Made by a program: the position numbers and the translations under genes. Shown here piece by piece: positions 1-64,000 of a DNA stretch of 64,000 nt. The stretch is from positions 1,475,069 through 1,539,068 of the forward strand of contig NZ_CP017881.1 in NCBI RefSeq assembly GCF_002761295.1. Reading direction: 5' to 3'. Origin of the DNA: Methanohalophilus portucalensis (GTDB taxonomy: Archaea; Halobacteriota; Methanosarcinia; Methanosarcinales; Methanosarcinaceae). The notes below the pieces were generated by a model. The model had not been told where the DNA came from. It saw only the letters and a program-made list of their open reading frames with translations, and did no database searches. Numbering within the stretch: position 1 is the first letter of the stretch; every line of letters starts with the position of its first letter.

Positions 1-87
1 AACACACATACTTCCAGGGATATTGCAACAGAGAGGCTGAAAATTATGGAAACTTTCCTTGAACAGCTCAAAAAGGAAGTTTATTGA
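1..87 (+). CDS. 3' end of an unidentified protein (partial)
   Basis: An open frame runs from the first base to TGA at 85-87 and encodes 28 C-terminal residues, cut by the window edge. The tail is charged and helical, with an ATERLKIMETFLEQL-like run. It resembles the C-terminal helix of HD-domain phosphohydrolases, but the piece is too short to assign. It ends 15 bases before the deaminase gene and lies on the same strand, so co-transcription is plausible. Confidence 0.4.
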   Translation, partial: NTHTSRDIATERLKIMETFLEQLKKEVY

Positions 88-102
88 TATTGGAGGGGTT
101 TT

Positions 103-1437
103 ATGGCTGATACTTTGATCAAGAACGGGTACATCCTTACTATGGATCCTGATTCAGGAGATCTCAAAAAAGGGGAGGTTGCCATTGAAAATGGCAGGAT
201 TGTCTATGTGGGTCTTTCTTATAATGGCAAGGCAGACAAAATAATAGATGCAAGCGGTTCGGTCGTCATGCCCGGTCTGGTAAATACCCATAATCATGCA
301 GGTATGACACTTTTAAGGGGTTATGCCGATGATCTGCCACTTGCAGAATGGCTTGAGGATTATATCTGGCCCGTGGAAGCAAAATTGGGTCCGGAAGAAA
401 TCTATGCAGGGGTTAGGCTGGCATGCCTGGAGATGATAAAATCCGGAACAACCACCTTTGCTGACATGTATATTCATGAGCAGGCAGCTGCCCGTGCAGT
501 TGAGGATTGTGGTATACGTGCAGCCCTTTCCTATGGTATGATTGATTTTGGAGATCCAGAAAGGGCAGAATCTTCCCTATTAAAAGGCAGGAACTTTGTA
601 AAGGATTTCAATGGTGCAGCCAATGGGCGCATATCTGCCATGTATGGCCCTCATGCTCCTCATACTTGCTCTCAGCAATTCCTGCAGGATGTGCGTGAGC
701 AGGCTCGCAAGGATGATGTAAAAGTTCACATCCATGTGCTTGAAACTGAAGCTGAACTGAACCAGATGAAAGAGAAGTATGGGAAGTGTTCGGTTAACAT
801 GCTTCATGACATTGGTTTTTTTGACAGTGATGTACTTGCTGCTCATTGTATCTGGCTTTCGGGGGGAGATATGGACATTTTGGCTGAAACCGGAGTTCAT
901 GTGAGCCATGATCCTGTGAGTAATATGAAAACGGCAGCAGGTATAGCACCGGTCCCACAACTGCTTGAAAAGGGTGTGAATGTGTCCCTGAGTACCGATG
1001 GATGTGCTTCAAACAATAATCTTGATATGTTCGGGGTAATGAAAATGACTGCACTGCTCCATAAGGTAAACAGTATGGACCTAACTGTCATTGATGCCCG
1101 GAAAGTGCTTGAGATGGCCACTGTAAACGGGGCAAAGGCACTTGGAATTGAGGCCGGTATGATCAAAGAAGGCTACTACGGCGATTTGATTGTTGTGGAT
1201 ATGAAACGTCCGCATCTCACTCCATTGTATGATGTCGATTCGCATCTTGTATATTCGGCTCTTGGTAGTGATGTCACAACCGTGTTGGTGGACGGGAAAG
1301 TGCTCATGGAAAACGGTCAGGTTCTATGTATGGATGAATATGAGATAATGGTGGAAGCTTCTAAAGCTGCAAAAAAAACTGATAGTCAGCATCTGATTGA
1401 TGTTCTGGGTTTGAATAATCCTTCATCTGATCAATAA
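103..1437 (+). CDS. dadD: 5'-deoxyadenosine / MTA / SAH deaminase, amidohydrolase family
   Basis: Zinc-dependent amidohydrolase of the MtaD/DadD/TrzA group, which deaminates 5'-deoxyadenosine, methylthioadenosine, SAH or adenosine to the inosine form. Seen: the metal-binding HxH in NTHNHAGM (about 63-65), a second histidine block HIHVLETEAE (about 209), HCIWL (about 248) and the metal aspartate in STDGCAS (about 298). The 444-residue length is normal for the family. A strong Shine-Dalgarno (ggagggg) precedes the ATG. It lies just upstream of the betaine-synthesis genes, which produce SAH and adenosine, so it can act as a purine salvage route there. Exact substrate preference cannot be read from sequence; DadD activity is inferred from methanogen homologues. 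Confidence 0.85.
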   Translation: MADTLIKNGYILTMDPDSGDLKKGEVAIENGRIVYVGLSYNGKADKIIDASGSVVMPGLVNTHNHAGMTLLRGYADDLPLAEWLEDYIWPVEAKLGPEEIYAGVRLACLEMIKSGTTTFADMYIHEQAAARAVEDCGIRAALSYGMIDFGDPERAESSLLKGRNFVKDFNGAANGRISAMYGPHAPHTCSQQFLQDVREQARKDDVKVHIHVLETEAELNQMKEKYGKCSVNMLHDIGFFDSDVLAAHCIWLSGGDMDILAETGVHVSHDPVSNMKTAAGIAPVPQLLEKGVNVSLSTDGCASNNNLDMFGVMKMTALLHKVNSMDLTVIDARKVLEMATVNGAKALGIEAGMIKEGYYGDLIVVDMKRPHLTPLYDVDSHLVYSALGSDVTTVLVDGKVLMENGQVLCMDEYEIMVEASKAAKKTDSQHLIDVLGLNNPSSDQ

Positions 1438-1737
1438 TTTCAGTTTGGCCAGAAATACATAAAAATAAATTCTATTTATTTTTTTGAATTAGAATATATA
1501 TTTGCTTCCTTATGTACTGTAAAAATAATTTAAAAACCTTCAATTTGAAAACACATATATAGTATGGCGTAGTATGTGATGTCAATCAGTTACGATTAAT
1601 ATTATGGTGGAATTATTATGTTCGTGGCAAACAATGATTTTCATTGGTTCCCGAATTTCCCACTATATTATGCTATAGGGATGTTACAGTGTGGAATTAT
1701 CCATTCTTGACATTTGATTGCGAATTCAGATCCAAAT
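1438..1737 (+). promoter_or_regulatory. AT-rich intergenic region with likely promoter for the betaine island
   Basis: This stretch of about 300 bases separates the deaminase from the tandem repeats. A TATA-like ATATATA lies at 1555-1561 and predicts a transcription start near 1584. If that is the metK promoter, the leader would be about 375 nt and would contain the whole repeat array. An earlier A/T-rich run (about 1450-1500) may serve as terminator for the deaminase gene, but no strong hairpin was found. Promoter placement is inference from the archaeal TATA position alone. Confidence 0.4.
1618..1710 (+). CDS. possible 30-residue leader peptide upstream of metK
   Basis: A short frame starts with ATG at 1618, follows a GGTGG Shine-Dalgarno-like run at normal spacing, and stops at 1708-1710, just before the repeat array. 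The product would be aromatic-rich (WFPNFPLYY segment). Its place between the predicted transcription start and metK would fit an upstream regulatory ORF. No homologue is recognised, and a chance ORF of this size is common, so this is only a candidate. Confidence 0.2.
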   Translation: MFVANNDFHWFPNFPLYYAIGMLQCGIIHS

Positions 1738-1940
1738 GTATGTCCGTTCATCCGGGCCTTTAACGTATCCGTTCAATCGGACCTTATAACGTATCCGTTC
1801 AATCGGGCCTTTAGCGTATCCGTTCAATCGGACCTTTAGCGTATCCGTTCAATCGGGCCTTTAGCGTATCCGTTCAATCGGGCCTTTAGCGTATCCGTTC
1901 AATCGGACCTTTAACGTATCCGTTCAATCGGACCATTAAG
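1738..1940 (+). repeat. 25-bp tandem repeat array, eight units, directly upstream of metK
   Basis: Eight head-to-tail units start at about 1738, 1765, 1791, 1816, 1841, 1866, 1891 and 1916. The inner five are exactly 25 bp; the outer ones are 25-27 bp and more diverged. Each unit carries GTATCCGTTCAATCGG, then GCC or ACC, then TTTAGC or TTTAAC. Inside each unit TCCG and CGGA/CGGG can pair around a TTCAAT loop; the A/G variation keeps pairing (U-A or U-G in RNA). The array ends 19 bases before the metK ATG. There are no spacers, so it is not a CRISPR. It could be an operator array, a structured leader or slipped-strand expansion; function is unknown. Confidence 0.95.
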
Positions 1941-1959
1941 ATAAAACAGGAGTGTGAAG

Positions 1960-3159
1960 ATGAGCAAACTCAAATATGACCACGTATTTACTTCAGAAGC
2001 GGTCGGTGCAGGACATCCAGATAAGATATGTGATCAGGTGTCTGATGCAGTTCTGGATGCATGTCTGGAAGCTGATCCTAACAGTCGTGTGGCATGTGAA
2101 ACACTTGTAGCCCATGACCTTGTGGTAAATGCAGGTGAAATTACCTGTAAAGGTATGGAACAGATTGATACAGAGAATATAGCACGTGAAGTTGTTCGTG
2201 ATATAGGATATGATCATAAGGACCTTCTTTTCTGGGACAAATCCTTTGAATACATTTCAAAAATCCACGAACAATCCCCTGATATTTCTATGGGAGTTAC
2301 CGAGGGCACAGGGTTATATGAAGAGCAGGGTGCAGGGGACCAGGGTATGATGTTTGGTTATGCTACCAATGAAACAGATGAATACATGCCTGCTCCAATT
2401 GCGTTCAGTCACAGGTTACTCCGATACCTGGATTCTATCCGTCAGGAAGGTAGAGTATCCTACTTAAGACCGGATGCCAAATCACAAGTTTCAGTGAAAT
2501 ATGTAAATGGAAAACCTGACCACATAACAGCTGTAGTGGTATCACAGCAGACTGATGATATCCCTCTTGAAACAGTTCGTAATGACATGGTAGGATTTAT
2601 CAATGAAGTCCTGGAGCCAACCGGCATGTTGAGGTCAGATACCGAGTATTACATAAACCCAACAGGCGGATTCGTTCTAGGAGGTCCCTATGCAGATGCA
2701 GGACTAACCGGACGTAAGATCATCGTGGATACCTATGGAGGAGTAGGCAGCCATGGTGGAGGAGCTTTCTCGGGTAAGGATCCTTCCAAGGTTGATCGTT
2801 CAGCAGCATACTATGCAAGATATGTCGCCAAAAACATAGTTGCAGCAGGTCTTGCCGATAAATGTGAAATCCAGGTGGCCTATGCCATTGGTGTCGCAAA
2901 GCCTCTCAGTATCAATGTTGATACCTATGGTACAGGTGTAATAGAAGACCAGGAAATCCAGGATGTACTGGAATCCGGTGAAATATTTGATTTCAGACCG
3001 GCAGCCCTGATAGAAGATCTGAATTTACTGCATCCTAAAGGTTGGTCATACAGGCAAGCATCTTCCTATGGTCATTTTGGAAGGAACATTTTCCCTTGGG
3101 AACAACTTGACAAGGTAGATAGCCTCAAAGCAAAATTCCATCTCAATGGCGTAAAATGA
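1960..3159 (+). CDS. metK: S-adenosylmethionine synthetase, bacterial type
   Basis: Makes SAM from methionine and ATP, the methyl donor for betaine synthesis. Seen: GHPDK (about 18-22), GAGDQG (about 124-129), and GGGAFSGKDPSKVDRSAAYY (from about 266), all signatures of bacterial/eukaryotic MetK. Archaea normally use a divergent archaeal MAT lacking these motifs, so transfer from a bacterium is likely. The 399-residue length is typical. ATG at 1960 is chosen over GTG at 1954 because AGGAG (1948-1952) sits 7 bases before it. It is preceded by the 25-bp tandem repeats and followed by ahcY and the two betaine methyltransferases, which points to a dedicated SAM supply for osmolyte production. Confidence 0.95.
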   Translation: MSKLKYDHVFTSEAVGAGHPDKICDQVSDAVLDACLEADPNSRVACETLVAHDLVVNAGEITCKGMEQIDTENIAREVVRDIGYDHKDLLFWDKSFEYISKIHEQSPDISMGVTEGTGLYEEQGAGDQGMMFGYATNETDEYMPAPIAFSHRLLRYLDSIRQEGRVSYLRPDAKSQVSVKYVNGKPDHITAVVVSQQTDDIPLETVRNDMVGFINEVLEPTGMLRSDTEYYINPTGGFVLGGPYADAGLTGRKIIVDTYGGVGSHGGGAFSGKDPSKVDRSAAYYARYVAKNIVAAGLADKCEIQVAYAIGVAKPLSINVDTYGTGVIEDQEIQDVLESGEIFDFRPAALIEDLNLLHPKGWSYRQASSYGHFGRNIFPWEQLDKVDSLKAKFHLNGVK

Positions 3160-3224
3160 TTTTTGTCTAAATCACTACAATCGCTGTTTAGATTGGGATT
3201 AGAGATTTAGAAGTATATTTGGAA

Positions 3225-3241
3225 TCTTAGCGTTGCTAAGA
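3225..3241 (+). promoter_or_regulatory. hairpin in the metK-ahcY intergenic region
   Basis: TCTTAGC (3225-3231) and GCTAAGA (3235-3241) form a perfect 7-bp stem with a three-base loop, 14 bases before the ahcY Shine-Dalgarno. A second inverted repeat, TCTAAATC (3166-3173) with GATTTAGA (3204-3211), lies upstream in the same gap. There is no T-run after either, so attenuation, mRNA processing or operator roles are as likely as termination. Confidence 0.45.
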
Positions 3242-3265
3242 AGATGATTAATTATTGGTGAAAAC

Positions 3266-4672
3266 ATGGTTACAAATAAGGATTATAAAGTTAAAGATAT
3301 TGGACTTGCTGACTCCGGTCGCAAGCAATTGAATATAGCTGAACAGGAAATGCCGGGTCTTATGGCCACACGTGAAAAGTACGGGCCTATGAAACCACTT
3401 AAAGGAGCACGTATAAGTGGCAGTCTTCACATGACTGTTCAAACTGCAGTTCTTATTGAAACACTGGTTGAACTCGGTGCAGATGTGCGCTGGGCATCAT
3501 GTAATATTTTCTCGACCCAGGATGAAGCAGCAGCCGCAATAGCAGATACAGGTGTTCCAGTTTTTGCATGGAAGGGTGAAACACTTGATGATTACTGGTG
3601 GTGCACCAAACAGGCATTGACCTGGCCAGATGGTAAAGGACCAAATCTCATTGTGGATGATGGTGGAGATGCCACCCTGATGATGCATCGTGGGTATGCA
3701 GCAGAAGATGACCCTTCAATCCTTGATGAACCTACAGACAACAAGGAACTTATAGCCCAGAATGAAGTGCTTAAAAAATCCCTGAAGGAAGACCCTCAAT
3801 TCTGGCATAAAGCAGTTGCTGACTGGAAGGGTGTTTCCGAGGAAACAACCACCGGTGTGCACAGGTTGTATCACTGGGAGAGGAAGGGAGAACTTCTTAC
3901 ACCTGCTATAAATGTCAATGACTCTGTAACCAAGAGTAAATTTGATAATGTCTACGGATGCAGGGAATCCCTTGTAGATGCCATAAAGCGTGGTACTGAT
4001 GTGATGATTGCAGGTAAGGTTGCAGTGGTTTGTGGCTATGGTGATGTCGGTAAAGGCTCAGCAGCAGCACTGGCTAATCACAAGGCAAGAGTGATTATTA
4101 CAGAAACCGATCCAATCTGCGCACTGCAGGCATTGATGGAAGGCTATGATGTTATGACTGTTGAGGATGCACTGTCCTATGGGGATATTTATGTGACCAC
4201 AACAGGAAACTGTGATGTACTTACGACCGAACACATGTCTAACATGAAAGACCAGGCAATTGTCTGTAACATAGGCCATTTTGATAATGAGATTCAGGTT
4301 GATGCACTTAACAAGATGGATAATGTGAAAAAGGTCAACATCAAGCCACAGGTAGATGAATACCAGTTCCCTGATGGGCATTCTATATATGTGCTGGCAG
4401 AAGGCAGACTTGTCAATCTGGGTCTTGCAACCGGTCACCCGAGTTTTGTCATGTCAAACAGTTTCACAAACCAGACACTTGCACAGATCGATCTCTGGGA
4501 GAGTCCAAAGGAAGTTGGTGTTTATCGATTGTCAAAAGTGCTGGATGAAGAGGTTGCAAGGTTACACCTCGAAAAACTGGGTGCCAAATTGACCAAGATG
4601 TCACAGGAACAGGCTGAATACATCGGTTTCCCTGTTGAAGGGCCGTACAAGCCAGAACACTACCGCTACTAA
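3266..4672 (+). CDS. ahcY: S-adenosylhomocysteine hydrolase, bacterial/long type
   Basis: Splits SAH into homocysteine and adenosine, removing the inhibitor formed by the methyltransferases. Seen: NAD-binding CGYGDVGKG (about 256-264), substrate motifs [11 protein letters not shown] and [11 protein letters not shown], and C-terminal KPEHYRY. It carries the roughly 40-residue insertion after the [10 protein letters not shown] motif (region [13 protein letters not shown]) that marks the bacterial/plant type and is missing in the second copy at 7878-9113. Length is 468 residues. GGTGA precedes the ATG. Together with metK and the adenosine kinase it looks like part of a cassette acquired from bacteria. 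Confidence 0.95.
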
Positions 4673-4698
4673 ATAATTAAGTTATGGATGTTCTGAGG

Positions 4699-4721
4699 AG
4701 GGCTCCCGGGGTGGGAGTCCT
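4699..4721 (+). terminator. hairpin after ahcY, probable terminator
   Basis: A 9-bp stem (4699-4707 with 4713-4721, one G-U pair) closes a five-base GGGGT loop and is followed by TTATTTAATTT. It lies 27 bases after the ahcY stop, suggesting that metK-ahcY and the methyltransferase genes are separate or only partly read-through transcripts. Confidence 0.65.
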
Positions 4722-4834
4722 TATTTAATTTCACTTAATCCATTCTGGATTCATGGTATGCATGAGCCAGGCGAATAGCAACAATCGACTGTATTTGTAA
4801 ATATACTACATTAAATAACAATAGGAGGATCTAC

Positions 4835-5626
4835 ATGAACCAATACGGAAAACAGGATTTTGGAGATAATCCAATAGAAGTAAGGGAATCGGACCATTAT
4901 GAGGAAGAGTATGTTCTTGGATTTGTTGATAAATGGGACGAACTCATCGATTGGGAAAGCCGTGCCGAGAGCGAAGGGGATACTATCATAAACATCCTGA
5001 AAGAAAGGGGTGTTAAGAAAGTACTCGATGTGGCAACAGGCACCGGTTTTAATTCGGTTCGTTTACTTCAGGCAGGTTTTGATGTCGTAAGTGCAGATGG
5101 CAGTGCAGAAATGCTTGTCAAGGCTTTTGATAATGCCCGTGATCATGGGTATTTGATGAGGACCGTTCAGGCTGATTGGAGGTGGATGAATAAGGACATC
5201 CATGACAAATTCGATGCTATTGTATGTCTGGGTAATTCATTTACACATCTTTTCGATGAAGGCGACCGCAGAAAAGCTCTGGCTGAGTTCTATGCGCTGC
5301 TGAAACATGATGGTGTATTGCTTCTTGACCAGCGTAACTATGATGCCATACTGGATGATGGTTATTCCAGCAAGCATGCCCATTATTACTGTGGGGATAC
5401 TGTATCAGTCTATCCGGAACATGTTGATGAGGGGCTTGCCCGTTTCAAATATGAATTCTCGGATGGCTCAGTCTACAATCTCAATATGTTCCCCTTGAGA
5501 AAAGATTACACCAGGCAACTTCTGCATGAAGTTGGTTTCCAGGAAATAAACACCCTGGGGGACTTTAAAGAGACCTACAAAGAGGATGAGCCTGATTTCT
5601 TCCTCCATGTTGCAGAAAAAAATTAA
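4835..5626 (+). CDS. gsmt: glycine/sarcosine N-methyltransferase (GSMT)
   Basis: Class I SAM-dependent methyltransferase that converts glycine to sarcosine and then to dimethylglycine, the first two steps of betaine synthesis. Seen: SAM-binding motif I LDVATGTGFNSVRLL (about 62-76), motif II acidic end SADGS (about 88), and a small-molecule methyltransferase layout with NSFTHLFD. The 263-residue size fits stand-alone GSMT. A clean AGGAGG (4823-4828) precedes the ATG. The SDMT gene follows after 24 bases. Such a pair is characterised in Methanohalophilus portucalensis (established knowledge); assignment here rests on motifs, order and context. Confidence 0.9.
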   Translation: MNQYGKQDFGDNPIEVRESDHYEEEYVLGFVDKWDELIDWESRAESEGDTIINILKERGVKKVLDVATGTGFNSVRLLQAGFDVVSADGSAEMLVKAFDNARDHGYLMRTVQADWRWMNKDIHDKFDAIVCLGNSFTHLFDEGDRRKALAEFYALLKHDGVLLLDQRNYDAILDDGYSSKHAHYYCGDTVSVYPEHVDEGLARFKYEFSDGSVYNLNMFPLRKDYTRQLLHEVGFQEINTLGDFKETYKEDEPDFFLHVAEKN

Positions 5627-5650
5627 AAAATATGGGAAGATGAAATCAAC

Positions 5651-6487
5651 ATGTCTGAAAACCAAAAAACCGCAGTAGATAAAGCACAGGAATATTACAA
5701 TAGCGATGATGCCGACAATTTTTACTTTACCATCTGGGGCGGCGAGGATATTCATGTCGGTCTCTATAATTCAGAAGATGAACCAATATTTGACGCCAGT
5801 AGACGTACGATTGAAAGGATGGCATCAAAAATAAGTAATCTGGATAAGGATAGTAAGATTCTGGATATCGGAGCTGGTTATGGTGGAGCTGCCAGGTATC
5901 TGGCCAAAAAATATGGGTGTCAGGTCGTTGCTCTTAATTTGAGTGAAGTAGAAAATGAACGCGACCGAAAAATGAATGAGGACCAGGGTCTTGACCATCT
6001 TATAACAGTTGTTGATGGTAGCTTTGAAGAAATTCCCTATCCCGATTTCTCTTTCGATGTGGTGTGGTCCCAGGATGCAATCCTTCATAGTGGTAATCGT
6101 GAACAGGTTATCAAAGAAGTTGCTCGTGTGCTGAAAAGTGGCGGAGATTTTGTATTTACTGATCCGATGCAGACTGACGATTGTCCGGAAGGGGTCTTAC
6201 AACCAATACTGGACCGTATCCATCTGGAAACCCTCGGTTCACCCGGTTTTTATCGGGAATCTGCCAAAAAGTATGGTATGAAGGAAATTGAATTTGAGAA
6301 ACATGCTTCCCAGCTGCCGACCCATTATGGAAGAGTGTTGAAAGAAACTGAAAGTCAGGAAGATGAGCTCTCCAAAGTAGTCAGTCAGAACTACATCAAT
6401 AATATGAAACAGGGCCTTAACCACTGGGTAAACGGTGGCAATAACGGATATCTGACCTGGGGTATATTCCATTTACGTAAAAAATAA
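5651..6487 (+). CDS. sdmt: sarcosine/dimethylglycine N-methyltransferase (SDMT)
   Basis: Class I methyltransferase that carries sarcosine and dimethylglycine to glycine betaine. Seen: motif I LDIGAGYGGAARYLAKKYG (about 71-89), the following VVALNLSEVEN, and the post-motif WSQDAILHS, typical of the SDMT/phosphoethanolamine methyltransferase branch. The N-terminal part holds FYFTIWGGEDIHVGLY, a well-conserved SDMT stretch. Length is 278 residues. It lies 24 bases after GSMT and 79 bases before adenosine kinase. The protein is acidic, as expected of a salt-in cytoplasm. The final product is betaine, the main osmolyte of halophilic methanogens. Confidence 0.9.
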   Translation: MSENQKTAVDKAQEYYNSDDADNFYFTIWGGEDIHVGLYNSEDEPIFDASRRTIERMASKISNLDKDSKILDIGAGYGGAARYLAKKYGCQVVALNLSEVENERDRKMNEDQGLDHLITVVDGSFEEIPYPDFSFDVVWSQDAILHSGNREQVIKEVARVLKSGGDFVFTDPMQTDDCPEGVLQPILDRIHLETLGSPGFYRESAKKYGMKEIEFEKHASQLPTHYGRVLKETESQEDELSKVVSQNYINNMKQGLNHWVNGGNNGYLTWGIFHLRKK

Positions 6488-6566
6488 TTGGAATAATTAC
6501 CTTTTTTTATTTTCATATGGATGGTCTATAATTCAAACTAGAATCATAATTTAGGAGTACATATAA

Positions 6567-7502
6567 ATGGACAAAGCTTTAATTTGTGGATCTTTCGCTT
6601 TTGATAATATCATGGTTTTTAATGACCAGTTCAAGAATCATATTTTACCGGATAAAGTGCATATATTAAATGTGTCATTCCTTGTACCTGAACTGCGTCG
6701 TGAGTTTGGAGGTTGTGCAGGAAACATAGCCTACAATCTCAAGTTACTTGGTGGTAATCCTCTCCCAATGGGGACAGTTGGTACCGATTTTGAGAATTAT
6801 GCGAAATGGATGGATGAGAGGGGTATCAACCGCGAACATGTGAATGTGGTTGATGACACATTTACAGCACAGGCTTTCATTACAACAGATATGGATGACA
6901 ACCAGATAACTGCCTTCCATCCCGGGGCAATGAATTATTCCCATAATTATTCAGTACTTGATGTAAATGATCCTGCAGTGGGCATTGTAGCACCGGATGG
7001 CAGGGAAGGTATGATTCAGCACGCCCGGGAATTTGTGAGTGCTGGTATACCTTTCATCTTTGATCCCGGTCAGGGCCTGCCTATGTTTGATGGTGATGAA
7101 TTAATGGAATTCATAGAGCAGGCTACCTGGTTGACAGTTAACGACTATGAGTGGCAATTGATTCAAGAGAGGACTGGCAAGAGTCAGGAGGAGATCTCTG
7201 CAAAGCTCAAAGCTCTTATAGTTACAAAAGGTCCGGAAGGTTCATTGATCTATAAAGACGGTGAAGTAATCCAGATTCCTGCCGCCAAACCAGCTGCTTT
7301 ACAGGATCCTACGGGTTGTGGGGATGCATATCGTGCTGGCTTGCTTTATGGTCTAACAAATGACCTGGATTGGGAAACCACAGGACGGATTGCATCTTTG
7401 ATGGGTGCTATAAAAATTGAACACCAGGGTACCCAGAACCATCATTTTAAGTTAGCGGATTTCAAGAGACGTTTCAAGGAATCCTTCGGTACGGTCTTTT
7501 AA
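6567..7502 (+). CDS. adenosine kinase, PfkB sugar-kinase family
   Basis: Phosphorylates a nucleoside, most likely adenosine to AMP, pulling the SAH hydrolase reaction forward. Seen: N-terminal CGSFAFDNIMVF, glycine-rich FGGCAGNIAYNL (about 48-59), and the PfkB signature DPTGCGDAYRAG (about 247-258), where the aspartate of GCGD is the catalytic base. The 311 residues match bacterial PfkB-type adenosine kinases found beside betaine or SAH genes. Shine-Dalgarno AGGAG precedes the ATG. It is the last gene before a strong hairpin terminator, so it closes the betaine cassette. Substrate is inferred from context and similarity to the bacterial enzyme. Confidence 0.85.
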   Translation: MDKALICGSFAFDNIMVFNDQFKNHILPDKVHILNVSFLVPELRREFGGCAGNIAYNLKLLGGNPLPMGTVGTDFENYAKWMDERGINREHVNVVDDTFTAQAFITTDMDDNQITAFHPGAMNYSHNYSVLDVNDPAVGIVAPDGREGMIQHAREFVSAGIPFIFDPGQGLPMFDGDELMEFIEQATWLTVNDYEWQLIQERTGKSQEEISAKLKALIVTKGPEGSLIYKDGEVIQIPAAKPAALQDPTGCGDAYRAGLLYGLTNDLDWETTGRIASLMGAIKIEHQGTQNHHFKLADFKRRFKESFGTVF

Positions 7503-7524
7503 AAAAATAGGACAAATCTCAGAT

Positions 7525-7561
7525 AGAAGAAATTCTGGTGCATTAAACCATAATTTCTTCT
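7525..7561 (+). terminator. long hairpin terminator after adenosine kinase
   Basis: AGAAGAAATT (7525-7534) and AATTTCTTCT (7552-7561) form a perfect 10-bp stem, extended by TGGT/ACCA (7536-7539 with 7547-7550) around a seven-base loop. It is followed by TATTTTGTTTAT. It lies 22 bases after the kinase stop and marks the end of the cassette. Confidence 0.7.
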
Positions 7562-7877
7562 TATTTTGTTTATATGGAGTTATTTGAATTTGTATTGCTG
7601 AGGTTGTTTATGTTGCAATTACATATGCAAATGAATTGAGAATTTTTGGGGTTATTTGTATTTTTAGTTGATTTACAATTGCGGGTTGTAATATTGCAAT
7701 TTGTCGTGACCTTTATGGTTGCATTAATAAGGTTTAAGTATTTTACAGACAAAGCATATTCATTCGTCAGTTTTTTGTTTTTCCCAAACATTGTCGTTGT
7801 ATTCCATTGTGTAGGATTGTGAAGAATTAGAAAGTTTAAGTATTTTTTAATAGAGTCATTATCAAATGAGGTATTGT
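7562..7877 (+). promoter_or_regulatory. AT-rich intergenic region with promoter of the second ahcY
   Basis: No convincing gene lies in this stretch of about 315 bases; the reverse-strand frame here is asparagine-rich low-complexity and looks like chance. The sequence GTTTAAGTATTTT occurs twice, at 7732-7744 and 7834-7846. The second copy acts as a likely TATA element and predicts a start near 7866. Several ATTGC/GCAAT words also occur between 7610 and 7710. The repeated element may mean tandem promoters. Confidence 0.45.
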
Positions 7878-9113
7878 ATGATCGATGAGGAAATTATTGA
7901 ATCTGGTGAACAAAAAATTGAGTGGGCCAGGAATCATATGCCTGTTCTTTCTATAATCAGGAAGGAATTCGAAGATGAAAAACCTCTGAAAGGTCACAGG
8001 ATAGCAATGGCACTTCATGTAGAGGCAAAGACCGCCGTATTGGTAGAAACCCTTGCTGCAGGTGGGGCCGAAGTTGCTATTACCGGTTGCAATCCTCTGA
8101 GTACGCAGAATGATGTGGCTATGGCTCTGGATACGAAGGATAATATCGATTGTTTTGCAAAATATGATTGTTCCAGCAAGGAATATTACGGCTCTATTGA
8201 CAGAGTACTTGATATCGATCCGGATATAACCATCGATGACGGTGCGGATCTGATTTTTAAGCTTCATACGGAAAGGACTGAACTTCTTGATTCAATACGG
8301 GGTGGGTGTGAGGAAACTACCACCGGGATCCATCGTCTCAAGGCAATGGAAGCGGAAGGGGCCCTGAAGATGCCGGTAATTGCCGTAAATGATGCTATGA
8401 CCAAATTCCTTTTTGATAACCGTTATGGTACGGGGCAATCTTCCTGGGATGCGATCATGAGGACCACCAACCTGTTAGTGGCGGGTAAGACCGTTGTCAT
8501 TGGTGGCTATGGCTGGTGTGGTCGTGGTGCTGCCATGCGGGCTTCAGGTCTGGGTGCAAATCTCATTGTGACTGAAGTGGATCCGATACGTGCTCTTGAA
8601 GCAAAAATGGATGGCTTCAGGGTCATGCCTATGCAAAAGGCTGCTCTTTATGGTGATATCTTTGTGATGACCACTGGAAATACTGATGTACTGAACAGGG
8701 ATCATTTTGAGGTGATGAAAGATGGTGCCATACTTGCCAATTCCGGACACTTCAATGTGGAAATAAATCTGGAAGATCTTGTTGCATTGTCTTCTTCAGT
8801 AAGGGATGTCAGGAAAAATATCAAAGAATATACGGTAGGCGGTAAACACATTAATGTTCTTGCCGATGGCAGGCTGGTAAATCTTGCTGCAGGTGATGGT
8901 CATCCGGCTGAAGTGATGGATATGAGTTTTGCTAACCAGGCCCAATGTGCGCGTTATATTGCCGAGAATAAACTCGATGTAGGGGTGCATCCGGTGCCTC
9001 ATGATCTGGATGTGCGTGTGGCCAGGCTCAAACTGAAATCTCTTGATGTCGAAATAGACTCATATTCTCCCAAACAGGCAGAATATATGGGTGGCTGGGA
9101 ATGTGGTACATAA
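7878..9113 (+). CDS. ahcY: S-adenosylhomocysteine hydrolase, archaeal/short type
   Basis: Second SAH (or S-inosylhomocysteine) hydrolase. Seen: NAD-binding GGYGWCGRG, substrate-site EETTTGIHRL and NDAMTKFLFDNRYGTG, C-terminal SPKQAEYMGGW. It lacks the 40-residue insertion of the copy at 3266-4672 and ends without the KPEHYRY tail, so the two are different subfamilies rather than a recent duplication. Start is set at 7878 because TGAGGT lies 5 bases upstream; ATG at 7866 would fit a leaderless message from the TATA element near 7840. In methanogens this form may work with DadD on S-inosylhomocysteine (family knowledge, not visible here). Confidence 0.9.
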   Translation: MIDEEIIESGEQKIEWARNHMPVLSIIRKEFEDEKPLKGHRIAMALHVEAKTAVLVETLAAGGAEVAITGCNPLSTQNDVAMALDTKDNIDCFAKYDCSSKEYYGSIDRVLDIDPDITIDDGADLIFKLHTERTELLDSIRGGCEETTTGIHRLKAMEAEGALKMPVIAVNDAMTKFLFDNRYGTGQSSWDAIMRTTNLLVAGKTVVIGGYGWCGRGAAMRASGLGANLIVTEVDPIRALEAKMDGFRVMPMQKAALYGDIFVMTTGNTDVLNRDHFEVMKDGAILANSGHFNVEINLEDLVALSSSVRDVRKNIKEYTVGGKHINVLADGRLVNLAAGDGHPAEVMDMSFANQAQCARYIAENKLDVGVHPVPHDLDVRVARLKLKSLDVEIDSYSPKQAEYMGGWECGT

Positions 9114-9260
9114 ACAGATAACTTTGTAAAGTCGGAAAATGATGCTATATATACCTTGTTTGTAGTAGTGTTCTACTGCTTCTTTATTTTCCGCATTTAT
9201 GGTTCATTTTTATGCGTTGGAGGCATTTGATTTTCGGTAGAAGTGCCCTCTACAATAAAC

Positions 9261-9307
9261 CTTATATACAATGCCACTCATGTATTGGCGCTGCCTAAGG
9301 GTGGCAT
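9261..9307 (+). promoter_or_regulatory. promoter and leader hairpin of tRNA-Lys / rpo operon
   Basis: CTTATATAC at 9261-9269 is a good TATA element and predicts a start near 9291. ATGCCAC (9271-9277) and GTGGCAT (9301-9307) form a perfect 7-bp inverted repeat between the TATA element and the tRNA. It may be a processing signal or an operator. Confidence 0.45.
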
Positions 9308-9332
9308 GAATGGTGTATGCGGCAAACATTGT

Positions 9333-9406
<74 letters not shown>

Positions 9407-9457
9407 CCACAAAATTATGGGAAACATTTACCTGCAGATTTTTTAGGAGGATATTAT

Positions 9458-9694
9458 TTGAGTAAGTTCAGCCTGCTTGATCATGAATTCATTCCCCGTC
9501 ATGAAATTATTGATGAGGATGAAATAAAATCTGTTCTTAAAGAGTATAATATTGGTAGGGAACAGCTACCTAAAATCAAGATAGAAGATCCTGTTATTAA
9601 AGAAATTGGTGCTGAAGTGGGAGACGTAGTAAAAATTACCCGCAAAAGCCAGACTGCAGGAGAGGCCCCCTATTATCGGTATGTAATTGAATGA
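9458..9694 (+). CDS. rpoH: DNA-directed RNA polymerase subunit H (RPB5 C-terminal-like)
   Basis: Small polymerase subunit equal to the C-terminal domain of eukaryotic RPB5. The 78-residue product starts with TTG at 9458, preceded by AGGAGG (9445-9450) at 7-base spacing; the longer upstream frame would run through tRNA-Lys and is rejected. Seen: HEFIPRHEII and the conserved end GDVVKITRKSQTAGEAPYYRYVI. It heads the conserved rpoH-B''-B'-A'-A'' order. Confidence 0.95.
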   Translation: MSKFSLLDHEFIPRHEIIDEDEIKSVLKEYNIGREQLPKIKIEDPVIKEIGAEVGDVVKITRKSQTAGEAPYYRYVIE

Positions 9695-9821
9695 CATGCA
9701 TAACTCATATTCGCCGGGTTCTGTCCCGTTCATTGATTTTGTTCTTACGCTTACATTCGCATGCGCTACGTTGTTTGTCTGAATATTCTATATTAACTTA
9801 AAAGAAGGTGCTAGCATCGCT

Positions 9822-11462
9822 TTGGATACCAGTTTTCTGTCGGAAGCCTATTTTACAAGGGATAAAATCGTACAACACCATATCGATTCATATAACAAGT
9901 TCTTAAACAGCGGTCTTCAGAAAGTTATCGATGAACAACATCTCATCGAGACTGACATTGAGGATATATACGTCAAGTTAGGCCGCATCAGAGTTGAAAA
10001 ACCGGTTGTCAAGGAGGCGGATGGTGCAATTGAAAACCTCTACCCCAATGAGGCAAGACTCCGAAACCTTTCTTATTCTGCTCCTCTTTTCCTCGAAATG
10101 TCCGTGGTCAAAGGTGGAGAAGAATCCGAACCAAGGGAAGCCAAAATTGGACAACTACCGGTTATGATCAAATCCGAGATATGTAATCTTGTTGGAATCG
10201 ATGATGAGGAAATGATCGAACACGGCGAGGATCCGCTTGATCCAGGAGGCTACTTTATCGTTAATGGTACTGAAAGGGTAGTTATGACCCTTGAGGATCT
10301 TGCGCCCAACAAGATACTGGCCGAAATCGGAGAGCGTTACGGGGATCGCATAGAAGTTGCAAAGGTTTTCTCCCAGCGCAGAGGCTACAGGGCACTTGTG
10401 GTGGTTGAAAGAGGCAGGAAAGCCCTGCTGGAAGTTTCTTTCCCCTCCATCTCCGGAAGGATTAATTTCATCACTCTTCTCAGGGCTCTTGGTATTGAAA
10501 CAGATGAAGATGTCGTCAAGACGGTTTCAACAGATCCTGAAATAATGAAGTTCATGTTCGAAAACCTCGAAGAGTCTGAAGTAGATACAGTAGAAGAAGC
10601 GGTTGAGAAGATTGGTATGAGAGTGGCCTCCGGTCAGGCAAGCGAGTATCAGGTCAAGAGGGCAAATTATGTTATTGACAGGTATCTGCTTCCTCATCTT
10701 GGTAATGAACCGGAGGACAGGGTGGCAAAAGCCCATTTCCTGGGTCGCATGGCCGAATCATGTTTTGAACTGGCTCTTGACCGTCGTAGTGCGGATGATA
10801 AGGATCACTATTCCAACAAGCGCCTGAAACTAACAGGTGACTTGCTGGAAGATCTCTTCAGGGTGGCTTTCAACCGCCTGACACGTGATGTCAAATACCA
10901 GCTTGAAAGAGCAAATATGAGGAACAGGGAATTGAATGTTTCCACACTGGTCAGGGCAGATGTCCTTACAGACCGCCTCCAGCATCCACTTGCAACAGGT
11001 AATTGGGTTGGAGGAAGGAGTGGTGTATCCCAGTTGCTTGATCGTACTGATTATATTTCTACACTTTCCCACCTGAGACGAGTAATATCTCCACTTTCCA
11101 GGGCACAGCCTCACTTTGAAGCCCGTGATCTGCACTCTACTCAGTGGGGCAGATTGTGTCCTTCAGAAACACCAGAAGGTCCCAACTGTGGTTTGGTGAA
11201 AAATTTTGCCCAGATGGTGGAACTATCCACAGGGGCGGATGATTTCGATAAAGTGAAAAATGTGCTTTATGGTCTTGGTGTGGCACCGGCGCAGCTTCAT
11301 GTGCCTGAAAAGATCCTTAAGTATTCCAATGAGCTAGGAACTGATGTAGAGGAACATGAAATGCCAGTAGATGATTTGATAAAATCCCCTGGTTATCAGG
11401 ATATTACTGATGATAGTGGTAAGAAATCTCTCGGTAACGGGGGGGTGATTCTTGGTGACTGA
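9822..11462 (+). CDS. rpoB2: DNA-directed RNA polymerase subunit B''
   Basis: N-terminal half of the second largest polymerase subunit, which in many methanogens is split in two. Seen: [28 protein letters not shown], and near the end [31 protein letters not shown], a hallmark of RPB2. Length is 546 residues. The start given is TTG at 9822, but the Shine-Dalgarno GAAGGTG (9804-9810) is better placed for an in-frame ATC at 9816. The gene overlaps rpoB1 by a few bases, so the split is a natural gene break and not a frameshift. Confidence 0.97.
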
Positions 11463-13269
11463 TGCCAAAGTATTCCTGAATGGTGAATTAATAGGCACGC
11501 ATCCTGATCCTGTCAATCTTGTGGAAGATATTCGCAAGCAAAGAAGGGCCGGTATGCTTTCCAGGCAGGTAAATGTAGCCCTTTATGAAGATATTCATGA
11601 AGTGATCATCAATTCCGATATAGGTAGGGCAAGAAGGGCACTTGTAGTAGTAGAAAACGGCCTGCCTCTTGTTACTGAAGACCATATTGATAAACTCAAA
11701 AGCGGAGATTTGACGAGTGCAGATCTCATCAGGCAGGGTCGTATTGAATACCTGGATGCCGAAGAAGAAGAAAATTCATATGTGGCTCTCTACGAGAGTG
11801 ACATCACTCCCAAACACACACACCTTGAAATAGATCCCTCTCTGATTCTGGGTATCTGTGCAGGTATGGTCCCTTATCCGGAACATAATGCATCCCCAAG
11901 GATTACCATGGGTTCGGCTATGATCAAACAATGTATTGGTGTGTCCACTTCCAACCTGAAACTCAGGCCTGATACCCGTGCACACGTGTTACATTACCCC
12001 CAGAAAGCACTCACACGCACGCAGACATGTGAATCAATTAACTTTGATGAAAGGCCTGCGGGTCAGAACTTCGTTGTGGCTGTAATGTCCTATGAAGGTT
12101 ATAATATTGAAGATGCACTGGTTTTCAACAAAGGATCCATTGAAAGAGGCCTTGGTAGAAGCCACTTCCTCAGGACTTTTGAGGGCGAAGAACGTCGTTA
12201 TCCCGGTGGGCAGGAAGATAAATTTGAGATTCCCGATTCGGAATACAGGGGTGCACGTAGTGCGGAAGCCTATGCGAACCTGGATGTTGACGGTCTTGTC
12301 AATCCGGAGACCACAGTTGGGCCTAATTCAGTATTGATCGGTAAGACCAGTCCTCCTCGTTTCCTTGAAGAACAAACGGATTTCGGTATCACCGTAGAAC
12401 AGAGAAGGGAAAGTGCAATCACCATGCGTTCCAATGAAAGGGGTGTGGTTGATACTGTCCTTCTTACAGAATCCATTAACGGTACCAGGCTCACCAAGGT
12501 AAAGGTCAGGGATCAGAGGATTCCTGAGATCGGTGACAAGTTTGCTTCAAGGCACGGTCAGAAAGGAGTAATCGGACTTATAGTTCCATATCACGATATG
12601 CCCTTCACAGAATCCGGAATGGTTCCTGATCTTGTAATCAATCCTCATGCAATCCCTTCGCGTATGACAGTTGCACATGTTCTGGAAATGATCGGTGGTA
12701 AAGTAGGATCTGTAGAAGGAAGACGTATCAATTCAACTGCCTTTTCCGGAGAAAAGGAAGATGACCTGCGTTCAGGTTTACAGAAACATGGTTTTTCACA
12801 CACTGGTAAAGAAGTCTTTTACGATGGTGTGACCGGTAAAAAGGTCCAGGCCGATATCTTTGTTGGTGTTATTCTTTATCAGAAACTGCACCACATGGTA
12901 GCATCCAAGATGCATGCAAGGTCCCGTGGTCCAGTTCAGGTTCTCACACGCCAGCCAACCGAAGGACGTGCCCGTGAAGGTGGTCTGCGATTTGGTGAAA
13001 TGGAAAGGGATGTACTTATTGGTCATGGTGCAGCGATGACCCTTAAGGAACGATTGCTTGATGAATCTGATAAGGTTGAAGAGCTTGTCTGTAGTAATTG
13101 TGGCATGATCGCGACCTTTGATCGCAGGCGTAATGTGAGGTACTGTTCAAACTGTGGATCGGAAACGGACATCCACCGTGTAGAAATGAGCTATGCATTC
13201 AAGCTTTTGCTTGATGAAATCAAATCCCTTGGAGTAGCTCCGAGGCTCAGACTTGATGATGCTGTGTGA
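11455..13269 (+). CDS. rpoB1: DNA-directed RNA polymerase subunit B'
   Basis: C-terminal half of the second largest subunit. Seen: [38 protein letters not shown] (active-centre residues), and a C-terminal zinc site [19 protein letters not shown] followed by SNCGS. Start GTG at 11455 is preferred over TTG at 11452 because GGTGAT (11444-11449) is then at 5-base spacing. It overlaps rpoB2 by 8 bases and ends just ahead of rpoA1, so translation is probably coupled. Confidence 0.97.
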
Positions 13270-13280
13270 TGGTGATATCA

Positions 13281-15926
13281 ATGGATAATACTATACCCTC
13301 TATTCCCCAGAGAATTGGTGCAATCAGATTCGGTCTCCTGTCTCCACGGGAAATCCGTAAAATGAGTGTTACTTCTATTATTACTGCTGACACATATGAT
13401 GACGATGGTTATCCGATTGACATGGGTTTAATGGACCTTAGACTGGGTGTTATAGATCCGGGTCTGAAGTGCAAGACCTGTGGAGGCAGAGCCGGTGAAT
13501 GTCCGGGCCACTTCGGTCATATTGAACTTGTGGCACCGGTACTCCATGTAGGATTTAATAAGATAATAAGAAAAGTACTACGTTCGACCTGTCGTAACTG
13601 CAGCCATCTTCTTCTTGAGGACAAACAAAAAAAGGCCTATATTAATCAGTTTGCCAAACTGGATGTGATGAGTCACCTGCCTGATGATCTGATTAATAAT
13701 GTATTCAAGGAAGCACGAAAGACCAAGATTTGCCCTTATTGTGGTGAAGAGCAACTTGAGATAAAATTCGAAAAACCCTCGGACTACATAGAGAATGATT
13801 ACAAGTTGACACCTACTGAAATCCGTGATCGTCTTGAACATATCCCGGATGATGACCTGAAGGTCATGGGTATGGATCCTGTTTCTGCAAGACCTGAATG
13901 GATGGTTCTTACAGTGCTAGCAGTTCCTCCTGTAACAGTTCGTCCTTCTATCACTCTGGAATCAGGTCAGCGTAGTGAAGATGATCTAACTCACAAACTT
14001 GTGGATATTATTCGTATAAATCAGCGTTTTCAGGAAAATCGTGATGCAGGTGCACCACAACTTATTATAGAGGATCTCTGGGAACTGTTGCAGTATCACC
14101 TTACTACGTTCTTTGACAACGAAGTTTCAGGTGTCCCTCCGGCAAGACACAGGTCTGGTCGTCCCCTAAAGACTCTTACACAGCGTCTTAAAGGAAAGGA
14201 AGGTCGTTTCAGGGGAAGTCTTTCCGGTAAACGTGTGAATTTCTCTGCACGTACGGTTGTATCTCCGGATCCCAACCTTAGTATCAATGAGGTGGGTGTA
14301 CCCTATGCAATTGCCAGGCAAATGACAATTCCTGTAAGGATTATCTCCAGAAACCTTGAAATGATGCGTGCATATGTTGCAAGAGGGGGAGAAACTCATC
14401 CTGGTGCTAATTATGTATTCCGTGAAGATGGTCGCAGACTCAAGATCACTGAATCCAACAAGGAAGAACTTGCTGAAAAACTTGAACCTGGCTGGACAGT
14501 TGAAAGGCAGATGCAGGATGGGGACATTGTTCTCTTTAACAGGCAGCCTTCTCTTCATAAAATGAGTATAATGGCACATAAGGTCAAGGTTTTGCCAAAT
14601 AAGACGTTCAAACTTAATCCGTCTGTCTGTCCTCCTTACAATGCGGACTTTGACGGCGATGAAATGAATATGCACGTTCTGCAGACGGAAGAATCCCGCG
14701 CAGAAGCAAGCATTTTGATGCAGGTTCAGGAAAATATCCTGTCTCCTCGTTTTGGCGGTCCTATCATAGGTGGTATTCATGACCATATTTCAGGTATGTT
14801 CCTGCTGACGCGTAATGAAAAGATGATCAGTAAGAACGATGCTCTGGAACTTTTACGTAAATCAGAAGTACGTGAGCTTCCGGAGCCTGCAGGTTATAAT
14901 GATGCAGGAGATCCTTTCTGGACTGGTAAACAAATTTTCAGCCAGATTCTTCCAAATGATCTCAATCTTGAATTTAAAGCCAATGTATGTTTCAAGTGTG
15001 ATGTATGCAAGGGCAGGGATTGTGAGTATGATTCTTATGTGGTGGTTGAAAATGGTGAACTGGTGGCCGGAACTATCGATGAGAAAGCAATCGGTGCCTT
15101 TAAGGGCAAGATACTTGACTCCATTGTGAAAAGATATGGTTCAACGAAGGCTGCTCAGTTTGTGGACGATGTGACCCGGCTTGCGATTCGTGGTGTGATG
15201 CGTACGGGCCTTAGTTTCGGTATTAGTGATGAGGACATTCCTCGTGAAGCAAGACGGAATATCGATGAGGAACTGGAGCGTGCTGAAAACGAAGTTGCAG
15301 AACTTATTCAAGCTTATGAAGCAAAAGAACTTGAACCCCTCCCGGGTCGAACTCTCGCTGAAACCATCGAGCTTAAGATCATGCAATCTCTGGGTAAGGC
15401 GAGGGATCATACCGGTACCATTGCAGGAAACCATCTGGGTCTGGAAAATTCTGCTGTGATTATGGCAAAATCCGGTGCACGTGGTTCCATGCTGAACCTG
15501 ACACAGATGGCAGCCTGTGTGGGTCAGCAGGCTGTGCGTGGTGAGCGTATCAGGAGAGGCTATGAAGGCCGTACACTGCCACACTTTGATAGAGGTGACC
15601 TTGGTGCAGATGCACATGGTTTCGTAAAGTCCAGTTATAAGAGTGGCTTAAACCCTACGGAATACTTCTTCCATGCAGTGGGAGGTAGAGAAGGTCTTGT
15701 TGATACTGCGGTGCGTACATCCCAGTCCGGTTATCTTCAGCGTCGTCTTGTAAACGCTCTTCAGGATCTCGAAGTACAATATGATCGATCGGTACGTGAA
15801 ACACGTGGTGTTATTGTACAATTTAAGTACGGAGAGGATGGTATAGATTCCACCAAGAGCGATTATAACAGTGAGGATACGGTACATAACATAGTAAGTT
15901 CTGTTACTGGTAAGGAGGTGAAATAA
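13281..15926 (+). CDS. rpoA1: DNA-directed RNA polymerase subunit A'
   Basis: N-terminal two thirds of the largest polymerase subunit, holding the catalytic centre. Seen: zinc site CKTCGGRAGECPGHFGH near residue 55, a second site with CRNC and CPYCGEE, the Mg-binding NADFDGDEMNMH (about 453-464), and trigger/bridge-helix regions GARGSMLNLTQMAACVGQQ and RTLPHFDRGDLGADAHGFV. ATG at 13281 is used because GGTGAT lies just upstream and the product then begins MDNTIPSIPQRIGAIRFGLL; a GTG at 13266 is possible. No intein interrupts the conserved motifs. Confidence 0.97.
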   Translation: MDNTIPSIPQRIGAIRFGLLSPREIRKMSVTSIITADTYDDDGYPIDMGLMDLRLGVIDPGLKCKTCGGRAGECPGHFGHIELVAPVLHVGFNKIIRKVLRSTCRNCSHLLLEDKQKKAYINQFAKLDVMSHLPDDLINNVFKEARKTKICPYCGEEQLEIKFEKPSDYIENDYKLTPTEIRDRLEHIPDDDLKVMGMDPVSARPEWMVLTVLAVPPVTVRPSITLESGQRSEDDLTHKLVDIIRINQRFQENRDAGAPQLIIEDLWELLQYHLTTFFDNEVSGVPPARHRSGRPLKTLTQRLKGKEGRFRGSLSGKRVNFSARTVVSPDPNLSINEVGVPYAIARQMTIPVRIISRNLEMMRAYVARGGETHPGANYVFREDGRRLKITESNKEELAEKLEPGWTVERQMQDGDIVLFNRQPSLHKMSIMAHKVKVLPNKTFKLNPSVCPPYNADFDGDEMNMHVLQTEESRAEASILMQVQENILSPRFGGPIIGGIHDHISGMFLLTRNEKMISKNDALELLRKSEVRELPEPAGYNDAGDPFWTGKQIFSQILPNDLNLEFKANVCFKCDVCKGRDCEYDSYVVVENGELVAGTIDEKAIGAFKGKILDSIVKRYGSTKAAQFVDDVTRLAIRGVMRTGLSFGISDEDIPREARRNIDEELERAENEVAELIQAYEAKELEPLPGRTLAETIELKIMQSLGKARDHTGTIAGNHLGLENSAVIMAKSGARGSMLNLTQMAACVGQQAVRGERIRRGYEGRTLPHFDRGDLGADAHGFVKSSYKSGLNPTEYFFHAVGGREGLVDTAVRTSQSGYLQRRLVNALQDLEVQYDRSVRETRGVIVQFKYGEDGIDSTKSDYNSEDTVHNIVSSVTGKEVK

Positions 15927-17084
15927 ATGGTACTTCAAGAAGCAACAATTGAAGGTATGGTCAAGGACTTACCTCTTCCCAGTGATGTAAAGCAGACTCT
16001 TATTAGTGATTCGGTTAAAGCGAGTGTAAATAAGAAACAGATGGAGGAGATTATTGAAAAACTCCTGGAAACTTATGATAAATCCTGCGTGGAACCCTGT
16101 GAAGCTGTAGGTGTTATTTCTGCACAATCGATTGGTGAGCCAGGTACACAGATGACAATGCGTACTTTCCACTATGCTGGTGTGGCTGAGATCAATGTTA
16201 CACTGGGTTTGCCCAGGTTGATTGAGATTGTTGATGCACGTAAACGTCCCAGTACACCAATGATGACCGTCCATCTTGACAAAGAGTATCTCGAAGACAG
16301 GGATTTTGCAAACAAGATTGCCTGGATGATTGAAGCTACACATGTTGAGCACCTTGCCGATGTCACTACTGATCTTTCTAACATGCAGCTTGTTATTGAT
16401 TTGAATGAAAAGGCTATGAATAAAAGGGAAGTAGGTATTGAATCGGTAATGGAGAAACTTGAGCATGGTCTTGGTGTTTCCGTTGTTCAGGCCAGTGAAG
16501 TTTCCAACCAGCTTCTTATAAAACTGAAAGAACCCTCCTATCGTGAGCTATTACAGCTTGCAAAGAAGATCAATACCATTACATTGAAGGGTATTGATGG
16601 CATCAAGAGAGTAGTTGTCAGAAAAGAGGATGGTGAATACAGGCTCTATACAGAAGGTTCCGAACTCAAGAAAGTTCTTGAGATTGATGGTATAGATCCC
16701 ACAAGGACAAGCACCAATAACATCGGGGAAATCTATGAGGTCTTTGGAATCGAAGCTGCAAGAAATGCAATAATCAAAGAGGCTACGGATACCCTGCGTG
16801 AACAGGGTCTTGAAGTTGATGTGAGGCATATTATGTTGGTGGCGGATATAATGTCCTGTGACGGTGAAGTAAAACAGATAGGTCGTCATGGAATATCCGG
16901 TGAAAAAGCCAGTGTGTTTGCACGTGCAGCGTTCGAAGTAACTGTAAATCATTTGCTTGATGCAGGTTTGCGTGGAGAGGTTGATGAATTGAGTGGTGTT
17001 ACTGAGAATATTATTGTCGGCCAGCCAATCAAACTCGGAACAGGAGATGTTCATCTCGTTTCCAGAAATCCTCTACAGGGATGA
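15927..17084 (+). CDS. rpoA2: DNA-directed RNA polymerase subunit A''
   Basis: C-terminal third of the largest subunit. Seen: [20 protein letters not shown] and [20 protein letters not shown] (trigger loop) and the [17 protein letters not shown] segment. Its ATG directly follows the rpoA1 stop codon, and a perfect AAGGAGGTGA sits at 15912-15921, the strongest ribosome binding site in the window. The A'/A'' split is normal for archaea. 385 residues is the usual size. Confidence 0.97.
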
Positions 17085-17158
17085 AACTATAACCAGAAAC
17101 TAGATATAAGGAATCAGGTATTAAAGTACCAATCTTAAATTCAAAAGGGTTGATCTAT

Positions 17159-17446
17159 ATGGATATTAATGTTGATAAGGCATTGCTGAAAGTCATTAGG
17201 ACAGGAGATGTTGTGGTCGGGGCAAACAGGACCATTGATGTAGCTACAAACGGAGATGCAAAAATGGTAGTAGTCTCTGCAAACTGCCCGGCATACATCA
17301 GGGAAAAGATCGAGGAAACAGATTTACCAGTACTTAAATACGCAGGTTCAAGTATGGATCTTGGAACTGTTTGTGGTAAACCGTACACTATCACCGCCAT
17401 GGCAATCGTTGATGCTGGTGAATCTGATATTATAGGATTAGTTTAA
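17159..17446 (+). CDS. rpl30e: 50S ribosomal protein L30e
   Basis: L7Ae/L30e-type RNA-binding protein. Seen: [48 protein letters not shown], with the family's typical length of 95 residues. ATG at 17159 is chosen over TTG at 17150, as GGGTTGAT gives a short Shine-Dalgarno. It lies between rpoA2 and nusA, its standard archaeal place. Confidence 0.93.
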
Positions 17447-17465
17447 AATAGAGGGTGTTTTATTT

Positions 17466-17891
17466 TTGAGTGATATCAAACTTTCAACAGATGCTATCAG
17501 ATATATAGCCCTGTTTGAAAGTATGACCGGGGCGCCCATTAAGGATTGTCTTATAGACGATGATCGAATTATCTGCGTGGTCAACAATGGCGATATGGGT
17601 GCTGCAATCGGGAAGCATGGAGATAATATTAACCGCTTCAAAAAAGCAGTCGACAAGCACGTGGATTTAATAGAGTATTCCGATGATCCGGTAACCTTCA
17701 TCAAGAACGCATTTGGCACGATTCCTACAAAATCTGTAGAAATCAGCGATAAAAACGATAAAAAGGTTGCCTATGTTGAGGTTTCCAGTATGAATAAAGG
17801 TCTGGCTATCGGGAAAAGCGGTCGAAATATTGATAAGATAAAAAGGATTGTAAACCGTCATCATGATATCGAAGATTTAATATTACAATAA
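17466..17891 (+). CDS. nusA: NusA-like transcription factor with two KH domains
   Basis: Archaeal NusA is shorter than the bacterial protein and consists of two KH RNA-binding domains. Seen: GAAIGKHGDNINRFKKAV (first KH GxxG) and GLAIGKSGRNIDKIKRIVN (second). Length is 141 residues. Start is TTG at 17466 with GAGGGTG 7 bases upstream. It lies between rpl30e and rps12 in the conserved transcription-translation cluster. Confidence 0.93.
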   Translation: MSDIKLSTDAIRYIALFESMTGAPIKDCLIDDDRIICVVNNGDMGAAIGKHGDNINRFKKAVDKHVDLIEYSDDPVTFIKNAFGTIPTKSVEISDKNDKKVAYVEVSSMNKGLAIGKSGRNIDKIKRIVNRHHDIEDLILQ

Positions 17892-17933
17892 TCCGGGTTT
17901 CAAATATTTAACTCATCTATTGGAGGATACTAA

Positions 17934-18362
17934 ATGACAAATGGAAAATATGCAGCTCATAAACTTAAAGCGGCACGTAAAAATGCAAGGTGGAAAGATA
18001 CTCGTTACAGCAGGCGAACCCTTGGACTTAATGTAAAGTCTGATCCTTTATCAGGAGCTCCTCAGGGGCGCGGTATTGTGCTGGAAAAGGTAGGTATTGA
18101 AGCCAAACAGCCCAACTCTGCAATCAGGAAATGTGTAAGGATTCAATTGATCAAGAACGGTAGGCAGGCTACTGCTTTCTGTCCCGGGGACGGTGCCATC
18201 AATTTCATTGATGAACATGACGAAATAACAGTGGAAAGAATTGGTGGACGCATGGGTGGTGCAAAGGGTGATATTCCCGGTGTGCGCTTTAAGGTCACAG
18301 CTGTTAATAACGTAAGTTTGAATGAGATGGTCATCGGCAAAAAGGAGAAGCCAAGGAGATAA
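17934..18362 (+). CDS. rps12: 30S ribosomal protein S12 (S23e)
   Basis: Decoding-centre protein of the small subunit. Seen: [39 protein letters not shown] and the C-terminal [17 protein letters not shown]. 142 residues is typical of archaea. GGAGGA precedes the ATG, and rps7 follows after 5 bases. Confidence 0.97.
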
Positions 18363-18367
18363 TTCTT

Positions 18368-18928
18368 ATGAATAAATTATTCGGTAAATGGGATATGACT
18401 GAGGTTGAAGTTGCCGATCCCGGTCTCAGAAGGTATGTGAATGTCGATCCAATTGCAATCCCCAACACGGGTGGCAGGCACGCAAGACAGCAGTTCAATA
18501 AGTCCGATCTTTCAATTGTTGAAAGACTTATTACCAGTCTGATGCGTGGAGAGGAGAATACAGGTCAGAAGCAGTGCACAATGACTGCTGTAAAGGAAGC
18601 TTTTGATATTATCCATTCCAAAACGGACAAAAATCCTGTTCAGGTACTTGTTGAGGCAATTTCCCATACTGGTCCAAGGGAAGAGGTAGTACGTCTTAAA
18701 TACGGTGGAATCTCTGTACCAAAAGCTGTGGATACCGCTCCTCAGAGAAGAGTAGACTCTGCACTGAGGTATATTGCTATGGGTACCAAGCAGACAGCTT
18801 TCAAATCCAAACGTTCATTTGCCAGCTGCCTTGCGACAGAACTTATCGCAGCATCAAACGGGGATGCAAAGTGCTTCTCTGTGAACAGGAAAGATGCAAA
18901 AGAAAGGGTTGCAAAGGCTGCACGTTAA
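18368..18928 (+). CDS. rps7: 30S ribosomal protein S7 (S5e)
   Basis: Primary 16S rRNA-binding protein of the small subunit head. Seen: [39 protein letters not shown] and [20 protein letters not shown]. Length 186 residues. AAGGAGA overlaps the end of rps12, indicating coupled translation. fusA follows after 37 bases. Confidence 0.97.
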
Positions 18929-18965
18929 TCTTATATTATAGTGAATTACTGCGTAGGTTGTAGTT

Positions 18966-21158
18966 ATGGGACGAAGGAAAAAAATGGTAGAGCGTGTTAA
19001 AGCGCTTATGAGTAATCCCGATATGATCCGAAATATCGGTATTGTAGCACACATCGATCATGGTAAAACCACTTTATCAGATAATCTTCTGGCAGGTGCA
19101 GGGATGATTTCCCAGGACCTCGCTGGAAGGCAACTTTTCATGGACTCTGATGAGGAAGAACAGGAAAGAGGTATTACCATTGATTCAGCTAACGTTTCAA
19201 TGGTGCACGAATATGATAACAATGAATACCTCATTAACCTCATAGACACCCCGGGTCACGTTGACTTCGGTGGCGATGTTACACGTGCCATGCGTGCAGT
19301 GGATGGTGCTGTTGTTGTAATAGATGCTGTTGAAGGCACAATGCCACAGACTGAGACTGTTCTGAGGCAGGCACTTAAGGAACACGTAAGACCTGTACTT
19401 TTCATTAACAAAGTTGATCGCCTGATTAATGAACTTCAGGAAGGCGGACAGGAGATGCAGATGCGTCTCGGGAAGCTTATTGATCTTGTTAACAAACTCA
19501 TCAAAGGTATGAATGAGGAACGTTATAAGGCCGGCTGGAAAGTCGATGCTGCAGGCGGTACTGTTGCATTCGGTTCAGCTCTTTACAACTGGGCAATCAG
19601 TGTTCCAATGATGCAGAAGACCGGTGTAAGTTTCAATGACGTTTATGAATACTGCCGCAATGAAGATATGAAGACACTTGCTGAAAAATGTCCTCTCCAT
19701 GAAGCAGTCAACGATATGGTAATCAGGCACCTTCCAAGTCCGATCGAGGCACAGGAAGGACGTGTCGGTGCCATCTGGCATGGCGATAAGACTTCTGAAA
19801 TAGGCAAGTCAATGAAAGATGCCGATGCAAATGGAGATATTGCTTTCATGGTTACCGATATTGCAATGGATCCACATGCAGGTGAAGTTGCTACAGGAAG
19901 GCTCTTTAGTGGCTCCTTAACAAGGGGTATGGAAGTTAACGTTTCAGGAACAACCGTCAAAAACAGAATCCAGCAGGTTGGTGTGTTTATGGGTCCTGAA
20001 AGGTTGGAAGTGGAAAAGATTCCCGCAGGCAACATTGCTGCTGTAACTGGTCTCAAAGATGCTATCGTAGGTTCTACTGTCACAACCCTGGAAGATATGA
20101 TGCCATTTGAAAGCATCCAGCATGCAAGTGAACCTGTAGTAACAGTGGCTGTTGAAGCCAAACATATGAAGGATCTTCCAAAATTGGTAGAGGTCTTGCG
20201 TCAGGTAGCTAAAGAGGATCCAACTCTTCAAATAAAACTTGACGAAGAAACCGGTGAGCATCTTCTTGCAGGAATGGGTGAGTTACACCTTGAAGTCATA
20301 GGTCACAGGATTGAACGTGATAAGGGTGTAGAAATCACTACCACCCCTCCAATCGTTGTTTACCGTGAATCTGTAAAATCTCATGCAGGTCCTGTTGAAG
20401 GAAAGTCCCCTAACAGGCATAACAGGTTCTATATCGAGATTGAGCCACTTGACCCTGAAATCATCAAGCTTATCAAGGACGGCGAAATCAACATGAGGAT
20501 GCCCGAGCTTGAAAGAAGGGAACTGCTTATGAATGCCGGTATGAGCAAGGAAGAGGCCAAAGGCCTTGTGGATATTTATGAAAGCAATATCTTCCTTGAC
20601 ATGACCAAGGGTATTCAGTACCTGAACGAAACAATGGAATTGATTCTTGAAGGTTTCACAGAGGTTATGAAAGAAGGTCCTCTTGCCAGGGAACCATGCA
20701 TGGGTGTAAAAGTCAAACTCATGGATGCCAAACTTCACGAAGATGCTGTCCACCGTGGTCCTGCACAGGTAATTCCTGCATCAAGACAGGCTATTCAGGC
20801 ATCAATGCTTCTGGCAGGAGATGTTCTCTTCGAACCGTACCAGAAAGTATTTATCCAGGTGCCACAGGAACAGATGGGCGGCGCAACCAAAGAAATACAG
20901 GGTCGCCGTGGAATCATAGTGAATATGACATCTGAAGGTGACACTACAGTGATCGAATCCAAGGCTCCGGTATCAGAGCTTTTCGGTTTTGCAGGTGACA
21001 TACGTTCTGCAACCGAAGGTCGTGCCATGTGGAGTACTGAATTTGCAGGATTCGACTCTCTGCCTGCCAATATGGTTGCAGAGATTGTGAACGAGATAAG
21101 AGAAAGGAAAGGTCTCAAGGCAGGCGTACCACAGCCTGAAGATTTCCTTAGTATGTGA
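18966..21158 (+). CDS. fusA: translation elongation factor 2
   Basis: Ribosome translocase GTPase. Seen: G1 [10 protein letters not shown]2 ERGITI, G3 [11 protein letters not shown]4 NKVD, and the domain IV tip [18 protein letters not shown], in which the histidine of HRG is the diphthamide site in archaea and eukaryotes. 730 residues is the standard length. A weak TAGGTT serves as ribosome binding site. A perfect palindrome overlaps the stop codon. Confidence 0.98.
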
Positions 21159-21175
21159 GAAGGGAATTCCCTTCT
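21158..21175 (+). terminator. 18-bp perfect palindrome at the end of fusA
   Basis: AGAAGGGAATTCCCTTCT is its own reverse complement and starts at the last base of the fusA stop codon. TACTTTATAAT follows. It can form a hairpin and probably ends or processes the long rpo-fusA transcript before tuf. Confidence 0.6.
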
Positions 21176-21186
21176 TACTTTATAAT

Positions 21187-21217
21187 GTCGTTAGAAAGAT
21201 TTAAACCTATTAACGAC
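21187..21217 (+). promoter_or_regulatory. tuf promoter: TATA element inside an inverted repeat
   Basis: ATTTAAACC near 21199-21207 is a plausible TATA element and predicts a start near 21229, about 40 bases before the tuf ATG. It is enclosed by GTCGTTA (21187-21193) and TAACGAC (21211-21217), a perfect 7-bp inverted repeat with a 17-bp gap. A dimeric regulator bound here would block or aid TBP binding. Confidence 0.5.
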
Positions 21218-21270
21218 TATTACAGACAAAAAACCCTATAATTACATCAAATTAGAAGGAGAATCGATAT

Positions 21271-22539
21271 ATGGCAGACAAACCACATATGAACTTAGCA
21301 GTTATCGGTCACATCGACCACGGAAAGTCCACTCTTGTCGGTAGGCTTATGTACGAAACCGGTGCTATCCCACAGCACATTATCGACAAATTCAGAGAAG
21401 AAGCAAAAGAGAAAGGAAAAGAATCCTTTGCCTTCGCATGGGTGATGGACTCTCTCAAAGAAGAACGTGAGAGGGGTATCACTATTGATATCGCTCACAA
21501 GAGGTTTGACACCGACAAGTACTACTTTACAATCGTGGATTGTCCAGGTCACCGTGACTTCGTTAAGAACATGATCACCGGTGCATCCCAGGCAGATGCC
21601 GCAGTCCTTGTGGTAGCAGCAACAGACGGTGTAATGGCACAGACAAAGGAACACGTTTTCCTTTCCAGAACCCTCGGTATCAATCAGCTCATTATCGCTG
21701 TCAATAAGATGGATGCAACTGACTACAGTGAGGACAAGTACAACCAGGTCAAAAAGGACGTATCCGAACTTCTGGGTATGGTTGGTTTCAAGGCTGCAGA
21801 TGTCCCATTCATTCCAACTTCTGCCTTTGAAGGTGACAATATATCTAAGAACAGTTCCAACACTCCATGGTACAACGGTCCAACTATCCTCGAGTGCCTG
21901 AACAATCTGCAACTTCCAGAAGCTCCAGATGATCTGCCTCTCCGTGTACCTGTACAGGATGCATACACAATTTCCGGTATCGGTACAGTACCTGTAGGTC
22001 GTGTAGAAACCGGTGTAATGAAGAAAGGCCAGATGGTCACTTTCATGCCAAGTGGAGCAAGCGGTGAAGTAAAGTCAATTGAGATGCACCACGAAGAAGC
22101 AAACGAAGCCAGACCCGGTGACAATATCGGATGGAACGTCAGAGGTGTCGGTAAAGCCGATGTCAGGCGTGGGGATGTCTGTGGTGAATCCAAGAATCCA
22201 CCAACAGTCGCTGATGAATTCACAGGTCAGGTTGTTGTTCTGCAACATCCATCCGCAGTCACAATCGGTTACACACCTGTATTCCACTGCCACACAACCC
22301 AGACTGCCTGTACACTGATGTCCATTGACAAGAAACTGGATCCAAAATCCGGTCAGGTCAAAGAAGAAAACCCAACCTTCATCAAGGCTGGTGACGCAGC
22401 AATCATAACAGTCAAGCCAACAAGGCCAATGGTCATTGAACCTGTCAAGGAAATCCCACAGCTCGGAAGGTTCGCTATCCGTGATATGGGTATGACCATC
22501 GCTGCCGGTATGTGCATGAGTGTTAAAGAGAAAAAGTAA
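21271..22539 (+). CDS. tuf: translation elongation factor 1-alpha
   Basis: GTPase that carries aminoacyl-tRNA to the ribosome. Seen: G1 [10 protein letters not shown]2 ERGITIDI, G3 DCPGHRDF, G4 NKMD, and SAFEGDNI in the G5 region; 422 residues is typical of archaea. AGAAGGAGA precedes the ATG. It has its own likely promoter between 21187 and 21230 and is followed by rps10. Confidence 0.98.
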
Positions 22540-22575
22540 ACACTCAATTTACCCTTTTTAGGGGGAAAATGAATA

Positions 22576-22887
22576 ATGGCACAGAAAGCAAGAATAAGAC
22601 TGTCGGGAATTGATCCGGTAAATCTGGACGGTGTCTGCGATCAGGTAAAATCCATCGCTGACCGTACAGGAGTAAGTATAGCCGGGCCTGTCCCGCTGCC
22701 CACCAAAAAAATGGTGGTACCAGCACGCAAAAGCCCAAGTGGTGACGGAACCGCTTCCTGGGATCACTGGGAAATGCGTGTTCACAAACGCCTGATCGAC
22801 ATAGCTGCAGATGAGCGTGCTCTCAGGCAGCTAATGCGCATTCAGGTGCCCAAGGACATCAATATTGAAATAGTTCTTCAGAATTGA
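22576..22887 (+). CDS. rps10: 30S ribosomal protein S10 (S20e)
   Basis: Small-subunit protein. Seen: [38 protein letters not shown] and the C-terminal [13 protein letters not shown]. 103 residues. AGGGGGA lies upstream; an out-of-frame ATG at 22569 precedes the real start, which sits at ATG 22576. It closes the translation cluster and is followed by a hairpin. Confidence 0.96.
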
Positions 22888-22900
22888 GGGGATTTCCCTC
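22886..22900 (+). terminator. terminator after rps10
   Basis: GAGGG (22886-22890) and CCCTC (22896-22900) pair around a GATTT loop, followed by TCCTTCTTTTGTTTTT. The stem overlaps the rps10 stop codon. Confidence 0.6.
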
Positions 22901-23001
22901 TCCTTCTTTTGTTTTTAATTAATTGTCATTTCTCTGTTAATGTATAGTTTCACACCGTTAATTATATTTATTAAATTTACTTCTTATCCTGAGTGATTTA
23001 T

Positions 23002-23202
23002 ATGTCAGAAGAAATAAAGGATGAAACCGAAGGTAAGGTCTATAATGCATTAAAAGAAAGCGGCAAACCAATGAGATCTGGTGATGTTGCCGAGGCTACA
23101 GATATTGATAAGAAAGTGGTCAGCAACACAATAACCAAACTTAAGAAAAAAGGACTAGTATGTTCCCCTAAAAGGTGCTATTACGCTGCGTCTGAGGAAT
23201 GA
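23002..23202 (+). CDS. small winged-helix DNA-binding protein
   Basis: A 66-residue protein made of one winged-helix fold: KVYNALKESGKPMRSGDVAE (helices 1-2), IDKKVVSNTITKLKKKGLV (recognition helix) and CSPKRCYYA (wing). Similar one-domain proteins are common in Methanosarcinales, with no known target. ATG at 23002 is chosen; an in-frame GTG at 22993 is possible. Its end touches the end of the convergent histidine kinase gene. Confidence 0.75.
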   Translation: MSEEIKDETEGKVYNALKESGKPMRSGDVAEATDIDKKVVSNTITKLKKKGLVCSPKRCYYAASEE

Positions 23203-24762
23203 TTAACTTTCCCAGCGCATTTCTTTTCTTGGGATTCGTACCATAAAAGTACTTCCCATTGAAGGATGACTTTTCACGGCCACTTTTCCATTGTGCATTT
23301 CTGTGAATTTTTTAACCAGTGCAAGTCCAAGTCCTGTGCCCTGGTACTTTCTGGTGCTGGAAGAATCCGCCTGTGTGAAGGGTTCAAAAATCCTGTGAAT
23401 ATCAGTTTCATTGATGCCAATACCTGTGTCGATTACATCGATCTCAAGCTCAAGTGAGCTGAGTGCGGATCTGACAGTGATTGTTTTTCCTTCTGGTGTA
23501 AACTTAAAGGCATTATCCACGAGATTATAAATTATTTCCTCAATTTTATCCGTATCTACATACATAATATCTTTTTCATTATCGATGGTGAAATAGACAA
23601 TTGCCCCTCTTTTGGCTTCCATATTTTTGATTTTTTCCCGGATTTCTTTCATGAAGGGCACAAATTCAACTTTCTGAACCTTCATTTCCATCTTGCAGGT
23701 TTCGATTCTTGAAATATCAAGTAGATTATTAATCAGATCAAGCAGGTGACGTCCGTTTTTTGATACGTTTGTCATATATCTTTTCTGTTTATCATTAAGA
23801 TTTCCATACCTTTCCGTGAGAACAACATCTGTAAATCCAATTACTGAATTTAATGGGGTCCTGAGTTCATGACTCATATTGGCTATGAATTCACTTTTTG
23901 TACGGTTGGATGATTCTGCAAGGAGTTTTGCTTTTATCAGGGTTTCCTCTGTTTTTTTCTGGTTGGTTATGTCCTCACCTGCAAGGATTATACCATCTAT
24001 ATTTTCATTTTCATCTGAGAAATATGAGAAATTCCATAAGTAGTTTCTCAGATTTCCCCTGTTATCAAAGAGGCTGAATTCACAGTGTTCTTCATTTATC
24101 TTTCCGTCAAGCAGGCTTTTGCATACTTCCCTGATATGATTTTTTTCCTTTTCGGGAACAAAGGTTTCTATAAGATCCCTGCCGTAAATTTCAACCTTTT
24201 TCATCCCGGTACATTCGGAGGCTTTCTTGTTAGCCAGACTTATTTTGAGATTCCTGTCTGCTACAAAGATAATTATTCCGGCGACATCAAGATATTTCCG
24301 GGCCTTGTCTTTTTCGGATTTTAGTTCTTTCTCAACCTGCTTGAGTTTCTGGATATCGACCATCACTCCGCTTATACCTGCAAGTTCGCATTTATCGAAA
24401 ATAGGTTTTGAGGATGTGTGTACGTATTTTATATTATCCCATTTGTCAATTATACGGAACATGTAAGGGTTGTGGATTCCTTGGATGGTTCTTTCTATAT
24501 CCTTCTGTAGGCCGGGTAGGTCCTCGGGGTAAATGTATTGTGTATATGATGTGCCGATGACTTCCTCTACTTTATACCCTGTCATTCTTTCAATTGCCGG
24601 GTTAATGTATGTGAAGTCTCCTCTGGTATTTATGGAAAAGATGACTTCGTTTTGATTTTTGACAAATTTGTTGAAAAGATCATCTCTTTTTGAGACTTCT
24701 CTTTCCAAATCGAGTATACGTTGCTTTAGTAAATCTATATTTTCTCCGCCAGGTTCTTCCAT
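23203..24762 (-). CDS. PAS-domain sensor histidine kinase, soluble
   Basis: Signal-transduction kinase without membrane segments. Order: N-terminal coiled coil, PAS 1 (about 35-140, with INTRGDFTYINPAIERMTGY), PAS 2 (about 155-265, with GRDLIETFVPEKE), HisKA with NMSHELRTPLNSVIGF (phospho-accepting histidine about 297), then HATPase with N box NLVDNAFKFTPEG, G1 DTGIGI and G2 GTGLGLALVKKF. No receiver domain and no adjacent response regulator, so its partner is elsewhere. ATG at 24762 is preferred; an upstream TTG at 24804 would add 14 residues encoded by a direct repeat. Confidence 0.9.
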   Translation of the reverse strand: MEEPGGENIDLLKQRILDLEREVSKRDDLFNKFVKNQNEVIFSINTRGDFTYINPAIERMTGYKVEEVIGTSYTQYIYPEDLPGLQKDIERTIQGIHNPYMFRIIDKWDNIKYVHTSSKPIFDKCELAGISGVMVDIQKLKQVEKELKSEKDKARKYLDVAGIIIFVADRNLKISLANKKASECTGMKKVEIYGRDLIETFVPEKEKNHIREVCKSLLDGKINEEHCEFSLFDNRGNLRNYLWNFSYFSDENENIDGIILAGEDITNQKKTEETLIKAKLLAESSNRTKSEFIANMSHELRTPLNSVIGFTDVVLTERYGNLNDKQKRYMTNVSKNGRHLLDLINNLLDISRIETCKMEMKVQKVEFVPFMKEIREKIKNMEAKRGAIVYFTIDNEKDIMYVDTDKIEEIIYNLVDNAFKFTPEGKTITVRSALSSLELEIDVIDTGIGINETDIHRIFEPFTQADSSSTRKYQGTGLGLALVKKFTEMHNGKVAVKSHPSMGSTFMVRIPRKEMRWES

Positions 24763-24780
24763 TTCGCTCTCTGTTATGAA

Positions 24781-24814
24781 AATACAATCTCTCCTAGAAT
24801 ACAATCTCCCCTAG
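24781..24814 (-). repeat. 17-bp direct repeat, two copies, before the histidine kinase
   Basis: Two adjacent 17-bp copies at 24781-24797 and 24798-24814 differ at one base. Read on the minus strand each holds AGG(A/G)GAGATTG, a Shine-Dalgarno-like run followed by TTG. The duplication therefore doubles a ribosome binding site and start candidate, which makes the kinase N-terminus uncertain. Confidence 0.8.
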
Positions 24815-24924
24815 TCATCACTTCGCCCAAAATGATCCCTCTTGCTCTATCTTCCATATGAGATATTGTGTATGATAATTATTATTCAGATAACATATAA
24901 ATTCATCTATTTATCAGGATAAAC

Positions 24925-24931
24925 TTTATAT
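24925..24931 (+). promoter_or_regulatory. TATA element of tRNA-Arg
   Basis: TTTATAT lies 31 bases before the mature tRNA end and predicts a start near 24954, giving a short 5' leader. Position and sequence fit archaeal tRNA promoters. Confidence 0.55.
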
Positions 24932-24961
24932 CCATCGCTAATCAATAAAAGCGAATCTGGT

Positions 24962-25033
24962 GGACCTGTAGTGTAGAGGATATCACTTTAGCCTCCGGAG
25001 CTTAAAACCCGGGTTCGATTCCCGGCAGGTCCT
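24962..25033 (+). tRNA. tRNA-Arg (anticodon CCG)
   Basis: Cloverleaf: acceptor GGACCTG/CAGGTCC, anticodon loop CTCCGGA with anticodon CCG at 24995-24997, T arm CCGGG-TTCGATT-CCCGG. CCA is not encoded. The anticodon stem has a T-T mismatch at the second pair (24989 against 25003), and position 73 is T. All other landmarks are normal and a TATA element is well placed, so it is treated as functional. Confidence 0.93.
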
Positions 25034-25053
25034 TAAAAATGAGATGCCTGTTT

Positions 25054-25455
25054 TTACAGGCCGTACAGTTCACATAGGGCATTCTTTATTTTCTTAAAGA
25101 GATGGATCCTGTATACATCTGTATTTTTGATGTCAAATATGACAACTCCCTGAGTATGCCATGAGACGTTTTCAATCAGGCCCAATTCGTCCATTTCATC
25201 CACAAAGAATCTGGCCTTGCTGTAATTGAGATTATTTCTCCAGTCCCCAACCTGCATCTTAGATTCGCCACTTTTTTCAAGTTCGAGTTCTTCCAGACCA
25301 AACTTGTATATTTCAAACCATTGAATATCTTCCTTGGTGGCTTTTATCCTTCCCTTCTTGGTATCTTCTTTGAGCATTTTGATAACCAGATCTATATCAG
25401 AAGGAGTTATCGTGCAATCATTGATTTTATTCAGATAAAGGTCGATTTCTTCCAT
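25054..25455 (-). CDS. hypothetical protein
   Basis: A 133-residue, acidic, soluble protein not recognised. The N-terminal half is helical and charged (DLVIKMLKEDTKKGRIKATK), the C-terminal part has ARFFVDEMDELGLIENVSW and GVVIFDIKNTDVYRIHLFKK, which could be a small alpha/beta or winged-helix-like fold. GAGGTAACA just before the ATG is a good ribosome binding site, which supports a real gene. It lies downstream of tRNA-Arg on the opposite strand, with a small membrane-peptide gene upstream. Confidence 0.6.
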   Translation of the reverse strand: MEEIDLYLNKINDCTITPSDIDLVIKMLKEDTKKGRIKATKEDIQWFEIYKFGLEELELEKSGESKMQVGDWRNNLNYSKARFFVDEMDELGLIENVSWHTQGVVIFDIKNTDVYRIHLFKKIKNALCELYGL

Positions 25456-25633
25456 ATTGTTACCTCGTTTTCTTTTTTCTTTATGTGAGGTTTGTATTTT
25501 ATGCAGTATAAGTATTTCTTAACTCAATCAGGGAAAAGCACATAAATCTTACTGTTTGAAAACCTATTTACTTTCTGGGTATCAATTCTGCTTTTTTACT
25601 TTGGTTGTTCATATTATAAATGCAGAATAGATT

Positions 25634-25771
25634 TTATTTACGACTATCTAATTCTTCATCAGTCACATTATTTTTAGGTCTGAGTATACGGTATGTGTCA
25701 TAAATCACCTTTGTACAAAGAATGGTGACAATTATTGTTGAAATTATTACTACAATTAAATATAGATTCAT
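25634..25771 (-). CDS. 45-residue single-pass membrane peptide
   Basis: An ATG at 25771 opens a 45-codon frame ending with TAA at 25634-25636. The first 20 residues form one hydrophobic segment (LYLIVVIISTIIVTILC), followed by a charged tail with KNNVTDEELDSRK. A GTGATG run just upstream resembles a Shine-Dalgarno. The sharp hydrophobic/charged split is typical of real small membrane proteins. Partner and role are unknown; the neighbour downstream is the hypothetical gene at 25054-25455. Confidence 0.5.
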   Translation of the reverse strand: MNLYLIVVIISTIIVTILCTKVIYDTYRILRPKNNVTDEELDSRK

Positions 25772-26029
25772 ATTTCATCACGACTACTTAAACATAATTA
25801 ATATGATTAGTAGCCTGGTTCCTTTTAATTGTATATATAGAAGATTAAATGGAAGTCTTTAGGGAAACTCAGAATAAACGTGTCTATATAGGGTATTTAG
25901 ATATTGATTTTGTGTAATTTGAACATGCTATAGATGAAAGTCTCTTTTAACCATCATTATTTATATTTCAGGTTTCAACATTATTACAATGGCTTTTTGC
26001 TTAATGGTGTTATTTTAGGGGGAATCATT

Positions 26030-27739
26030 ATCGTCGATATAAACATAAAAATAGGTGGAGAAGCCGGTCAGGGCATCCAAACCATAGGATCGGTTCTTTC
26101 AAGGACATTTGTAAGGGATGGTTTCTATGTTTATGGAAATCAGTTCTATCTTTCCAGGGTGCGGGGCGGACACAATTATTTCCACATAAGGGTGAGTGAT
26201 CACCCTATATATGCACTGGATGAAAAGATAGATGTATTGGTGGCCCTTGACAACCAGACAATTCCTGAGCATATTGAAGAGGTCAAAGAAGGCTTTGTGC
26301 TTGCTGATGAATCCATTGTCGGGGACAATGTGAGTGAGAATACAGTATCTGTTCCTTTCACAGAAATCTCAAAGGATGTAAGTGATAAAAAATTATTTTC
26401 AAATACCGTTGCTGTAGGAGCTGTATTTGGCCTGCTTTGCTATGATCTTTCAACACTTAAAAAGTTCCTTTCCGAGACTTTCAAAAGGAAAGGTGATGAG
26501 GTTGTAGAGAAAAACATAAAGGCAGCACAAGCAGGTTATGATTATGTGATAAATGGTAAATTTGAAGGGATTTGTAACTATAATCTCAACCCACAACCGA
26601 CTAAAAGGCGGATTTTGATAAATGGTAACGACAGTGTAGGAGTGGGTGCCCTTGCTGCAGGAGTGCAATTCCTTTCGGCTTACCCCATGACCCCTTCAAC
26701 TGGTGTCATGACCCGTGTGGCAGCACATGCAGATGATTTCAATGCTGTTGTGGAGCAGGCCGAGGATGAGATCGCTGCCATAAATATGGCCATAGGAGCA
26801 TCCTTTGCAGGGGTGCGTGCCATGACTACTACCTCAGGTGGAGGTTTCTGCCTGATGACAGAAGGACTGGGTCTCTCCGGCATCACTGAGACACCGGTTG
26901 TCATCTTTCTGGGCCAGCGTCCCGGGCCTGCTACAGGCCTTCCCACAATGACCGAACAGGGGGACCTTAATTTTGTGCTCCACGCGGCACAGGGTGAATT
27001 TCCCCGTTGTGTGCTTGCCCCTCGTACGGCAAAAGATGCCTTCAACCAGACAAGACGGGCATTTGACATAGCTGATAAATACCAGATACCGGTCCTGATA
27101 TTGAGTGACCAGCATCTTGCAGATGGTCTCTTTACCTATGAGAGGTTTGCTACATCCGACCTGAAGATTAACAGGCATCTTCTGGAAGACCGGTTTGTGG
27201 GAAGTGACTACCAGAGATATACAATTACCGAATCAGGTATATCACCGAGGGCTATACCCGGCCAGAACGGTGCACTGGTGGTTGCAGACAGTGATGAACA
27301 CAACGAAGCAGGTCGTATCGATCAGACTACTGGTAACCGCATTCGTATGAATGAAAAACGTCTGCGCAAGGTAGATGGCCTTACGGATGAAATGCAGATG
27401 CCAGTTATTCATGGTATAGACGGAGCAGATATTTCCCTGATAGGCTGGGGATCTACCTATGGTTCTCTTGCAGAGGCAGTTGATATCCTGAATCGTGATG
27501 AAGTATCCATAAATTTGATTCATTTTAGTGATATTTATCCATTTTCTCATGATACTGTCAGTTTACTGGATGGGCTGAACACCACTATATGTGTGGAAAA
27601 TAATGCAACAGGCCAGTTTGCACGCCTGTTGCGGGCTGAATTAGGATTTGAAGTTTCCAAAAAGATGTTAAGATATGATGGCTTGCCCTTTACACCACAA
27701 TCGGTTATAAGGGAGCTTAAAGGAATGGGGGTGATCTGA
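26030..27739 (+). CDS. korA: 2-oxoacid:ferredoxin oxidoreductase, fused gamma-alpha subunit
   Basis: Subunit of a CoA- and ferredoxin-dependent 2-oxoacid oxidoreductase. The N-terminal gamma domain has GGEAGQGIQTIGSVLSRTF and RVRGGHNYFHIRVSD; the alpha domain starts near residue 190 with GNDSVGVGALAAGVQFLSAY and continues with VEQAEDEIAAINMAIGASFA. The fused order matches the KorA/OorA type. The frame is open to ATG 25934, but no ribosome site precedes it. AGGGGG (26017-26022) instead points to ATC at 26030 (or ATT at 26027), giving the family-like N-terminus VDINIKIGGEAGQG. The beta subunit gene follows after 1 base. Confidence 0.88.
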   Translation: MVDINIKIGGEAGQGIQTIGSVLSRTFVRDGFYVYGNQFYLSRVRGGHNYFHIRVSDHPIYALDEKIDVLVALDNQTIPEHIEEVKEGFVLADESIVGDNVSENTVSVPFTEISKDVSDKKLFSNTVAVGAVFGLLCYDLSTLKKFLSETFKRKGDEVVEKNIKAAQAGYDYVINGKFEGICNYNLNPQPTKRRILINGNDSVGVGALAAGVQFLSAYPMTPSTGVMTRVAAHADDFNAVVEQAEDEIAAINMAIGASFAGVRAMTTTSGGGFCLMTEGLGLSGITETPVVIFLGQRPGPATGLPTMTEQGDLNFVLHAAQGEFPRCVLAPRTAKDAFNQTRRAFDIADKYQIPVLILSDQHLADGLFTYERFATSDLKINRHLLEDRFVGSDYQRYTITESGISPRAIPGQNGALVVADSDEHNEAGRIDQTTGNRIRMNEKRLRKVDGLTDEMQMPVIHGIDGADISLIGWGSTYGSLAEAVDILNRDEVSINLIHFSDIYPFSHDTVSLLDGLNTTICVENNATGQFARLLRAELGFEVSKKMLRYDGLPFTPQSVIRELKGMGVI

Positions 27740-27740
27740 A

Positions 27741-28595
27741 ATGGTAACAATGGACGATTATAAAGACGGTGAAACGGAATGGTGTCCCGGGTGTGGTAAT
27801 TTCAACATACTTGAGGCTGTGAAACGCTCTCTTGTGGACCTTGGTAAAAAGCCCCACGAAGTTTTGATGGTATCAGGAATCGGCCAGTCGGGTAAATTAC
27901 CTCATTACCTGAAATGCAATACATTCAACAGCCTTCATGGCAGGACCCTGCCTCCGGCTACTGGAGCAAAAGTTGCCAATCCTGTACTCACTGTGATTGC
28001 TGTAGGTGGGGACGGTGACTCCTATGGTGAGGGAGGAAACCACTTCATACATGCCATACGCCGCAATCCCGATATTACTTTGATAGCACATGACAATCAG
28101 ATATACGGTTTGACCAAAGGCCAGGCTTCCCCTACAAGTGAATTGGGCATGAAGACCAAGGTGCAGACGCATGGTGTTCTACATACCCCTTTCAATCCTC
28201 TCGCAGTTGCTATCTCCCTGGATTGTCCCTTCGTTGCACGAGGATTTGCCGGTGATGTCGATCATCTTTCATCATTGCTCTCACAGGCGATTTCCCACAA
28301 GGGATTTTCCCTTGTGGATGTTCTTCAGCCTTGTGTTACCTTCAATAAACTCAATACATACAAGTGGTATCATGACCGAGTTTACAAAATGGAAGATGAT
28401 GGGCATGATCCTGCAAACAGGATGGCAGCCTTTGAGAAAGCTCTTGAATGGGGTGACCGGATTCCCACAGGTGTGTTCTATAAGCGGGATTCAGAGCCAT
28501 TCGAGTCCAAACTGGATGTACTGAAAAGCGGGCCACTTATAGCAAAACAATACGATTCCGCAAAGCTGGACCGTGTGTTTGAGAATTTTTCCTGA
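27741..28595 (+). CDS. korB: 2-oxoacid:ferredoxin oxidoreductase, beta subunit
   Basis: Thiamine-diphosphate subunit partnering the gene upstream. Seen: [18 protein letters not shown] (cluster/TPP region), [20 protein letters not shown], and the TPP-binding [31 protein letters not shown] is an excellent ribosome site for ATG 27741. 284 residues is typical. Substrate (2-oxoglutarate, pyruvate or branched) cannot be fixed; the two-gene layout without delta ferredoxin is most like the 2-oxoglutarate or generic 2-oxoacid type. Confidence 0.88.
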
Positions 28596-28603
28596 GGGTA
28601 ATC

Positions 28604-30628
28604 ATGAGTTCCAATACCAACAGACTTGCCCGGGAAAGCAGTCCCTACCTGAGACAACATTCCACAAATCCTGTTGATTGGTATCCATGGTCAGAAGAAG
28701 CTTTTGAGCAGGCAAGAAGGAAAAATCTCCCGGTCTTTCTTTCCATTGGTTATTCAACATGTCACTGGTGTCATATAATGGCAGAGGAATCCTTTGAAGA
28801 TGCACAAATTGCCAATCTTTTGAATTCCAATTTCATACCTGTAAAAGTAGACAGGGAAGAGAGGCCGGATGTCGATGAGTTCTACATGGAAGTCTGTCAG
28901 GCAATGAACGGAAGTGGTGGCTGGCCTCTGACCATAATTATGACGCCTGAAAAAAAGCCTTTTTTTGCAGCCACTTATATTCCAAAAGAAGCGGCAATGG
29001 GGCAGATGGGCTTATCCGATCTGTTGATGCAGGTTACAAATATCTGGGAATATAAAAGGGATGAGATAAGACAGCAAGCGTCTCAGCTGGTTTCAGAAAT
29101 CAATAATATACCTGCCGGAAAGGAGCCTGTATCCCTGTCTATTCTGGAGGATGCTTTTTCCGCCCTTTTAGGTATGTTTGACTGGAGAAATGGAGGTTTT
29201 GGCCCGGCTCCTAAATTCCCTTCTCCTTCGATTCTTATCTTTTTGCTCAATCGCTGGAAAACGGATGAAAGGCCTCAGACCCTCAAGATGATAGAAAACA
29301 CCCTGTCTTCAATGGCAGATGGTGGAATTTACGATCATCTGGGTGGAGGTTTCCATCGCTATTCTACAGATGCCAGCTGGAATATTCCCCATTTCGAGAA
29401 AATGCTCTATGACCAGGCAATGCTTGTGGTTGTTTATCTCATGGCTTATCAGGCAACAGGGAATGTGCATTACAGGGCTGTGGCTGATTCAACAATTTCC
29501 TATATGGGGACAGTACTTCATCATCCAGAAGGTGGATTCTATTGTGGGGAAGACGCTGACAGCGAAGGTCAGGAAGGTTTATTCTATCTATGGTCCAGAG
29601 GCCAAATCGAAGACCCTGTTGGGAAAGAGAATAGTGATTTTTTCCTGCATTTCTATGATATTATTCCTCTGGAAAGCGAATCTGAAAATGCAGGAGTATT
29701 GCGCCGGAATGAATATGATATAAATGAAACTTCAAATGCAAAATTAAAAGAAATAAAAGCACACCTTTTATCCCTTCGTAGTGAAAGGATAAGGCCGTCT
29801 CTTGATAATAAGATTCTTACAGACTGGAACGGATTTGCAATAGCTGCTCTTTCAATGGCTTCCAGGATTTGCGGGGATATTTCGGCTCTCGAGAAAGCCA
29901 AAGAAGCTGCTTCGTTTATTTTCTCCTGCATGCGCAGAGATGATGGAAGGCTTTATCACCGTTTCCATGAAGGCAATTCTGGAATTGATGGATTTCTGGA
30001 TGATTATGCTTTTCTGGCATGGGGTTTGATCGAACTTTATGAAGCTACATTTGAGACAAAATATCTGGACACAGCAATTGAAATTGTGGATATGATGGTT
30101 GACATGTTCTATGACGCAGAGCAGGGTGGATTTTTCTTCTCTGCATCAGATGTATCTGACATCCCTCACAGGACAAAAAAAGTCTTTGATGGCCCCTATC
30201 CAAGCGGGAATTCAGTGGCTGTATACAATCTCTTCTGGTTATTCCATATTACCGGCAATGTGCGCTACCGTGAGTTAGGCCGGGAAACCCTGTCGGCTTT
30301 TGGTGGAATGCTGAAGCGTTCTCCACCGGCCTATAGTTATATGTTAACCGGTCTTATGCTTGGAGTAGAGTCCAACCTTGTGGTAATAGTTACAGATTCT
30401 GGTAAAATCGGATTTAAGGAAATGATGGATGTTGTAAGGAAAAATTATCTTCCCAAAACAATATTGTTATTGAAAAACCCCGAATCTGCCAGAGATCTGG
30501 CCAGGATTGCTCCTTATACACTTGATATGGATGTAAAAGAAGGGAGAACTACAGCTTATGTCTGCAAGGGACAAAGCTGCACTCCTCCGGTCAACGACCC
30601 CCGGGAATTGGAAAGCCTGTTGTTTTGA
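28604..30628 (+). CDS. thioredoxin-domain / DUF255 protein (YyaL, SPATA20 family)
   Basis: A 674-residue protein with an N-terminal thioredoxin-like DUF255 domain ([18 protein letters not shown], then [18 protein letters not shown], CxxC pair about residues 51-54, and [14 protein letters not shown]), followed by an alpha/alpha barrel like N-acylglucosamine epimerases ([37 protein letters not shown]). The family is widespread but its biochemical role is not settled. It starts 8 bases after korB and probably shares its transcript. It ends 4 bases from the convergent ferredoxin-membrane gene. Confidence 0.9.
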
Positions 30629-30632
30629 TTGC

Positions 30633-31259
30633 TTAAAAGTACAGGGCATCTTTTGGACAGGCTTCTACACACCGGCCACATTTTATGCAGTCGGGATTAT
30701 TGCCTATATCCCTGACCGTCAGTTCCATAGGGCAAACTTTTTCGCATTTCTTGCAATCTATACAAAGTTCATGTGCCATTTTAAGCTGGTAGCGGTTTCC
30801 TCCGATTATTCTTTGTGCAGTTCCCATCGGGCATACCGTACACCAGGCCCTGGAATTGTAAAATCCTCCCAGCATAATTGCCAGTGTAGTTGTTACAATA
30901 CACATTGACACTAGTACGACTCCGATTTTTTCGAACATATTCTGTGTGGCAAATATCACTGATATCCTGTATATCATTACTGTCATCATAAGTACCAAGA
31001 GAGGGATTCGCACCCAGAAACTTTTGAGGATATTAGGTATATCCTGTTTTCTTGATACTTTACTGAGTACGAAATCATACAGGCTTCCGCGCGGACATAG
31101 GTTGCCGCAGAACCAGCGTCCTCTTAATACAGATGTAGCCAACAGGGTGATCATTACAACTGCCATCAGATATCCAAGATAAGGATACCACAATCCACCC
31201 AATGAGACTACCAGGACAAGCAGCCACAGATAACGTGTAATCTTCATCATTTTTACCAT
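30633..31259 (-). CDS. membrane-bound 4Fe-4S ferredoxin-type protein (NapH/RnfC-like)
   Basis: 208 residues. About four membrane segments (LVLVVSLGGLWYPYLGYLMA and following) alternate with two polyferredoxin-like membrane motifs, CGNLCPRGSLYDF and CTVCPMGTAQRIIG. The C-terminus has two cubane motifs, CIDCKKCEKVCP and CIKCGRCVEACP. The layout is that of NapH/CcoG-like membrane electron carriers. Its start overlaps the end of the HTH gene upstream by 7 bases, so the two are co-translated. The electron partner is unknown; nearby iorAB and korAB produce reduced ferredoxin. Confidence 0.85.
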   Translation of the reverse strand: MVKMMKITRYLWLLVLVVSLGGLWYPYLGYLMAVVMITLLATSVLRGRWFCGNLCPRGSLYDFVLSKVSRKQDIPNILKSFWVRIPLLVLMMTVMIYRISVIFATQNMFEKIGVVLVSMCIVTTTLAIMLGGFYNSRAWCTVCPMGTAQRIIGGNRYQLKMAHELCIDCKKCEKVCPMELTVRDIGNNPDCIKCGRCVEACPKDALYF

Positions 31260-31600
31260 GCTTCCAATTCTTTATCGACTTTGTTTACCCACTTATGTAC
31301 AATTTGCATAATAATTTCCTTTATTTCGTTTTTTTCCTTCAGTTTATAGATATAGGTGTATCCTCCACGATCCAGGTTTGTTTGGGACTTGGTAAGGATT
31401 TCTTTTTCATGTAATTTTTTAACGGATCTCTGAACAGTTGAAAGGTCAAGACCGGTATCATTGGCTATATCTTCGGTATTTACCCATTTTTCCGGAGTAT
31501 CAAAGAATAACCCGATGACCTTCATATCGGCTCTTGTAAGGTTCAGGGCACATTTGATGACATCGTTTAAACGGAATTCTTTGCAGGCAAAGTCTATCAT
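31253..31600 (-). CDS. winged-helix transcriptional regulator (TrmB/MarR-like)
   Basis: 115 residues with a winged helix: ALNLTRADMKVIGLFFDTP, WVNTEDIANDTGLDLSTVQRSV (helix-turn-helix) and KKLHEKEILTKSQTN, then a wing RGGYTYIYKLKEK. GAGGTATTGG precedes ATG 31600. It is encoded directly ahead of the membrane ferredoxin gene and divergently from iorAB. A palindrome near its own transcription start suggests autoregulation, and iorAB is a possible target. Confidence 0.82.
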   Translation of the reverse strand: MIDFACKEFRLNDVIKCALNLTRADMKVIGLFFDTPEKWVNTEDIANDTGLDLSTVQRSVKKLHEKEILTKSQTNLDRGGYTYIYKLKEKNEIKEIIMQIVHKWVNKVDKELEAW

Positions 31601-31620
31601 TCCAATACCTCTTTTAATTT

Positions 31621-31654
31621 ACAGTACTGTTTATAAACCACAGCATATATAAAC
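31621..31654 (-). promoter_or_regulatory. promoter and palindrome of the HTH-ferredoxin pair
   Basis: On the minus strand GTTTATATATGC (31643-31654) is a strong TATA element and predicts a start near 31622. The perfect palindrome ACAGTACTGT (31621-31630) sits at that start. The same core CAGTACT recurs at 31690-31696 on the iorA side, which would let one regulator act on both divergent units. Confidence 0.45.
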
Positions 31655-31755
31655 GCTTTTAACAACTGCTTTATATTGCCAAAAATCAGCAGTACTCATG
31701 GTATTACGAGATATATTTATCAATAATGTATATTATGAATTAGCAGGCGATTACC

Positions 31756-33561
31756 ATGAGCGGTCGTGAATATATGCTAGGCAACGTTGCCATTGCCCGC
31801 GGTATTGTAGAAGGGGCTGTGGACGTTGTGTCCGGTTACCCAGGGACCCCTTCTTCTGAAATAGTGGATACTCTGGCTTCTATGAAAGAAAGGGACTTCT
31901 ATATTGAATGGTCCGTAAATGAAAAGGTTGCAATGGAAGTGGCTTCCGGTGCCTCTATGGCAGGAGCTCGTTCCGTGGTTACCATGAAACACGTAGGTCT
32001 GAATGTAGCTGCTGATCCTCTGATGACTCTGGCATATATGGGTGTCAAGGGAGGCATGGTTATTATAGTGGCCGATGACCCTTCCTGCCACTCTTCCCAG
32101 AATGAGCAGGATACCCGCAGGTATTCCGTGTTCTCACAGATTCCCTGCCTCGAGCCATCAACCCCCCAGCAGGCCAAGGACATGATTCCTTATGCCTTTG
32201 AATTATCTGAAAAATATGAAATACCGGTAATCTTTCGCTCCACAACACGTATATCCCACGGGAAGTCGGATATAGAACTGGCTCCAGTCAGTCAGAAGAC
32301 AGGTGAAATTAAATTTGAAAAGAATCCTGACCGCTGGGTAATGGTTCCTAAAAATGCGAGGGTACGACATCCTCACCTGCTCTCGATTCAGCAGGACATT
32401 CGCGGCGAGCTTGAAGTTTCCGGCTGGAATGAACTTTCCATAGAAGCAGAAAGTACTGTTGGTATCATTGCTTGTGGAACAGCTGCGGTTTATGCAAAAG
32501 AAGCGCTTGAAAGGCTTGGTATTACTGCTTCTTTCTTGAAGATAGGGACGTATCCAATTCCAGAAGACAGTGTTCGTCAACTTCTCGCGAAAACAGAACA
32601 GGTAATTGTGATAGAGGAACTTGAACCTGTTATTGAGGATCAGTGCAAGGTAATTGCAAGAGATGTAGAGTTTGAAACTGAAATCTTTGGCAAAGCAGAT
32701 GGCCTTCTTCCCCGTACAGGTGAATTCAATGTTGATATTTGCATGGAGGGAATTGCTAAAGCCTTTGGAATTGATTCATGTGAATGTAAACCTGCAAACC
32801 AGGATATGGAACTGCCTGTAAGACCGCCTGCAATGTGTGCGGGTTGTTCCCACAGGGGTACTTTCCATGTCATGAAAAAAGTATTTGGTGAAGATGCGGT
32901 ATTTCCCAGTGACATTGGCTGTTATACTCTCGGTATTCAGCACGGGACGGTGGATACCACTCTCTGCATGGGGGCCAGTATCAGTGTTGCTTCGGGAATC
33001 TATGATGCCGGTGAGAAAAAACCCATATGCTGTACAATCGGTGATTCTACCTTTTTCCACACCGGGATTAACAGTTTAATGAATGCTATCTACAATAAAT
33101 CTGATATCACTGTACTGATACTTGATAACAGGACTACGGCAATGACCGGTCACCAGCCCAATCCGGGTATGGGTAAGACAGCAACCCGTGAACCAACCGT
33201 GGAGGTTGCGTTTGATAGATTGTGCAGTGCAATGGGTGCTGAATTCGTGGAAGTGGTTGATCCCTACGACATGGCCGCCACAGAGGATGTACTTGAGAGA
33301 GCAAAAGCCTATAAAGGGGTTTCAGTTGTGATAGCCAAACGTGCCTGTGTTATATCTGCAGCAAGGGAAGGTATAAGATACACTCCGTTCATGGTTGATA
33401 CAGATCTCTGTAAAGGTTGCCGGAAATGCTTGAAATTTGGCTGTCCTGCAATTGAATTTGATGAGGTGTCCAAAAAAGCCTCCATAAATTCGATGTGCAG
33501 TGGTTGTGGATTGTGTATTGAAATATGCACTTTCAATGCTATCATGGAGGTGAAAAAATGA
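31756..33561 (+). CDS. iorA: indolepyruvate:ferredoxin oxidoreductase, alpha subunit
   Basis: Oxidatively decarboxylates aryl-2-oxo acids from aromatic amino acids to aryl-CoA, reducing ferredoxin; in methanogens it can run in reverse for aromatic amino acid synthesis. Seen: GNVAIARGIVEGAVDVVSGY with GTPSSEI, the TPP region CAGCSHRGTFHVMKK and GDSTFFHTGINSLMNAIYN (about 431), and C-terminal ferredoxin motifs CKGCRKCLKFGCPAIEF and CSGCGLCIEICTFNAI. The 601-residue length is typical. The stop overlaps the iorB start as ATGA. Confidence 0.95.
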   Translation: MSGREYMLGNVAIARGIVEGAVDVVSGYPGTPSSEIVDTLASMKERDFYIEWSVNEKVAMEVASGASMAGARSVVTMKHVGLNVAADPLMTLAYMGVKGGMVIIVADDPSCHSSQNEQDTRRYSVFSQIPCLEPSTPQQAKDMIPYAFELSEKYEIPVIFRSTTRISHGKSDIELAPVSQKTGEIKFEKNPDRWVMVPKNARVRHPHLLSIQQDIRGELEVSGWNELSIEAESTVGIIACGTAAVYAKEALERLGITASFLKIGTYPIPEDSVRQLLAKTEQVIVIEELEPVIEDQCKVIARDVEFETEIFGKADGLLPRTGEFNVDICMEGIAKAFGIDSCECKPANQDMELPVRPPAMCAGCSHRGTFHVMKKVFGEDAVFPSDIGCYTLGIQHGTVDTTLCMGASISVASGIYDAGEKKPICCTIGDSTFFHTGINSLMNAIYNKSDITVLILDNRTTAMTGHQPNPGMGKTATREPTVEVAFDRLCSAMGAEFVEVVDPYDMAATEDVLERAKAYKGVSVVIAKRACVISAAREGIRYTPFMVDTDLCKGCRKCLKFGCPAIEFDEVSKKASINSMCSGCGLCIEICTFNAIMEVKK

Positions 33562-34151
33562 CTTCCGATTTATCAAACTTTGATCTTGTGATAGCCGGTG
33601 TGGGAGGTCAGGGTGCTGTCAAGGTTTCCGATATAATAGGCAAGGCAGCGGTTTCTGAAGGGATGGATGTCCGGGCAGCAGAAACCCACGGCATGGCTCA
33701 GCGTGGTGGTTCTGTTGTGAACTATGTGAGACTTGGTTGTGACCTGGGTTCTCTTATACCCTGTGGCAGTGCGCACGGTATGCTGGCACTGGAGCCTGTA
33801 GAGGCAATGCGCTACATTCATGATGTTGCAAAGGACGGGATAGTTGTGATGAATAACTCTCCGATTTATCCGGTTACCGTTACATCGGGACAATGTACCT
33901 ACCCTGATCCACAGGAAATAGTTACCAGACTTGAGAAAGATTACAGGGTTGTGGCCTTTGATGCTGTAGCCCTTGCCAGACAGGCCGGGAATATAAAAAC
34001 CCTGAATGTCGTGATGCTCGGGGCAATTTCCTCTTATCTCCCTATCCCAGAAGAAACTCTGGTGGAATGTATAAGAAATATGGTACCCCCTAAGACCATT
34101 GATACCAACCTGAAGGCATTCAGGCTGGGCAGGGAAACAACAAGACAGTAA
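33558..34151 (+). CDS. iorB: indolepyruvate:ferredoxin oxidoreductase, beta subunit
   Basis: Gamma-type 2-oxoacid oxidoreductase subunit. Seen: LVIAGVGGQGAVKVSDIIG and AAETHGMAQRGGSVVNYVRL. ATG at 33558 overlaps the iorA stop by 4 bases, with GGAGGTGA at 33547-33553; an upstream GTG-type start inside iorA is rejected. 197 residues is standard. Confidence 0.94.
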   Translation: MTSDLSNFDLVIAGVGGQGAVKVSDIIGKAAVSEGMDVRAAETHGMAQRGGSVVNYVRLGCDLGSLIPCGSAHGMLALEPVEAMRYIHDVAKDGIVVMNNSPIYPVTVTSGQCTYPDPQEIVTRLEKDYRVVAFDAVALARQAGNIKTLNVVMLGAISSYLPIPEETLVECIRNMVPPKTIDTNLKAFRLGRETTRQ

Positions 34152-34161
34152 CAACACTATC

Positions 34162-35010
34162 ATGTACAATATACCGGTTTCGTGCTTTGACCTTGACCAC
34201 ACTCTGGATTGTGGTCAGGTATTTCGCTGGTCAAAAGAAGATGACTGGTGGCACGGTGTGATACAGGGAGATTATGTACATGCCTTCTATGAACAGGAGG
34301 CGGAGACTCTTTACATTGATTCCCGTCTCCCTGTTGAGTTTTTTGTAAAATACTTCAGGCTGGACGATGACCTGCCCTACATATTTTCTTCAATCGATCA
34401 TGATTCCTATGTACACGAAGCAATATCAAAATACAGGGGATTGCGCCTGATTAGGCAGGATCCCTGGGAATGCCTTGTATCTTATATGATAGCAACTGCT
34501 TCGAATATTCCCCGTATAATGAAATCCATCGAGAAACTGTCCCGGCTGCTGGGGGAAGAAATTGTAGATGGAATTTATGCCTTTCCTGAAATATCTGCCC
34601 TGGCAGCTTGTTGTGGTGAGGATCTTTGTGACTGCAGTCTGGGTTTCAGGGCACGCCGACTTGTCAAAGCTGCCAGGATGATAGAATCAGGGGAGTTAGA
34701 TCTGTACGGGCTGTATGATATGGATTATTTTCAGGCCAAACAGCAATTGATGAATATAGAAGGCATTGGAGATAAGGTGGCTGATTGTATCCTCCTTTTT
34801 TCCTATGGAAAAATGGAAGCTTTTCCCGTAGATACCCATGTTGATAAGGTCATCAGAAATTATTATTCCGATAGTTTTGAAGGACCTTATACCAAACCCA
34901 GAATGGCTGAATGGGCACGATCCTATTTTGGACATTACTGTGGTTATGCACAACAGTATCTTTTCTATCAGCACAGGCTTGAAGGGAAACTGGGTAGTGG
35001 AATGGATTAA
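34162..35010 (+). CDS. ogg: 8-oxoguanine DNA glycosylase, OGG1-like
   Basis: Base-excision repair glycosylase/lyase. Seen: N-terminal OGG domain FDLDHTLDCGQVFRWSKED, then the helix-hairpin-helix IEGIGDKVADCILLFSYGK with the Schiff-base lysine in GDKVAD, and the catalytic aspartate in FPVDTHVDKVI. 282 residues fits the OGG1 branch rather than the short Ogg2 or AGOG forms. It begins 10 bases after iorB and overlaps the convergent cca gene by 4 bases. Confidence 0.92.
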   Translation: MYNIPVSCFDLDHTLDCGQVFRWSKEDDWWHGVIQGDYVHAFYEQEAETLYIDSRLPVEFFVKYFRLDDDLPYIFSSIDHDSYVHEAISKYRGLRLIRQDPWECLVSYMIATASNIPRIMKSIEKLSRLLGEEIVDGIYAFPEISALAACCGEDLCDCSLGFRARRLVKAARMIESGELDLYGLYDMDYFQAKQQLMNIEGIGDKVADCILLFSYGKMEAFPVDTHVDKVIRNYYSDSFEGPYTKPRMAEWARSYFGHYCGYAQQYLFYQHRLEGKLGSGMD

Positions 35011-36344
35011 AGGAATTCATTGAGTAAAGTCCGGTAGTCGGTATCCTTTATTTGCAGGATATTTTTCCCGGACAGGATTTCATACTCGTCTTTAAGGCTC
35101 TTTGAAACCTGTTTTCCCAGAGAACAGTTGTGAATTTCATTTTCAAGTAATGAAGAGGCAGTTGTATATTTGCGTGGGATTTCAGCTACATATTTCCCGT
35201 CTTCTATGTAGAATGCAAACACATCTGTTCTGTCGGTGTATTTCTCCCTGAACATTTCAGCATGTTGCTTAACCCATACTGGAGGACCCCTGTGTTTTTT
35301 GACCGTTGCAATCTGGGAATTTTCAAGTTCAATGATAAGTACGACATCCTTGCCTACCCATATACCACTTTTAATGAGTTGAAAGTCCTGTTTTTCAAGT
35401 AATGCTTCCACTGACTTTTGCATTTTGAAAAGCTGGGGATACAATATATCTTCTACAACTTCAGGAGTATTGAACTTCAGCGCAATTATGGAGCTTGTTC
35501 TTTTATTCATTCTCTGGATTATTTCTCCATCAGATAGCGGGGCTGCAATCTTCCTTGAAAAGTAGGATTCCCTTGGCTCTTCGAGGTATTGGCGGCAGAG
35601 ATCAATGAAAAGGCAAAACTTATCAAGTGATAGAGCAGCGGCTACGTTTCTTCCTGCATCTGTGGGGTCAACCACCTGAAGAGGCTCGCTAAATTCCTTT
35701 GTAGGCTTCAGGAACTCTATTTTCTGATTCGGCTCCCATACTGATGCGGCTTCAAGCACGTTTTTGAAAGAGCCATAATGGATTATGAGCAGTTCAGTAA
35801 GATAGCCTGAGAAACCCCGGGTTTTCAGTTCTGAGCCATATGTTCCTCCGGCTTTCATGAACTGTTTGAGTAAAAGCACGTCATCCTCAAGGCCTTTGAT
35901 CCTCTCTTTTATGAAACGGTTGTGAAAAGGCGTCCTGTCAACAGCTGAGATTATTCTGGAAGCATCGGTTACACGGTAGCAGGGGACGATATCTACATCA
36001 AAGCCGGCATAGTTCATTTTGGTGTAGGGGTGTTCTGCATAACCTTCCTCCCAGGATTGCCCTTCTTTTGCGAGTTCGTGGCCTATGAACAAACCATACT
36101 CTTCAAGTTTTTCCCGTGGAAGGGATGGGTCATAACTTATGAATATATCAAGATCATGTGTGCCGGTGATCCATGTATTGCGAGCAGCTGAGCCTACCAG
36201 CTGGACCTTCACATCGGTAATACTTTCTTTTTTGGCTATCTGGATCGCTCTTCTCATAAGATAACCGGCAGTTTTTTCCAGTTTTTCTTTTTCTTCCAAT
36301 GAAGGTTTGATACGTTCCAGTACCTTTTGTTCAAGAGGCAGCAT
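35007..36344 (-). CDS. cca: CCA tRNA nucleotidyltransferase, archaeal class I
   Basis: Adds or repairs the 3' CCA of tRNAs; needed here since tRNA-Arg lacks an encoded CCA. Seen: nucleotidyltransferase GSAARNTWITGTHDLDIF (about 51-68, catalytic DxD), then FDVDIVPCYRV with the third carboxylate, and the archaeal PAP/25A-like body and tail domain LKTRGFSGYLTELLIIHYGSF. 445 residues is the family length. Confidence 0.95.
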   Translation of the reverse strand: MLPLEQKVLERIKPSLEEKEKLEKTAGYLMRRAIQIAKKESITDVKVQLVGSAARNTWITGTHDLDIFISYDPSLPREKLEEYGLFIGHELAKEGQSWEEGYAEHPYTKMNYAGFDVDIVPCYRVTDASRIISAVDRTPFHNRFIKERIKGLEDDVLLLKQFMKAGGTYGSELKTRGFSGYLTELLIIHYGSFKNVLEAASVWEPNQKIEFLKPTKEFSEPLQVVDPTDAGRNVAAALSLDKFCLFIDLCRQYLEEPRESYFSRKIAAPLSDGEIIQRMNKRTSSIIALKFNTPEVVEDILYPQLFKMQKSVEALLEKQDFQLIKSGIWVGKDVVLIIELENSQIATVKKHRGPPVWVKQHAEMFREKYTDRTDVFAFYIEDGKYVAEIPRKYTTASSLLENEIHNCSLGKQVSKSLKDEYEILSGKNILQIKDTDYRTLLNEFL

Positions 36345-36484
36345 GTAAATCCTTTTGAGTTCTGTGTTTTTTAGTTATGTTATGTATGGCTTTTTGCAGC
36401 TGTTTTTTACTATATATTCTTTGAAGCTATATACTGTTTCTTTTATTGTTATTTTATAATATAAATAAACATAAAACTGTCTAA

Positions 36485-36506
36485 CGATAAAAATTTATAG
36501 TTATCG
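36485..36506 (+). promoter_or_regulatory. ferritin-operon promoter with inverted repeat around the TATA box
   Basis: AAATTTATAG (36491-36500) is a TATA element predicting a start near 36519-36522. It is flanked exactly by CGATAA (36485-36490) and TTATCG (36501-36506), a perfect 6-bp inverted repeat with a 10-bp gap. A dimeric regulator would cover the TATA box and repress the oxidative-stress genes downstream. Confidence 0.55.
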
Positions 36507-36518
36507 ATCTTCTCTTCT

Positions 36519-36617
36519 ATGGATAACGGGAGTTTTACAGATGGAAAACTTGTGGGTGCAGTTTTAACTGTCGTTGTCTTTTTTGAGTTGATATTTGGAG
36601 GAAAATATGTTAAGTGA
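36519..36617 (+). CDS. possible leaderless 32-residue membrane peptide upstream of ferritin
   Basis: ATG at 36519 coincides with the transcription start predicted from the TATA element at 36491-36500, as expected of a leaderless message. The frame ends with TGA at 36615-36617, overlapping the ferritin start. The product has one hydrophobic segment, KLVGAVLTVVVFFELIFGG. The overlap would couple its translation to ferritin. No homologue is recognised; it may also be chance. Confidence 0.35.
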   Translation: MDNGSFTDGKLVGAVLTVVVFFELIFGGKYVK

Positions 36618-37122
36618 AAAGATGACCGATGCGCTGAACGAGCAAATTAACAGGGAAATGTACTCTGCTTATCTTTACATGGCAATGTCAGCTGCAAGTT
36701 CTTATAAAGGACTTGACGGCTTTTCTAACTGGTTCATGGTACAGTATCAGGAAGAAATGACTCATGCCATGCGCATATATGATTACTTGAATGAACAGGG
36801 AGCGCAGGTACAGCTTAAGGCAATAGAGCAGCCACCAATGGAATTTGGCACTCCTCTTGAGATGTTCAAAGCTACCCTTGAACATGAGCAGTTCATCACA
36901 AGATCAATAAATGAACTGGTCACTCTTGCAAATGAAGAGAAGGATTATGCAACAAACATATTCCTGCAGTGGTTTGTCACCGAACAGGTTGAGGAAGAAG
37001 GAAATGATAATGAGATAATCAGCAAACTCCAACTTGCCGGTGAAGAAGGCAACGGTCTGTTCATGATTGACAAGGAACTCGGGGCAAGGGCCTTTACCCC
37101 GCCTGCACAGGAAGGACAATAA
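36607..37122 (+). CDS. ftn: ferritin
   Basis: Non-heme iron-storage protein of 171 residues. Seen: NREMYSAYLYMAMSA (ferroxidase-centre glutamate), YQEEMTHAMRIYDYLNEQG (ExxH), ATLEHEQFITRSINELV and TEQVEEEGNDNEIISKL. ATG at 36607 follows GGAGGA (36597-36602). First main gene of a run of five same-strand genes against oxygen damage: ferritin, superoxide reductase, CMD protein, peroxiredoxin and a membrane protein. Confidence 0.95.
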   Translation: MLSEKMTDALNEQINREMYSAYLYMAMSAASSYKGLDGFSNWFMVQYQEEMTHAMRIYDYLNEQGAQVQLKAIEQPPMEFGTPLEMFKATLEHEQFITRSINELVTLANEEKDYATNIFLQWFVTEQVEEEGNDNEIISKLQLAGEEGNGLFMIDKELGARAFTPPAQEGQ

Positions 37123-37143
37123 TCAGTTAAAGGAGGATTTGAT

Positions 37144-37491
37144 ATGGATATTGAAGAATTAATTAAAGGAAAAGTATCGGAAGGCAAAGAGAAACATGTA
37201 CCCGATATTTCAATCGGCAAATCCCATGGTTCAGATGTGGAAGACCTTGTGACAGTCCATGTGGGAAAGGAAGTTGCCCATCCCAATACGATTGAGCATC
37301 ATATTGTATGGCTTGAGTTGTATGGTGTGAAAGAGAACGGGCAGGTAGTGGACCTTGGACGTGCAGAGTTTGGCCCCTCTTTTACCGACCCTCTTGCAAG
37401 GTTTAAATTAAATGTTGCCGACTTCAAGGCTGTTTTCGCTATGTCCTACTGCAATGTGCATGGCCTGTGGCAGAACCTTATCGAACTCTGA
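37144..37491 (+). CDS. sor: superoxide reductase (neelaredoxin type, one iron)
   Basis: Reduces superoxide to peroxide without making oxygen, suited to anaerobes. 115 residues. The iron ligands are all visible: His18 in EKHVP, His46 and a histidine of HPNTIEHHIVW (about 52), Cys103 and His106 in YCNVHGLW. No N-terminal desulforedoxin centre, so it is the 1Fe form. AAAGGAGG lies 7 bases before the ATG. It follows ferritin by 21 bases. Confidence 0.94.
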   Translation: MDIEELIKGKVSEGKEKHVPDISIGKSHGSDVEDLVTVHVGKEVAHPNTIEHHIVWLELYGVKENGQVVDLGRAEFGPSFTDPLARFKLNVADFKAVFAMSYCNVHGLWQNLIEL

Positions 37492-37505
37492 GGATTGGTA
37501 AATTC

Positions 37506-37865
37506 ATGGGCACAAATGCAGATGATGTAAAAGAAATCAAGGGTTTCCTTCCAAGGTCCATAAGGTATGCCCAGGACATAAATGAAGACTTCTCTGAAGC
37601 TCTTGCGTCCTTTTATACTGCTGTTTGGGAAGACAGGGAAGATGGGCTCTCCATGAAGGAGAAACACCTTCTTGTCTTTTCCATTGCCTGTTCCAATAAT
37701 AACAGTGAAAGTGCAGTGAAAATTCTTGAAAGACTCAAGAAATTTGGGGCAACCCGTACTGAGATCACGGATTGTATGATGATCGCTGCCTGGACAGGTG
37801 GTATTCAGAATTTCACTGATTTCAGCAGGCAGGTATTAAAGCAGATGGATAAATTGGAATTTTGA
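37506..37865 (+). CDS. carboxymuconolactone decarboxylase-family protein lacking the CxxC
   Basis: 119 residues with the CMD/AhpD helical fold: FSEALASFYTAVWEDRE, MKEKHLLVFSIACSNNNSES, LKKFGATRTEITDCMMIAA. The place where AhpD-type peroxidases carry CxxC and a histidine reads ACSNNNSES, so the redox pair is absent and a direct AhpD-like disulfide role is unlikely. It could be structural or bind a ligand. ATG at 37506 is used; a longer frame would overlap superoxide reductase. The next gene is a peroxiredoxin. Confidence 0.8.
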   Translation: MGTNADDVKEIKGFLPRSIRYAQDINEDFSEALASFYTAVWEDREDGLSMKEKHLLVFSIACSNNNSESAVKILERLKKFGATRTEITDCMMIAAWTGGIQNFTDFSRQVLKQMDKLEF

Positions 37866-37883
37866 AATAAGTGGGGATTAATT

Positions 37884-38564
37884 ATGGAAGAAACAGAATC
37901 AACAAAAATGCCTCTTATAGGCGATGAAGCACCGAGTTTTAAAGCAACAACTACACAGGGAGAAATAAACTTCCCTAAAGATTACAAAGGCAAATGGGTA
38001 GTCCTGTTCAGCCATCCGGCAGATTTTACACCGGTATGTACTACCGAATTCATGACCTTTGCTACAATGGAGGATGAATTCAGGGAATTGAATACCGAAC
38101 TCATCGGACTTTCCATTGACGGTATCCATGCACATATTGCCTGGCTTCGTACCATTAAAGAGAAAATCGAATACAAGGGTATGAAAGATGTAGAGGTCAA
38201 TTTCCCTGTAATTGCGGATATCAAGATGGAAGTGGCGAAGAAATTCGGTATGGTCCAACCGGGTGCATCGGATACTCAGGCCGTACGTGCAGTATTCATT
38301 ATCGACCCGAAGAACAAGGTGCGTGCAATCCTCTACTACCCACTCAGTAACGGACGGAACATGGATGAAGTCAAGAGACTTGTTATTGCCATGCAGAAAT
38401 CCGATGCCGAACAGATTGCCACTCCGGCAAACTGGCAACCCGGTGATGACGTGATCATTCCACCACCTGGTTCATGTGGTATGGCAAAGGAGAGGGTCGA
38501 GACCAAAGAAGACGATAAGTATTGTCTCGACTGGTTCATTTGCTTTAAAAAGGATAAGAAGTAA
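37884..38564 (+). CDS. peroxiredoxin (archaeal Prx6/AhpC-like)
   Basis: Thiol peroxidase that removes hydrogen peroxide, the product of superoxide reductase. Seen: LFSHPADFTPVCTTEF with the peroxidatic cysteine near residue 51, FGMVQPGASDTQAVRAVFII, and C-terminal cysteines in PPGSCGMAKERVETK and DKYCLDWFICFKK, which can act as resolving residues as in other archaeal Prx6-type enzymes. 226 residues. A GTGGGGATT run precedes the ATG. Confidence 0.94.
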   Translation: MEETESTKMPLIGDEAPSFKATTTQGEINFPKDYKGKWVVLFSHPADFTPVCTTEFMTFATMEDEFRELNTELIGLSIDGIHAHIAWLRTIKEKIEYKGMKDVEVNFPVIADIKMEVAKKFGMVQPGASDTQAVRAVFIIDPKNKVRAILYYPLSNGRNMDEVKRLVIAMQKSDAEQIATPANWQPGDDVIIPPPGSCGMAKERVETKEDDKYCLDWFICFKKDKK

Positions 38565-38582
38565 GCAGGCATAGTCCTGCTT
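38563..38582 (+). terminator. hairpin after peroxiredoxin
   Basis: AAGCAGG (38563-38569) pairs with CCTGCTT (38576-38582) around a six-base loop, followed by TCCTTTAT. It overlaps the peroxiredoxin stop and may reduce read-through into the membrane-protein gene. Confidence 0.55.
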
Positions 38583-38599
38583 TCCTTTATAGGTAGCCT

Positions 38600-38857
38600 A
38601 TGACTTTCAAAGATATATTGCTCGAGGAAAATGTTGGCGGATTTGACCTTTTCCTAAGAGCTCTTATAGGTTCGGTGGCAACGATTGCCCTGGCAATGGA
38701 CCTGGTAGAAACTTATCCATGGAACTGGCTGGTTGCACTCGTGGCTTTGGCCGGACTATTTACGGCAATGACAAGGCACTGTACGCCCTACCATTATCTG
38801 GGTATCAATACCGCAAAAAATAATTATTCCAGCCCGATCTCTTCATCTGTAAGATAA
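38600..38857 (+). CDS. small membrane protein, YgaP-type transmembrane (DUF2892) domain
   Basis: 85 residues with two hydrophobic helices, ALIGSVATIALAMDLV and WLVALVALAGLFTAMTRHCT, and the CTPYHYLGINT ending seen in the DUF2892/YgaP membrane domain. The N-terminal LLEENVGGFDLFLRALIGS is also typical. Shine-Dalgarno AGGTAG precedes the ATG. The last 34 bases overlap the end of the convergent ahbC gene. Its place behind the peroxide-defence genes suggests a membrane redox or sulfur role, not proven. Confidence 0.75.
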   Translation: MTFKDILLEENVGGFDLFLRALIGSVATIALAMDLVETYPWNWLVALVALAGLFTAMTRHCTPYHYLGINTAKNNYSSPISSSVR

Positions 38858-40017
38858 CATGCCGGGTCATCTGCCCAGACATTGCCATAAACAGCTTCTG
38901 CACGTACACGGAAATTTCCGTTACAGATATCCAGCCACTTGCACTGGCCACATCTTTTTGCATGTTCTTTTAATAGTGGTTTGCGATCTTTCAGGCCTGC
39001 AAGTAAACTGTCGCTGAGATCTGTCCATATCTCGCTGAAAGGTCTTTCCCTGATATTCCCGATATTATAGTGGCGCCAGAACTGATCGGGGTGGACTGTT
39101 CCATCCCAGGAAACACAACCAATTCCTACACCGGTGGAATTACCTCCGTTCATTTTCATAAGATCGAGGACCTCGGTTGCACGTTCGGGTTCTTCGTCCT
39201 TTAATTTCATGTAGAGGTAGGGGGCATCACAATGATTGTCCACGGTGAGTACCTCTGGTTTAATTCCCTTTTCATAAAGCTGTTTTGTACGATCCATAAT
39301 CAAATCTACGGTTTCCCGGCTTTCTTCATGTGCCAGGTCCTGTTTTATGAGGTCGCTGCCTCTGCCTGCATACACCAGATGATAGAAACAAATACGTGGA
39401 ATTCCTTCTTCTTCCAGCAGGTCGAATATTGCAGGGATTTCCCGGAAATTACTCTTATTAATTGTAAAACGCAGGCCAACCTTGATTCCTGCTTTCATGC
39501 AGTTGTGGACACCTTCAAGTGCTTTTTTGAAAGCCCCCTGTTGTCCCCGGAACCTGTCATTTGTCTCTTCTGTGCCGTCAATGGATATTCCAACATAGGA
39601 CAGGCCGATTTCCTTTAGTTTTTTTGCCATGTCCATATCTATTAGTGTACCATTTGTGGAAATTACTGCTCTTAGGCCTTTTGAGACTGCATACTCGGCC
39701 AATTCAGGCAGGTCTTTCCTTACAAGAGGTTCCCCTCCGGAAAAAAGTATGACAGGCGTTTTGAATTCTGCCAGGTCATCGATGAGTCTTTTTCCTTCTT
39801 CTGTGGATAGTTCTCCCTCAAAATCCTTATCGTCTGCCTGGGCATAACAGTGAATGCATTTGAGGTTACATTTGCGGGTTATATTCCATACTACAACAGG
39901 CTTCTTGTCCTTTGAGAACTGGAGTAGGTGGGAAGGCAACCTGGAGGAGTGTCTTCCATATCTCAGGGCATCCGATGGCTCAACAGTTCCGCAATAAAGC
40001 TTTGAAATACCGATCAT
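38824..40017 (-). CDS. ahbC: radical SAM 12,18-didecarboxysiroheme deacetylase (AhbC-like)
   Basis: Radical SAM enzyme of the siroheme-dependent heme route that removes acetate side chains from didecarboxysiroheme. Seen: NITRKCNLKCIHCYAQADD with CxxxCxxC, SGGEPLVRKDL (SAM binding), ISIDGTEETNDRFRG, and a C-terminal SPASM-like cluster region with CGQCKWLDICNG and DDPACYLTDEE. ATG at 40017 with GAAGGT upstream. It stands next to hemD and cobA on the same strand, which supports a tetrapyrrole role rather than a peptide-modifying one. Confidence 0.88.
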   Translation of the reverse strand: MIGISKLYCGTVEPSDALRYGRHSSRLPSHLLQFSKDKKPVVVWNITRKCNLKCIHCYAQADDKDFEGELSTEEGKRLIDDLAEFKTPVILFSGGEPLVRKDLPELAEYAVSKGLRAVISTNGTLIDMDMAKKLKEIGLSYVGISIDGTEETNDRFRGQQGAFKKALEGVHNCMKAGIKVGLRFTINKSNFREIPAIFDLLEEEGIPRICFYHLVYAGRGSDLIKQDLAHEESRETVDLIMDRTKQLYEKGIKPEVLTVDNHCDAPYLYMKLKDEEPERATEVLDLMKMNGGNSTGVGIGCVSWDGTVHPDQFWRHYNIGNIRERPFSEIWTDLSDSLLAGLKDRKPLLKEHAKRCGQCKWLDICNGNFRVRAEAVYGNVWADDPACYLTDEEIGLE

Positions 40018-40030
40018 TTCTAAACCTTCT

Positions 40031-40819
40031 TTAGTCAAAGTATTCTTCTTTAATGGTCTTTAGCATTTCATCGAAGGTGTACTTGCAGGGTTTTATAGTT
40101 GTTTCCACACCATATTCCTGGATGGTATTTGCCGTAGGAGTGCCAATTGCAGCCACTATAGACTTTTTCATTACTTCCTTTATCTTATCGGTTTTTCCCA
40201 TTTCTTCTGCCAGGCTGAAAAAATTGCGTACCATCATGGAACTTGTGAAGGCAAAAATAGCAATATCCCCTGCTGCCGCTCTTTTGATAAGTTCCCTCTG
40301 CTTGTTTCCTTCGGGACGCACGAGTGTATATACCTGTGTTTCCAGAACTGATGCACCACACTTTTCAAGTCCTTCTATAAGCAGGATTGAACCATAGGCA
40401 CTGCGTGCGGTATCCACTATCTTTCCTTTAACATCAGGACACAGATATTCAACCAATCCTTCTGAGCTGTAGACTCCTGGTACACCAAGAACTCCAATAT
40501 CAAGTTCTTCCAGTCTTTTTTTGGTATTTGGGCCTATGGCTATTACTTTTGTCCTGTTCAGGGCATTGATGAATTCATTCCTGTCATCTACCTTGTCCAG
40601 GGTATAGTCGATACCATTGGCACTGGTAAATATCACATAATCGCTTTTTCCAGAAAGTACATGGTCTGTGAATGTATCGAACATGTCGTCTTTCATATCA
40701 GTGAGTTCGATCATTGGTGCCTCGAACACCTCATATCCCATGGATTGTGCCATCTCACGGGATTTTGCAAGGTAATTGCGAGGCCTCATTATTGCTATGG
40801 TATTCTTTTTTTTATCCAT
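40031..40819 (-). CDS. hemD: uroporphyrinogen-III synthase
   Basis: Closes hydroxymethylbilane into uroporphyrinogen III. Seen: N-terminal IAIMRPRNYLAKSREMAQSM, FTSANGIDYTLDKVDD, VIAIGPNTKKRLEELDIG, and the second-domain FTSSMMVRNFFSLAEEMG with AAIGTPTANTIQEYGV, the usual two-domain pattern. ATG at 40819 with GGGGATAAT upstream; a longer frame reaches into cobA. One base separates it from the cobA stop, so the genes are coupled. Confidence 0.9.
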   Translation of the reverse strand: MDKKKNTIAIMRPRNYLAKSREMAQSMGYEVFEAPMIELTDMKDDMFDTFTDHVLSGKSDYVIFTSANGIDYTLDKVDDRNEFINALNRTKVIAIGPNTKKRLEELDIGVLGVPGVYSSEGLVEYLCPDVKGKIVDTARSAYGSILLIEGLEKCGASVLETQVYTLVRPEGNKQRELIKRAAAGDIAIFAFTSSMMVRNFFSLAEEMGKTDKIKEVMKKSIVAAIGTPTANTIQEYGVETTIKPCKYTFDEMLKTIKEEYFD

Positions 40820-40820
40820 A

Positions 40821-41585
40821 TTATCCCCATAAGACCTTTTGCATACCCAGGATATCATGTACGGAAACCACATCACCCACAACTGTTATTGCAGGGGCCT
40901 TTACATCGGCTTCCTTTGCTTTTTCTGCTATGTTCTCAATATTTCCTGTGGTGATCCTCTGATCGGGTCGGGTTCCTTTTTCGATAATTGCTACCGGAGT
41001 TGTCGGGGGCTTGCCATATTTTTTCAGTGCGTTCATGTTCTGCTCCAGCCTTTTCACCCCCATAAAAATGACCAGGGTCCCGGGGAATCGGGCCAGGTTT
41101 TCCCAATCAAGGCCGGTTTCCTTTTTGGTCGGGTCTTCATGGCCGGTGATGAATGTAACCATCGATGCATGGTCCCTGTGGGTTACAGGGATTCCGGCAT
41201 AAGCAGGTACTGCAATTGCAGAGGTGATACCTGGTACAACCTCAAAATCGATTCCTGCCTGCACAAGTTTTTCAGCCTCTTCGCCGCCCCTGCCGAACAT
41301 ATAGGGGTCCCCTCCCTTTAATCGAACGACACTTGTTCCTTCTTCTGCCTTTTTCACTATCAGATCGTTGATTTCTGTCTGGGTTAGTTTATGGTTGCCT
41401 GCATATTTTCCTGCATCAATTTTTTCTGCCGCTTCAGGCATGCTCTGCAGGATTGCTTCTCCTGGCAACTGGTCATAGACGATGACCTCTGCTTTGTCTA
41501 TCAACTTTCTTGCTTTTATTGTGAGCAGTTCCGGATCTCCGGGGCCGGACCCAACAAGATATACTTTCCCGTATCCGCTATTCAT
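40821..41585 (-). CDS. cobA: uroporphyrinogen-III C-methyltransferase
   Basis: SAM-dependent methylation at C2 and C7 to precorrin-2, the branch point to siroheme, heme, cobamides and F430. Seen: YLVGSGPGDPELLTIKA, VIVYDQLP, VVRLKGGDPYMFGRGGEE, VPGITSAIAVPAYAGIPVTH, all diagnostic. 254 residues shows the methyltransferase alone, without the CysG dehydrogenase/ferrochelatase part. First gene of cobA-hemD-ahbC. Confidence 0.95.
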   Translation of the reverse strand: MNSGYGKVYLVGSGPGDPELLTIKARKLIDKAEVIVYDQLPGEAILQSMPEAAEKIDAGKYAGNHKLTQTEINDLIVKKAEEGTSVVRLKGGDPYMFGRGGEEAEKLVQAGIDFEVVPGITSAIAVPAYAGIPVTHRDHASMVTFITGHEDPTKKETGLDWENLARFPGTLVIFMGVKRLEQNMNALKKYGKPPTTPVAIIEKGTRPDQRITTGNIENIAEKAKEADVKAPAITVVGDVVSVHDILGMQKVLWG

Positions 41586-41684
41586 GATATTAATCCTCTA
41601 TTGACGTGTTTGAGGAAATAAGGATTTGATTGGTTAAAAAGGTTATATGTACCGGATAGGAATTGGAGGGAAAAAAAGTGAAAA

Positions 41685-41710
41685 ATATACTCATTGATTA
41701 TCGAGTATAT
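41685..41710 (-). terminator. terminator of the DUF1699 gene
   Basis: ATATACTC (41685-41692) and GAGTATAT (41703-41710) form a perfect 8-bp stem with a ten-base loop. Read on the minus strand it is followed by TTTTTCACTTTTTTT. It overlaps the last codons of the gene. Confidence 0.6.
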
Positions 41711-42089
41711 ATAATAAAATGTCCTTGTTGAGTTTTCCCTCTCTTTCTATCTTTCTGGCAACTTCTTCGTCTGACATGCCCTCAGATTTCAATTCCTTTA
41801 TCCTTTCATTAACAGAAGGTGAGATACTGTAATATTCATTTATGTCTTTCCGGTGTCCCCACACATCTCCTTCTATAAGTCTGATTCCTTCCATCTCAAG
41901 GAACATCTCAATGGATTTTGATACAGTTTTCCTGTAAGATGAAGGTATCTGGATCACTTCCACATTCTTACATCTTTTAACGAGATCAAATATGTCCTTA
42001 TTGGACGGACGGAAAGCCAGATGAATCACTCTTTCCCCTTCATCGAGTGTTTCAATTTCTTTCCTTTTGCTGACAACTCTGATTTTCAT
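41691..42089 (-). CDS. DUF1699 family protein
   Basis: 132 residues. The sequence (HLAFRPSNKDIFDLVKRC, VEVIQIPSSYRKTVSKSIEM, EGDVWGHRKDINEYY) matches a small family known in Methanosarcinales whose function is not established. The C-terminus, INERIKELKSEGMSDEEVA-like, could be a DNA- or protein-binding helix pair. Start at ATG 42089 with AGGAGTGG upstream. A terminator follows. Confidence 0.8.
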   Translation of the reverse strand: MKIRVVSKRKEIETLDEGERVIHLAFRPSNKDIFDLVKRCKNVEVIQIPSSYRKTVSKSIEMFLEMEGIRLIEGDVWGHRKDINEYYSISPSVNERIKELKSEGMSDEEVARKIEREGKLNKDILLYILDNQ

Positions 42090-42175
42090 GATTCCACTCC
42101 TGATATCAAGCTCGATGTACAACTCAATAAATTATTATTAAGTCTGACCTCTTAAATAATTATCGAGTGAGAGGA

Positions 42176-43462
42176 TCATTCATTTTTCTTCAAACGCAAC
42201 CTTACGGCATCAGCATGAGCGTACAACCCTTCTTCTTCTGCAAGTGTGATTATTGTATCACTCAGGGATTGCAAGCCTTTCCTGTCCAGCTGCTGTATTG
42301 TGGAATATTTCAGGAAATGATTGATGTTTAATCCTGAGTAGAGTCTTGTATATCCGGCTGTAGGGAGAACATGATTTGTTCCTGAAGCATAGTCACCGGT
42401 TGAAACGGGAGCATATTTTCCCATGAAAATCGATCCGGCACTATCAATCCTGTCCAGGACTGTATCATCATCTGCTGTCACTATCTCAAGATGTTCGGGT
42501 CCGAAACGATTGGATAATTCAATACACTCATCAAGGGAAGTACCTATAAGGATGGCCGCATTTTGAAGGGCTTCTTTCACTATTTCTGACCTGGGTGTAG
42601 TATCTGCAAGTTCCCCTAAGCGTTGTTGCGTATTCGCTGCAATTTCCTCAGAGGTAGTGGTTAATACACAGATTGCATTGGGGTCATGTTCGGCCTGTGC
42701 CAGCATGTCAGATGCGATAAAATCCGGGTCTGCAGTTTCATCTGCAATTATCAGGATCTCACTGGGCCCTGCCGGGAAATCTATCTCTGCATGTGTGCGG
42801 ATAAGCATCTTTGCCGTAGTCACAAATACATTTCCCGGCCCCACAATCTTGTCTACGGGTTTAACGCTTTCAGTTCCATAGGCAAGAGCTGCGACAGCCT
42901 GCACGCCCCCTAGTCTGTATATCCTGTCAGCACCAGCGACCTTTGCAGCTGCAAGTGTCAGGGGATTCACATTTCCATCGGGCCCGGGAGGAGTACACAT
43001 GGCTACGTCCTTCACTCCTGCAACTTTGGCCGGGATTATTGTCATAAGGGCTGTTGAAGGGTATGATGCTCTTCCTCCGGGCACATATGCACCTACGGAT
43101 CTTAAGGGTACTGTTTTCTGACCGGCTTTAACTCCCGGGGAAATTTCTACAAACCATTTGTCCCGGGGTAATTGTGCTTCATGGAATTTCCTGATGTTAG
43201 ATGCAGCTTTATCCAGATGTTTCAGCAAAGATGGATCTATTTTTGTCATTGCTTCATTAATTTCGTCTTCATTTACTTCGATAGCACCAATTCGGGCTTT
43301 GTCAAATTTTTCAGTATAATGACGCAGGGCATTATCCCCATCCTTTTTTACATCCTCAAGGATTATTTCAACTGCATCCCTTACAGCCATCAGGTCTGAT
43401 GCCCTTTCTATAAGACTATCCAATTCACCATTGGTGAGGTCTTTAATTTTTTTATAAAGCAT
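42176..43462 (-). CDS. hisD: histidinol dehydrogenase
   Basis: Last two steps of histidine synthesis, histidinol to histidine, NAD- and zinc-dependent. Seen: [80 protein letters not shown] and GPEHLEI with the catalytic histidine. 428 residues is normal. No other his genes lie beside it. Confidence 0.96.
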
Positions 43463-43505
43463 GGGGTAAGTCTCCGTATTTTTGTTTATGTATTAGATAG
43501 TTATC

Positions 43506-45695
43506 TCAGATGAAGTCCTGAAATGTTTTCTGTTGTTTCTTATTTTCCAATGTTTCCGGCTCTACATAACCATTGCTGTCAGTTTCCCTGCCCAGGTAAG
43601 AAAGGATTTTTTGGGCTATCTTTGGCCCGACTATACCTGCAAGTTGCTTTTCATTTGCTGTTGCAAGTTTCTGACGGCTGCTATATCCTTTCTTGAAAAG
43701 TTTGCGTGCTCTTGCCCTGCCTACATTTGGAATTTCCACCAATTCCATTAGTTCACTGCCTGCGCCATAATGTATCCTTTTTTCAAGTTTAGCACATTCT
43801 TTTTCAAGTTGTGGATTTATTCTGGATGCAATCCTTAAAGTGGCATGCATCAACCACTCAGCAATATCAGAGCTGGCATAAATGTCGCCTTCTCCGACCT
43901 GATAGTTCTCAACAATTTTTTCCAGGCTTTTCTCATTGATCCATTCCTGGAGTAACAAAGCGGTCTTGACCTCTGAAAGAAACCATTCATATTCTATCTG
44001 TTTGAAGGGACTGGGCACTTCTATGAAATCTTCGGTATGATTCATCACATAATCATTTATTATTTCATAATCCCTGTTGCGCAAGTAAAGCAGGCGCATA
44101 TCCGGTGTACTGCAAATCAGTTGCAACAAAGTCATATCTGTGACATGTGTGGTTTTTTCCAGTCCGCGGATGATTTTTGAAGCCGAAAGAGGATCTATAT
44201 ATAGCGAGGATATCATTTTCCCCAGTTCAGTTGCCCGGATGATTTCATTATCCTGTTCAAGCATTCCCTCATTTTTGAGGAATGTCAGGCAGTCTTCCAG
44301 CAGTTCTTCAAAATTCCAGCTCTCTTGCTGGTGGGCAAAAAAAGTGGAACCCAGAAAGGTAAGTATCTCCTTGTGGCAATTTGCAAAACCGCTTGCAATA
44401 GTGGAAAGGATATGGGTGCGCAGTGCATTCTCGGTACCCAGTTTGGACCAGATATCTTCTGCAGAAGCGTTGATATATCTCTCCAGCACGTCAGTTAGTT
44501 CTTCATATGTTTTCACTATGACTACAGCTTCTCCATAGGGGTCCAGATGTGGCCTGCCTGCCCTGCCGGCCATCTGTTTGTAGTCAAGCACAGGAATAGG
44601 CTGCATTCCTGCATTGGGGTCATAGCGTTTATAGCTGCGGATGATCACACGTCGGGCGGGCAGGTTCAACCCGGCTGCCAATGTTGGTGTGCTACAGATC
44701 ATCTTTACTAAATTGTTCCGGAAAGCATCTTCTACGATCCTGCGATGGGCGGAATTAAGTCCTGCATGATGAAAAGCAACCCCTTTTTTTATGCAGTAGG
44801 CAAGAGTTTCAGTAAGCTTAGTCTCCCCGTTTTCCAGAACCTCTTTTGCAACTTCTTCCAGTTCATTGCGCTTTTGCCTGTCGAGCAGTTCTCCTGCAAC
44901 AGGAGCACACTTCTTTGCAAATCCGACACAATTTCGTCGGCTGCTGTCAAAAACAAGACATTGTCCTTCTTCGATAATAGTGTCCAGTACAAGATTAACA
45001 GTGTCTTCCTTGTGGCGTCTTTCGATAAACTTCTGCTCTTCATAGAAATTGATGGCATCCCCGAAAAAAATCCCCTCATGTAAGTCCGTGGGTCTCCACT
45101 CACTTAGTACGAGTTTTGCTTCCAGCCACTGAGCAATTTCCATAGCATTACCAACTGTAGCTGAAAGAGCAACCACCTGTGCCTCAGGGTTGAGTCTTTT
45201 GAGTTTTGCCAGGGTTACTTCCAGTGTGGGTCCTCTGTTTGCCGAATCCAGCAGATGGACCTCATCAACGATCACAGCGGTGATATCTTTCATCCAGGGT
45301 GTGGAATTACGCAAAAGGGAATCCGTTTTCTCGGAGGTAGCAACTATTATGTCATTGGAACCGAGCCATTCATCCCTTGAATCAAAATCTCCTGTTGATA
45401 TGGCAGTTTTTATACCCAGACTTTCAAATCGTTTAAAATCCCTGAATTTTTCAGAAGCCAGTGCGCGCAGTGGTACAATGTAAAGGGCCTTGCCTCCCTT
45501 TTTGATAGCCTTTAACATCGCCATCTCTGCAAGTAAGGTCTTCCCTGATGCTGTGGGGATTGCTGCAAGTAGGTTTTCTCCCTGCAGAAGTCCTTTTTCT
45601 ACAGCATCTGCCTGGGGCGGATAGAGTTCTTCTATACCGGCCTGAAGATATAGGTTAATGGCTTCTGAAGGTAGGTTCAGTTCTTCTATTTTCAT
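43506..45695 (-). CDS. hel308: DNA helicase Hel308
   Basis: Superfamily 2 3'-5' helicase acting on stalled forks. Seen: Q-motif region [12 protein letters not shown], Walker [17 protein letters not shown] (about 46), DEVH box [17 protein letters not shown] (about 144), motif [32 protein letters not shown], motif [19 protein letters not shown], and a C-terminal helix-hairpin-helix [18 protein letters not shown]. 729 residues fits archaeal Hel308. Confidence 0.95.
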
Positions 45696-45790
45696 GAAAT
45701 TTCACATCTAAAGGTGAGTTTGGATATCACTTTTGTTGATGAAAGTTACAAATACAATTAATGGCATTTATATTAAAGGGGAATTGTGGG

Positions 45791-46699
45791 TTGAAAATAG
45801 CTATTTTGTCACAAAATAAAAATTTATATTCTACGCGTAGGCTTGTGGAGGAGGCAAAAATCAAAGGCCATTCTGTAATGGTTGTCAATACTCTTCGCTG
45901 CTATATGAATATTACATCTTCAAAGCCTTCCATCCACTATAATGGTCAGGATCTTGATAATTTTGATGCTGTTATTCCGCGCATAGCTGCCTCCATTACA
46001 TTTTACGGGACTGCGGTTTTACGCCAATTTGAGATAATGGGTGTATTTCCAGTAAATGAATCAGTATCCATTTCAAGGTCCCGGGATAAACTACGCTCCT
46101 TGCAGATTCTTTCCAGAAAAGGATTGGGAATGCCTATCACAGGGTTTGCTCGGTCTCCAGATGATGTCGATGATGTCATTAGAATGATTGGAGGTCCTCC
46201 ATTGGTGGTAAAATTACTTGAAGGTACCCAGGGAATAGGTGTGATTCTTGCCGAGACCAGGAGTGCTTCTGAAAGTTTGATTGATGCCTTTTTAGGGATG
46301 GAGGTCAATATAATGTTGCAGGAATATATCAAAGAGGCAGAAGGATCGGATATCCGTTGTTTTGTGGTTGGTAATAAAGTTGTGGCTGCCATGAAAAGAC
46401 AGGCAAAAGAGGGAGAATTTCGCTCTAACCTTCACCGTGGGGGAACTGCTTGTTCTGTAAAAATTACTCCGGCGGAAAGGAAAACTGCTGTTGAGGCAGC
46501 AAAGACTCTTGGATTGAATGTTGCGGGAGTTGATATGCTTAGATCTTCAAGGGGTCCCCTGGTAATGGAGGTAAATTCTTCCCCTGGACTTGAAGGAATC
46601 GAAAAGGCATCCGGAAAAAATGTTGCTTCCATGATAATTGATTTTATCGAAGAAAACGCCAGGCCTTGTCGTACACGTACCAAAGGCTCAAAACAATAA
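45791..46699 (+). CDS. rimK: RimK-type ATP-grasp ligase
   Basis: ATP-grasp enzyme that joins glutamate or another amino acid to a carboxyl group. Seen: [94 protein letters not shown]. The sequence is close to bacterial RimK, which adds glutamate to ribosomal protein S6; archaeal relatives include MptN/CofF ligases acting on coenzymes. 302 residues. TTG at 45791 is taken as start because the MKIAILS beginning matches the family. Target is undecided. Confidence 0.85.
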
Positions 46700-46852
46700 A
46701 GTTTCTGTTGCAGGTAACAATACAATTAGTGTGTATTCACAGAAAACAGGATTTATAAGCAATAAAATGCTGCTCTAATTTAAGAACACAAATATGGATA
46801 AAGATTAAATTATAAGCACTATTATTTATTGGATGTTTTATTAAGAGTAAAT

Positions 46853-47806
46853 ATGGTAGGTCCAATGGCAAACACATCAGATGTACTTTCCGACACTTCA
46901 TGGCATTTCTGGAATTCCTGGCATGCACTGGATATTCTATTCGTAATTTTCGTTATTGTACTTACGATTGTTGCATCAAAATTAGTTGACAGGCTAATTC
47001 ATCATCAATTTGAAATGGCCAGCCGCAGGATGGATGTCGATGAAACTGCTTATCGAATTATCAGGCATACATCCGTAGCCTTTGTTTATGTATTTGGCTT
47101 AGTTCTGATAATTATGCGTTTTCCGACGCTTCAAAATCTTTCCTTTGCTATCTTTGCTGGTGCAGGGTTTTTGGGTATCGTCGTTGGTCTTGCTGCCCAG
47201 AACACAATGTCAAATATTATTTCAGGTGTATCCCTTGCCATATTTCGTCCCTTTAGGGTAGGAGATCGTGTTAATGTAAGAGATGATTACGGCAAGGTTA
47301 CGGACATTACTTTGCGTCATACGGTCGTTAAAACCTGGGATAACCGCAGGCTTATCATACCAAATCATGTAATCAGTGACGAAGCGATCATAAATTGGAC
47401 TATAGAGGACCCTACGGTATGCTGGCCAATTGAGATCGGTATAAGTTATGATTCCGATATTGATCTGGCCCGTAAGATAATGGTCGACGAAGGTCGCAAA
47501 AATAAACATACAATGTCTTTCTCTGAAATTCGGAAATATGATGAAAAGTTCAGTGATGATGATGTTTCTGTCCTTTTAACAGGACTCGGAGATTTTTCAG
47601 TTAACCTAAAATTATTTGTGTGGTTGCGGGATAGAAGTTTTGCTTATGGTGCAGGATGTGAGATTAGGGAATCGATTAAAAAGCGTTTCGATAAAGAAGG
47701 AATCGAGATTCCGTTCCCATACAGGACACTGGTATACAAAAAAGACCTGATTGCAGAACACGAAAATAGTCATGTCGGGCAAAAAGAAGGAGAAGAGGAT
47801 TTTTAA
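46853..47806 (+). CDS. mscS: small-conductance mechanosensitive channel, MscS family
   Basis: Membrane channel that releases solutes during hypo-osmotic shock. Three membrane segments (ILFVIFVIVLTIVASKLV, TSVAFVYVFGLVLIIM, SFAIFAGAGFLGIVVGLAAQ with the pore helix), then the beta domain FRPFRVGDRVNVRDDYGKVTDI, RRLIIPNHVISDEAIINW and the alpha/beta part. The start is unsure between ATG 46853 and 46865. Relevant to osmotic balance together with the betaine genes. It ends at a bidirectional hairpin. Confidence 0.92.
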   Translation: MVGPMANTSDVLSDTSWHFWNSWHALDILFVIFVIVLTIVASKLVDRLIHHQFEMASRRMDVDETAYRIIRHTSVAFVYVFGLVLIIMRFPTLQNLSFAIFAGAGFLGIVVGLAAQNTMSNIISGVSLAIFRPFRVGDRVNVRDDYGKVTDITLRHTVVKTWDNRRLIIPNHVISDEAIINWTIEDPTVCWPIEIGISYDSDIDLARKIMVDEGRKNKHTMSFSEIRKYDEKFSDDDVSVLLTGLGDFSVNLKLFVWLRDRSFAYGAGCEIRESIKKRFDKEGIEIPFPYRTLVYKKDLIAEHENSHVGQKEGEEDF

Positions 47807-47816
47807 TATTCTCTTC
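47792..47816. terminator. bidirectional terminator between mscS and trpB2
   Basis: GAAGAGGA (47792-47799) and TTCTCTTC (47809-47816) form an 8-bp stem with one wobble pair and are followed by TTTTTTTTC on the plus strand and preceded by A-rich sequence. Both convergent genes end within a few bases of it (47806 and 47822). Confidence 0.6.
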
Positions 47817-47821
47817 TTTTT

Positions 47822-49123
47822 TCACTCGTTTCCAAGTTCCCCGTTGAAATATTTATCATAGGAAATCATATCAAAATGGCCATGGCCACTCAGATTGAAC
47901 AGGATTGTCTTTTCTTCCCCTGTTTCCTTGCACTTCATTGCCTCATCGATAGCACATTTGATTGCATGGCATGATTCAGGAGCTGGGGCAAATCCTTCTG
48001 TTCGGGCAAAGGTCACGCCTGCTTCGAATACTTCGATCTGGTGGTAGTTTGTGGCTTCCAGGAGACCTTCATTGACAAGCTGACTGATTATGGGTGAACA
48101 ACCGTGATAACGGAGTCCTCCGGCATGGATTGCAGGGGGGATGAAATCGTATCCCAGAGTATGCATTTTCAACAATGGTGTCATCTTTGCCATATCGCCG
48201 TAATCATACCTGAATTCGCCGGCGCTTAATGTAGGACATGCGGATGGTTCTACACCGATTACTCTCAAATCCTTGCCATCCATTTTATCTTTGATGAATG
48301 GAAGGCCGATTCCAGCAAGGTTACTACCGCCACCACAGCAGCCGATAACGACATCCGGGTAATCCTCTGCCATTTTCATCTGTTCCTGGGTTTCCAGTCC
48401 TATTATTGTCTGGTGATGCATAACATGGTTAAGCACACTTCCTAATGCATACCGGGTATTATCATTGAGGGCAGCATCTTCCACAGCTTCACTGATGGCT
48501 ATACCCAGACTTCCGCTTGTGTCAGGAAAATCTTCCTGGATCTTCCTGCCAAACTGGGTTTCATTGCTCGGGGATGGAATTACATTTGCCCCCCAGAGAT
48601 TGATCAGGGATTTTCTGTAAGGTTTCTGGTAGAAACTTGATTGTACCATGTATACTTTACATTCAATGTCAAAATAGTTGCATGCAAGAGAAAGAGCACT
48701 TCCCCACTGTCCTGCTCCGGTTTCAGTAGTGATCCTTTCGGTTCCCTCTTTCATGTTGTAGTAAGCCTGGGCAATTGAGGTGTTAGGTTTATGGCTTCCA
48801 GCAGGGCTTACACCCTCGTGCTTGTAGTAGATCTTTGCAGGTGTGTCGAGTTCCTTTTCAAGTCTTGAGGCACGGTAAAGGGGTGATGGTCTCCAGAGCT
48901 TATAGATATCTTTTATTTCATCGGGGATGTCTATGTAACGCTTATCAGACATTTCCTGTTTGATAAGTTCCCTGGCAAAAAGAGGTTCCAGTTCCTCCGG
49001 TTTGATTGGTTCATTTGTTGCAGGATTCAATGGAGGCTCAAGTGGGGTGGGCATGTCAGGTAAAATATTATACCATTTCTTTGGCATATCATTTTCATCG
49101 AGTATATATTTTGTATATTCCAT
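47822..49123 (-). CDS. trpB2: tryptophan synthase beta chain-like protein, TrpB2 type
   Basis: PLP enzyme. Seen: [20 protein letters not shown] (PLP lysine in GSHKPN), [37 protein letters not shown] (phosphate-binding GGGSN), [19 protein letters not shown], and APAPESCHA. The long form and N-terminal [16 protein letters not shown] mark TrpB2, which in archaea may work as a serine deaminase or a tryptophan synthase independent of TrpA. No trpA lies beside it. ATG at 49123 with GAGGG upstream. Confidence 0.92.
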
Positions 49124-49244
49124 GATAAGTCCCTCATATTTAATGTACACTTTAGTACTATTTTGTACGGACAGTTGTTTATTTAAGACTATCGGATAAT
49201 CATACCCGAAAAGGTTGCAAAAGAAAAGATATATTCATGAATTT

Positions 49245-49778
49245 TTAGGGTTTGCAACCCAGCTCCACTCTTTCTTCTGGTGAGAGGGATAAATAAAAAT
49301 CGATTATCTCAAGATCATTATAGTGTTTGCTATGCAACACTTCAAAAAAACGGTCAAGTTTTTGGATAGTTTCTTTATGCATGGGCTTTAAAGATAGGAA
49401 TTCTTTTGATTCTTTTTCCAAACCCACTTTAGCAAGCTTGTCTGCCAGTACTTTCACTGTTTCTCGATCCTGTTTCAAAAATTGTTGTCTTATATAATCT
49501 ATGTCATCCCTGGGGTCATCAATTCCCTCTTTGTTTTCCCTGAATTCTTTTGCAGTAATATCATCATAAAGATGCATGTACCTTTGATGCAATTTTGCAC
49601 TTTTTTCCATGTACCAGTACCAGAAGCCATTGTCCATATCAGGATTACTTTCTCTTGTACCATGGCTACTTCTTTCCTTTGCCTTTTTGACCAGCCATTC
49701 CCTTCTCCATTTATTGAATTCTGAATCGGGATTTTGGCTGGTCTCGGGGGCTTCGTTTGGACTATCCCCACTCTTCAT
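49245..49778 (-). CDS. hypothetical protein
   Basis: 177 residues, highly charged and soluble, not recognised. The N-terminus (about 1-45) is disordered and rich in S, N, E and P; the middle has FWYWYMEKSAKLHQRYMHLY and the rest is helical with alternating charges (QFLKQDRETVKVLADKLAKV). No metal-binding motif or membrane segment. The codon pattern and composition suit this strand better than the hydrophobic frame opposite. Divergent from hmgA across about 280 bases of AT-rich DNA with no further feature seen. Confidence 0.55.
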   Translation of the reverse strand: MKSGDSPNEAPETSQNPDSEFNKWRREWLVKKAKERSSHGTRESNPDMDNGFWYWYMEKSAKLHQRYMHLYDDITAKEFRENKEGIDDPRDDIDYIRQQFLKQDRETVKVLADKLAKVGLEKESKEFLSLKPMHKETIQKLDRFFEVLHSKHYNDLEIIDFYLSLSPEERVELGCKP

Positions 49779-50057
49779 TAGCTCATACCACCACGTCTGC
49801 TATAAAGATAGAGAAGTACAACAGATAGCCTCAACTATCGCTATTAATGTGAGCTTTCTTGTTGTACCACCTGCTATACCACTAGCAAGTTTAAATTATA
49901 TTTATTCTTATTTAACGTTATCCGCATCGGTTTGTATAGTAATCATTAGTATGAGGAAGTATGTTTTAAGATTTTAATTTCTAAAGATTATTATGCGTGA
50001 AATACTTGTAACAATATGTGATAATTATACATATTCACAAAATCATTAGTGATCACA

Positions 50058-51302
50058 ATGAATCCAGAAAATCAACTTTCTATGGAAGAAGAGAAATTAT
50101 TGGGCCAACTTGTCAGTGGCGACCTTTCAATGCATCGTTTGGACAAACATGTAGAAAAAGATAGGGCTGTGCTCCTTCGCAGAATGGCCCTGGAAAGAAT
50201 CAGAGATGTGCAATTGGAACATATTGGTTATTTCAGTATAAATGAAAATGAAGCAAGTAAGCGCAATATTGAAAATATGATTGGAGCGGTGCAGGTTCCT
50301 CTGGGAATTGCCGGTCCCGTTAAAATAGGTGGGGAATTTGCGCAAGGGGATTATTACCTTCCTCTTGCCACTACAGAAGGAGCTCTGGTTGCCAGTGTGA
50401 ATCGTGGTTGTTCGGCTATTTCTTTTTCAGGTGGAACTGTAGTGAGGGTCTTCAATGAAGTGATGACCAGGGCGCCTGTGTTTAGGATGAATGATATTAA
50501 TCATGCAAAAGAATTTGTTGACTGGATAAAAGGTGAGGACGTTTTTGAACAAATTCAAAATAAAGCTTCTGAAACAACGCGTTTTGGTAAACTTACCGGT
50601 GTTGAACCATATGTACTGGGTAACAATGTTTACCTGCGTTTTGAATTTGACACCAAGGATGCTATGGGAATGAATATGGTAACTATTGCTACCCAGGCGA
50701 TTGTAGACCTGATCAGTGATGAGTTCGGTGTTTATCCGGTATCACTTTCTGGAAACATGTGCTCCGACAAAAAACCCGCAGCTATCAATAACATCAAGGG
50801 GCGGGGTAAAACTGTGGTTGTTGAGTCTGAATTGCCTGCTGAAGTTGTAGAAAAGAAATTAAAGACCACTCCACAAGCAATGGAAGAGGTGAATTACAGA
50901 AAAAATCTTCTGGGTTCTGCCCGTGCGCAGTCCCTGGGATTCAATGCCCATGCGGCCAATATAATCGCTTCCATGTATATTGCCTGTGGCCAGGACCCCG
51001 CTCATGTTGTTGAGGGTAGCAGTGCGATAACTACAATGGATGTCACAAAATATGGTTCCCTTTATTGTACTGTGACCCTGCCGGCATTACAGCTGGGTAC
51101 TGTAGGAGGAGGCACTAAAATAGGTACGCAGGCAGAATGCCTGGCTTTGCTGGGAGTCGCCGGCGGAAGTGATGTACCCGGTGCCAATTCAAAAAAACTG
51201 GCTGAAATAATAGCATCAGCGGTACTTGCAGGAGAAATCTCTCTTGTAGGCGCACAGGCAGCCGGCCATCTGGCACGCGCCCATGCTGAACTGGGAAGAT
51301 AA
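50058..51302 (+). CDS. hmgA: HMG-CoA reductase (NADPH, class I)
   Basis: Makes mevalonate for the isoprenoid side chains of archaeal lipids. Seen: NIENMIGAVQVPLGIAGPVK (ENMIG), TTEGALVASVNRGCSAI (catalytic glutamate), MNMVTIATQAIV, SGNMCSDKKPAAINNIKGRG (aspartate/lysine), AHAANIIASMYIACGQDP, GTVGGGT, and the C-terminal HLARAHAELGR with the catalytic histidine. 414 residues. ATG at 50058 with GTGATCAC upstream. Its stop codon adjoins the end of the convergent ligase gene. Confidence 0.96.
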   Translation: MNPENQLSMEEEKLLGQLVSGDLSMHRLDKHVEKDRAVLLRRMALERIRDVQLEHIGYFSINENEASKRNIENMIGAVQVPLGIAGPVKIGGEFAQGDYYLPLATTEGALVASVNRGCSAISFSGGTVVRVFNEVMTRAPVFRMNDINHAKEFVDWIKGEDVFEQIQNKASETTRFGKLTGVEPYVLGNNVYLRFEFDTKDAMGMNMVTIATQAIVDLISDEFGVYPVSLSGNMCSDKKPAAINNIKGRGKTVVVESELPAEVVEKKLKTTPQAMEEVNYRKNLLGSARAQSLGFNAHAANIIASMYIACGQDPAHVVEGSSAITTMDVTKYGSLYCTVTLPALQLGTVGGGTKIGTQAECLALLGVAGGSDVPGANSKKLAEIIASAVLAGEISLVGAQAAGHLARAHAELGR

Positions 51303-52988
51303 TCAGGATCTCTGGGAGTGGTATATCTCCCCGATCCTTTCCAGGCTCTCTGCTTCTTCAGGAGATTTATCATCCCTCACATTAACAAGCCTGGGAAAAC
51401 GCAGGGCATATCCGGATTCATAATTGGGACTCTTTTGTATCTCTTCAAAAGCAATCTCAAATACAATTTCGGGTTTTAATTCTATTTTTCTGCCCGCTTC
51501 ATAAACAATCAAATCTGAGAAAAGAGTGGTAAGTTCTGCCAGTTTTTCGTCTGTAATCCCGGTGGCTACCTTTCCAATGGCAGGGAATTTCCCGGTGTCC
51601 GGATCATAACAACCAAGTGCATAGGAACCAATTAGGTTTGCCCGTCGTCCATATCCCCACTCGGCACCGATAACTACAAGGTCCAGGGTTTCCATGAGTG
51701 GTTTTTTCTTGAGCCAGTTCTTGCCTCTTTTACCGGGAGAATAAGGTGCATCGGGCTTTTTGATCATTATGCCTTCATGGCCTGCCCTGAGGGCATCTGC
51801 ATAGATTTCCTGTATCTCTTCCTCATTATCAGTAATAACCTGCCTGTCCACGAGTATCCTGTCATTGCTCTGGACATTCTGGAACAATAACTCTCTTCTT
51901 TTCCTGAGGGGATTGTCTATCAGGCTTTCCCCATTAAAATAGAGCACGTCAAAGAGGTTTAGTTTGAGAGGAATTGCTTTGGCAATTGCTTCAACGTCAT
52001 ATTTTCTTCTGAACCGCTTTAGTATGTCCTGGAATGCCCGGGGTTTACCATCTTCTCCGATTGCCACGGCTTCTCCTTCTAGAATAGCCGTGTCTGCATT
52101 CACATTTTCCTGAACTGCTTCTACTACATCGGGCAGGGAGGATGTTACATTTTCAAGTCTGCGGGAGAATATGTGTATGTTATCTCCTTTTTTATGTATC
52201 TGCACTCTTGCCCCGTCAAACTTCCATTCCACAGCAACTTCTCCAAGGTCATTCAGGGCTGACTGGATACTGGGTGTTACCTGGGCCAGCATCATTTTGA
52301 CAGGGCGATTCAGCTGAATGTCAAGTTTCTGTACCTCTTCATTGCCACCATTGCAGGCCGCAACGGCTACAAGCCCCAGGTCGTTTGTCAGCATGAATGC
52401 CCGCTCGACTACGTTCACATCAGTTTCAAAAGCTTTGGAGATCGCATCCCTGACAATTCCTTCTCCCACACCGATACGCAGTTGCTCGATAGCAAGCCGG
52501 GCCAGATAACGTGCCTCTATCGGGGTTGCCGAATTGAAAAGGTATTGTAGATTTTTTATTTTGGTACCCTGGGAACGTTTCCCTGCAGTATCTGCAATAT
52601 GGGTAAATCTCTCATAAACTTCTTTGATTTCCATGCCGGGTTTTTCTTCAGTAAATGCTGAGAATGTGGACTGTCCGGCAGGATTGGAGGACAGGGCCTG
52701 TACTGCTGTTTCCCCTATATCCCCGGTTTTACGGATGATATTTTCAATTTCTTCCTCTGAAATCCCTGATGATTTTGATAGGGCTGTATATAGGAGTCTG
52801 TTCCCGACCCCCATCTGCCTGTCACTCCAGGCAGGAAAAACCGAACCCATTACAAAGTGGGTCACGACAGGAAGTTCTTCGATTGTAACCTCTTTCAGGA
52901 GTTTTGCAATCACATCGGTCATTTCCAGTGAACCCGGGATATTTTCGATACTTGCACATGTATTTGCAAAATATTCAAAAGAGGTCAC
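51303..52988 (-). CDS. lig: ATP-dependent DNA ligase
   Basis: Seals nicks in replication and repair. Seen: N-terminal helical domain, active-site lysine in VEWKFDGARVQIH (about 254), IFSRRLENVTSSLPDVVE, ILEGEAVAI, HEGIMIKKPDAPYSPGKRG, NWLKKKP, and a C-terminal OB fold ending LRFPRLVNVRDDKSPEEAES. 561 residues is typical of archaeal LigI. Start is GTG at 52988 with AGGTGTT upstream. It follows the homoserine dehydrogenase gene by 16 bases. Confidence 0.95.
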   Translation of the reverse strand: MTSFEYFANTCASIENIPGSLEMTDVIAKLLKEVTIEELPVVTHFVMGSVFPAWSDRQMGVGNRLLYTALSKSSGISEEEIENIIRKTGDIGETAVQALSSNPAGQSTFSAFTEEKPGMEIKEVYERFTHIADTAGKRSQGTKIKNLQYLFNSATPIEARYLARLAIEQLRIGVGEGIVRDAISKAFETDVNVVERAFMLTNDLGLVAVAACNGGNEEVQKLDIQLNRPVKMMLAQVTPSIQSALNDLGEVAVEWKFDGARVQIHKKGDNIHIFSRRLENVTSSLPDVVEAVQENVNADTAILEGEAVAIGEDGKPRAFQDILKRFRRKYDVEAIAKAIPLKLNLFDVLYFNGESLIDNPLRKRRELLFQNVQSNDRILVDRQVITDNEEEIQEIYADALRAGHEGIMIKKPDAPYSPGKRGKNWLKKKPLMETLDLVVIGAEWGYGRRANLIGSYALGCYDPDTGKFPAIGKVATGITDEKLAELTTLFSDLIVYEAGRKIELKPEIVFEIAFEEIQKSPNYESGYALRFPRLVNVRDDKSPEEAESLERIGEIYHSQRS

Positions 52989-53004
52989 TTATGAACACCT
53001 GTTC

Positions 53005-54003
53005 TCAATCTTCCCTGTAAATGGATATAAGGTCGCTCAGGATTGCACTTGCGGTCTCGATAGAACCTGCACCCCTGCCAGTTGAGGTAACTGTGCCTGC
53101 AAGATCGGTCTGCACCGATACAACATTGAGTGTCCCCCCAACAGCAAGTGGATGGCTTTCTGGAACTAGACGTGGTGATGTTTGGATACATCCGTCCTTT
53201 ACTTCCCCAATCTGCTTGATTACATACCCTTCGGATTGAGCCAGGGAGAGAGCTTCGGGAGTGATACTGGTAATTCCTTTTACATCCACATCATGGTATG
53301 TTGCTTTCATTCCGAATACATAGTTTGCAAGAATTACAAGTTTACAGGCAGCATCGATTCCTTCCACATCATAGGTTGGGTCGGTTTCAGCAATCCCTAA
53401 CTCCTGGGATTCTGCAAGCATCTGTTCATATGATGCGTGCTCCTCCATCATCCTTGTTAAGATGTAATTGCAGGTTCCATTCAGGATTCCTTCAATACTG
53501 ATAATTGAGTTGCCTGCGATAGTATCACGTATCAGGTTTATTGCCGGCATGGCACCACCGACGGTTGCCTCAAACCTGAATTTAGCATTGTTTTTCTGGG
53601 CAGCTTCTGCAAGTTCCCCATATTTGAGGGCCAGGGGGCCTTTGTTGGATGTTACCACATCCATACCCTTTTCAAAAGCTGTCAACATGTTGTCAAGTCC
53701 CACTCCTCCGGTTTCAATGTCTGTAGGGGTGGTTTCAATGACAACTTCATGTTCTACATTCCTGATAACTTCCAGACCGCTAAGTGTTTCGGATCCTACC
53801 CGGCCGTTTTCCTTTTTACTCTTGAGAACCTTTTCAAGATCAAGCCCCTTTTCATCGATAGCAGCACTTCTGGAATCAGCCACAGCAACAACTTTCAGAT
53901 CAAAACCCTTTTTTTGGATCTCCTCTTTTTTCTGGAGTAATACCTGAGCTACTCCCTGTCCTACAGAACCAAAACCGATTATTGATGCACGAATAATTTT
54001 CAT
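53005..54003 (-). CDS. hom: homoserine dehydrogenase
   Basis: Reduces aspartate semialdehyde to homoserine, the precursor of threonine and methionine (and so of SAM). Seen: [17 protein letters not shown] (NAD(P) binding), [84 protein letters not shown]. It lacks the C-terminal ACT domain of many bacterial forms; a separate ACT protein is encoded 12 bases upstream. Confidence 0.95.
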
Positions 54004-54015
54004 ATGTATAACTCC

Positions 54016-54522
54016 TCAGGAAAATTCTGCCCTTATGGGCTCAACAACAAGCAGGTCTTTTTTCTCTGCAACATTTTTTAGTATGCTGATTGCTTCATGC
54101 AGTTCTTTTATCCCAACAGCACATATCTTCAGGGAAGCAGATGAAGTAGTATTGATATGGGGCATGGAAAGGGAAATGTCCACAACTTCTGCATACCCGG
54201 TCCTGTCAATGCTGTTGATAGTGTCCTGAATATCAGTATGGACAATGTGACCTATCAGGATGACTGCTCCTTCCTCGATCAATCTTTTTTCATCTACTCT
54301 GCTGATTCCTATGCCATTTTTTTTAAGTTTATCTATAATTGCATCGAGATTATCAGGTTCGGCTTCAAAAACGAGCTGTACTGGAATGGTGCCTCTTGGT
54401 GTCCTTTCTTCATGGTGATGGACAATTGATTTCAGGTTCCCGCGTAATTCTGATATGGGTGTCAGAGCGCAAAGGAGCTGACCTGGCGTGTCTTTCAGTT
54501 CTATATCCATTGAAACTCTCAT
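54016..54522 (-). CDS. ACT-domain regulatory protein linked to homoserine dehydrogenase
   Basis: 168 residues with an N-terminal ACT domain (MRVSMDIELKDTPGQLLCAL, GTIPVQLVFEAEPDNLDA) and a possible second one (VAVILIGHIVHTDIQDTI-like stretch, MPHINTTSSASLKICAVG). ACT domains bind amino acids and control enzymes. Encoded immediately upstream of hom, it likely supplies the amino-acid feedback that the short hom product lacks. This is inference from context. TGAGAG/AGGAGG-type ribosome site precedes the ATG. Confidence 0.83.
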   Translation of the reverse strand: MRVSMDIELKDTPGQLLCALTPISELRGNLKSIVHHHEERTPRGTIPVQLVFEAEPDNLDAIIDKLKKNGIGISRVDEKRLIEEGAVILIGHIVHTDIQDTINSIDRTGYAEVVDISLSMPHINTTSSASLKICAVGIKELHEAISILKNVAEKKDLLVVEPIRAEFS

Positions 54523-54611
54523 AGGTAACCTCCTTTTGGTATAATTGGATTATCTGTTTTTCATTCTTAACGGGTAATAGACAATTATAGGTTTTGGTGG
54601 TCGGGAACTTT

Positions 54612-55445
54612 TTAATCTTTTAATACCAGTATATTTCCTCTTCCCTTTTTGAACTTGTCAATGAGTCCTCTTCTCTGCAGATCTGCGATCATCAGGCTTG
54701 TTTTTGCCTCAGAACAATTAAGTTTCTGCCTGAGATCTTTCTGGGTTATTCTTCCTCCGGCTTTTTTTACTATTGTCAGAATTTCCTTCAGGTCTGCGGG
54801 TAGTTCCTCTTCTTTTTTGCCCTCTTCTGGCTGCACTTCTTGAGATATTTCACCAGATGGTGCCATCTCAGGTGTATGTTCAACCTTGGGCATATCCGGA
54901 ATAGTTGTAACAGGTTTTTGATTATAATCTTCCCTTTTGTGGCGATAAAAATAGATTGCAACAATAAGTAGTGGAATAATGAGTATTAAGAAATAGGAGT
55001 AGTTATCCTTATCATCAGATGTTTGTTCAACGATTTTTGTACCTTCCTCTACAGAGGCTGTCAGGTTGCTTAATTCAGTATCGTTGAGGTCTTCAATATC
55101 TTCCTCATATACCGGATAAAGCAGTATGTCTATTACGTAATCTCCTTGCTTTTTGATTATAATTTCTTCTTCTGAGTAAGCTGTGAGTGTACCGTTTTCA
55201 TACCCTCTGGCTTCTATAAGATATGATCCAGGCTCCAGGTTGAATGCATATATCCCATTGCTGGCCACTACTGTTTGTGCAGGAGTTGTGTTTATTTCGA
55301 GTATGACATCTTCCTGTGGTTCTAAAGTGTACCAGTTATATAGTGAACCATGAACTGTTGCAGTTTCTTCGGCGGCTGCACAGCTGCACAATACCAGAAT
55401 ACACAGCAGGACAATTGTATTTATTCGAAGTTGCTTGTTACTCAC
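54612..55445 (-). CDS. membrane-anchored winged-helix regulator with extracellular domain
   Basis: 277 residues. Signal segment (NTIVLLCILVLCSCAAAEE), then a carboxypeptidase-regulatory-like beta domain outside (VHGSLYNWYTLEPQEDVILE, GSYLIEARGYENG), a membrane helix (YSYFLILIIPLLIVAIYFY about 150-168), a linker, and a cytoplasmic winged helix at the C-terminus (LKEILTIVKKAGGRITQKDL, CSEAKTSLMIADLQRRGLI). It can sense outside conditions and act directly on DNA. Divergent from the secreted acidic protein at 55707, its likely target. Confidence 0.85.
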   Translation of the reverse strand: MSNKQLRINTIVLLCILVLCSCAAAEETATVHGSLYNWYTLEPQEDVILEINTTPAQTVVASNGIYAFNLEPGSYLIEARGYENGTLTAYSEEEIIIKKQGDYVIDILLYPVYEEDIEDLNDTELSNLTASVEEGTKIVEQTSDDKDNYSYFLILIIPLLIVAIYFYRHKREDYNQKPVTTIPDMPKVEHTPEMAPSGEISQEVQPEEGKKEEELPADLKEILTIVKKAGGRITQKDLRQKLNCSEAKTSLMIADLQRRGLIDKFKKGRGNILVLKD

Positions 55446-55640
55446 AATCCTAGTTTAATGCAGTATTGCATATATTGTTTGTTGAAAATATGATTCTTCC
55501 TTTTTGGTAATTTTTGTTTATTAATCCTTTTTATTGGATTTAATTACTTTTTTAGCCTAATTAAAGCCTTATTTATGAAAATTAAACTATTATAAAGTTT
55601 TAAAATGCTTTATTTTTCTTTAAACTTTCCTGTTTTGAAA

Positions 55641-55650
55641 GTATATTTAT
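55641..55650 (+). promoter_or_regulatory. TATA element of the acidic surface-protein gene
   Basis: GTATATTTAT centred near 55646 predicts a start near 55672, about 35 bases before ATG 55707. The 261-base gap to the divergent HTH gene is very AT-rich and holds both promoters. Confidence 0.5.
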
Positions 55651-55706
55651 ATTCTCATCTGCCCAATATGCAATTGATGACGATGCTAAATACAAGGAGG
55701 ATTGGA

Positions 55707-57446
55707 ATGGATTTCAGAAAGATATTGACTTTTGTTCTGGTCATTGCAATGTGTGCAAGTATGTTTACAGCGGTTGCAGTTGCAAAGCCAGATAATGGAA
55801 TGAATACAGACCGGGGCAACATGAGCCCTAACAATACTTCCGTTCCTGATGATGTACCGGGAAGGAATATGGAAATGAATACGGACCGGGGCAATATGAA
55901 TCCTGGCAATACTCCAAACCCTCAAGTTTCTGCTCGTGACAAAGTACCGGGACAGAGGGAGCGGATGAAGAATAATTATGAGAATTCCAGGCAACATCTC
56001 CTGAATGTTAAGGACAGGGTCCAAAAGGGACAAATCTCTGCTAATTCCGAAGATGTATTCAATGTGTCCCGTGTGTATCTCAATGATACGATCAACTATA
56101 TGATAACCCGTCTGTCCGATACAAAGGAAGATTTCGAGAATAAAGGTGTACCAGAGGATTCCATCGAAAGAATCGATGAATACATCGGTCAACTTGAAGA
56201 GCAGCAGGAAAAACTCGAAGGTGCTGAAGACCGAAAAGAGCTTGCAGAGATTGCACGGGATGTGCGTAAGATCTGGCATGACGTTTCAAAGGACCTATAC
56301 AAATTCAGGTCTCTCAACGTCCTGAACGGTGTTGGAAATTATATTGATAAAGCCGACTCCATTTCCGAGCGTCTCGAGTCCGAAATAGAGCGTCTCAATG
56401 AAAGTGGAGTGGATACCACAGAAGTCGAACTAATGATTGAGGAGTATAATGCTCTGATTGAAAATGCATCAGAATATCGTGAAATGGCCCTGGATGCAGA
56501 GCAAGGCAGCAGTGAATCCCTTGCCTACATGCAACAGTCAGTGAATGCTACACGCCAGGCCAACGATGTACTCCGTGACATCCTGAAATTCCTGAAAGAT
56601 CACAGGCAGGGATTTGCTAATCTTTCAGAAGATACAAATGTCAGTGCCAATGGCAATGGGACAGCTGTACTGTCTGGTAATTTTGATATAAACCTCTCGG
56701 CAACAGATGCAAAAATTGTTGTGAAGGATCTGGCAGGTGATGCAACCATAGAGATGGACGGGGAATATGAGCGGATCACTCCCGAAGAATCCATGGGAAG
56801 GGGTACTCCTGCAGCAGTATATCTTAATTTCACAGGAGATGCTCATATTAACGGCAGCCGTCTTACGATGATGGTATCAGGAGAGAACATTTCCATTGAT
56901 GCAGAGGGTACTGGAAGCACGGTGTTCTCCGGTGATGGAACCTATACCACGGATTCTGACATCATGCAATGGGCAGGAACCTATTCTACAGAGGATGAAG
57001 ATTTCGATGATGAAGAAGAGATCGAGATTGAAGTAGAAATTGAGGGCGAGCAATCAGAAGTGAAAATAAAGTTCAATGAAACCGAGGATGAGTTTACTCT
57101 CAATACCACCGATTTGAATGAAATCATATCCGAGATCGGTAACAGAACTTCATTGAAAGCTAAGCAAATCGAGCAGTATATGGAGATCGATGAGGGCGAA
57201 GATTTCGATGATGAAGAAGAGATCGAGATTGAAGTAGAAATTGAAGGCGAGCAATCAGAAGTGAAAATAAAGTTCAATGAAACTGAGGATGAGTTTACTC
57301 TCAATACCACCGATTTGAATGAAGTCATATCCGAGATCGGTAACCGAACTTCATTGACGGATGAACAGATCGAGCAGTATATGGAGATCGATGTGGACGA
57401 AGACTCAGTAAACAGTACAATGAATGACGAGGCCGGGGAGGAATGA
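55707..57446 (+). CDS. secreted acidic protein with coiled coil and a duplicated C-terminal repeat
   Basis: 579 residues, family not identified. Signal peptide 1-27 (FRKILTFVLVIAMCASMFTA). Then a low-complexity part with MNTDRGNM twice, a helical coiled-coil region (about 90-300), a beta-rich stretch NVSANGNGTAVLSGNFDINL (about 310-425), and two 67-residue acidic repeats rich in D and E (EEIEIEVEIEGEQSEVKIKF). Several N-x-S/T sites fit glycosylation. Probably cell-surface or periplasm-like space; the acidic repeats could bind cations. ATG 55707 has AAGGAGG; longer frame lacks a signal start. A lipoprotein gene overlaps its end. Confidence 0.75.
   Translation: MDFRKILTFVLVIAMCASMFTAVAVAKPDNGMNTDRGNMSPNNTSVPDDVPGRNMEMNTDRGNMNPGNTPNPQVSARDKVPGQRERMKNNYENSRQHLLNVKDRVQKGQISANSEDVFNVSRVYLNDTINYMITRLSDTKEDFENKGVPEDSIERIDEYIGQLEEQQEKLEGAEDRKELAEIARDVRKIWHDVSKDLYKFRSLNVLNGVGNYIDKADSISERLESEIERLNESGVDTTEVELMIEEYNALIENASEYREMALDAEQGSSESLAYMQQSVNATRQANDVLRDILKFLKDHRQGFANLSEDTNVSANGNGTAVLSGNFDINLSATDAKIVVKDLAGDATIEMDGEYERITPEESMGRGTPAAVYLNFTGDAHINGSRLTMMVSGENISIDAEGTGSTVFSGDGTYTTDSDIMQWAGTYSTEDEDFDDEEEIEIEVEIEGEQSEVKIKFNETEDEFTLNTTDLNEIISEIGNRTSLKAKQIEQYMEIDEGEDFDDEEEIEIEVEIEGEQSEVKIKFNETEDEFTLNTTDLNEVISEIGNRTSLTDEQIEQYMEIDVDEDSVNSTMNDEAGEE
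56992..57393 (+). repeat. 201-bp in-frame tandem duplication in the acidic protein gene
   Basis: Two copies, about 56992-57192 and 57193-57393, match at about 94 per cent by hand count, with most differences clustered near the ends of the units. The period is exactly 67 codons, so the frame is kept. High identity suggests recent duplication or gene conversion. Confidence 0.95.
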
Positions 57447-57451
57447 ATAGC

Positions 57452-57706
57452 ATGAAAAGATTCATGGCTTTGTTGCTTGTCTTGATCATGTTTTCGTCTT
57501 TGATGGTATCGGGTTGTACAAACCAGGATGACTCGGAAGTGGATAATGAAACTGCATCCGAAGATTCTGCGGAAGATATACTTGCACAGGAAGGTGCAGC
57601 AATTACCGATGAAGAAATATCGTCACTGGATGATGATCTCGCAGAACTTGAATCAATGCTTGAAGGTGTAGATAATGAATCAGATATTACTGTAGAGGAT
57701 ATCTGA
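57452..57706 (+). CDS. small acidic lipoprotein
   Basis: 84 residues from ATG 57452. N-terminal signal with lipobox: KRFMALLLVLIMFSSLMVSGC, cysteine at about residue 22 as acylation site. The mature part is strongly acidic (DDSEVDNETASEDSAEDI, SLDDDLAELESMLEG). No fold recognised. ATG 57443 overlapping the previous stop is an alternative but sits too near the GGAGG. Co-transcribed with the acidic repeat protein and closed by a perfect hairpin. Confidence 0.75.
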   Translation: MKRFMALLLVLIMFSSLMVSGCTNQDDSEVDNETASEDSAEDILAQEGAAITDEEISSLDDDLAELESMLEGVDNESDITVEDI

Positions 57707-57715
57707 ATATCCTCT
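57694..57715 (+). terminator. strong hairpin terminator after the lipoprotein
   Basis: AGAGGATAT (57694-57702) and ATATCCTCT (57707-57715) form a perfect 9-bp stem with a CTGA loop that contains part of the stop codon, followed by TTCTTTTTT. The clearest intrinsic-type terminator in the window. Confidence 0.75.
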
Positions 57716-57786
57716 TTCTTTTTTAGGGGCCATTTATTAATAGAATAATTTATATATTAACATATGATCAACATCAGGAGATGATT

Positions 57787-57915
57787 ATGCAACACGCTAA
57801 TTTTTATGAAGAAGAAGGTGCACAATACAATCCAGGTAATGTACTCCTTATCTTTGCTCTTGTAATCATGTTCCTTTTGGCCCTGCTTTTGGTAGGTATT
57901 GTAGGAGTAACCTGA
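57787..57915 (+). CDS. 42-residue single-pass membrane peptide
   Basis: ATG at 57787 (CAGGAGA upstream) opens a 42-codon frame ending at 57915. An acidic, polar N-terminus (FYEEEGAQYNPGN) is followed by one long hydrophobic helix (VLLIFALVIMFLLALLLVGI). TATA-like ATTTATATA at 57748-57756 fits a start near 57778. An in-frame ATG at 57781 would suit a leaderless message. Lies between the lipoprotein operon and htpX. Confidence 0.55.
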   Translation: MQHANFYEEEGAQYNPGNVLLIFALVIMFLLALLLVGIVGVT

Positions 57916-58009
57916 GTTGAGCGTAATACTTTTATAGAATTACAATTCATTCTTACATAACTAATATGAGCTTATTTTGACATAATCCGAAGTATGCTCG
58001 AGGTATATC

Positions 58010-58864
58010 ATGAAGAACATGCTTAAAACTACAGTATTACTTGCAACACTCACGGGTCTGCTGGTAATGGTTGGTTCATACTGGGGTACAGGAGGAATGC
58101 TGATTGCTTTTGCCTTTGCTATCCTCATGAATTTCGGTACCTACTGGTATAGTGACAAGATTGTGCTTAAAATGTACAAGGCAAAAGAAGTTACAGAAGC
58201 CGAAGCTCCACAGCTGTACCGGATAGTGCATAACCTTGCTTACAATGCCGGCCTGCCAATGCCGCGGGTTTATATTGTGGAGACATCCATGCCCAATGCT
58301 TTTGCTACAGGCAGGAATCCTGAGCATGCTGCTGTGGCAGTAACTACAGGTATTATGGATATCCTGAATTCAGAGGAGATCGAAGGTGTTCTGGCTCATG
58401 AACTTGCTCATGTCAGGAATAGGGACACACTTATCAGTGCAATAGCCGCAACAATTGCAGGTGTGATCACCCTGGTTGCCACATGGGCCCAGTGGGCAGC
58501 AATATTTGGAGGTCTCGGCGGACGTGATGGTGAAGGCAATAATATCATAGGCTTCCTGGCCCTTGTAATAGTTGCTCCCCTTGCAGCCACGATTATACGC
58601 CTTGCAATTTCCCGGTCCCGCGAATTTGCAGCGGATTCAGAAGGGGCTCGTATTTCCAAAAATCCCCGGGCTCTTGCAAGTGCTCTTTCTAAACTTGAGA
58701 AGGGTGCAAGCAATTACAAGCAGAATCCAAAGGATGTGAAAGCATCTGAAAGTACGGCTCATATGTTTATCGTAAATCCGATAAGGAAAAGCACGATTGC
58801 AAACCTTTTCCGTACACATCCTAATACAGAAGAGCGTATTAAACGCCTGGAAAATATGCATTAA
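58010..58864 (+). CDS. htpX: HtpX-like membrane zinc metalloprotease
   Basis: M48-family protease that degrades damaged membrane proteins. Seen: two N-terminal membrane helices, [20 protein letters not shown], zinc-binding [10 protein letters not shown] (about 130-139), two more helices, and the third ligand region [17 protein letters not shown]. 284 residues. CGAGGTAT precedes the ATG. The stop overlaps the end of the convergent DUF488 gene by 4 bases. Confidence 0.94.
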
Positions 58865-59304
58865 AAGATGAGGGATGCCTGTCCGGGTTCGGTCAGGTGT
58901 ATCACCTTTATCCCCTCTTTTTCAAGTCTTTCTGCAATATGTCTGCGATGACAGTTGCGTGGATTCTTTTCTGCACACATAAGAGCAATCTTTGTATCTT
59001 TGTTTGCCTTCCTGTTTATCTGGTATAATAGGTCTGTAAACCCTTTCCTGAAAGCTGCACTTTTCATATATTCTATATAAGAACGCTCACCCATCCCTCC
59101 AAGCAAAGGGTAGTGACAATAGACAATTTCATTTTCTGGGAGTTTAACTTTCAGGTTTTCTGCATTGAATTCCGGACGCTGTGATTGTGGATAACTACGT
59201 ACATCCACAACTATTTTTATGGTATTGTCCAGTAATCTATTCAGGAATTCATCAAAAACGCTATTTCCATAACCAATAGTATAGCATGTCCGCTGGTCTT
59301 CCAT
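58861..59304 (-). CDS. DUF488 family protein
   Basis: 147 residues. Family marks: [49 protein letters not shown], and [21 protein letters not shown] with a CxxxxxxCHR centre. The family is common and may be related to DNA or nucleotide processing, but no activity is established. Convergent with htpX. Confidence 0.85.
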
Positions 59305-59425
59305 AAATACTCTATTTGGTACCCGGTTTCATTAGGATTTCGATGGGTTGTTATATATGGGTCTATTCAGGTAAAGATTATATATTCATGAAATTCTATT
59401 TCCTTGCAGCTTGAGAGGATTTGAC

Positions 59426-60079
59426 ATGGTTCACAATACGCCCATAGGAAGAATAATTAAGGCCGGTACAATTAGCGATGCATGGTATCGCGGACTCAAT
59501 ATAATATGGAATCACGGGGAAAATGTAACTGATGAAAGGGGCAGCAAAATCAAGGAATTCATGAATCTTATGATTGTTATCGATGATCCTTATTCCAATG
59601 AAATACCTGCTGACATTTCCTGGAATCAGGAACGTCTGGACGAATATGCAAAACAGCTAATTACGGGAGAAAATCCCCAGGACTTCGAATATACTTACGG
59701 GCAGCGATTACGCAACTGGGATGGGCGAGTTGACCAGATTTCCTATGTAATTGACAAGCTCAAAACCAATAAAACCACCCGCAGGGCAACTGCGGTAACA
59801 TGGATACCCTATATTGATACTGAAGTTGATGAAGTGCCATGTATGATTCTCGATGATTTCAAAGTCCGGAACAATCGGGTTCATATGACCACTCTTTTCC
59901 GCAGTCATGATTTCGCAGGAGCCTATCCTGCAAATCTTTACGGTCTTTCACAGCTTCTAAAATATGTGGCACAGAATGCCGGTTATGAGACAGGTACTAT
60001 TACAACGGTCAGTGTATCTGCACATATATATGAACATGACTGGGACCGTATTGAAAAGATTGTAACAGGAGTGTGCTAA
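59426..60079 (+). CDS. thyA: thymidylate synthase, archaeal type
   Basis: Methylates dUMP to dTMP; methanogen forms probably use a tetrahydromethanopterin-type carbon donor. 217 residues, short like archaeal ThyA. Seen: NTPIGRIIKAGTISDAWYRG, DFEYTYGQRLRNWDGRVDQI, catalytic cysteine in EVPCMILDDFKVRNN, LFRSHDFAGAYPANLYGLSQ. ATG 59426 is used; a TTG at 59411 is possible. Its stop codon touches the aroA start. Confidence 0.92.
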   Translation: MVHNTPIGRIIKAGTISDAWYRGLNIIWNHGENVTDERGSKIKEFMNLMIVIDDPYSNEIPADISWNQERLDEYAKQLITGENPQDFEYTYGQRLRNWDGRVDQISYVIDKLKTNKTTRRATAVTWIPYIDTEVDEVPCMILDDFKVRNNRVHMTTLFRSHDFAGAYPANLYGLSQLLKYVAQNAGYETGTITTVSVSAHIYEHDWDRIEKIVTGVC

Positions 60080-61363
60080 ATGAGGGTAAAAGTCAGTCGT
60101 ACCAGTGTGGAGGGGGAAGTTTTTGCACCCCCCTCAAAAAGTTACACGCACAGGGCAATTACTATTGGTTCCCTTTCTGAGAAGTGTGTTGTTCGCAGGC
60201 CACTTATTTCGGAAGATACCAAGGCTACGATCCGTGCATGTAAAATGCTTGGCGCACATATTAATGAGGAGAAAGGGGACCTTTTTATTGAAGGGGTGAA
60301 AGGCAAACCTCACATTCCTGAAGATGTAATTGATGTGGGTAATTCGGGTACAACATTGCGTTTCATGACTGCTGTAGCATCCCTTGTGGACGGTGTATCG
60401 ATTCTAACGGGTGATAATTCCCTGCGCACCAGGCCAAATGGTCCCCTTATTGAAGTTTTGCATGATTTGGGTGCGGAAGTAATATCCACTCTGAATAACG
60501 GCTGTGCTCCTCTTGTAGTTAAAGGGGGGTTGAAAGGAGCAATAGCCAAGATAGATGGCTCCATCAGTTCTCAGTTCATCTCCGCACTTTTGATAGCATG
60601 TCCCCTCACAAGCCAGAGTACCACTCTTTCCATAAAGGGTGAGCTTCGTTCAAAACCCTATGTCAATGTCACTCTCGAAATACTGCGTGAGGCAGGAGCT
60701 GAAATATTTGAAGATAGTAACCATAACATAAAATTCATAATTCCTCCCAATCAGGATTACGATTTAAAGGATTATCTGGTTCCAGGAGACTTTTCTTCTG
60801 CATCATATTTACTGGCTGCTGCCGCAATGACCGGTTCCAGGGTAGTTGTGAAGAACATGTTCCCTTCCCAACAGGGGGATATGGCTATAATTGACATACT
60901 CAAGCAAATGGGTGCGGGAGTATCCTGGGATAAAGAAAACGGTGTGGTAACGGTTAATGGACGTGATCTAAAAGGTGTACGGGTGGATGCTGCAGCTACG
61001 CCGGACCTTGTGCCAACTATAGCTGTCCTGGGTGCTGTCGCTGAAGGACAAACCGTGATAGAGAACGCCGAACATGTCAGGTATAAGGAAACTGACAGGC
61101 TACATGCCATGGCTGTGGAACTCAAGAAGATGGGTGTTTCTGTGAAGGAAGATCGGGACCAACTGACAATAAAAGGGGGTAAGCTCAAAGGAGGTGACCT
61201 GCATGGCTGGCATGATCATCGTATCGTAATGGCACTTACGATTGCCGGCATGGTTGCGGGTGATACAACCGTGGACACAGCAGAATCGATATTCATCTCC
61301 TATCCCAATTTCTTTGATGATATCAGGTCTCTGGGTGCTGATGTTGTTGTGAATAAACAGTGA
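60080..61363 (+). CDS. aroA: 5-enolpyruvylshikimate-3-phosphate synthase
   Basis: Sixth step of the shikimate pathway. Seen: PPSKSYTHRAITIGSLSE (N-terminal lysine), DVGNSGTTLRFMTAVASL, DNSLRTRPNGPLIEVL, GSISSQFISALLIA, and the C-terminal RYKETDRLHAMAVELKKMG and HDHRIVMALTIAG. 427 residues. It starts directly after thyA and ends just before the next gene, so the three are one operon. Confidence 0.96.
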   Translation: MRVKVSRTSVEGEVFAPPSKSYTHRAITIGSLSEKCVVRRPLISEDTKATIRACKMLGAHINEEKGDLFIEGVKGKPHIPEDVIDVGNSGTTLRFMTAVASLVDGVSILTGDNSLRTRPNGPLIEVLHDLGAEVISTLNNGCAPLVVKGGLKGAIAKIDGSISSQFISALLIACPLTSQSTTLSIKGELRSKPYVNVTLEILREAGAEIFEDSNHNIKFIIPPNQDYDLKDYLVPGDFSSASYLLAAAAMTGSRVVVKNMFPSQQGDMAIIDILKQMGAGVSWDKENGVVTVNGRDLKGVRVDAAATPDLVPTIAVLGAVAEGQTVIENAEHVRYKETDRLHAMAVELKKMGVSVKEDRDQLTIKGGKLKGGDLHGWHDHRIVMALTIAGMVAGDTTVDTAESIFISYPNFFDDIRSLGADVVVNKQ

Positions 61364-61371
61364 TTGTGACC

Positions 61372-62568
61372 ATGAGGTATGATGTTGCCGTGGTGGGAGC
61401 CGGTCCCGTGGGTTCGGTTGCCGCAAGATATGCTGCCCTGCAGGGGGCAAAGGTTGCTCTTTTTGAGGAACATGCAACTGTCGGAAGTCCGGTCCAGTGT
61501 GCGGGCCTTTTGAGTGTGCGGGCTATGGATGAGTGTGGTATAAGTCCCAATGACTCTTCGGTTATTAACAGTGTCAGGGGTGCTTTTGTACATTCACCGG
61601 CAGGAACCTGTCTTCCTATAGATGGTGGAAGTACCCGTGCCTTTGTGGTCTCACGCAAGATGTTTGACAGGAAACTGGCATCCCTGGCAACTTCTGAAGG
61701 AGTGGATATTTTCCTGAACTCAAAGGTTGTTGCAATAGATAATAATTCAGGTTTTAGAAGTTTACATGTCCAAAAAGCAGGTAAACCTGAAGTTATCGAA
61801 GCCTCTGTGGTTATAGGTGCAGATGGTGTACGTCATGGTGTGGCTTCCATGGTGGGCCTGCCGGCTCCTTCACGTATTATGTCCGGAATCCAGTTTGAAG
61901 TTCAAATGCAAACAATTCGCCAGGACTTTGTGGAGCTTTTCTTAGGTACCTGTGCGCCTGGTTTTTTTGCATGGGTAATTCCATTGTCTGACGGCACTGC
62001 AAGGTTTGGACTTGCAACTGATAATTTGGCCAGTCAGGATTCTCTGTCACATCTCTGTGAACTTAAAGACAAACTTTCCAAAACAGGGCGTGCAGTAGAT
62101 GGTATGCTGGATTTTGTAGTAGGAGGAATTCCTATAGGTGTTGCAGCCAGGACTTTTTCTGACGGTGTATTAATCTGCGGTGATGCAGCAGGTCAGGTAA
62201 AACCAACATCCGGGGGGGGTGTTTATACAGGGGCTGTCTGCGCAAAGATAGCAGGTGAAGTTGCTGCAAAAGCAGCATTTGAAAATGATACTTCCCAATC
62301 CCGGCTGGAAGAATATGAAATTCGCTGGAAGCAGTCTCTGGGAAAGGAGTTAGATTTGGGGCTGAAAGTGCACAATTTTGTAGGTAGTCTGTCAGATGAA
62401 CAACTCAATGAATTATTTTCATCCCTTGCAGAACCGAATGTACTTTCATTAATTGAAAAGTATGGGGATATGGATCATCCTTCCATATTATTGCGTAAAT
62501 TCCTGAATCCTTTAAACTCCAGGCATCTAAAAGGTTTTTTTGTAGCTTTTTTGAAGACCTTGCTGTGA
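61372..62568 (+). CDS. geranylgeranyl reductase family flavoprotein
   Basis: FAD-dependent oxidoreductase likely reducing double bonds of archaeal lipid chains or a related isoprenoid. Seen: VAVVGAGPVGSVAARYAALQ (FAD), EEHATVGSPVQCAGLLS, VIGADGVRHGVASMVGL, GLATDN, and ICGDAAGQVKPTSGGGVYTG (second FAD motif). 398 residues. ATG 61372 fits the FAD motif at the N-terminus; a GTG at 61360 overlaps aroA. Exact substrate is not fixed. Confidence 0.88.
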   Translation: MRYDVAVVGAGPVGSVAARYAALQGAKVALFEEHATVGSPVQCAGLLSVRAMDECGISPNDSSVINSVRGAFVHSPAGTCLPIDGGSTRAFVVSRKMFDRKLASLATSEGVDIFLNSKVVAIDNNSGFRSLHVQKAGKPEVIEASVVIGADGVRHGVASMVGLPAPSRIMSGIQFEVQMQTIRQDFVELFLGTCAPGFFAWVIPLSDGTARFGLATDNLASQDSLSHLCELKDKLSKTGRAVDGMLDFVVGGIPIGVAARTFSDGVLICGDAAGQVKPTSGGGVYTGAVCAKIAGEVAAKAAFENDTSQSRLEEYEIRWKQSLGKELDLGLKVHNFVGSLSDEQLNELFSSLAEPNVLSLIEKYGDMDHPSILLRKFLNPLNSRHLKGFFVAFLKTLL

Positions 62569-62570
62569 AT

Positions 62571-63074
62571 TCAGTATATACTGACCCCTTTTACACTTTC
62601 TATGTTAAGGATTTCATTTACAGTATCTCCTGATATCTTTGAATCAGTGATAATTGTCATTTTAGCCTGATCGGTAAAATATGGATCATCTGAAACTGCC
62701 TGCCTTATACTGATACCATGTGCGGCAATCACGCCTGATACTTCTGAAAGAATACCTACTGTTGCCGCATCTTCAGGTGTAATTATTATTACTCCAAGTC
62801 CCAGTGCAGGAGCCACATCCCTTAAGAAAGGAATTGAACGCACATTCTGGAATATGTTTCGAAGGGTTTCATCTTCAAGTATTGTGTCGGTAGTTGCATC
62901 TACGACCCGACGGTCCACACCTGCCTCTTTTGCGAGCTGGGTATGTGCAATATCTATCTTACCGGAGGTCACTTTCCCATCCTTACTTACCTGAAAACCT
63001 CTTTCGAATAAAATTTTCAGTACCTTCTGTTGGGCAGGATGTTTTTCAAACATTTCAAGTAACATTTTCCACAT
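62571..63074 (-). CDS. HTH-ACT regulator of amino acid metabolism
   Basis: 167 residues: an N-terminal helix-turn-helix part (QQKVLKILFERGFQVSKDG, AHTQLAKEAGVDRRVVDATT) and a C-terminal ACT domain (VGILSEVSGVIAAHGISIRQ, QAKMTIITDSKISGDTVNEIL). This layout fits an archaeal amino-acid-responsive regulator. ATG at 63074; GTG at 63083 is possible. Divergent from the LeuA-like synthase gene at 63355, whose upstream gap holds an inverted repeat, making that gene a candidate target. Confidence 0.83.
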   Translation of the reverse strand: MWKMLLEMFEKHPAQQKVLKILFERGFQVSKDGKVTSGKIDIAHTQLAKEAGVDRRVVDATTDTILEDETLRNIFQNVRSIPFLRDVAPALGLGVIIITPEDAATVGILSEVSGVIAAHGISIRQAVSDDPYFTDQAKMTIITDSKISGDTVNEILNIESVKGVSIY

Positions 63075-63197
63075 GCAAATCACTATTCATTCAAATTATA
63101 AATAGAATTAAGTTCTTTTGTAGTTTGTAATCTCTTGGAATGTTTAGCCAGTAACTTTTTATTTTATTTTTGTATGTAGGAAGAAAGACATTTTAAG

Positions 63198-63231
63198 GAT
63201 TAAATCCATCATATTACAACCTGATTTAATC
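63198..63231 (+). promoter_or_regulatory. inverted repeat between the ACT regulator and the LeuA-like gene
   Basis: GATTAAATC (63198-63206) and GATTTAATC (63223-63231) are perfect reverse complements with centres 25 bp apart. A further TTAAAT follows at about 63234. The site lies between two divergent genes, one coding for an HTH-ACT protein, so an operator is plausible. A short CCC/GGG hairpin lies near 63270. Confidence 0.45.
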
Positions 63232-63354
63232 GGTTAAATGTGCTTTTTACGAATAAAAAAATCCCTTTTAGGGGTTATACACAAATATTTTACAATGTGT
63301 AATTATTAAAATACGGTATTAGAATTATCATATTTGTATGGAAGGAGGTATTTT

Positions 63355-64000
63355 GTGAAGGTATACAAAGATTATGGAGATCTGCCAAAAATCAAGCTTC
63401 CTCTTGATCAGGAGGTTTGTATCAGTGATAGTACCATCAGGGATGGAGCCCAAATGCCGGGGATAGTCTTAAAAAGCGGCCACAAGGTTCGAATTTATGA
63501 CTATCTGCACGAGATCGGTATTGAAAAACTGGAAACTTTCGTTTATAATGAAAGAGATCGCAAAGCCATCGACCTCATGCTTGACAGGGGTTATGAATTC
63601 CCTGAGGTTACGGGCTGGGCACGTGCAAAAACAGAAGACATAGATAAGGTACTGCAGATTGGCGGTCTCAATGAAACCGGTATATTGATGTCTGTCTCAG
63701 ATGTCCACATTCTGGAAAAGATGGGATTGCCCAGCAGAGAAGCTGCCGAGGACAGGTATCTTGAAGCCCTTCAGTATGCAGTAGATCATGGCCTTGCTAC
63801 CCGTGCTCATGTGGAAGACATGACCCGTGCTGATAATTATGGTTTTGTCTATCCAATGATTGAAAAGATAATGGAAATTGACCCGGAATGTACCATAAGG
63901 GTGTGCGACACCATCGGCTATGGAATACCTTTTGACGGAGTGGACGAACCCTATGGTATTCCCTCAATTACCAAATATCTCAAAGATGAGATTGGTGTTA
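63355..64000 (+). CDS. 2-isopropylmalate / homocitrate synthase-family protein (5' part)
   Basis: Partial: 215 residues, open to the window end. GTG start at 63355 with AAGGAGGT at 63342-63349. Seen: DRE-TIM motif variant ISDSTIRDGAQMPGIVL (STIRDG replacing DTTLRDG), ETFVYNERDRKAIDLML, ATRAHVEDMTRADNYGFV, VCDTIGYGIPFDG. Members condense acetyl-CoA with a 2-oxo acid. The motif change and spacing separate it from standard LeuA, citramalate and homocitrate synthases; substrate unknown. Confidence 0.85.
   Translation, partial: MKVYKDYGDLPKIKLPLDQEVCISDSTIRDGAQMPGIVLKSGHKVRIYDYLHEIGIEKLETFVYNERDRKAIDLMLDRGYEFPEVTGWARAKTEDIDKVLQIGGLNETGILMSVSDVHILEKMGLPSREAAEDRYLEALQYAVDHGLATRAHVEDMTRADNYGFVYPMIEKIMEIDPECTIRVCDTIGYGIPFDGVDEPYGIPSITKYLKDEIGV

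Follow-up and report, generated by a model that had tools for sequence, protein, structure and literature searches.

A membrane-anchored DUF7343 protein and its secreted partner operon in Methanohalophilus portucalensis: probable core of a conserved archaeal surface-homeostasis regulon

This study focused on a three-gene locus of Methanohalophilus portucalensis, located within a 64,000-nucleotide stretch of DNA that was analysed as a whole and is referred to here as the window. The genes encode a putative membrane-anchored one-component regulator (REG), a secreted partner protein (PAR) and a small acidic lipoprotein (LIP), and probably form the heart of a conserved one-component regulon of archaea that serves surface homeostasis; we infer both the binding of the regulator to a candidate operator and the signal to which it responds. 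The same set of genes, with a shared candidate control site in the DNA, is common to many related archaea and suggests a surface-management system not yet described; among the papers listed by a literature search, none describes a REG-PAR-LIP module. Little is known of how archaea sense and maintain their protein coat, often their sole wall, and the locus supplies one specific putative regulator to study, a candidate operator of defined sequence and a few possible target genes. The lineages in which it is conserved include Methanosarcina, which is genetically tractable. Coordinates of all features are collected in Table 1.

Table 1. Features of the REG-PAR-LIP locus (positions in the window)
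Feature	Position	Strand	Basis
REG, putative membrane-anchored one-component regulator, 277 aa, GTG start	54612..55445	-	relatives across family genomes
REG cytoplasmic winged helix, residues 217-275, Pfam DUF7343	54621..54797	-	Pfam, AlphaFold2 model
REG membrane helix, residues 149-171, basic residues after it	54933..55001	-	AlphaFold2 model, hydrophobicity
REG extracytoplasmic domain, residues 29-111, transthyretin/CarboxypepD_reg-like beta fold	55113..55361	-	AlphaFold2, Foldseek
Candidate operator, TAAAG/CTTTA half-sites	55562..55625	+	sequence, cross-locus register
BRE/TATA-like element GAAAGTATATTTATAT of the PAR-LIP operon	55637..55652	+	sequence, cross-locus comparison
Ribosome-binding-site-like AAGGAGG before PAR	55694..55700	+	sequence
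PAR, secreted partner, 579 aa	55707..57446	+	sequence; relatives across family genomes
PAR helical bundle, residues 83-299	55953..56603	+	alignment, model
PAR beta domain, residues 303-421	56613..56969	+	alignment, model
Two tandem 67-residue acidic repeats, residues 431-497 and 498-564	56997..57398	+	sequence
LIP, acidic lipoprotein, 87 aa	57443..57706	+	lipobox VSGC judged by eye

The arrangement given in a preliminary description of this DNA, with REG opposite PAR and LIP, was confirmed, and its reading of REG as an outside beta domain, a membrane helix and a cytoplasmic winged helix agrees with the AlphaFold2 model and with Pfam. The sequence has two hydrophobic segments, at about residues 4 and 146, and the model places a helix at 3-22, a beta domain at 29-111 (pLDDT mostly >90), a membrane helix at 149-171 and the winged helix at 217-275, giving a predicted architecture of signal peptide, transthyretin-like outer domain, single membrane helix and DUF7343 winged helix. 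A hydrophobic segment at the N-terminus plus another internally was found in 52 of 54 aligned sequences. The outer domain was matched by Foldseek to 5aq0_B (TMt 0.74, E 4.8e-4) and 6hif_Y (TMt 0.75), while Pfam CarboxypepD_reg was detected in 8 of 21 relatives (best 2.1e-6) and was absent from the window REG itself at E<=1. Pfam matches of the winged helix were to DUF7343 and MarR types; DUF7343 (PF24034) scored 59.2 bits against residues 218-275 (cut-off 27.6) and matched 21/21 relatives at E<=0.1. It is a Pfam family with no assigned function, no paper in the literature collection searched names it, and a sequence search of solved structures returned no REG relative at E<=0.001.

PAR had been described as a signal-bearing acidic repeat protein. 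Its signal and repeats are present, the sole hydrophobic segment being N-terminal, but no other part of the protein is as poorly conserved as the repeat, which varies between species, and the conserved body is instead a helical bundle (83-299) followed by a beta domain (303-421) that holds most of the invariant glycines. The two repeat copies are 94% identical in DNA, and the tail (431-579) has 56 acidic versus 8 basic residues among 149. Known families and folds gave few clues: Pfam returned nothing at or above any family cut-off, the S-layer domain PF07752 was not among the matches at E<=1, and neither a sequence search of solved structures nor Foldseek against the PDB produced a match at E<=0.001. 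A search of the organism's own genome with DUF5667, considered as a possible family for PAR, gave no match, but no control matched either. An assignment to a known fold by VIA-align was rejected, since only generic helical bundles were retrieved (best EzrA, Z 10.1, rmsd 7.7), with scores under the cautionary level that the tool sets for models of this helical kind, and the beta domain was hardly covered. The start of LIP overlaps the end of PAR by four bases, and its earlier designation as an acidic lipoprotein is borne out by the lipobox and by the 63 residues from the lipobox Cys onward, of which 24 are acidic and none basic. A small reading frame lies behind LIP.

Homology searches found relatives of REG in at least 99, and of PAR in at least 98, of 111 family genomes. 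Among the matches listed, at least 115 of 150 REG places had a PAR place no more than 4 kb away (counts of unlinked places are thus upper bounds), and these 115 pairs comprised 72 divergent arrangements, 40 co-directional with PAR upstream and 3 co-directional with PAR downstream. A LIP relative adjoined PAR in all 30 fetched PAR loci (L031-L060). A PAR-profile match at E<=1e-3 was present in 49 of 80 named REG loci, including six of Methanoperedenaceae (L090, L100, L103, L107, L111, L118), an Archaeoglobus locus (L094) and another of Archaeoglobi (L140). Occurrence across the family, together with the conserved adjacency, indicates that the three-gene association is more than chance. The conserved linkage that had been proposed as a check was therefore found, from the family out to Methanoperedens and Archaeoglobi, and with a candidate operator suggested by the sequence of the gap it favours the earlier idea that a one-component regulator in the membrane is coupled to the operon for secreted proteins next to it. 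The idea of a system specific to halophiles did not hold, as REG-PAR pairs occur in Methanolobus, Methanococcoides, Methanosarcina, Methanoperedens and Archaeoglobi.

The gap between REG and PAR holds repeated TAAAG/CTTTA half-sites. In the window these are TAAAG at 55562 and 55593 and CTTTA at 55608 and 55618 (-76, -45, -30 and -20 from the BRE/TATA element), with degenerate TAAAC at 55583 (-55) and 55621 (-17), and all four half-sites lie at positions also occupied in loci outside Methanohalophilus. Across 41 REG/PAR gaps TAAAG occurred 144 times versus 39 in dinucleotide shuffles, a comparison that, like the binomial and Fisher tests, takes no account of shared ancestry. Same-strand spacings peaked at 5, 10/11, 20/21 and 30/31. 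The half-sites follow one another in steps of about 10.5 bp and keep a register to the BRE/TATA box of PAR. This register was seen in 32 of the 41 gaps and persisted without the Methanohalophilus rows, and the four half-sites of the window conform to it; no element at <=2 mismatches was found in 9, including the Archaeoglobus locus L094 and a gap shortened by start-codon choice (L062). Among 34 sites, most of them outside the definition of the register, 22/36 TAAAG and 17/20 CTTTA were in register, where coverage would give about 30% and 24%. Phased repeats were present at 22 of 40 divergent PAR promoters versus 4 of 13 co-directional ones, and in 1/188 control upstreams (0/84 among AT-rich controls).

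Searches of whole genomes gave a similar picture. A three-repeat TAAAG pattern, searched over the 111 genomes, was discarded because simple tandem repeats, in Methanosarcina and others, raised its reversed control to about the same frequency, and a 17-bp promoter site was used in its place. At <=1 mismatch this site occurred at 73 places versus 3 for the reversed pattern; at least 23 of 25 exact sites had a REG place no more than 5 kb away, and at most 21 of the 73 lay farther than 5 kb from a listed one. Three matches (L216, L217, L220) lacked in-register half-sites altogether, and of these three, two lay within reading frames. The 17-bp site is absent from the window's own genome, where the PAR promoter has the variant element GAAAGTATATTTATAT; a search for the latter at <=1 mismatch in eight genomes of the genus gave 7 places, 5 of them at PAR promoters, against 5 for the reversed control, so that in this genome only the half-site positions are informative. 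Motif matches were also seen within a reading frame in genome G001 (L274) and, as the second match in genome G000 (L271), about 245 bases upstream of a small protein that is unrelated.

Some REGs occur without PAR, and phased repeats were found at 0/31 of the upstreams of these lone REGs. As their winged helix is nearly the same as in paired REGs, the array tracks PAR rather than REG, and a factor other than REG could bind it. That the array is the operator of another transcription factor, with REG adjacent for other reasons, nevertheless seems quite improbable, given the joint conservation of array, PAR and REG over the span from Methanohalophilus to Methanoperedens.

The mechanism we favour can be outlined as follows. 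By sequence and model, REG sits in the cytoplasmic membrane with its transthyretin-like domain outside, where it may act as the sensor, and its MarR-like winged helix inside. The latter probably binds the half-sites on one face of the DNA, just upstream of the PAR-LIP BRE/TATA box, and a change in the state of the surface would then lead REG to activate the promoter; that it is an activator and not a repressor is a guess from the position of the sites. The products, the secreted helical-plus-beta PAR and the small acidic LIP, would remain at the cell surface. Relatives add a MacB-type ABC transporter, a secreted DxDGDG protein and sometimes an S-layer protein, for which the sites are observed and REG would be the regulator. 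The likely role would be the reinforcement or repair of the protein coat under envelope stress, and candidate signals include ions, a surface-active compound, or free PAR/LIP proteins. More tentatively, and with somewhat less than even confidence, this may represent an ancient, undescribed archaeal envelope-stress response. The membrane-tethered DUF7343 protein would then monitor the condition of the surface layer and, by way of helically phased TAAAG operators beside the TATA box, directly switch on a regulon of coat proteins (PAR, LIP, the DxDGDG protein and paralogues of the S-layer protein) together with a MacB-type exporter. Neither kinases nor alternative sigma factors would take part, and the response would be found in Methanosarcinales, Methanoperedens and, by gene pairing, Archaeoglobi.

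The tight linkage of the three genes could also mean that PAR and LIP are mainly co-sensors, which would attach to the extracytoplasmic domain of REG and tune how active it is, in the manner of ToxR/ToxS or an anti-regulator, making the operon a feedback loop. This is possible, if doubtful. Co-directional PAR paralogues match a region centred on about residues 211-417 of the window PAR, and a lipobox pattern, which missed the PAR of L204 (FASGC), was found in 5/13 co-directional versus 0/40 divergent PARs, as if proximity to the membrane mattered. However, REGs without PAR exist, and site-bearing carriers without PAR, namely the ABC operon and the DxDGDG protein, suggest an effector regulon.

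The first of these carriers raises a further alternative. The 17-bp site precedes a MacB-type ABC operon in 5 of 6 fetched co-directional Methanococcoides loci (L203, L205-L208; not L204), and in M. profundi (L063) such an operon, with the site, lies between PAR and REG. In L206 and L063, Pfam identified a MacB_PCD and FtsX permease and an ABC ATPase, which characterise these operons, outside the window, as MacB-type, and a CARDB/NPCBM protein alongside them. Of the best 91 ABC relatives, at least 44 were within 5 kb of a listed REG place (outside Methanosarcina at least 37/45), against 0 of 43 of those ranked next (36-44% identical, one 74% fragment) among the matches listed; 2 that ranked between these groups were left out, as were the 13 with the lowest rank. 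In Methanosarcina most close copies are away from any listed REG. It is conceivable, but on balance unlikely, that REG senses a surface-active compound and induces the transporter and protective surface proteins as a Bce-like detoxification or detection module: the window's genome, like others, has the three-gene core, but relatives of the outer subunit of the ABC system are missing from it at E<=1e-25.

The regulon reading leaves the earlier suggestion of an envelope matrix that binds cations partly intact. An element like that of the PAR promoter precedes a secreted DxDGDG-repeat protein in two other Methanohalophilus genomes (L272, L275), the PAR tail and LIP are strongly acidic, and an FTR1 iron permease, identified by Pfam on L204, lies near the co-directional module in Methanococcoides. 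Against this, the acidic tail of PAR is not conserved, and the DxDGDG proteins gave no match to a calcium-binding family of Pfam. The lineages that carry the module are not all confined to high salt, and a salt or divalent-cation response that builds an acidic, cation-binding matrix is rather unlikely. S-layer genes were also considered as a general target and dropped: the site occurs within 420 bases upstream in 2 of 25 short-type Methanolobus loci (L238 and L241, of L238-L261 and L263) and in 0/5 long-type loci (L262, L264-L267), and stretches of genome G000 around three of five S-layer-matching frames (L268-L270) had no Methanohalophilus element at <=3 mismatches.

Similar arrangements are familiar from bacteria. 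ToxR is a single-pass protein with a sensor outside, a winged helix inside and partner genes alongside; REG is alike in topology and partner genes, but the ToxR winged helix is N-terminal and of OmpR type, whereas that of REG is C-terminal (217-275) and MarR-like. Envelope-stress and Bce-type modules couple a kinase-based membrane sensor to an FtsX/MacB-type ABC transporter. Some REG relatives resemble these in combining a putative membrane sensor with such a transporter and surface proteins, but REG is a one-component protein and the window core has no transporter. Among archaea, a census of transmembrane transcription regulators (TTRs), defined by a membrane region and a DNA-binding domain in one protein, calls Methanomicrobia enriched in them (PMC10269533); with its predicted membrane helix and predicted DNA-binding domain REG is one by this definition, and the parts of the census consulted do not name its family, partners, operator or target genes. 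ArnR of Sulfolobus, as far as the account consulted goes, is a membrane activator with boxes at about -43 to -84 (PMC6396743), and this placement upstream of the core promoter is counted as a precedent for REG as a membrane activator. According to the same account, ArnR and ArnR1 are likewise archaeal membrane one-component regulators of surface structures with paired boxes, but their HTH is N-terminal and accompanied by a HAMP domain and two membrane helices at the C-terminal end, whereas the winged helix of REG is C-terminal and its one membrane helix is internal, after the outer domain, and their boxes read TCGAC-N5-GTCGA in place of the phased TAAAG/CTTTA half-sites of the candidate REG operator.

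The window covers positions 1475069-1539068 of a single-contig genome of 2.08 Mb, and the three-gene layout claimed in the preliminary description, with a membrane regulator (REG) opposite a secreted partner (PAR) and an acidic lipoprotein (LIP), is present as described. REG is 81-87% identical to its nearest named relatives at the locus (Methanohalophilus L061-L063). Its predicted structure begins with an N-terminal helix and a well predicted beta domain (residues 29-111). A membrane helix at 149-171 and a linker that is poorly predicted separate these from a winged helix (217-275), which is Pfam DUF7343. The outer domain resembles transthyretin-like domains found in carboxypeptidases (5aq0_B, TMt 0.74). 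No Pfam family reached its own cut-off with PAR. In its model a helical bundle (83-299) is followed by a beta domain (303-421), each with pLDDT mostly around 90 or higher, and then by a poorly predicted tail that contains two 67-residue copies (94% DNA identity) and lacks conservation among aligned relatives. LIP is short, and its lipobox GC is invariant in 18 aligned rows.

Coordinates of the module genes and of individual features in related genomes
Feature	Position	Strand	Remark
REG	54612-55445	-	
PAR	55707-57446	+	
LIP	57443-57706	+	
Open frame 3' of LIP	57787-57915	+	42 residues, single hydrophobic stretch
Transposase-like gene (by eye)	L076:5511-5783		adjoins REG in one Methanohalophilus MAG; PAR on a different contig
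PAR match with internal TAG stop	G006:C14:77931-79646 (L035)		one Methanohalophilus genome
Palindrome promoter	L202:5043		Methanolobus, away from listed REG places
Palindrome promoter	L211:4270		as L202
Palindrome promoter	L212:4732		as L202
Palindrome promoter	L213:4860		as L202

The genes are widespread and linked. Relatives of REG and PAR occur in 99 and 98 of 111 family genomes, respectively, and class-wide, at E<=1e-10, in 173 and 162 of 237. Among the matches listed (150 REG and 149 PAR places), a PAR place lies no more than 4 kb from 115 of the REG places; the two genes are divergent in 72 of these pairs and co-directional in the rest, with PAR upstream in 40 and downstream in 3. The remaining 35 REG places have none listed at that distance. 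In the other direction, 123 of the 149 PAR places are as close to a REG place. All eight Methanohalophilus genomes carry both, about 3.9 kb apart in G005 and on separate contigs in G007. A LIP relative adjoins PAR in all 30 PAR loci fetched. PAR-profile matches (E<=1e-3) were found in 49 of 80 named REG loci, including those of Methanococcoides, Methanolobus, Methanomethylovorans, Methanohalobium, Methanoperedens and Archaeoglobi, and the co-directional REGs form a single clade in the tree (support 100/98).

The gap between divergent REG and PAR carries phased half-sites. In 41 such gaps, including that of the window, TAAAG was counted 144 times where shuffled sequences give 39, and TAAAGT 79 times where they give 10, with copy-to-copy distances of TAAAG clustering at 5, 10/11, 20/21 and 30/31 bp. 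At up to 2 mismatches, 32 of the 41 contain AAAGTATGCTTATAT, a BRE/TATA element, or a variant of it; at this stringency none was found in the Archaeoglobus gap (L094). Relative to this element, TAAAG starts cluster at -87/-85, -77/-75, -67/-66, -56/-55, -45, -7/-6 and -1, and CTTTA starts at -41/-40, -31/-30 and -20; the clusters persist after removal of Methanohalophilus rows, and all four half-sites of the window (TAAAG at -76 and -45, CTTTA at -30 and -20) fall inside them. Phased TAAAG is present at 22 of 40 divergent and 4 of 13 co-directional PAR promoters, upstream of none of 31 REGs without PAR, and in one of 188 upstream regions used as controls (none of the 84 with AT >=0.65). Any significance of these counts is inflated by shared ancestry, but the register that Methanoperedens and Methanohalophilus have in common speaks against neutral sequence that was simply inherited.

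Across the 111 genomes, the site GTAAAGTATGCTTATAT (<=1 mismatch) was found at 73 places in 51 genomes and the reversed pattern at 3; the site was absent from the window's own genome. Listed REG places lie within 5 kb of 23 of the 25 exact sites and 52 of all 73. The window's variant element has 7 places in the eight genus genomes, 5 of them at PAR promoters (reversed control, 5). In a check set of 34 sites, most not used in defining the register and with non-independent orthologues among them, 22 of 36 TAAAG and 17 of 20 CTTTA were in register to within 1 base, where coverage predicts about 30% and 24%, respectively. A second promoter type has TAAAG at -47 beside CTTTA at -42 (the TAAAGCTTTA palindrome), upstream of a TATA element.

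The site also occurs at other surface genes. A MacB-type ABC operon lies downstream of co-directional modules in Methanococcoides, where it is preceded by the site in L203 and L205-L208 (L205 with 2 mismatches), though not in L204, and between PAR and REG in M. profundi (L063). Among the 91 best places for relatives of the ABC outer subunit, 44 are within 5 kb of a listed REG place (37 of 45 when Methanosarcina is excluded), compared with none of 43 next-ranked places; the operon may have a Bce-like role. In L203-L206, the co-directional module is also adjoined by an FTR1 iron permease (Pfam run for L204 only), glycine-rich small secreted proteins and a regulator that is presumably ArsR-like. 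A secreted DxDGDG-repeat protein stands behind a like site in two Methanohalophilus genomes (L272, L275; TAAAG at -77, -57, -47, -6 and -1 relative to the element), and proteins of this make-up occur within the module region of Methanolobus L091 and L121, and of L219. S-layer (PF07752) genes carry the site in two Methanolobus genomes (TAAAG at -86/-76 and -85/-75), these being only 2 of 25 short-type loci. In 16 Methanolobus-genus genomes (G039-G043, G045, G050, G052, G054, G055, G057, G058, G060-G063), the short S-layer paralogue and the module are about 15-40 kb apart.

REG probably binds the TAAAG/CTTTA half-sites, and binding would activate transcription: the half-sites lie upstream of BRE/TATA much like the ArnR boxes, which PMC6396743 places at -43 to -84, and by this analogy activation is favoured. 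The outer domain of REG would sense the cell coat; PAR and LIP may act as co-sensors, and the module may have a cation role. REG belongs to DUF7343 and, more broadly, to the transmembrane transcription regulators outlined in PMC10269533, with a domain order unlike that of ArnR or ToxR. No description of the module was recognised in titles and abstract openings on DUF7343, membrane regulators of Methanosarcina, membrane-bound winged-helix sensors, envelope stress, S-layer regulation (including Methanolobus), Methanohalophilus regulators or COG1361/MacB, or in passages of PMC10269533, PMC13286277, PMC6396743 and PMC4858521. It is plausible that the module forms the core of an archaeal envelope-stress regulon.

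REG stands without PAR in 31 of the 80 named loci, a few being truncated at contig ends, and several of these, from ANME-2-type or unclassified Methanosarcinales genomes, adjoin a gene that we take to be methionine-adenosyltransferase-like and an MscS-like mechanosensitive channel gene (Pfam run for L125 only). In seven ANME-2-type loci (L105, L108, L113, L124, L125, L127, L128) the former directly precedes a REG paralogue without PAR and the latter follows it.
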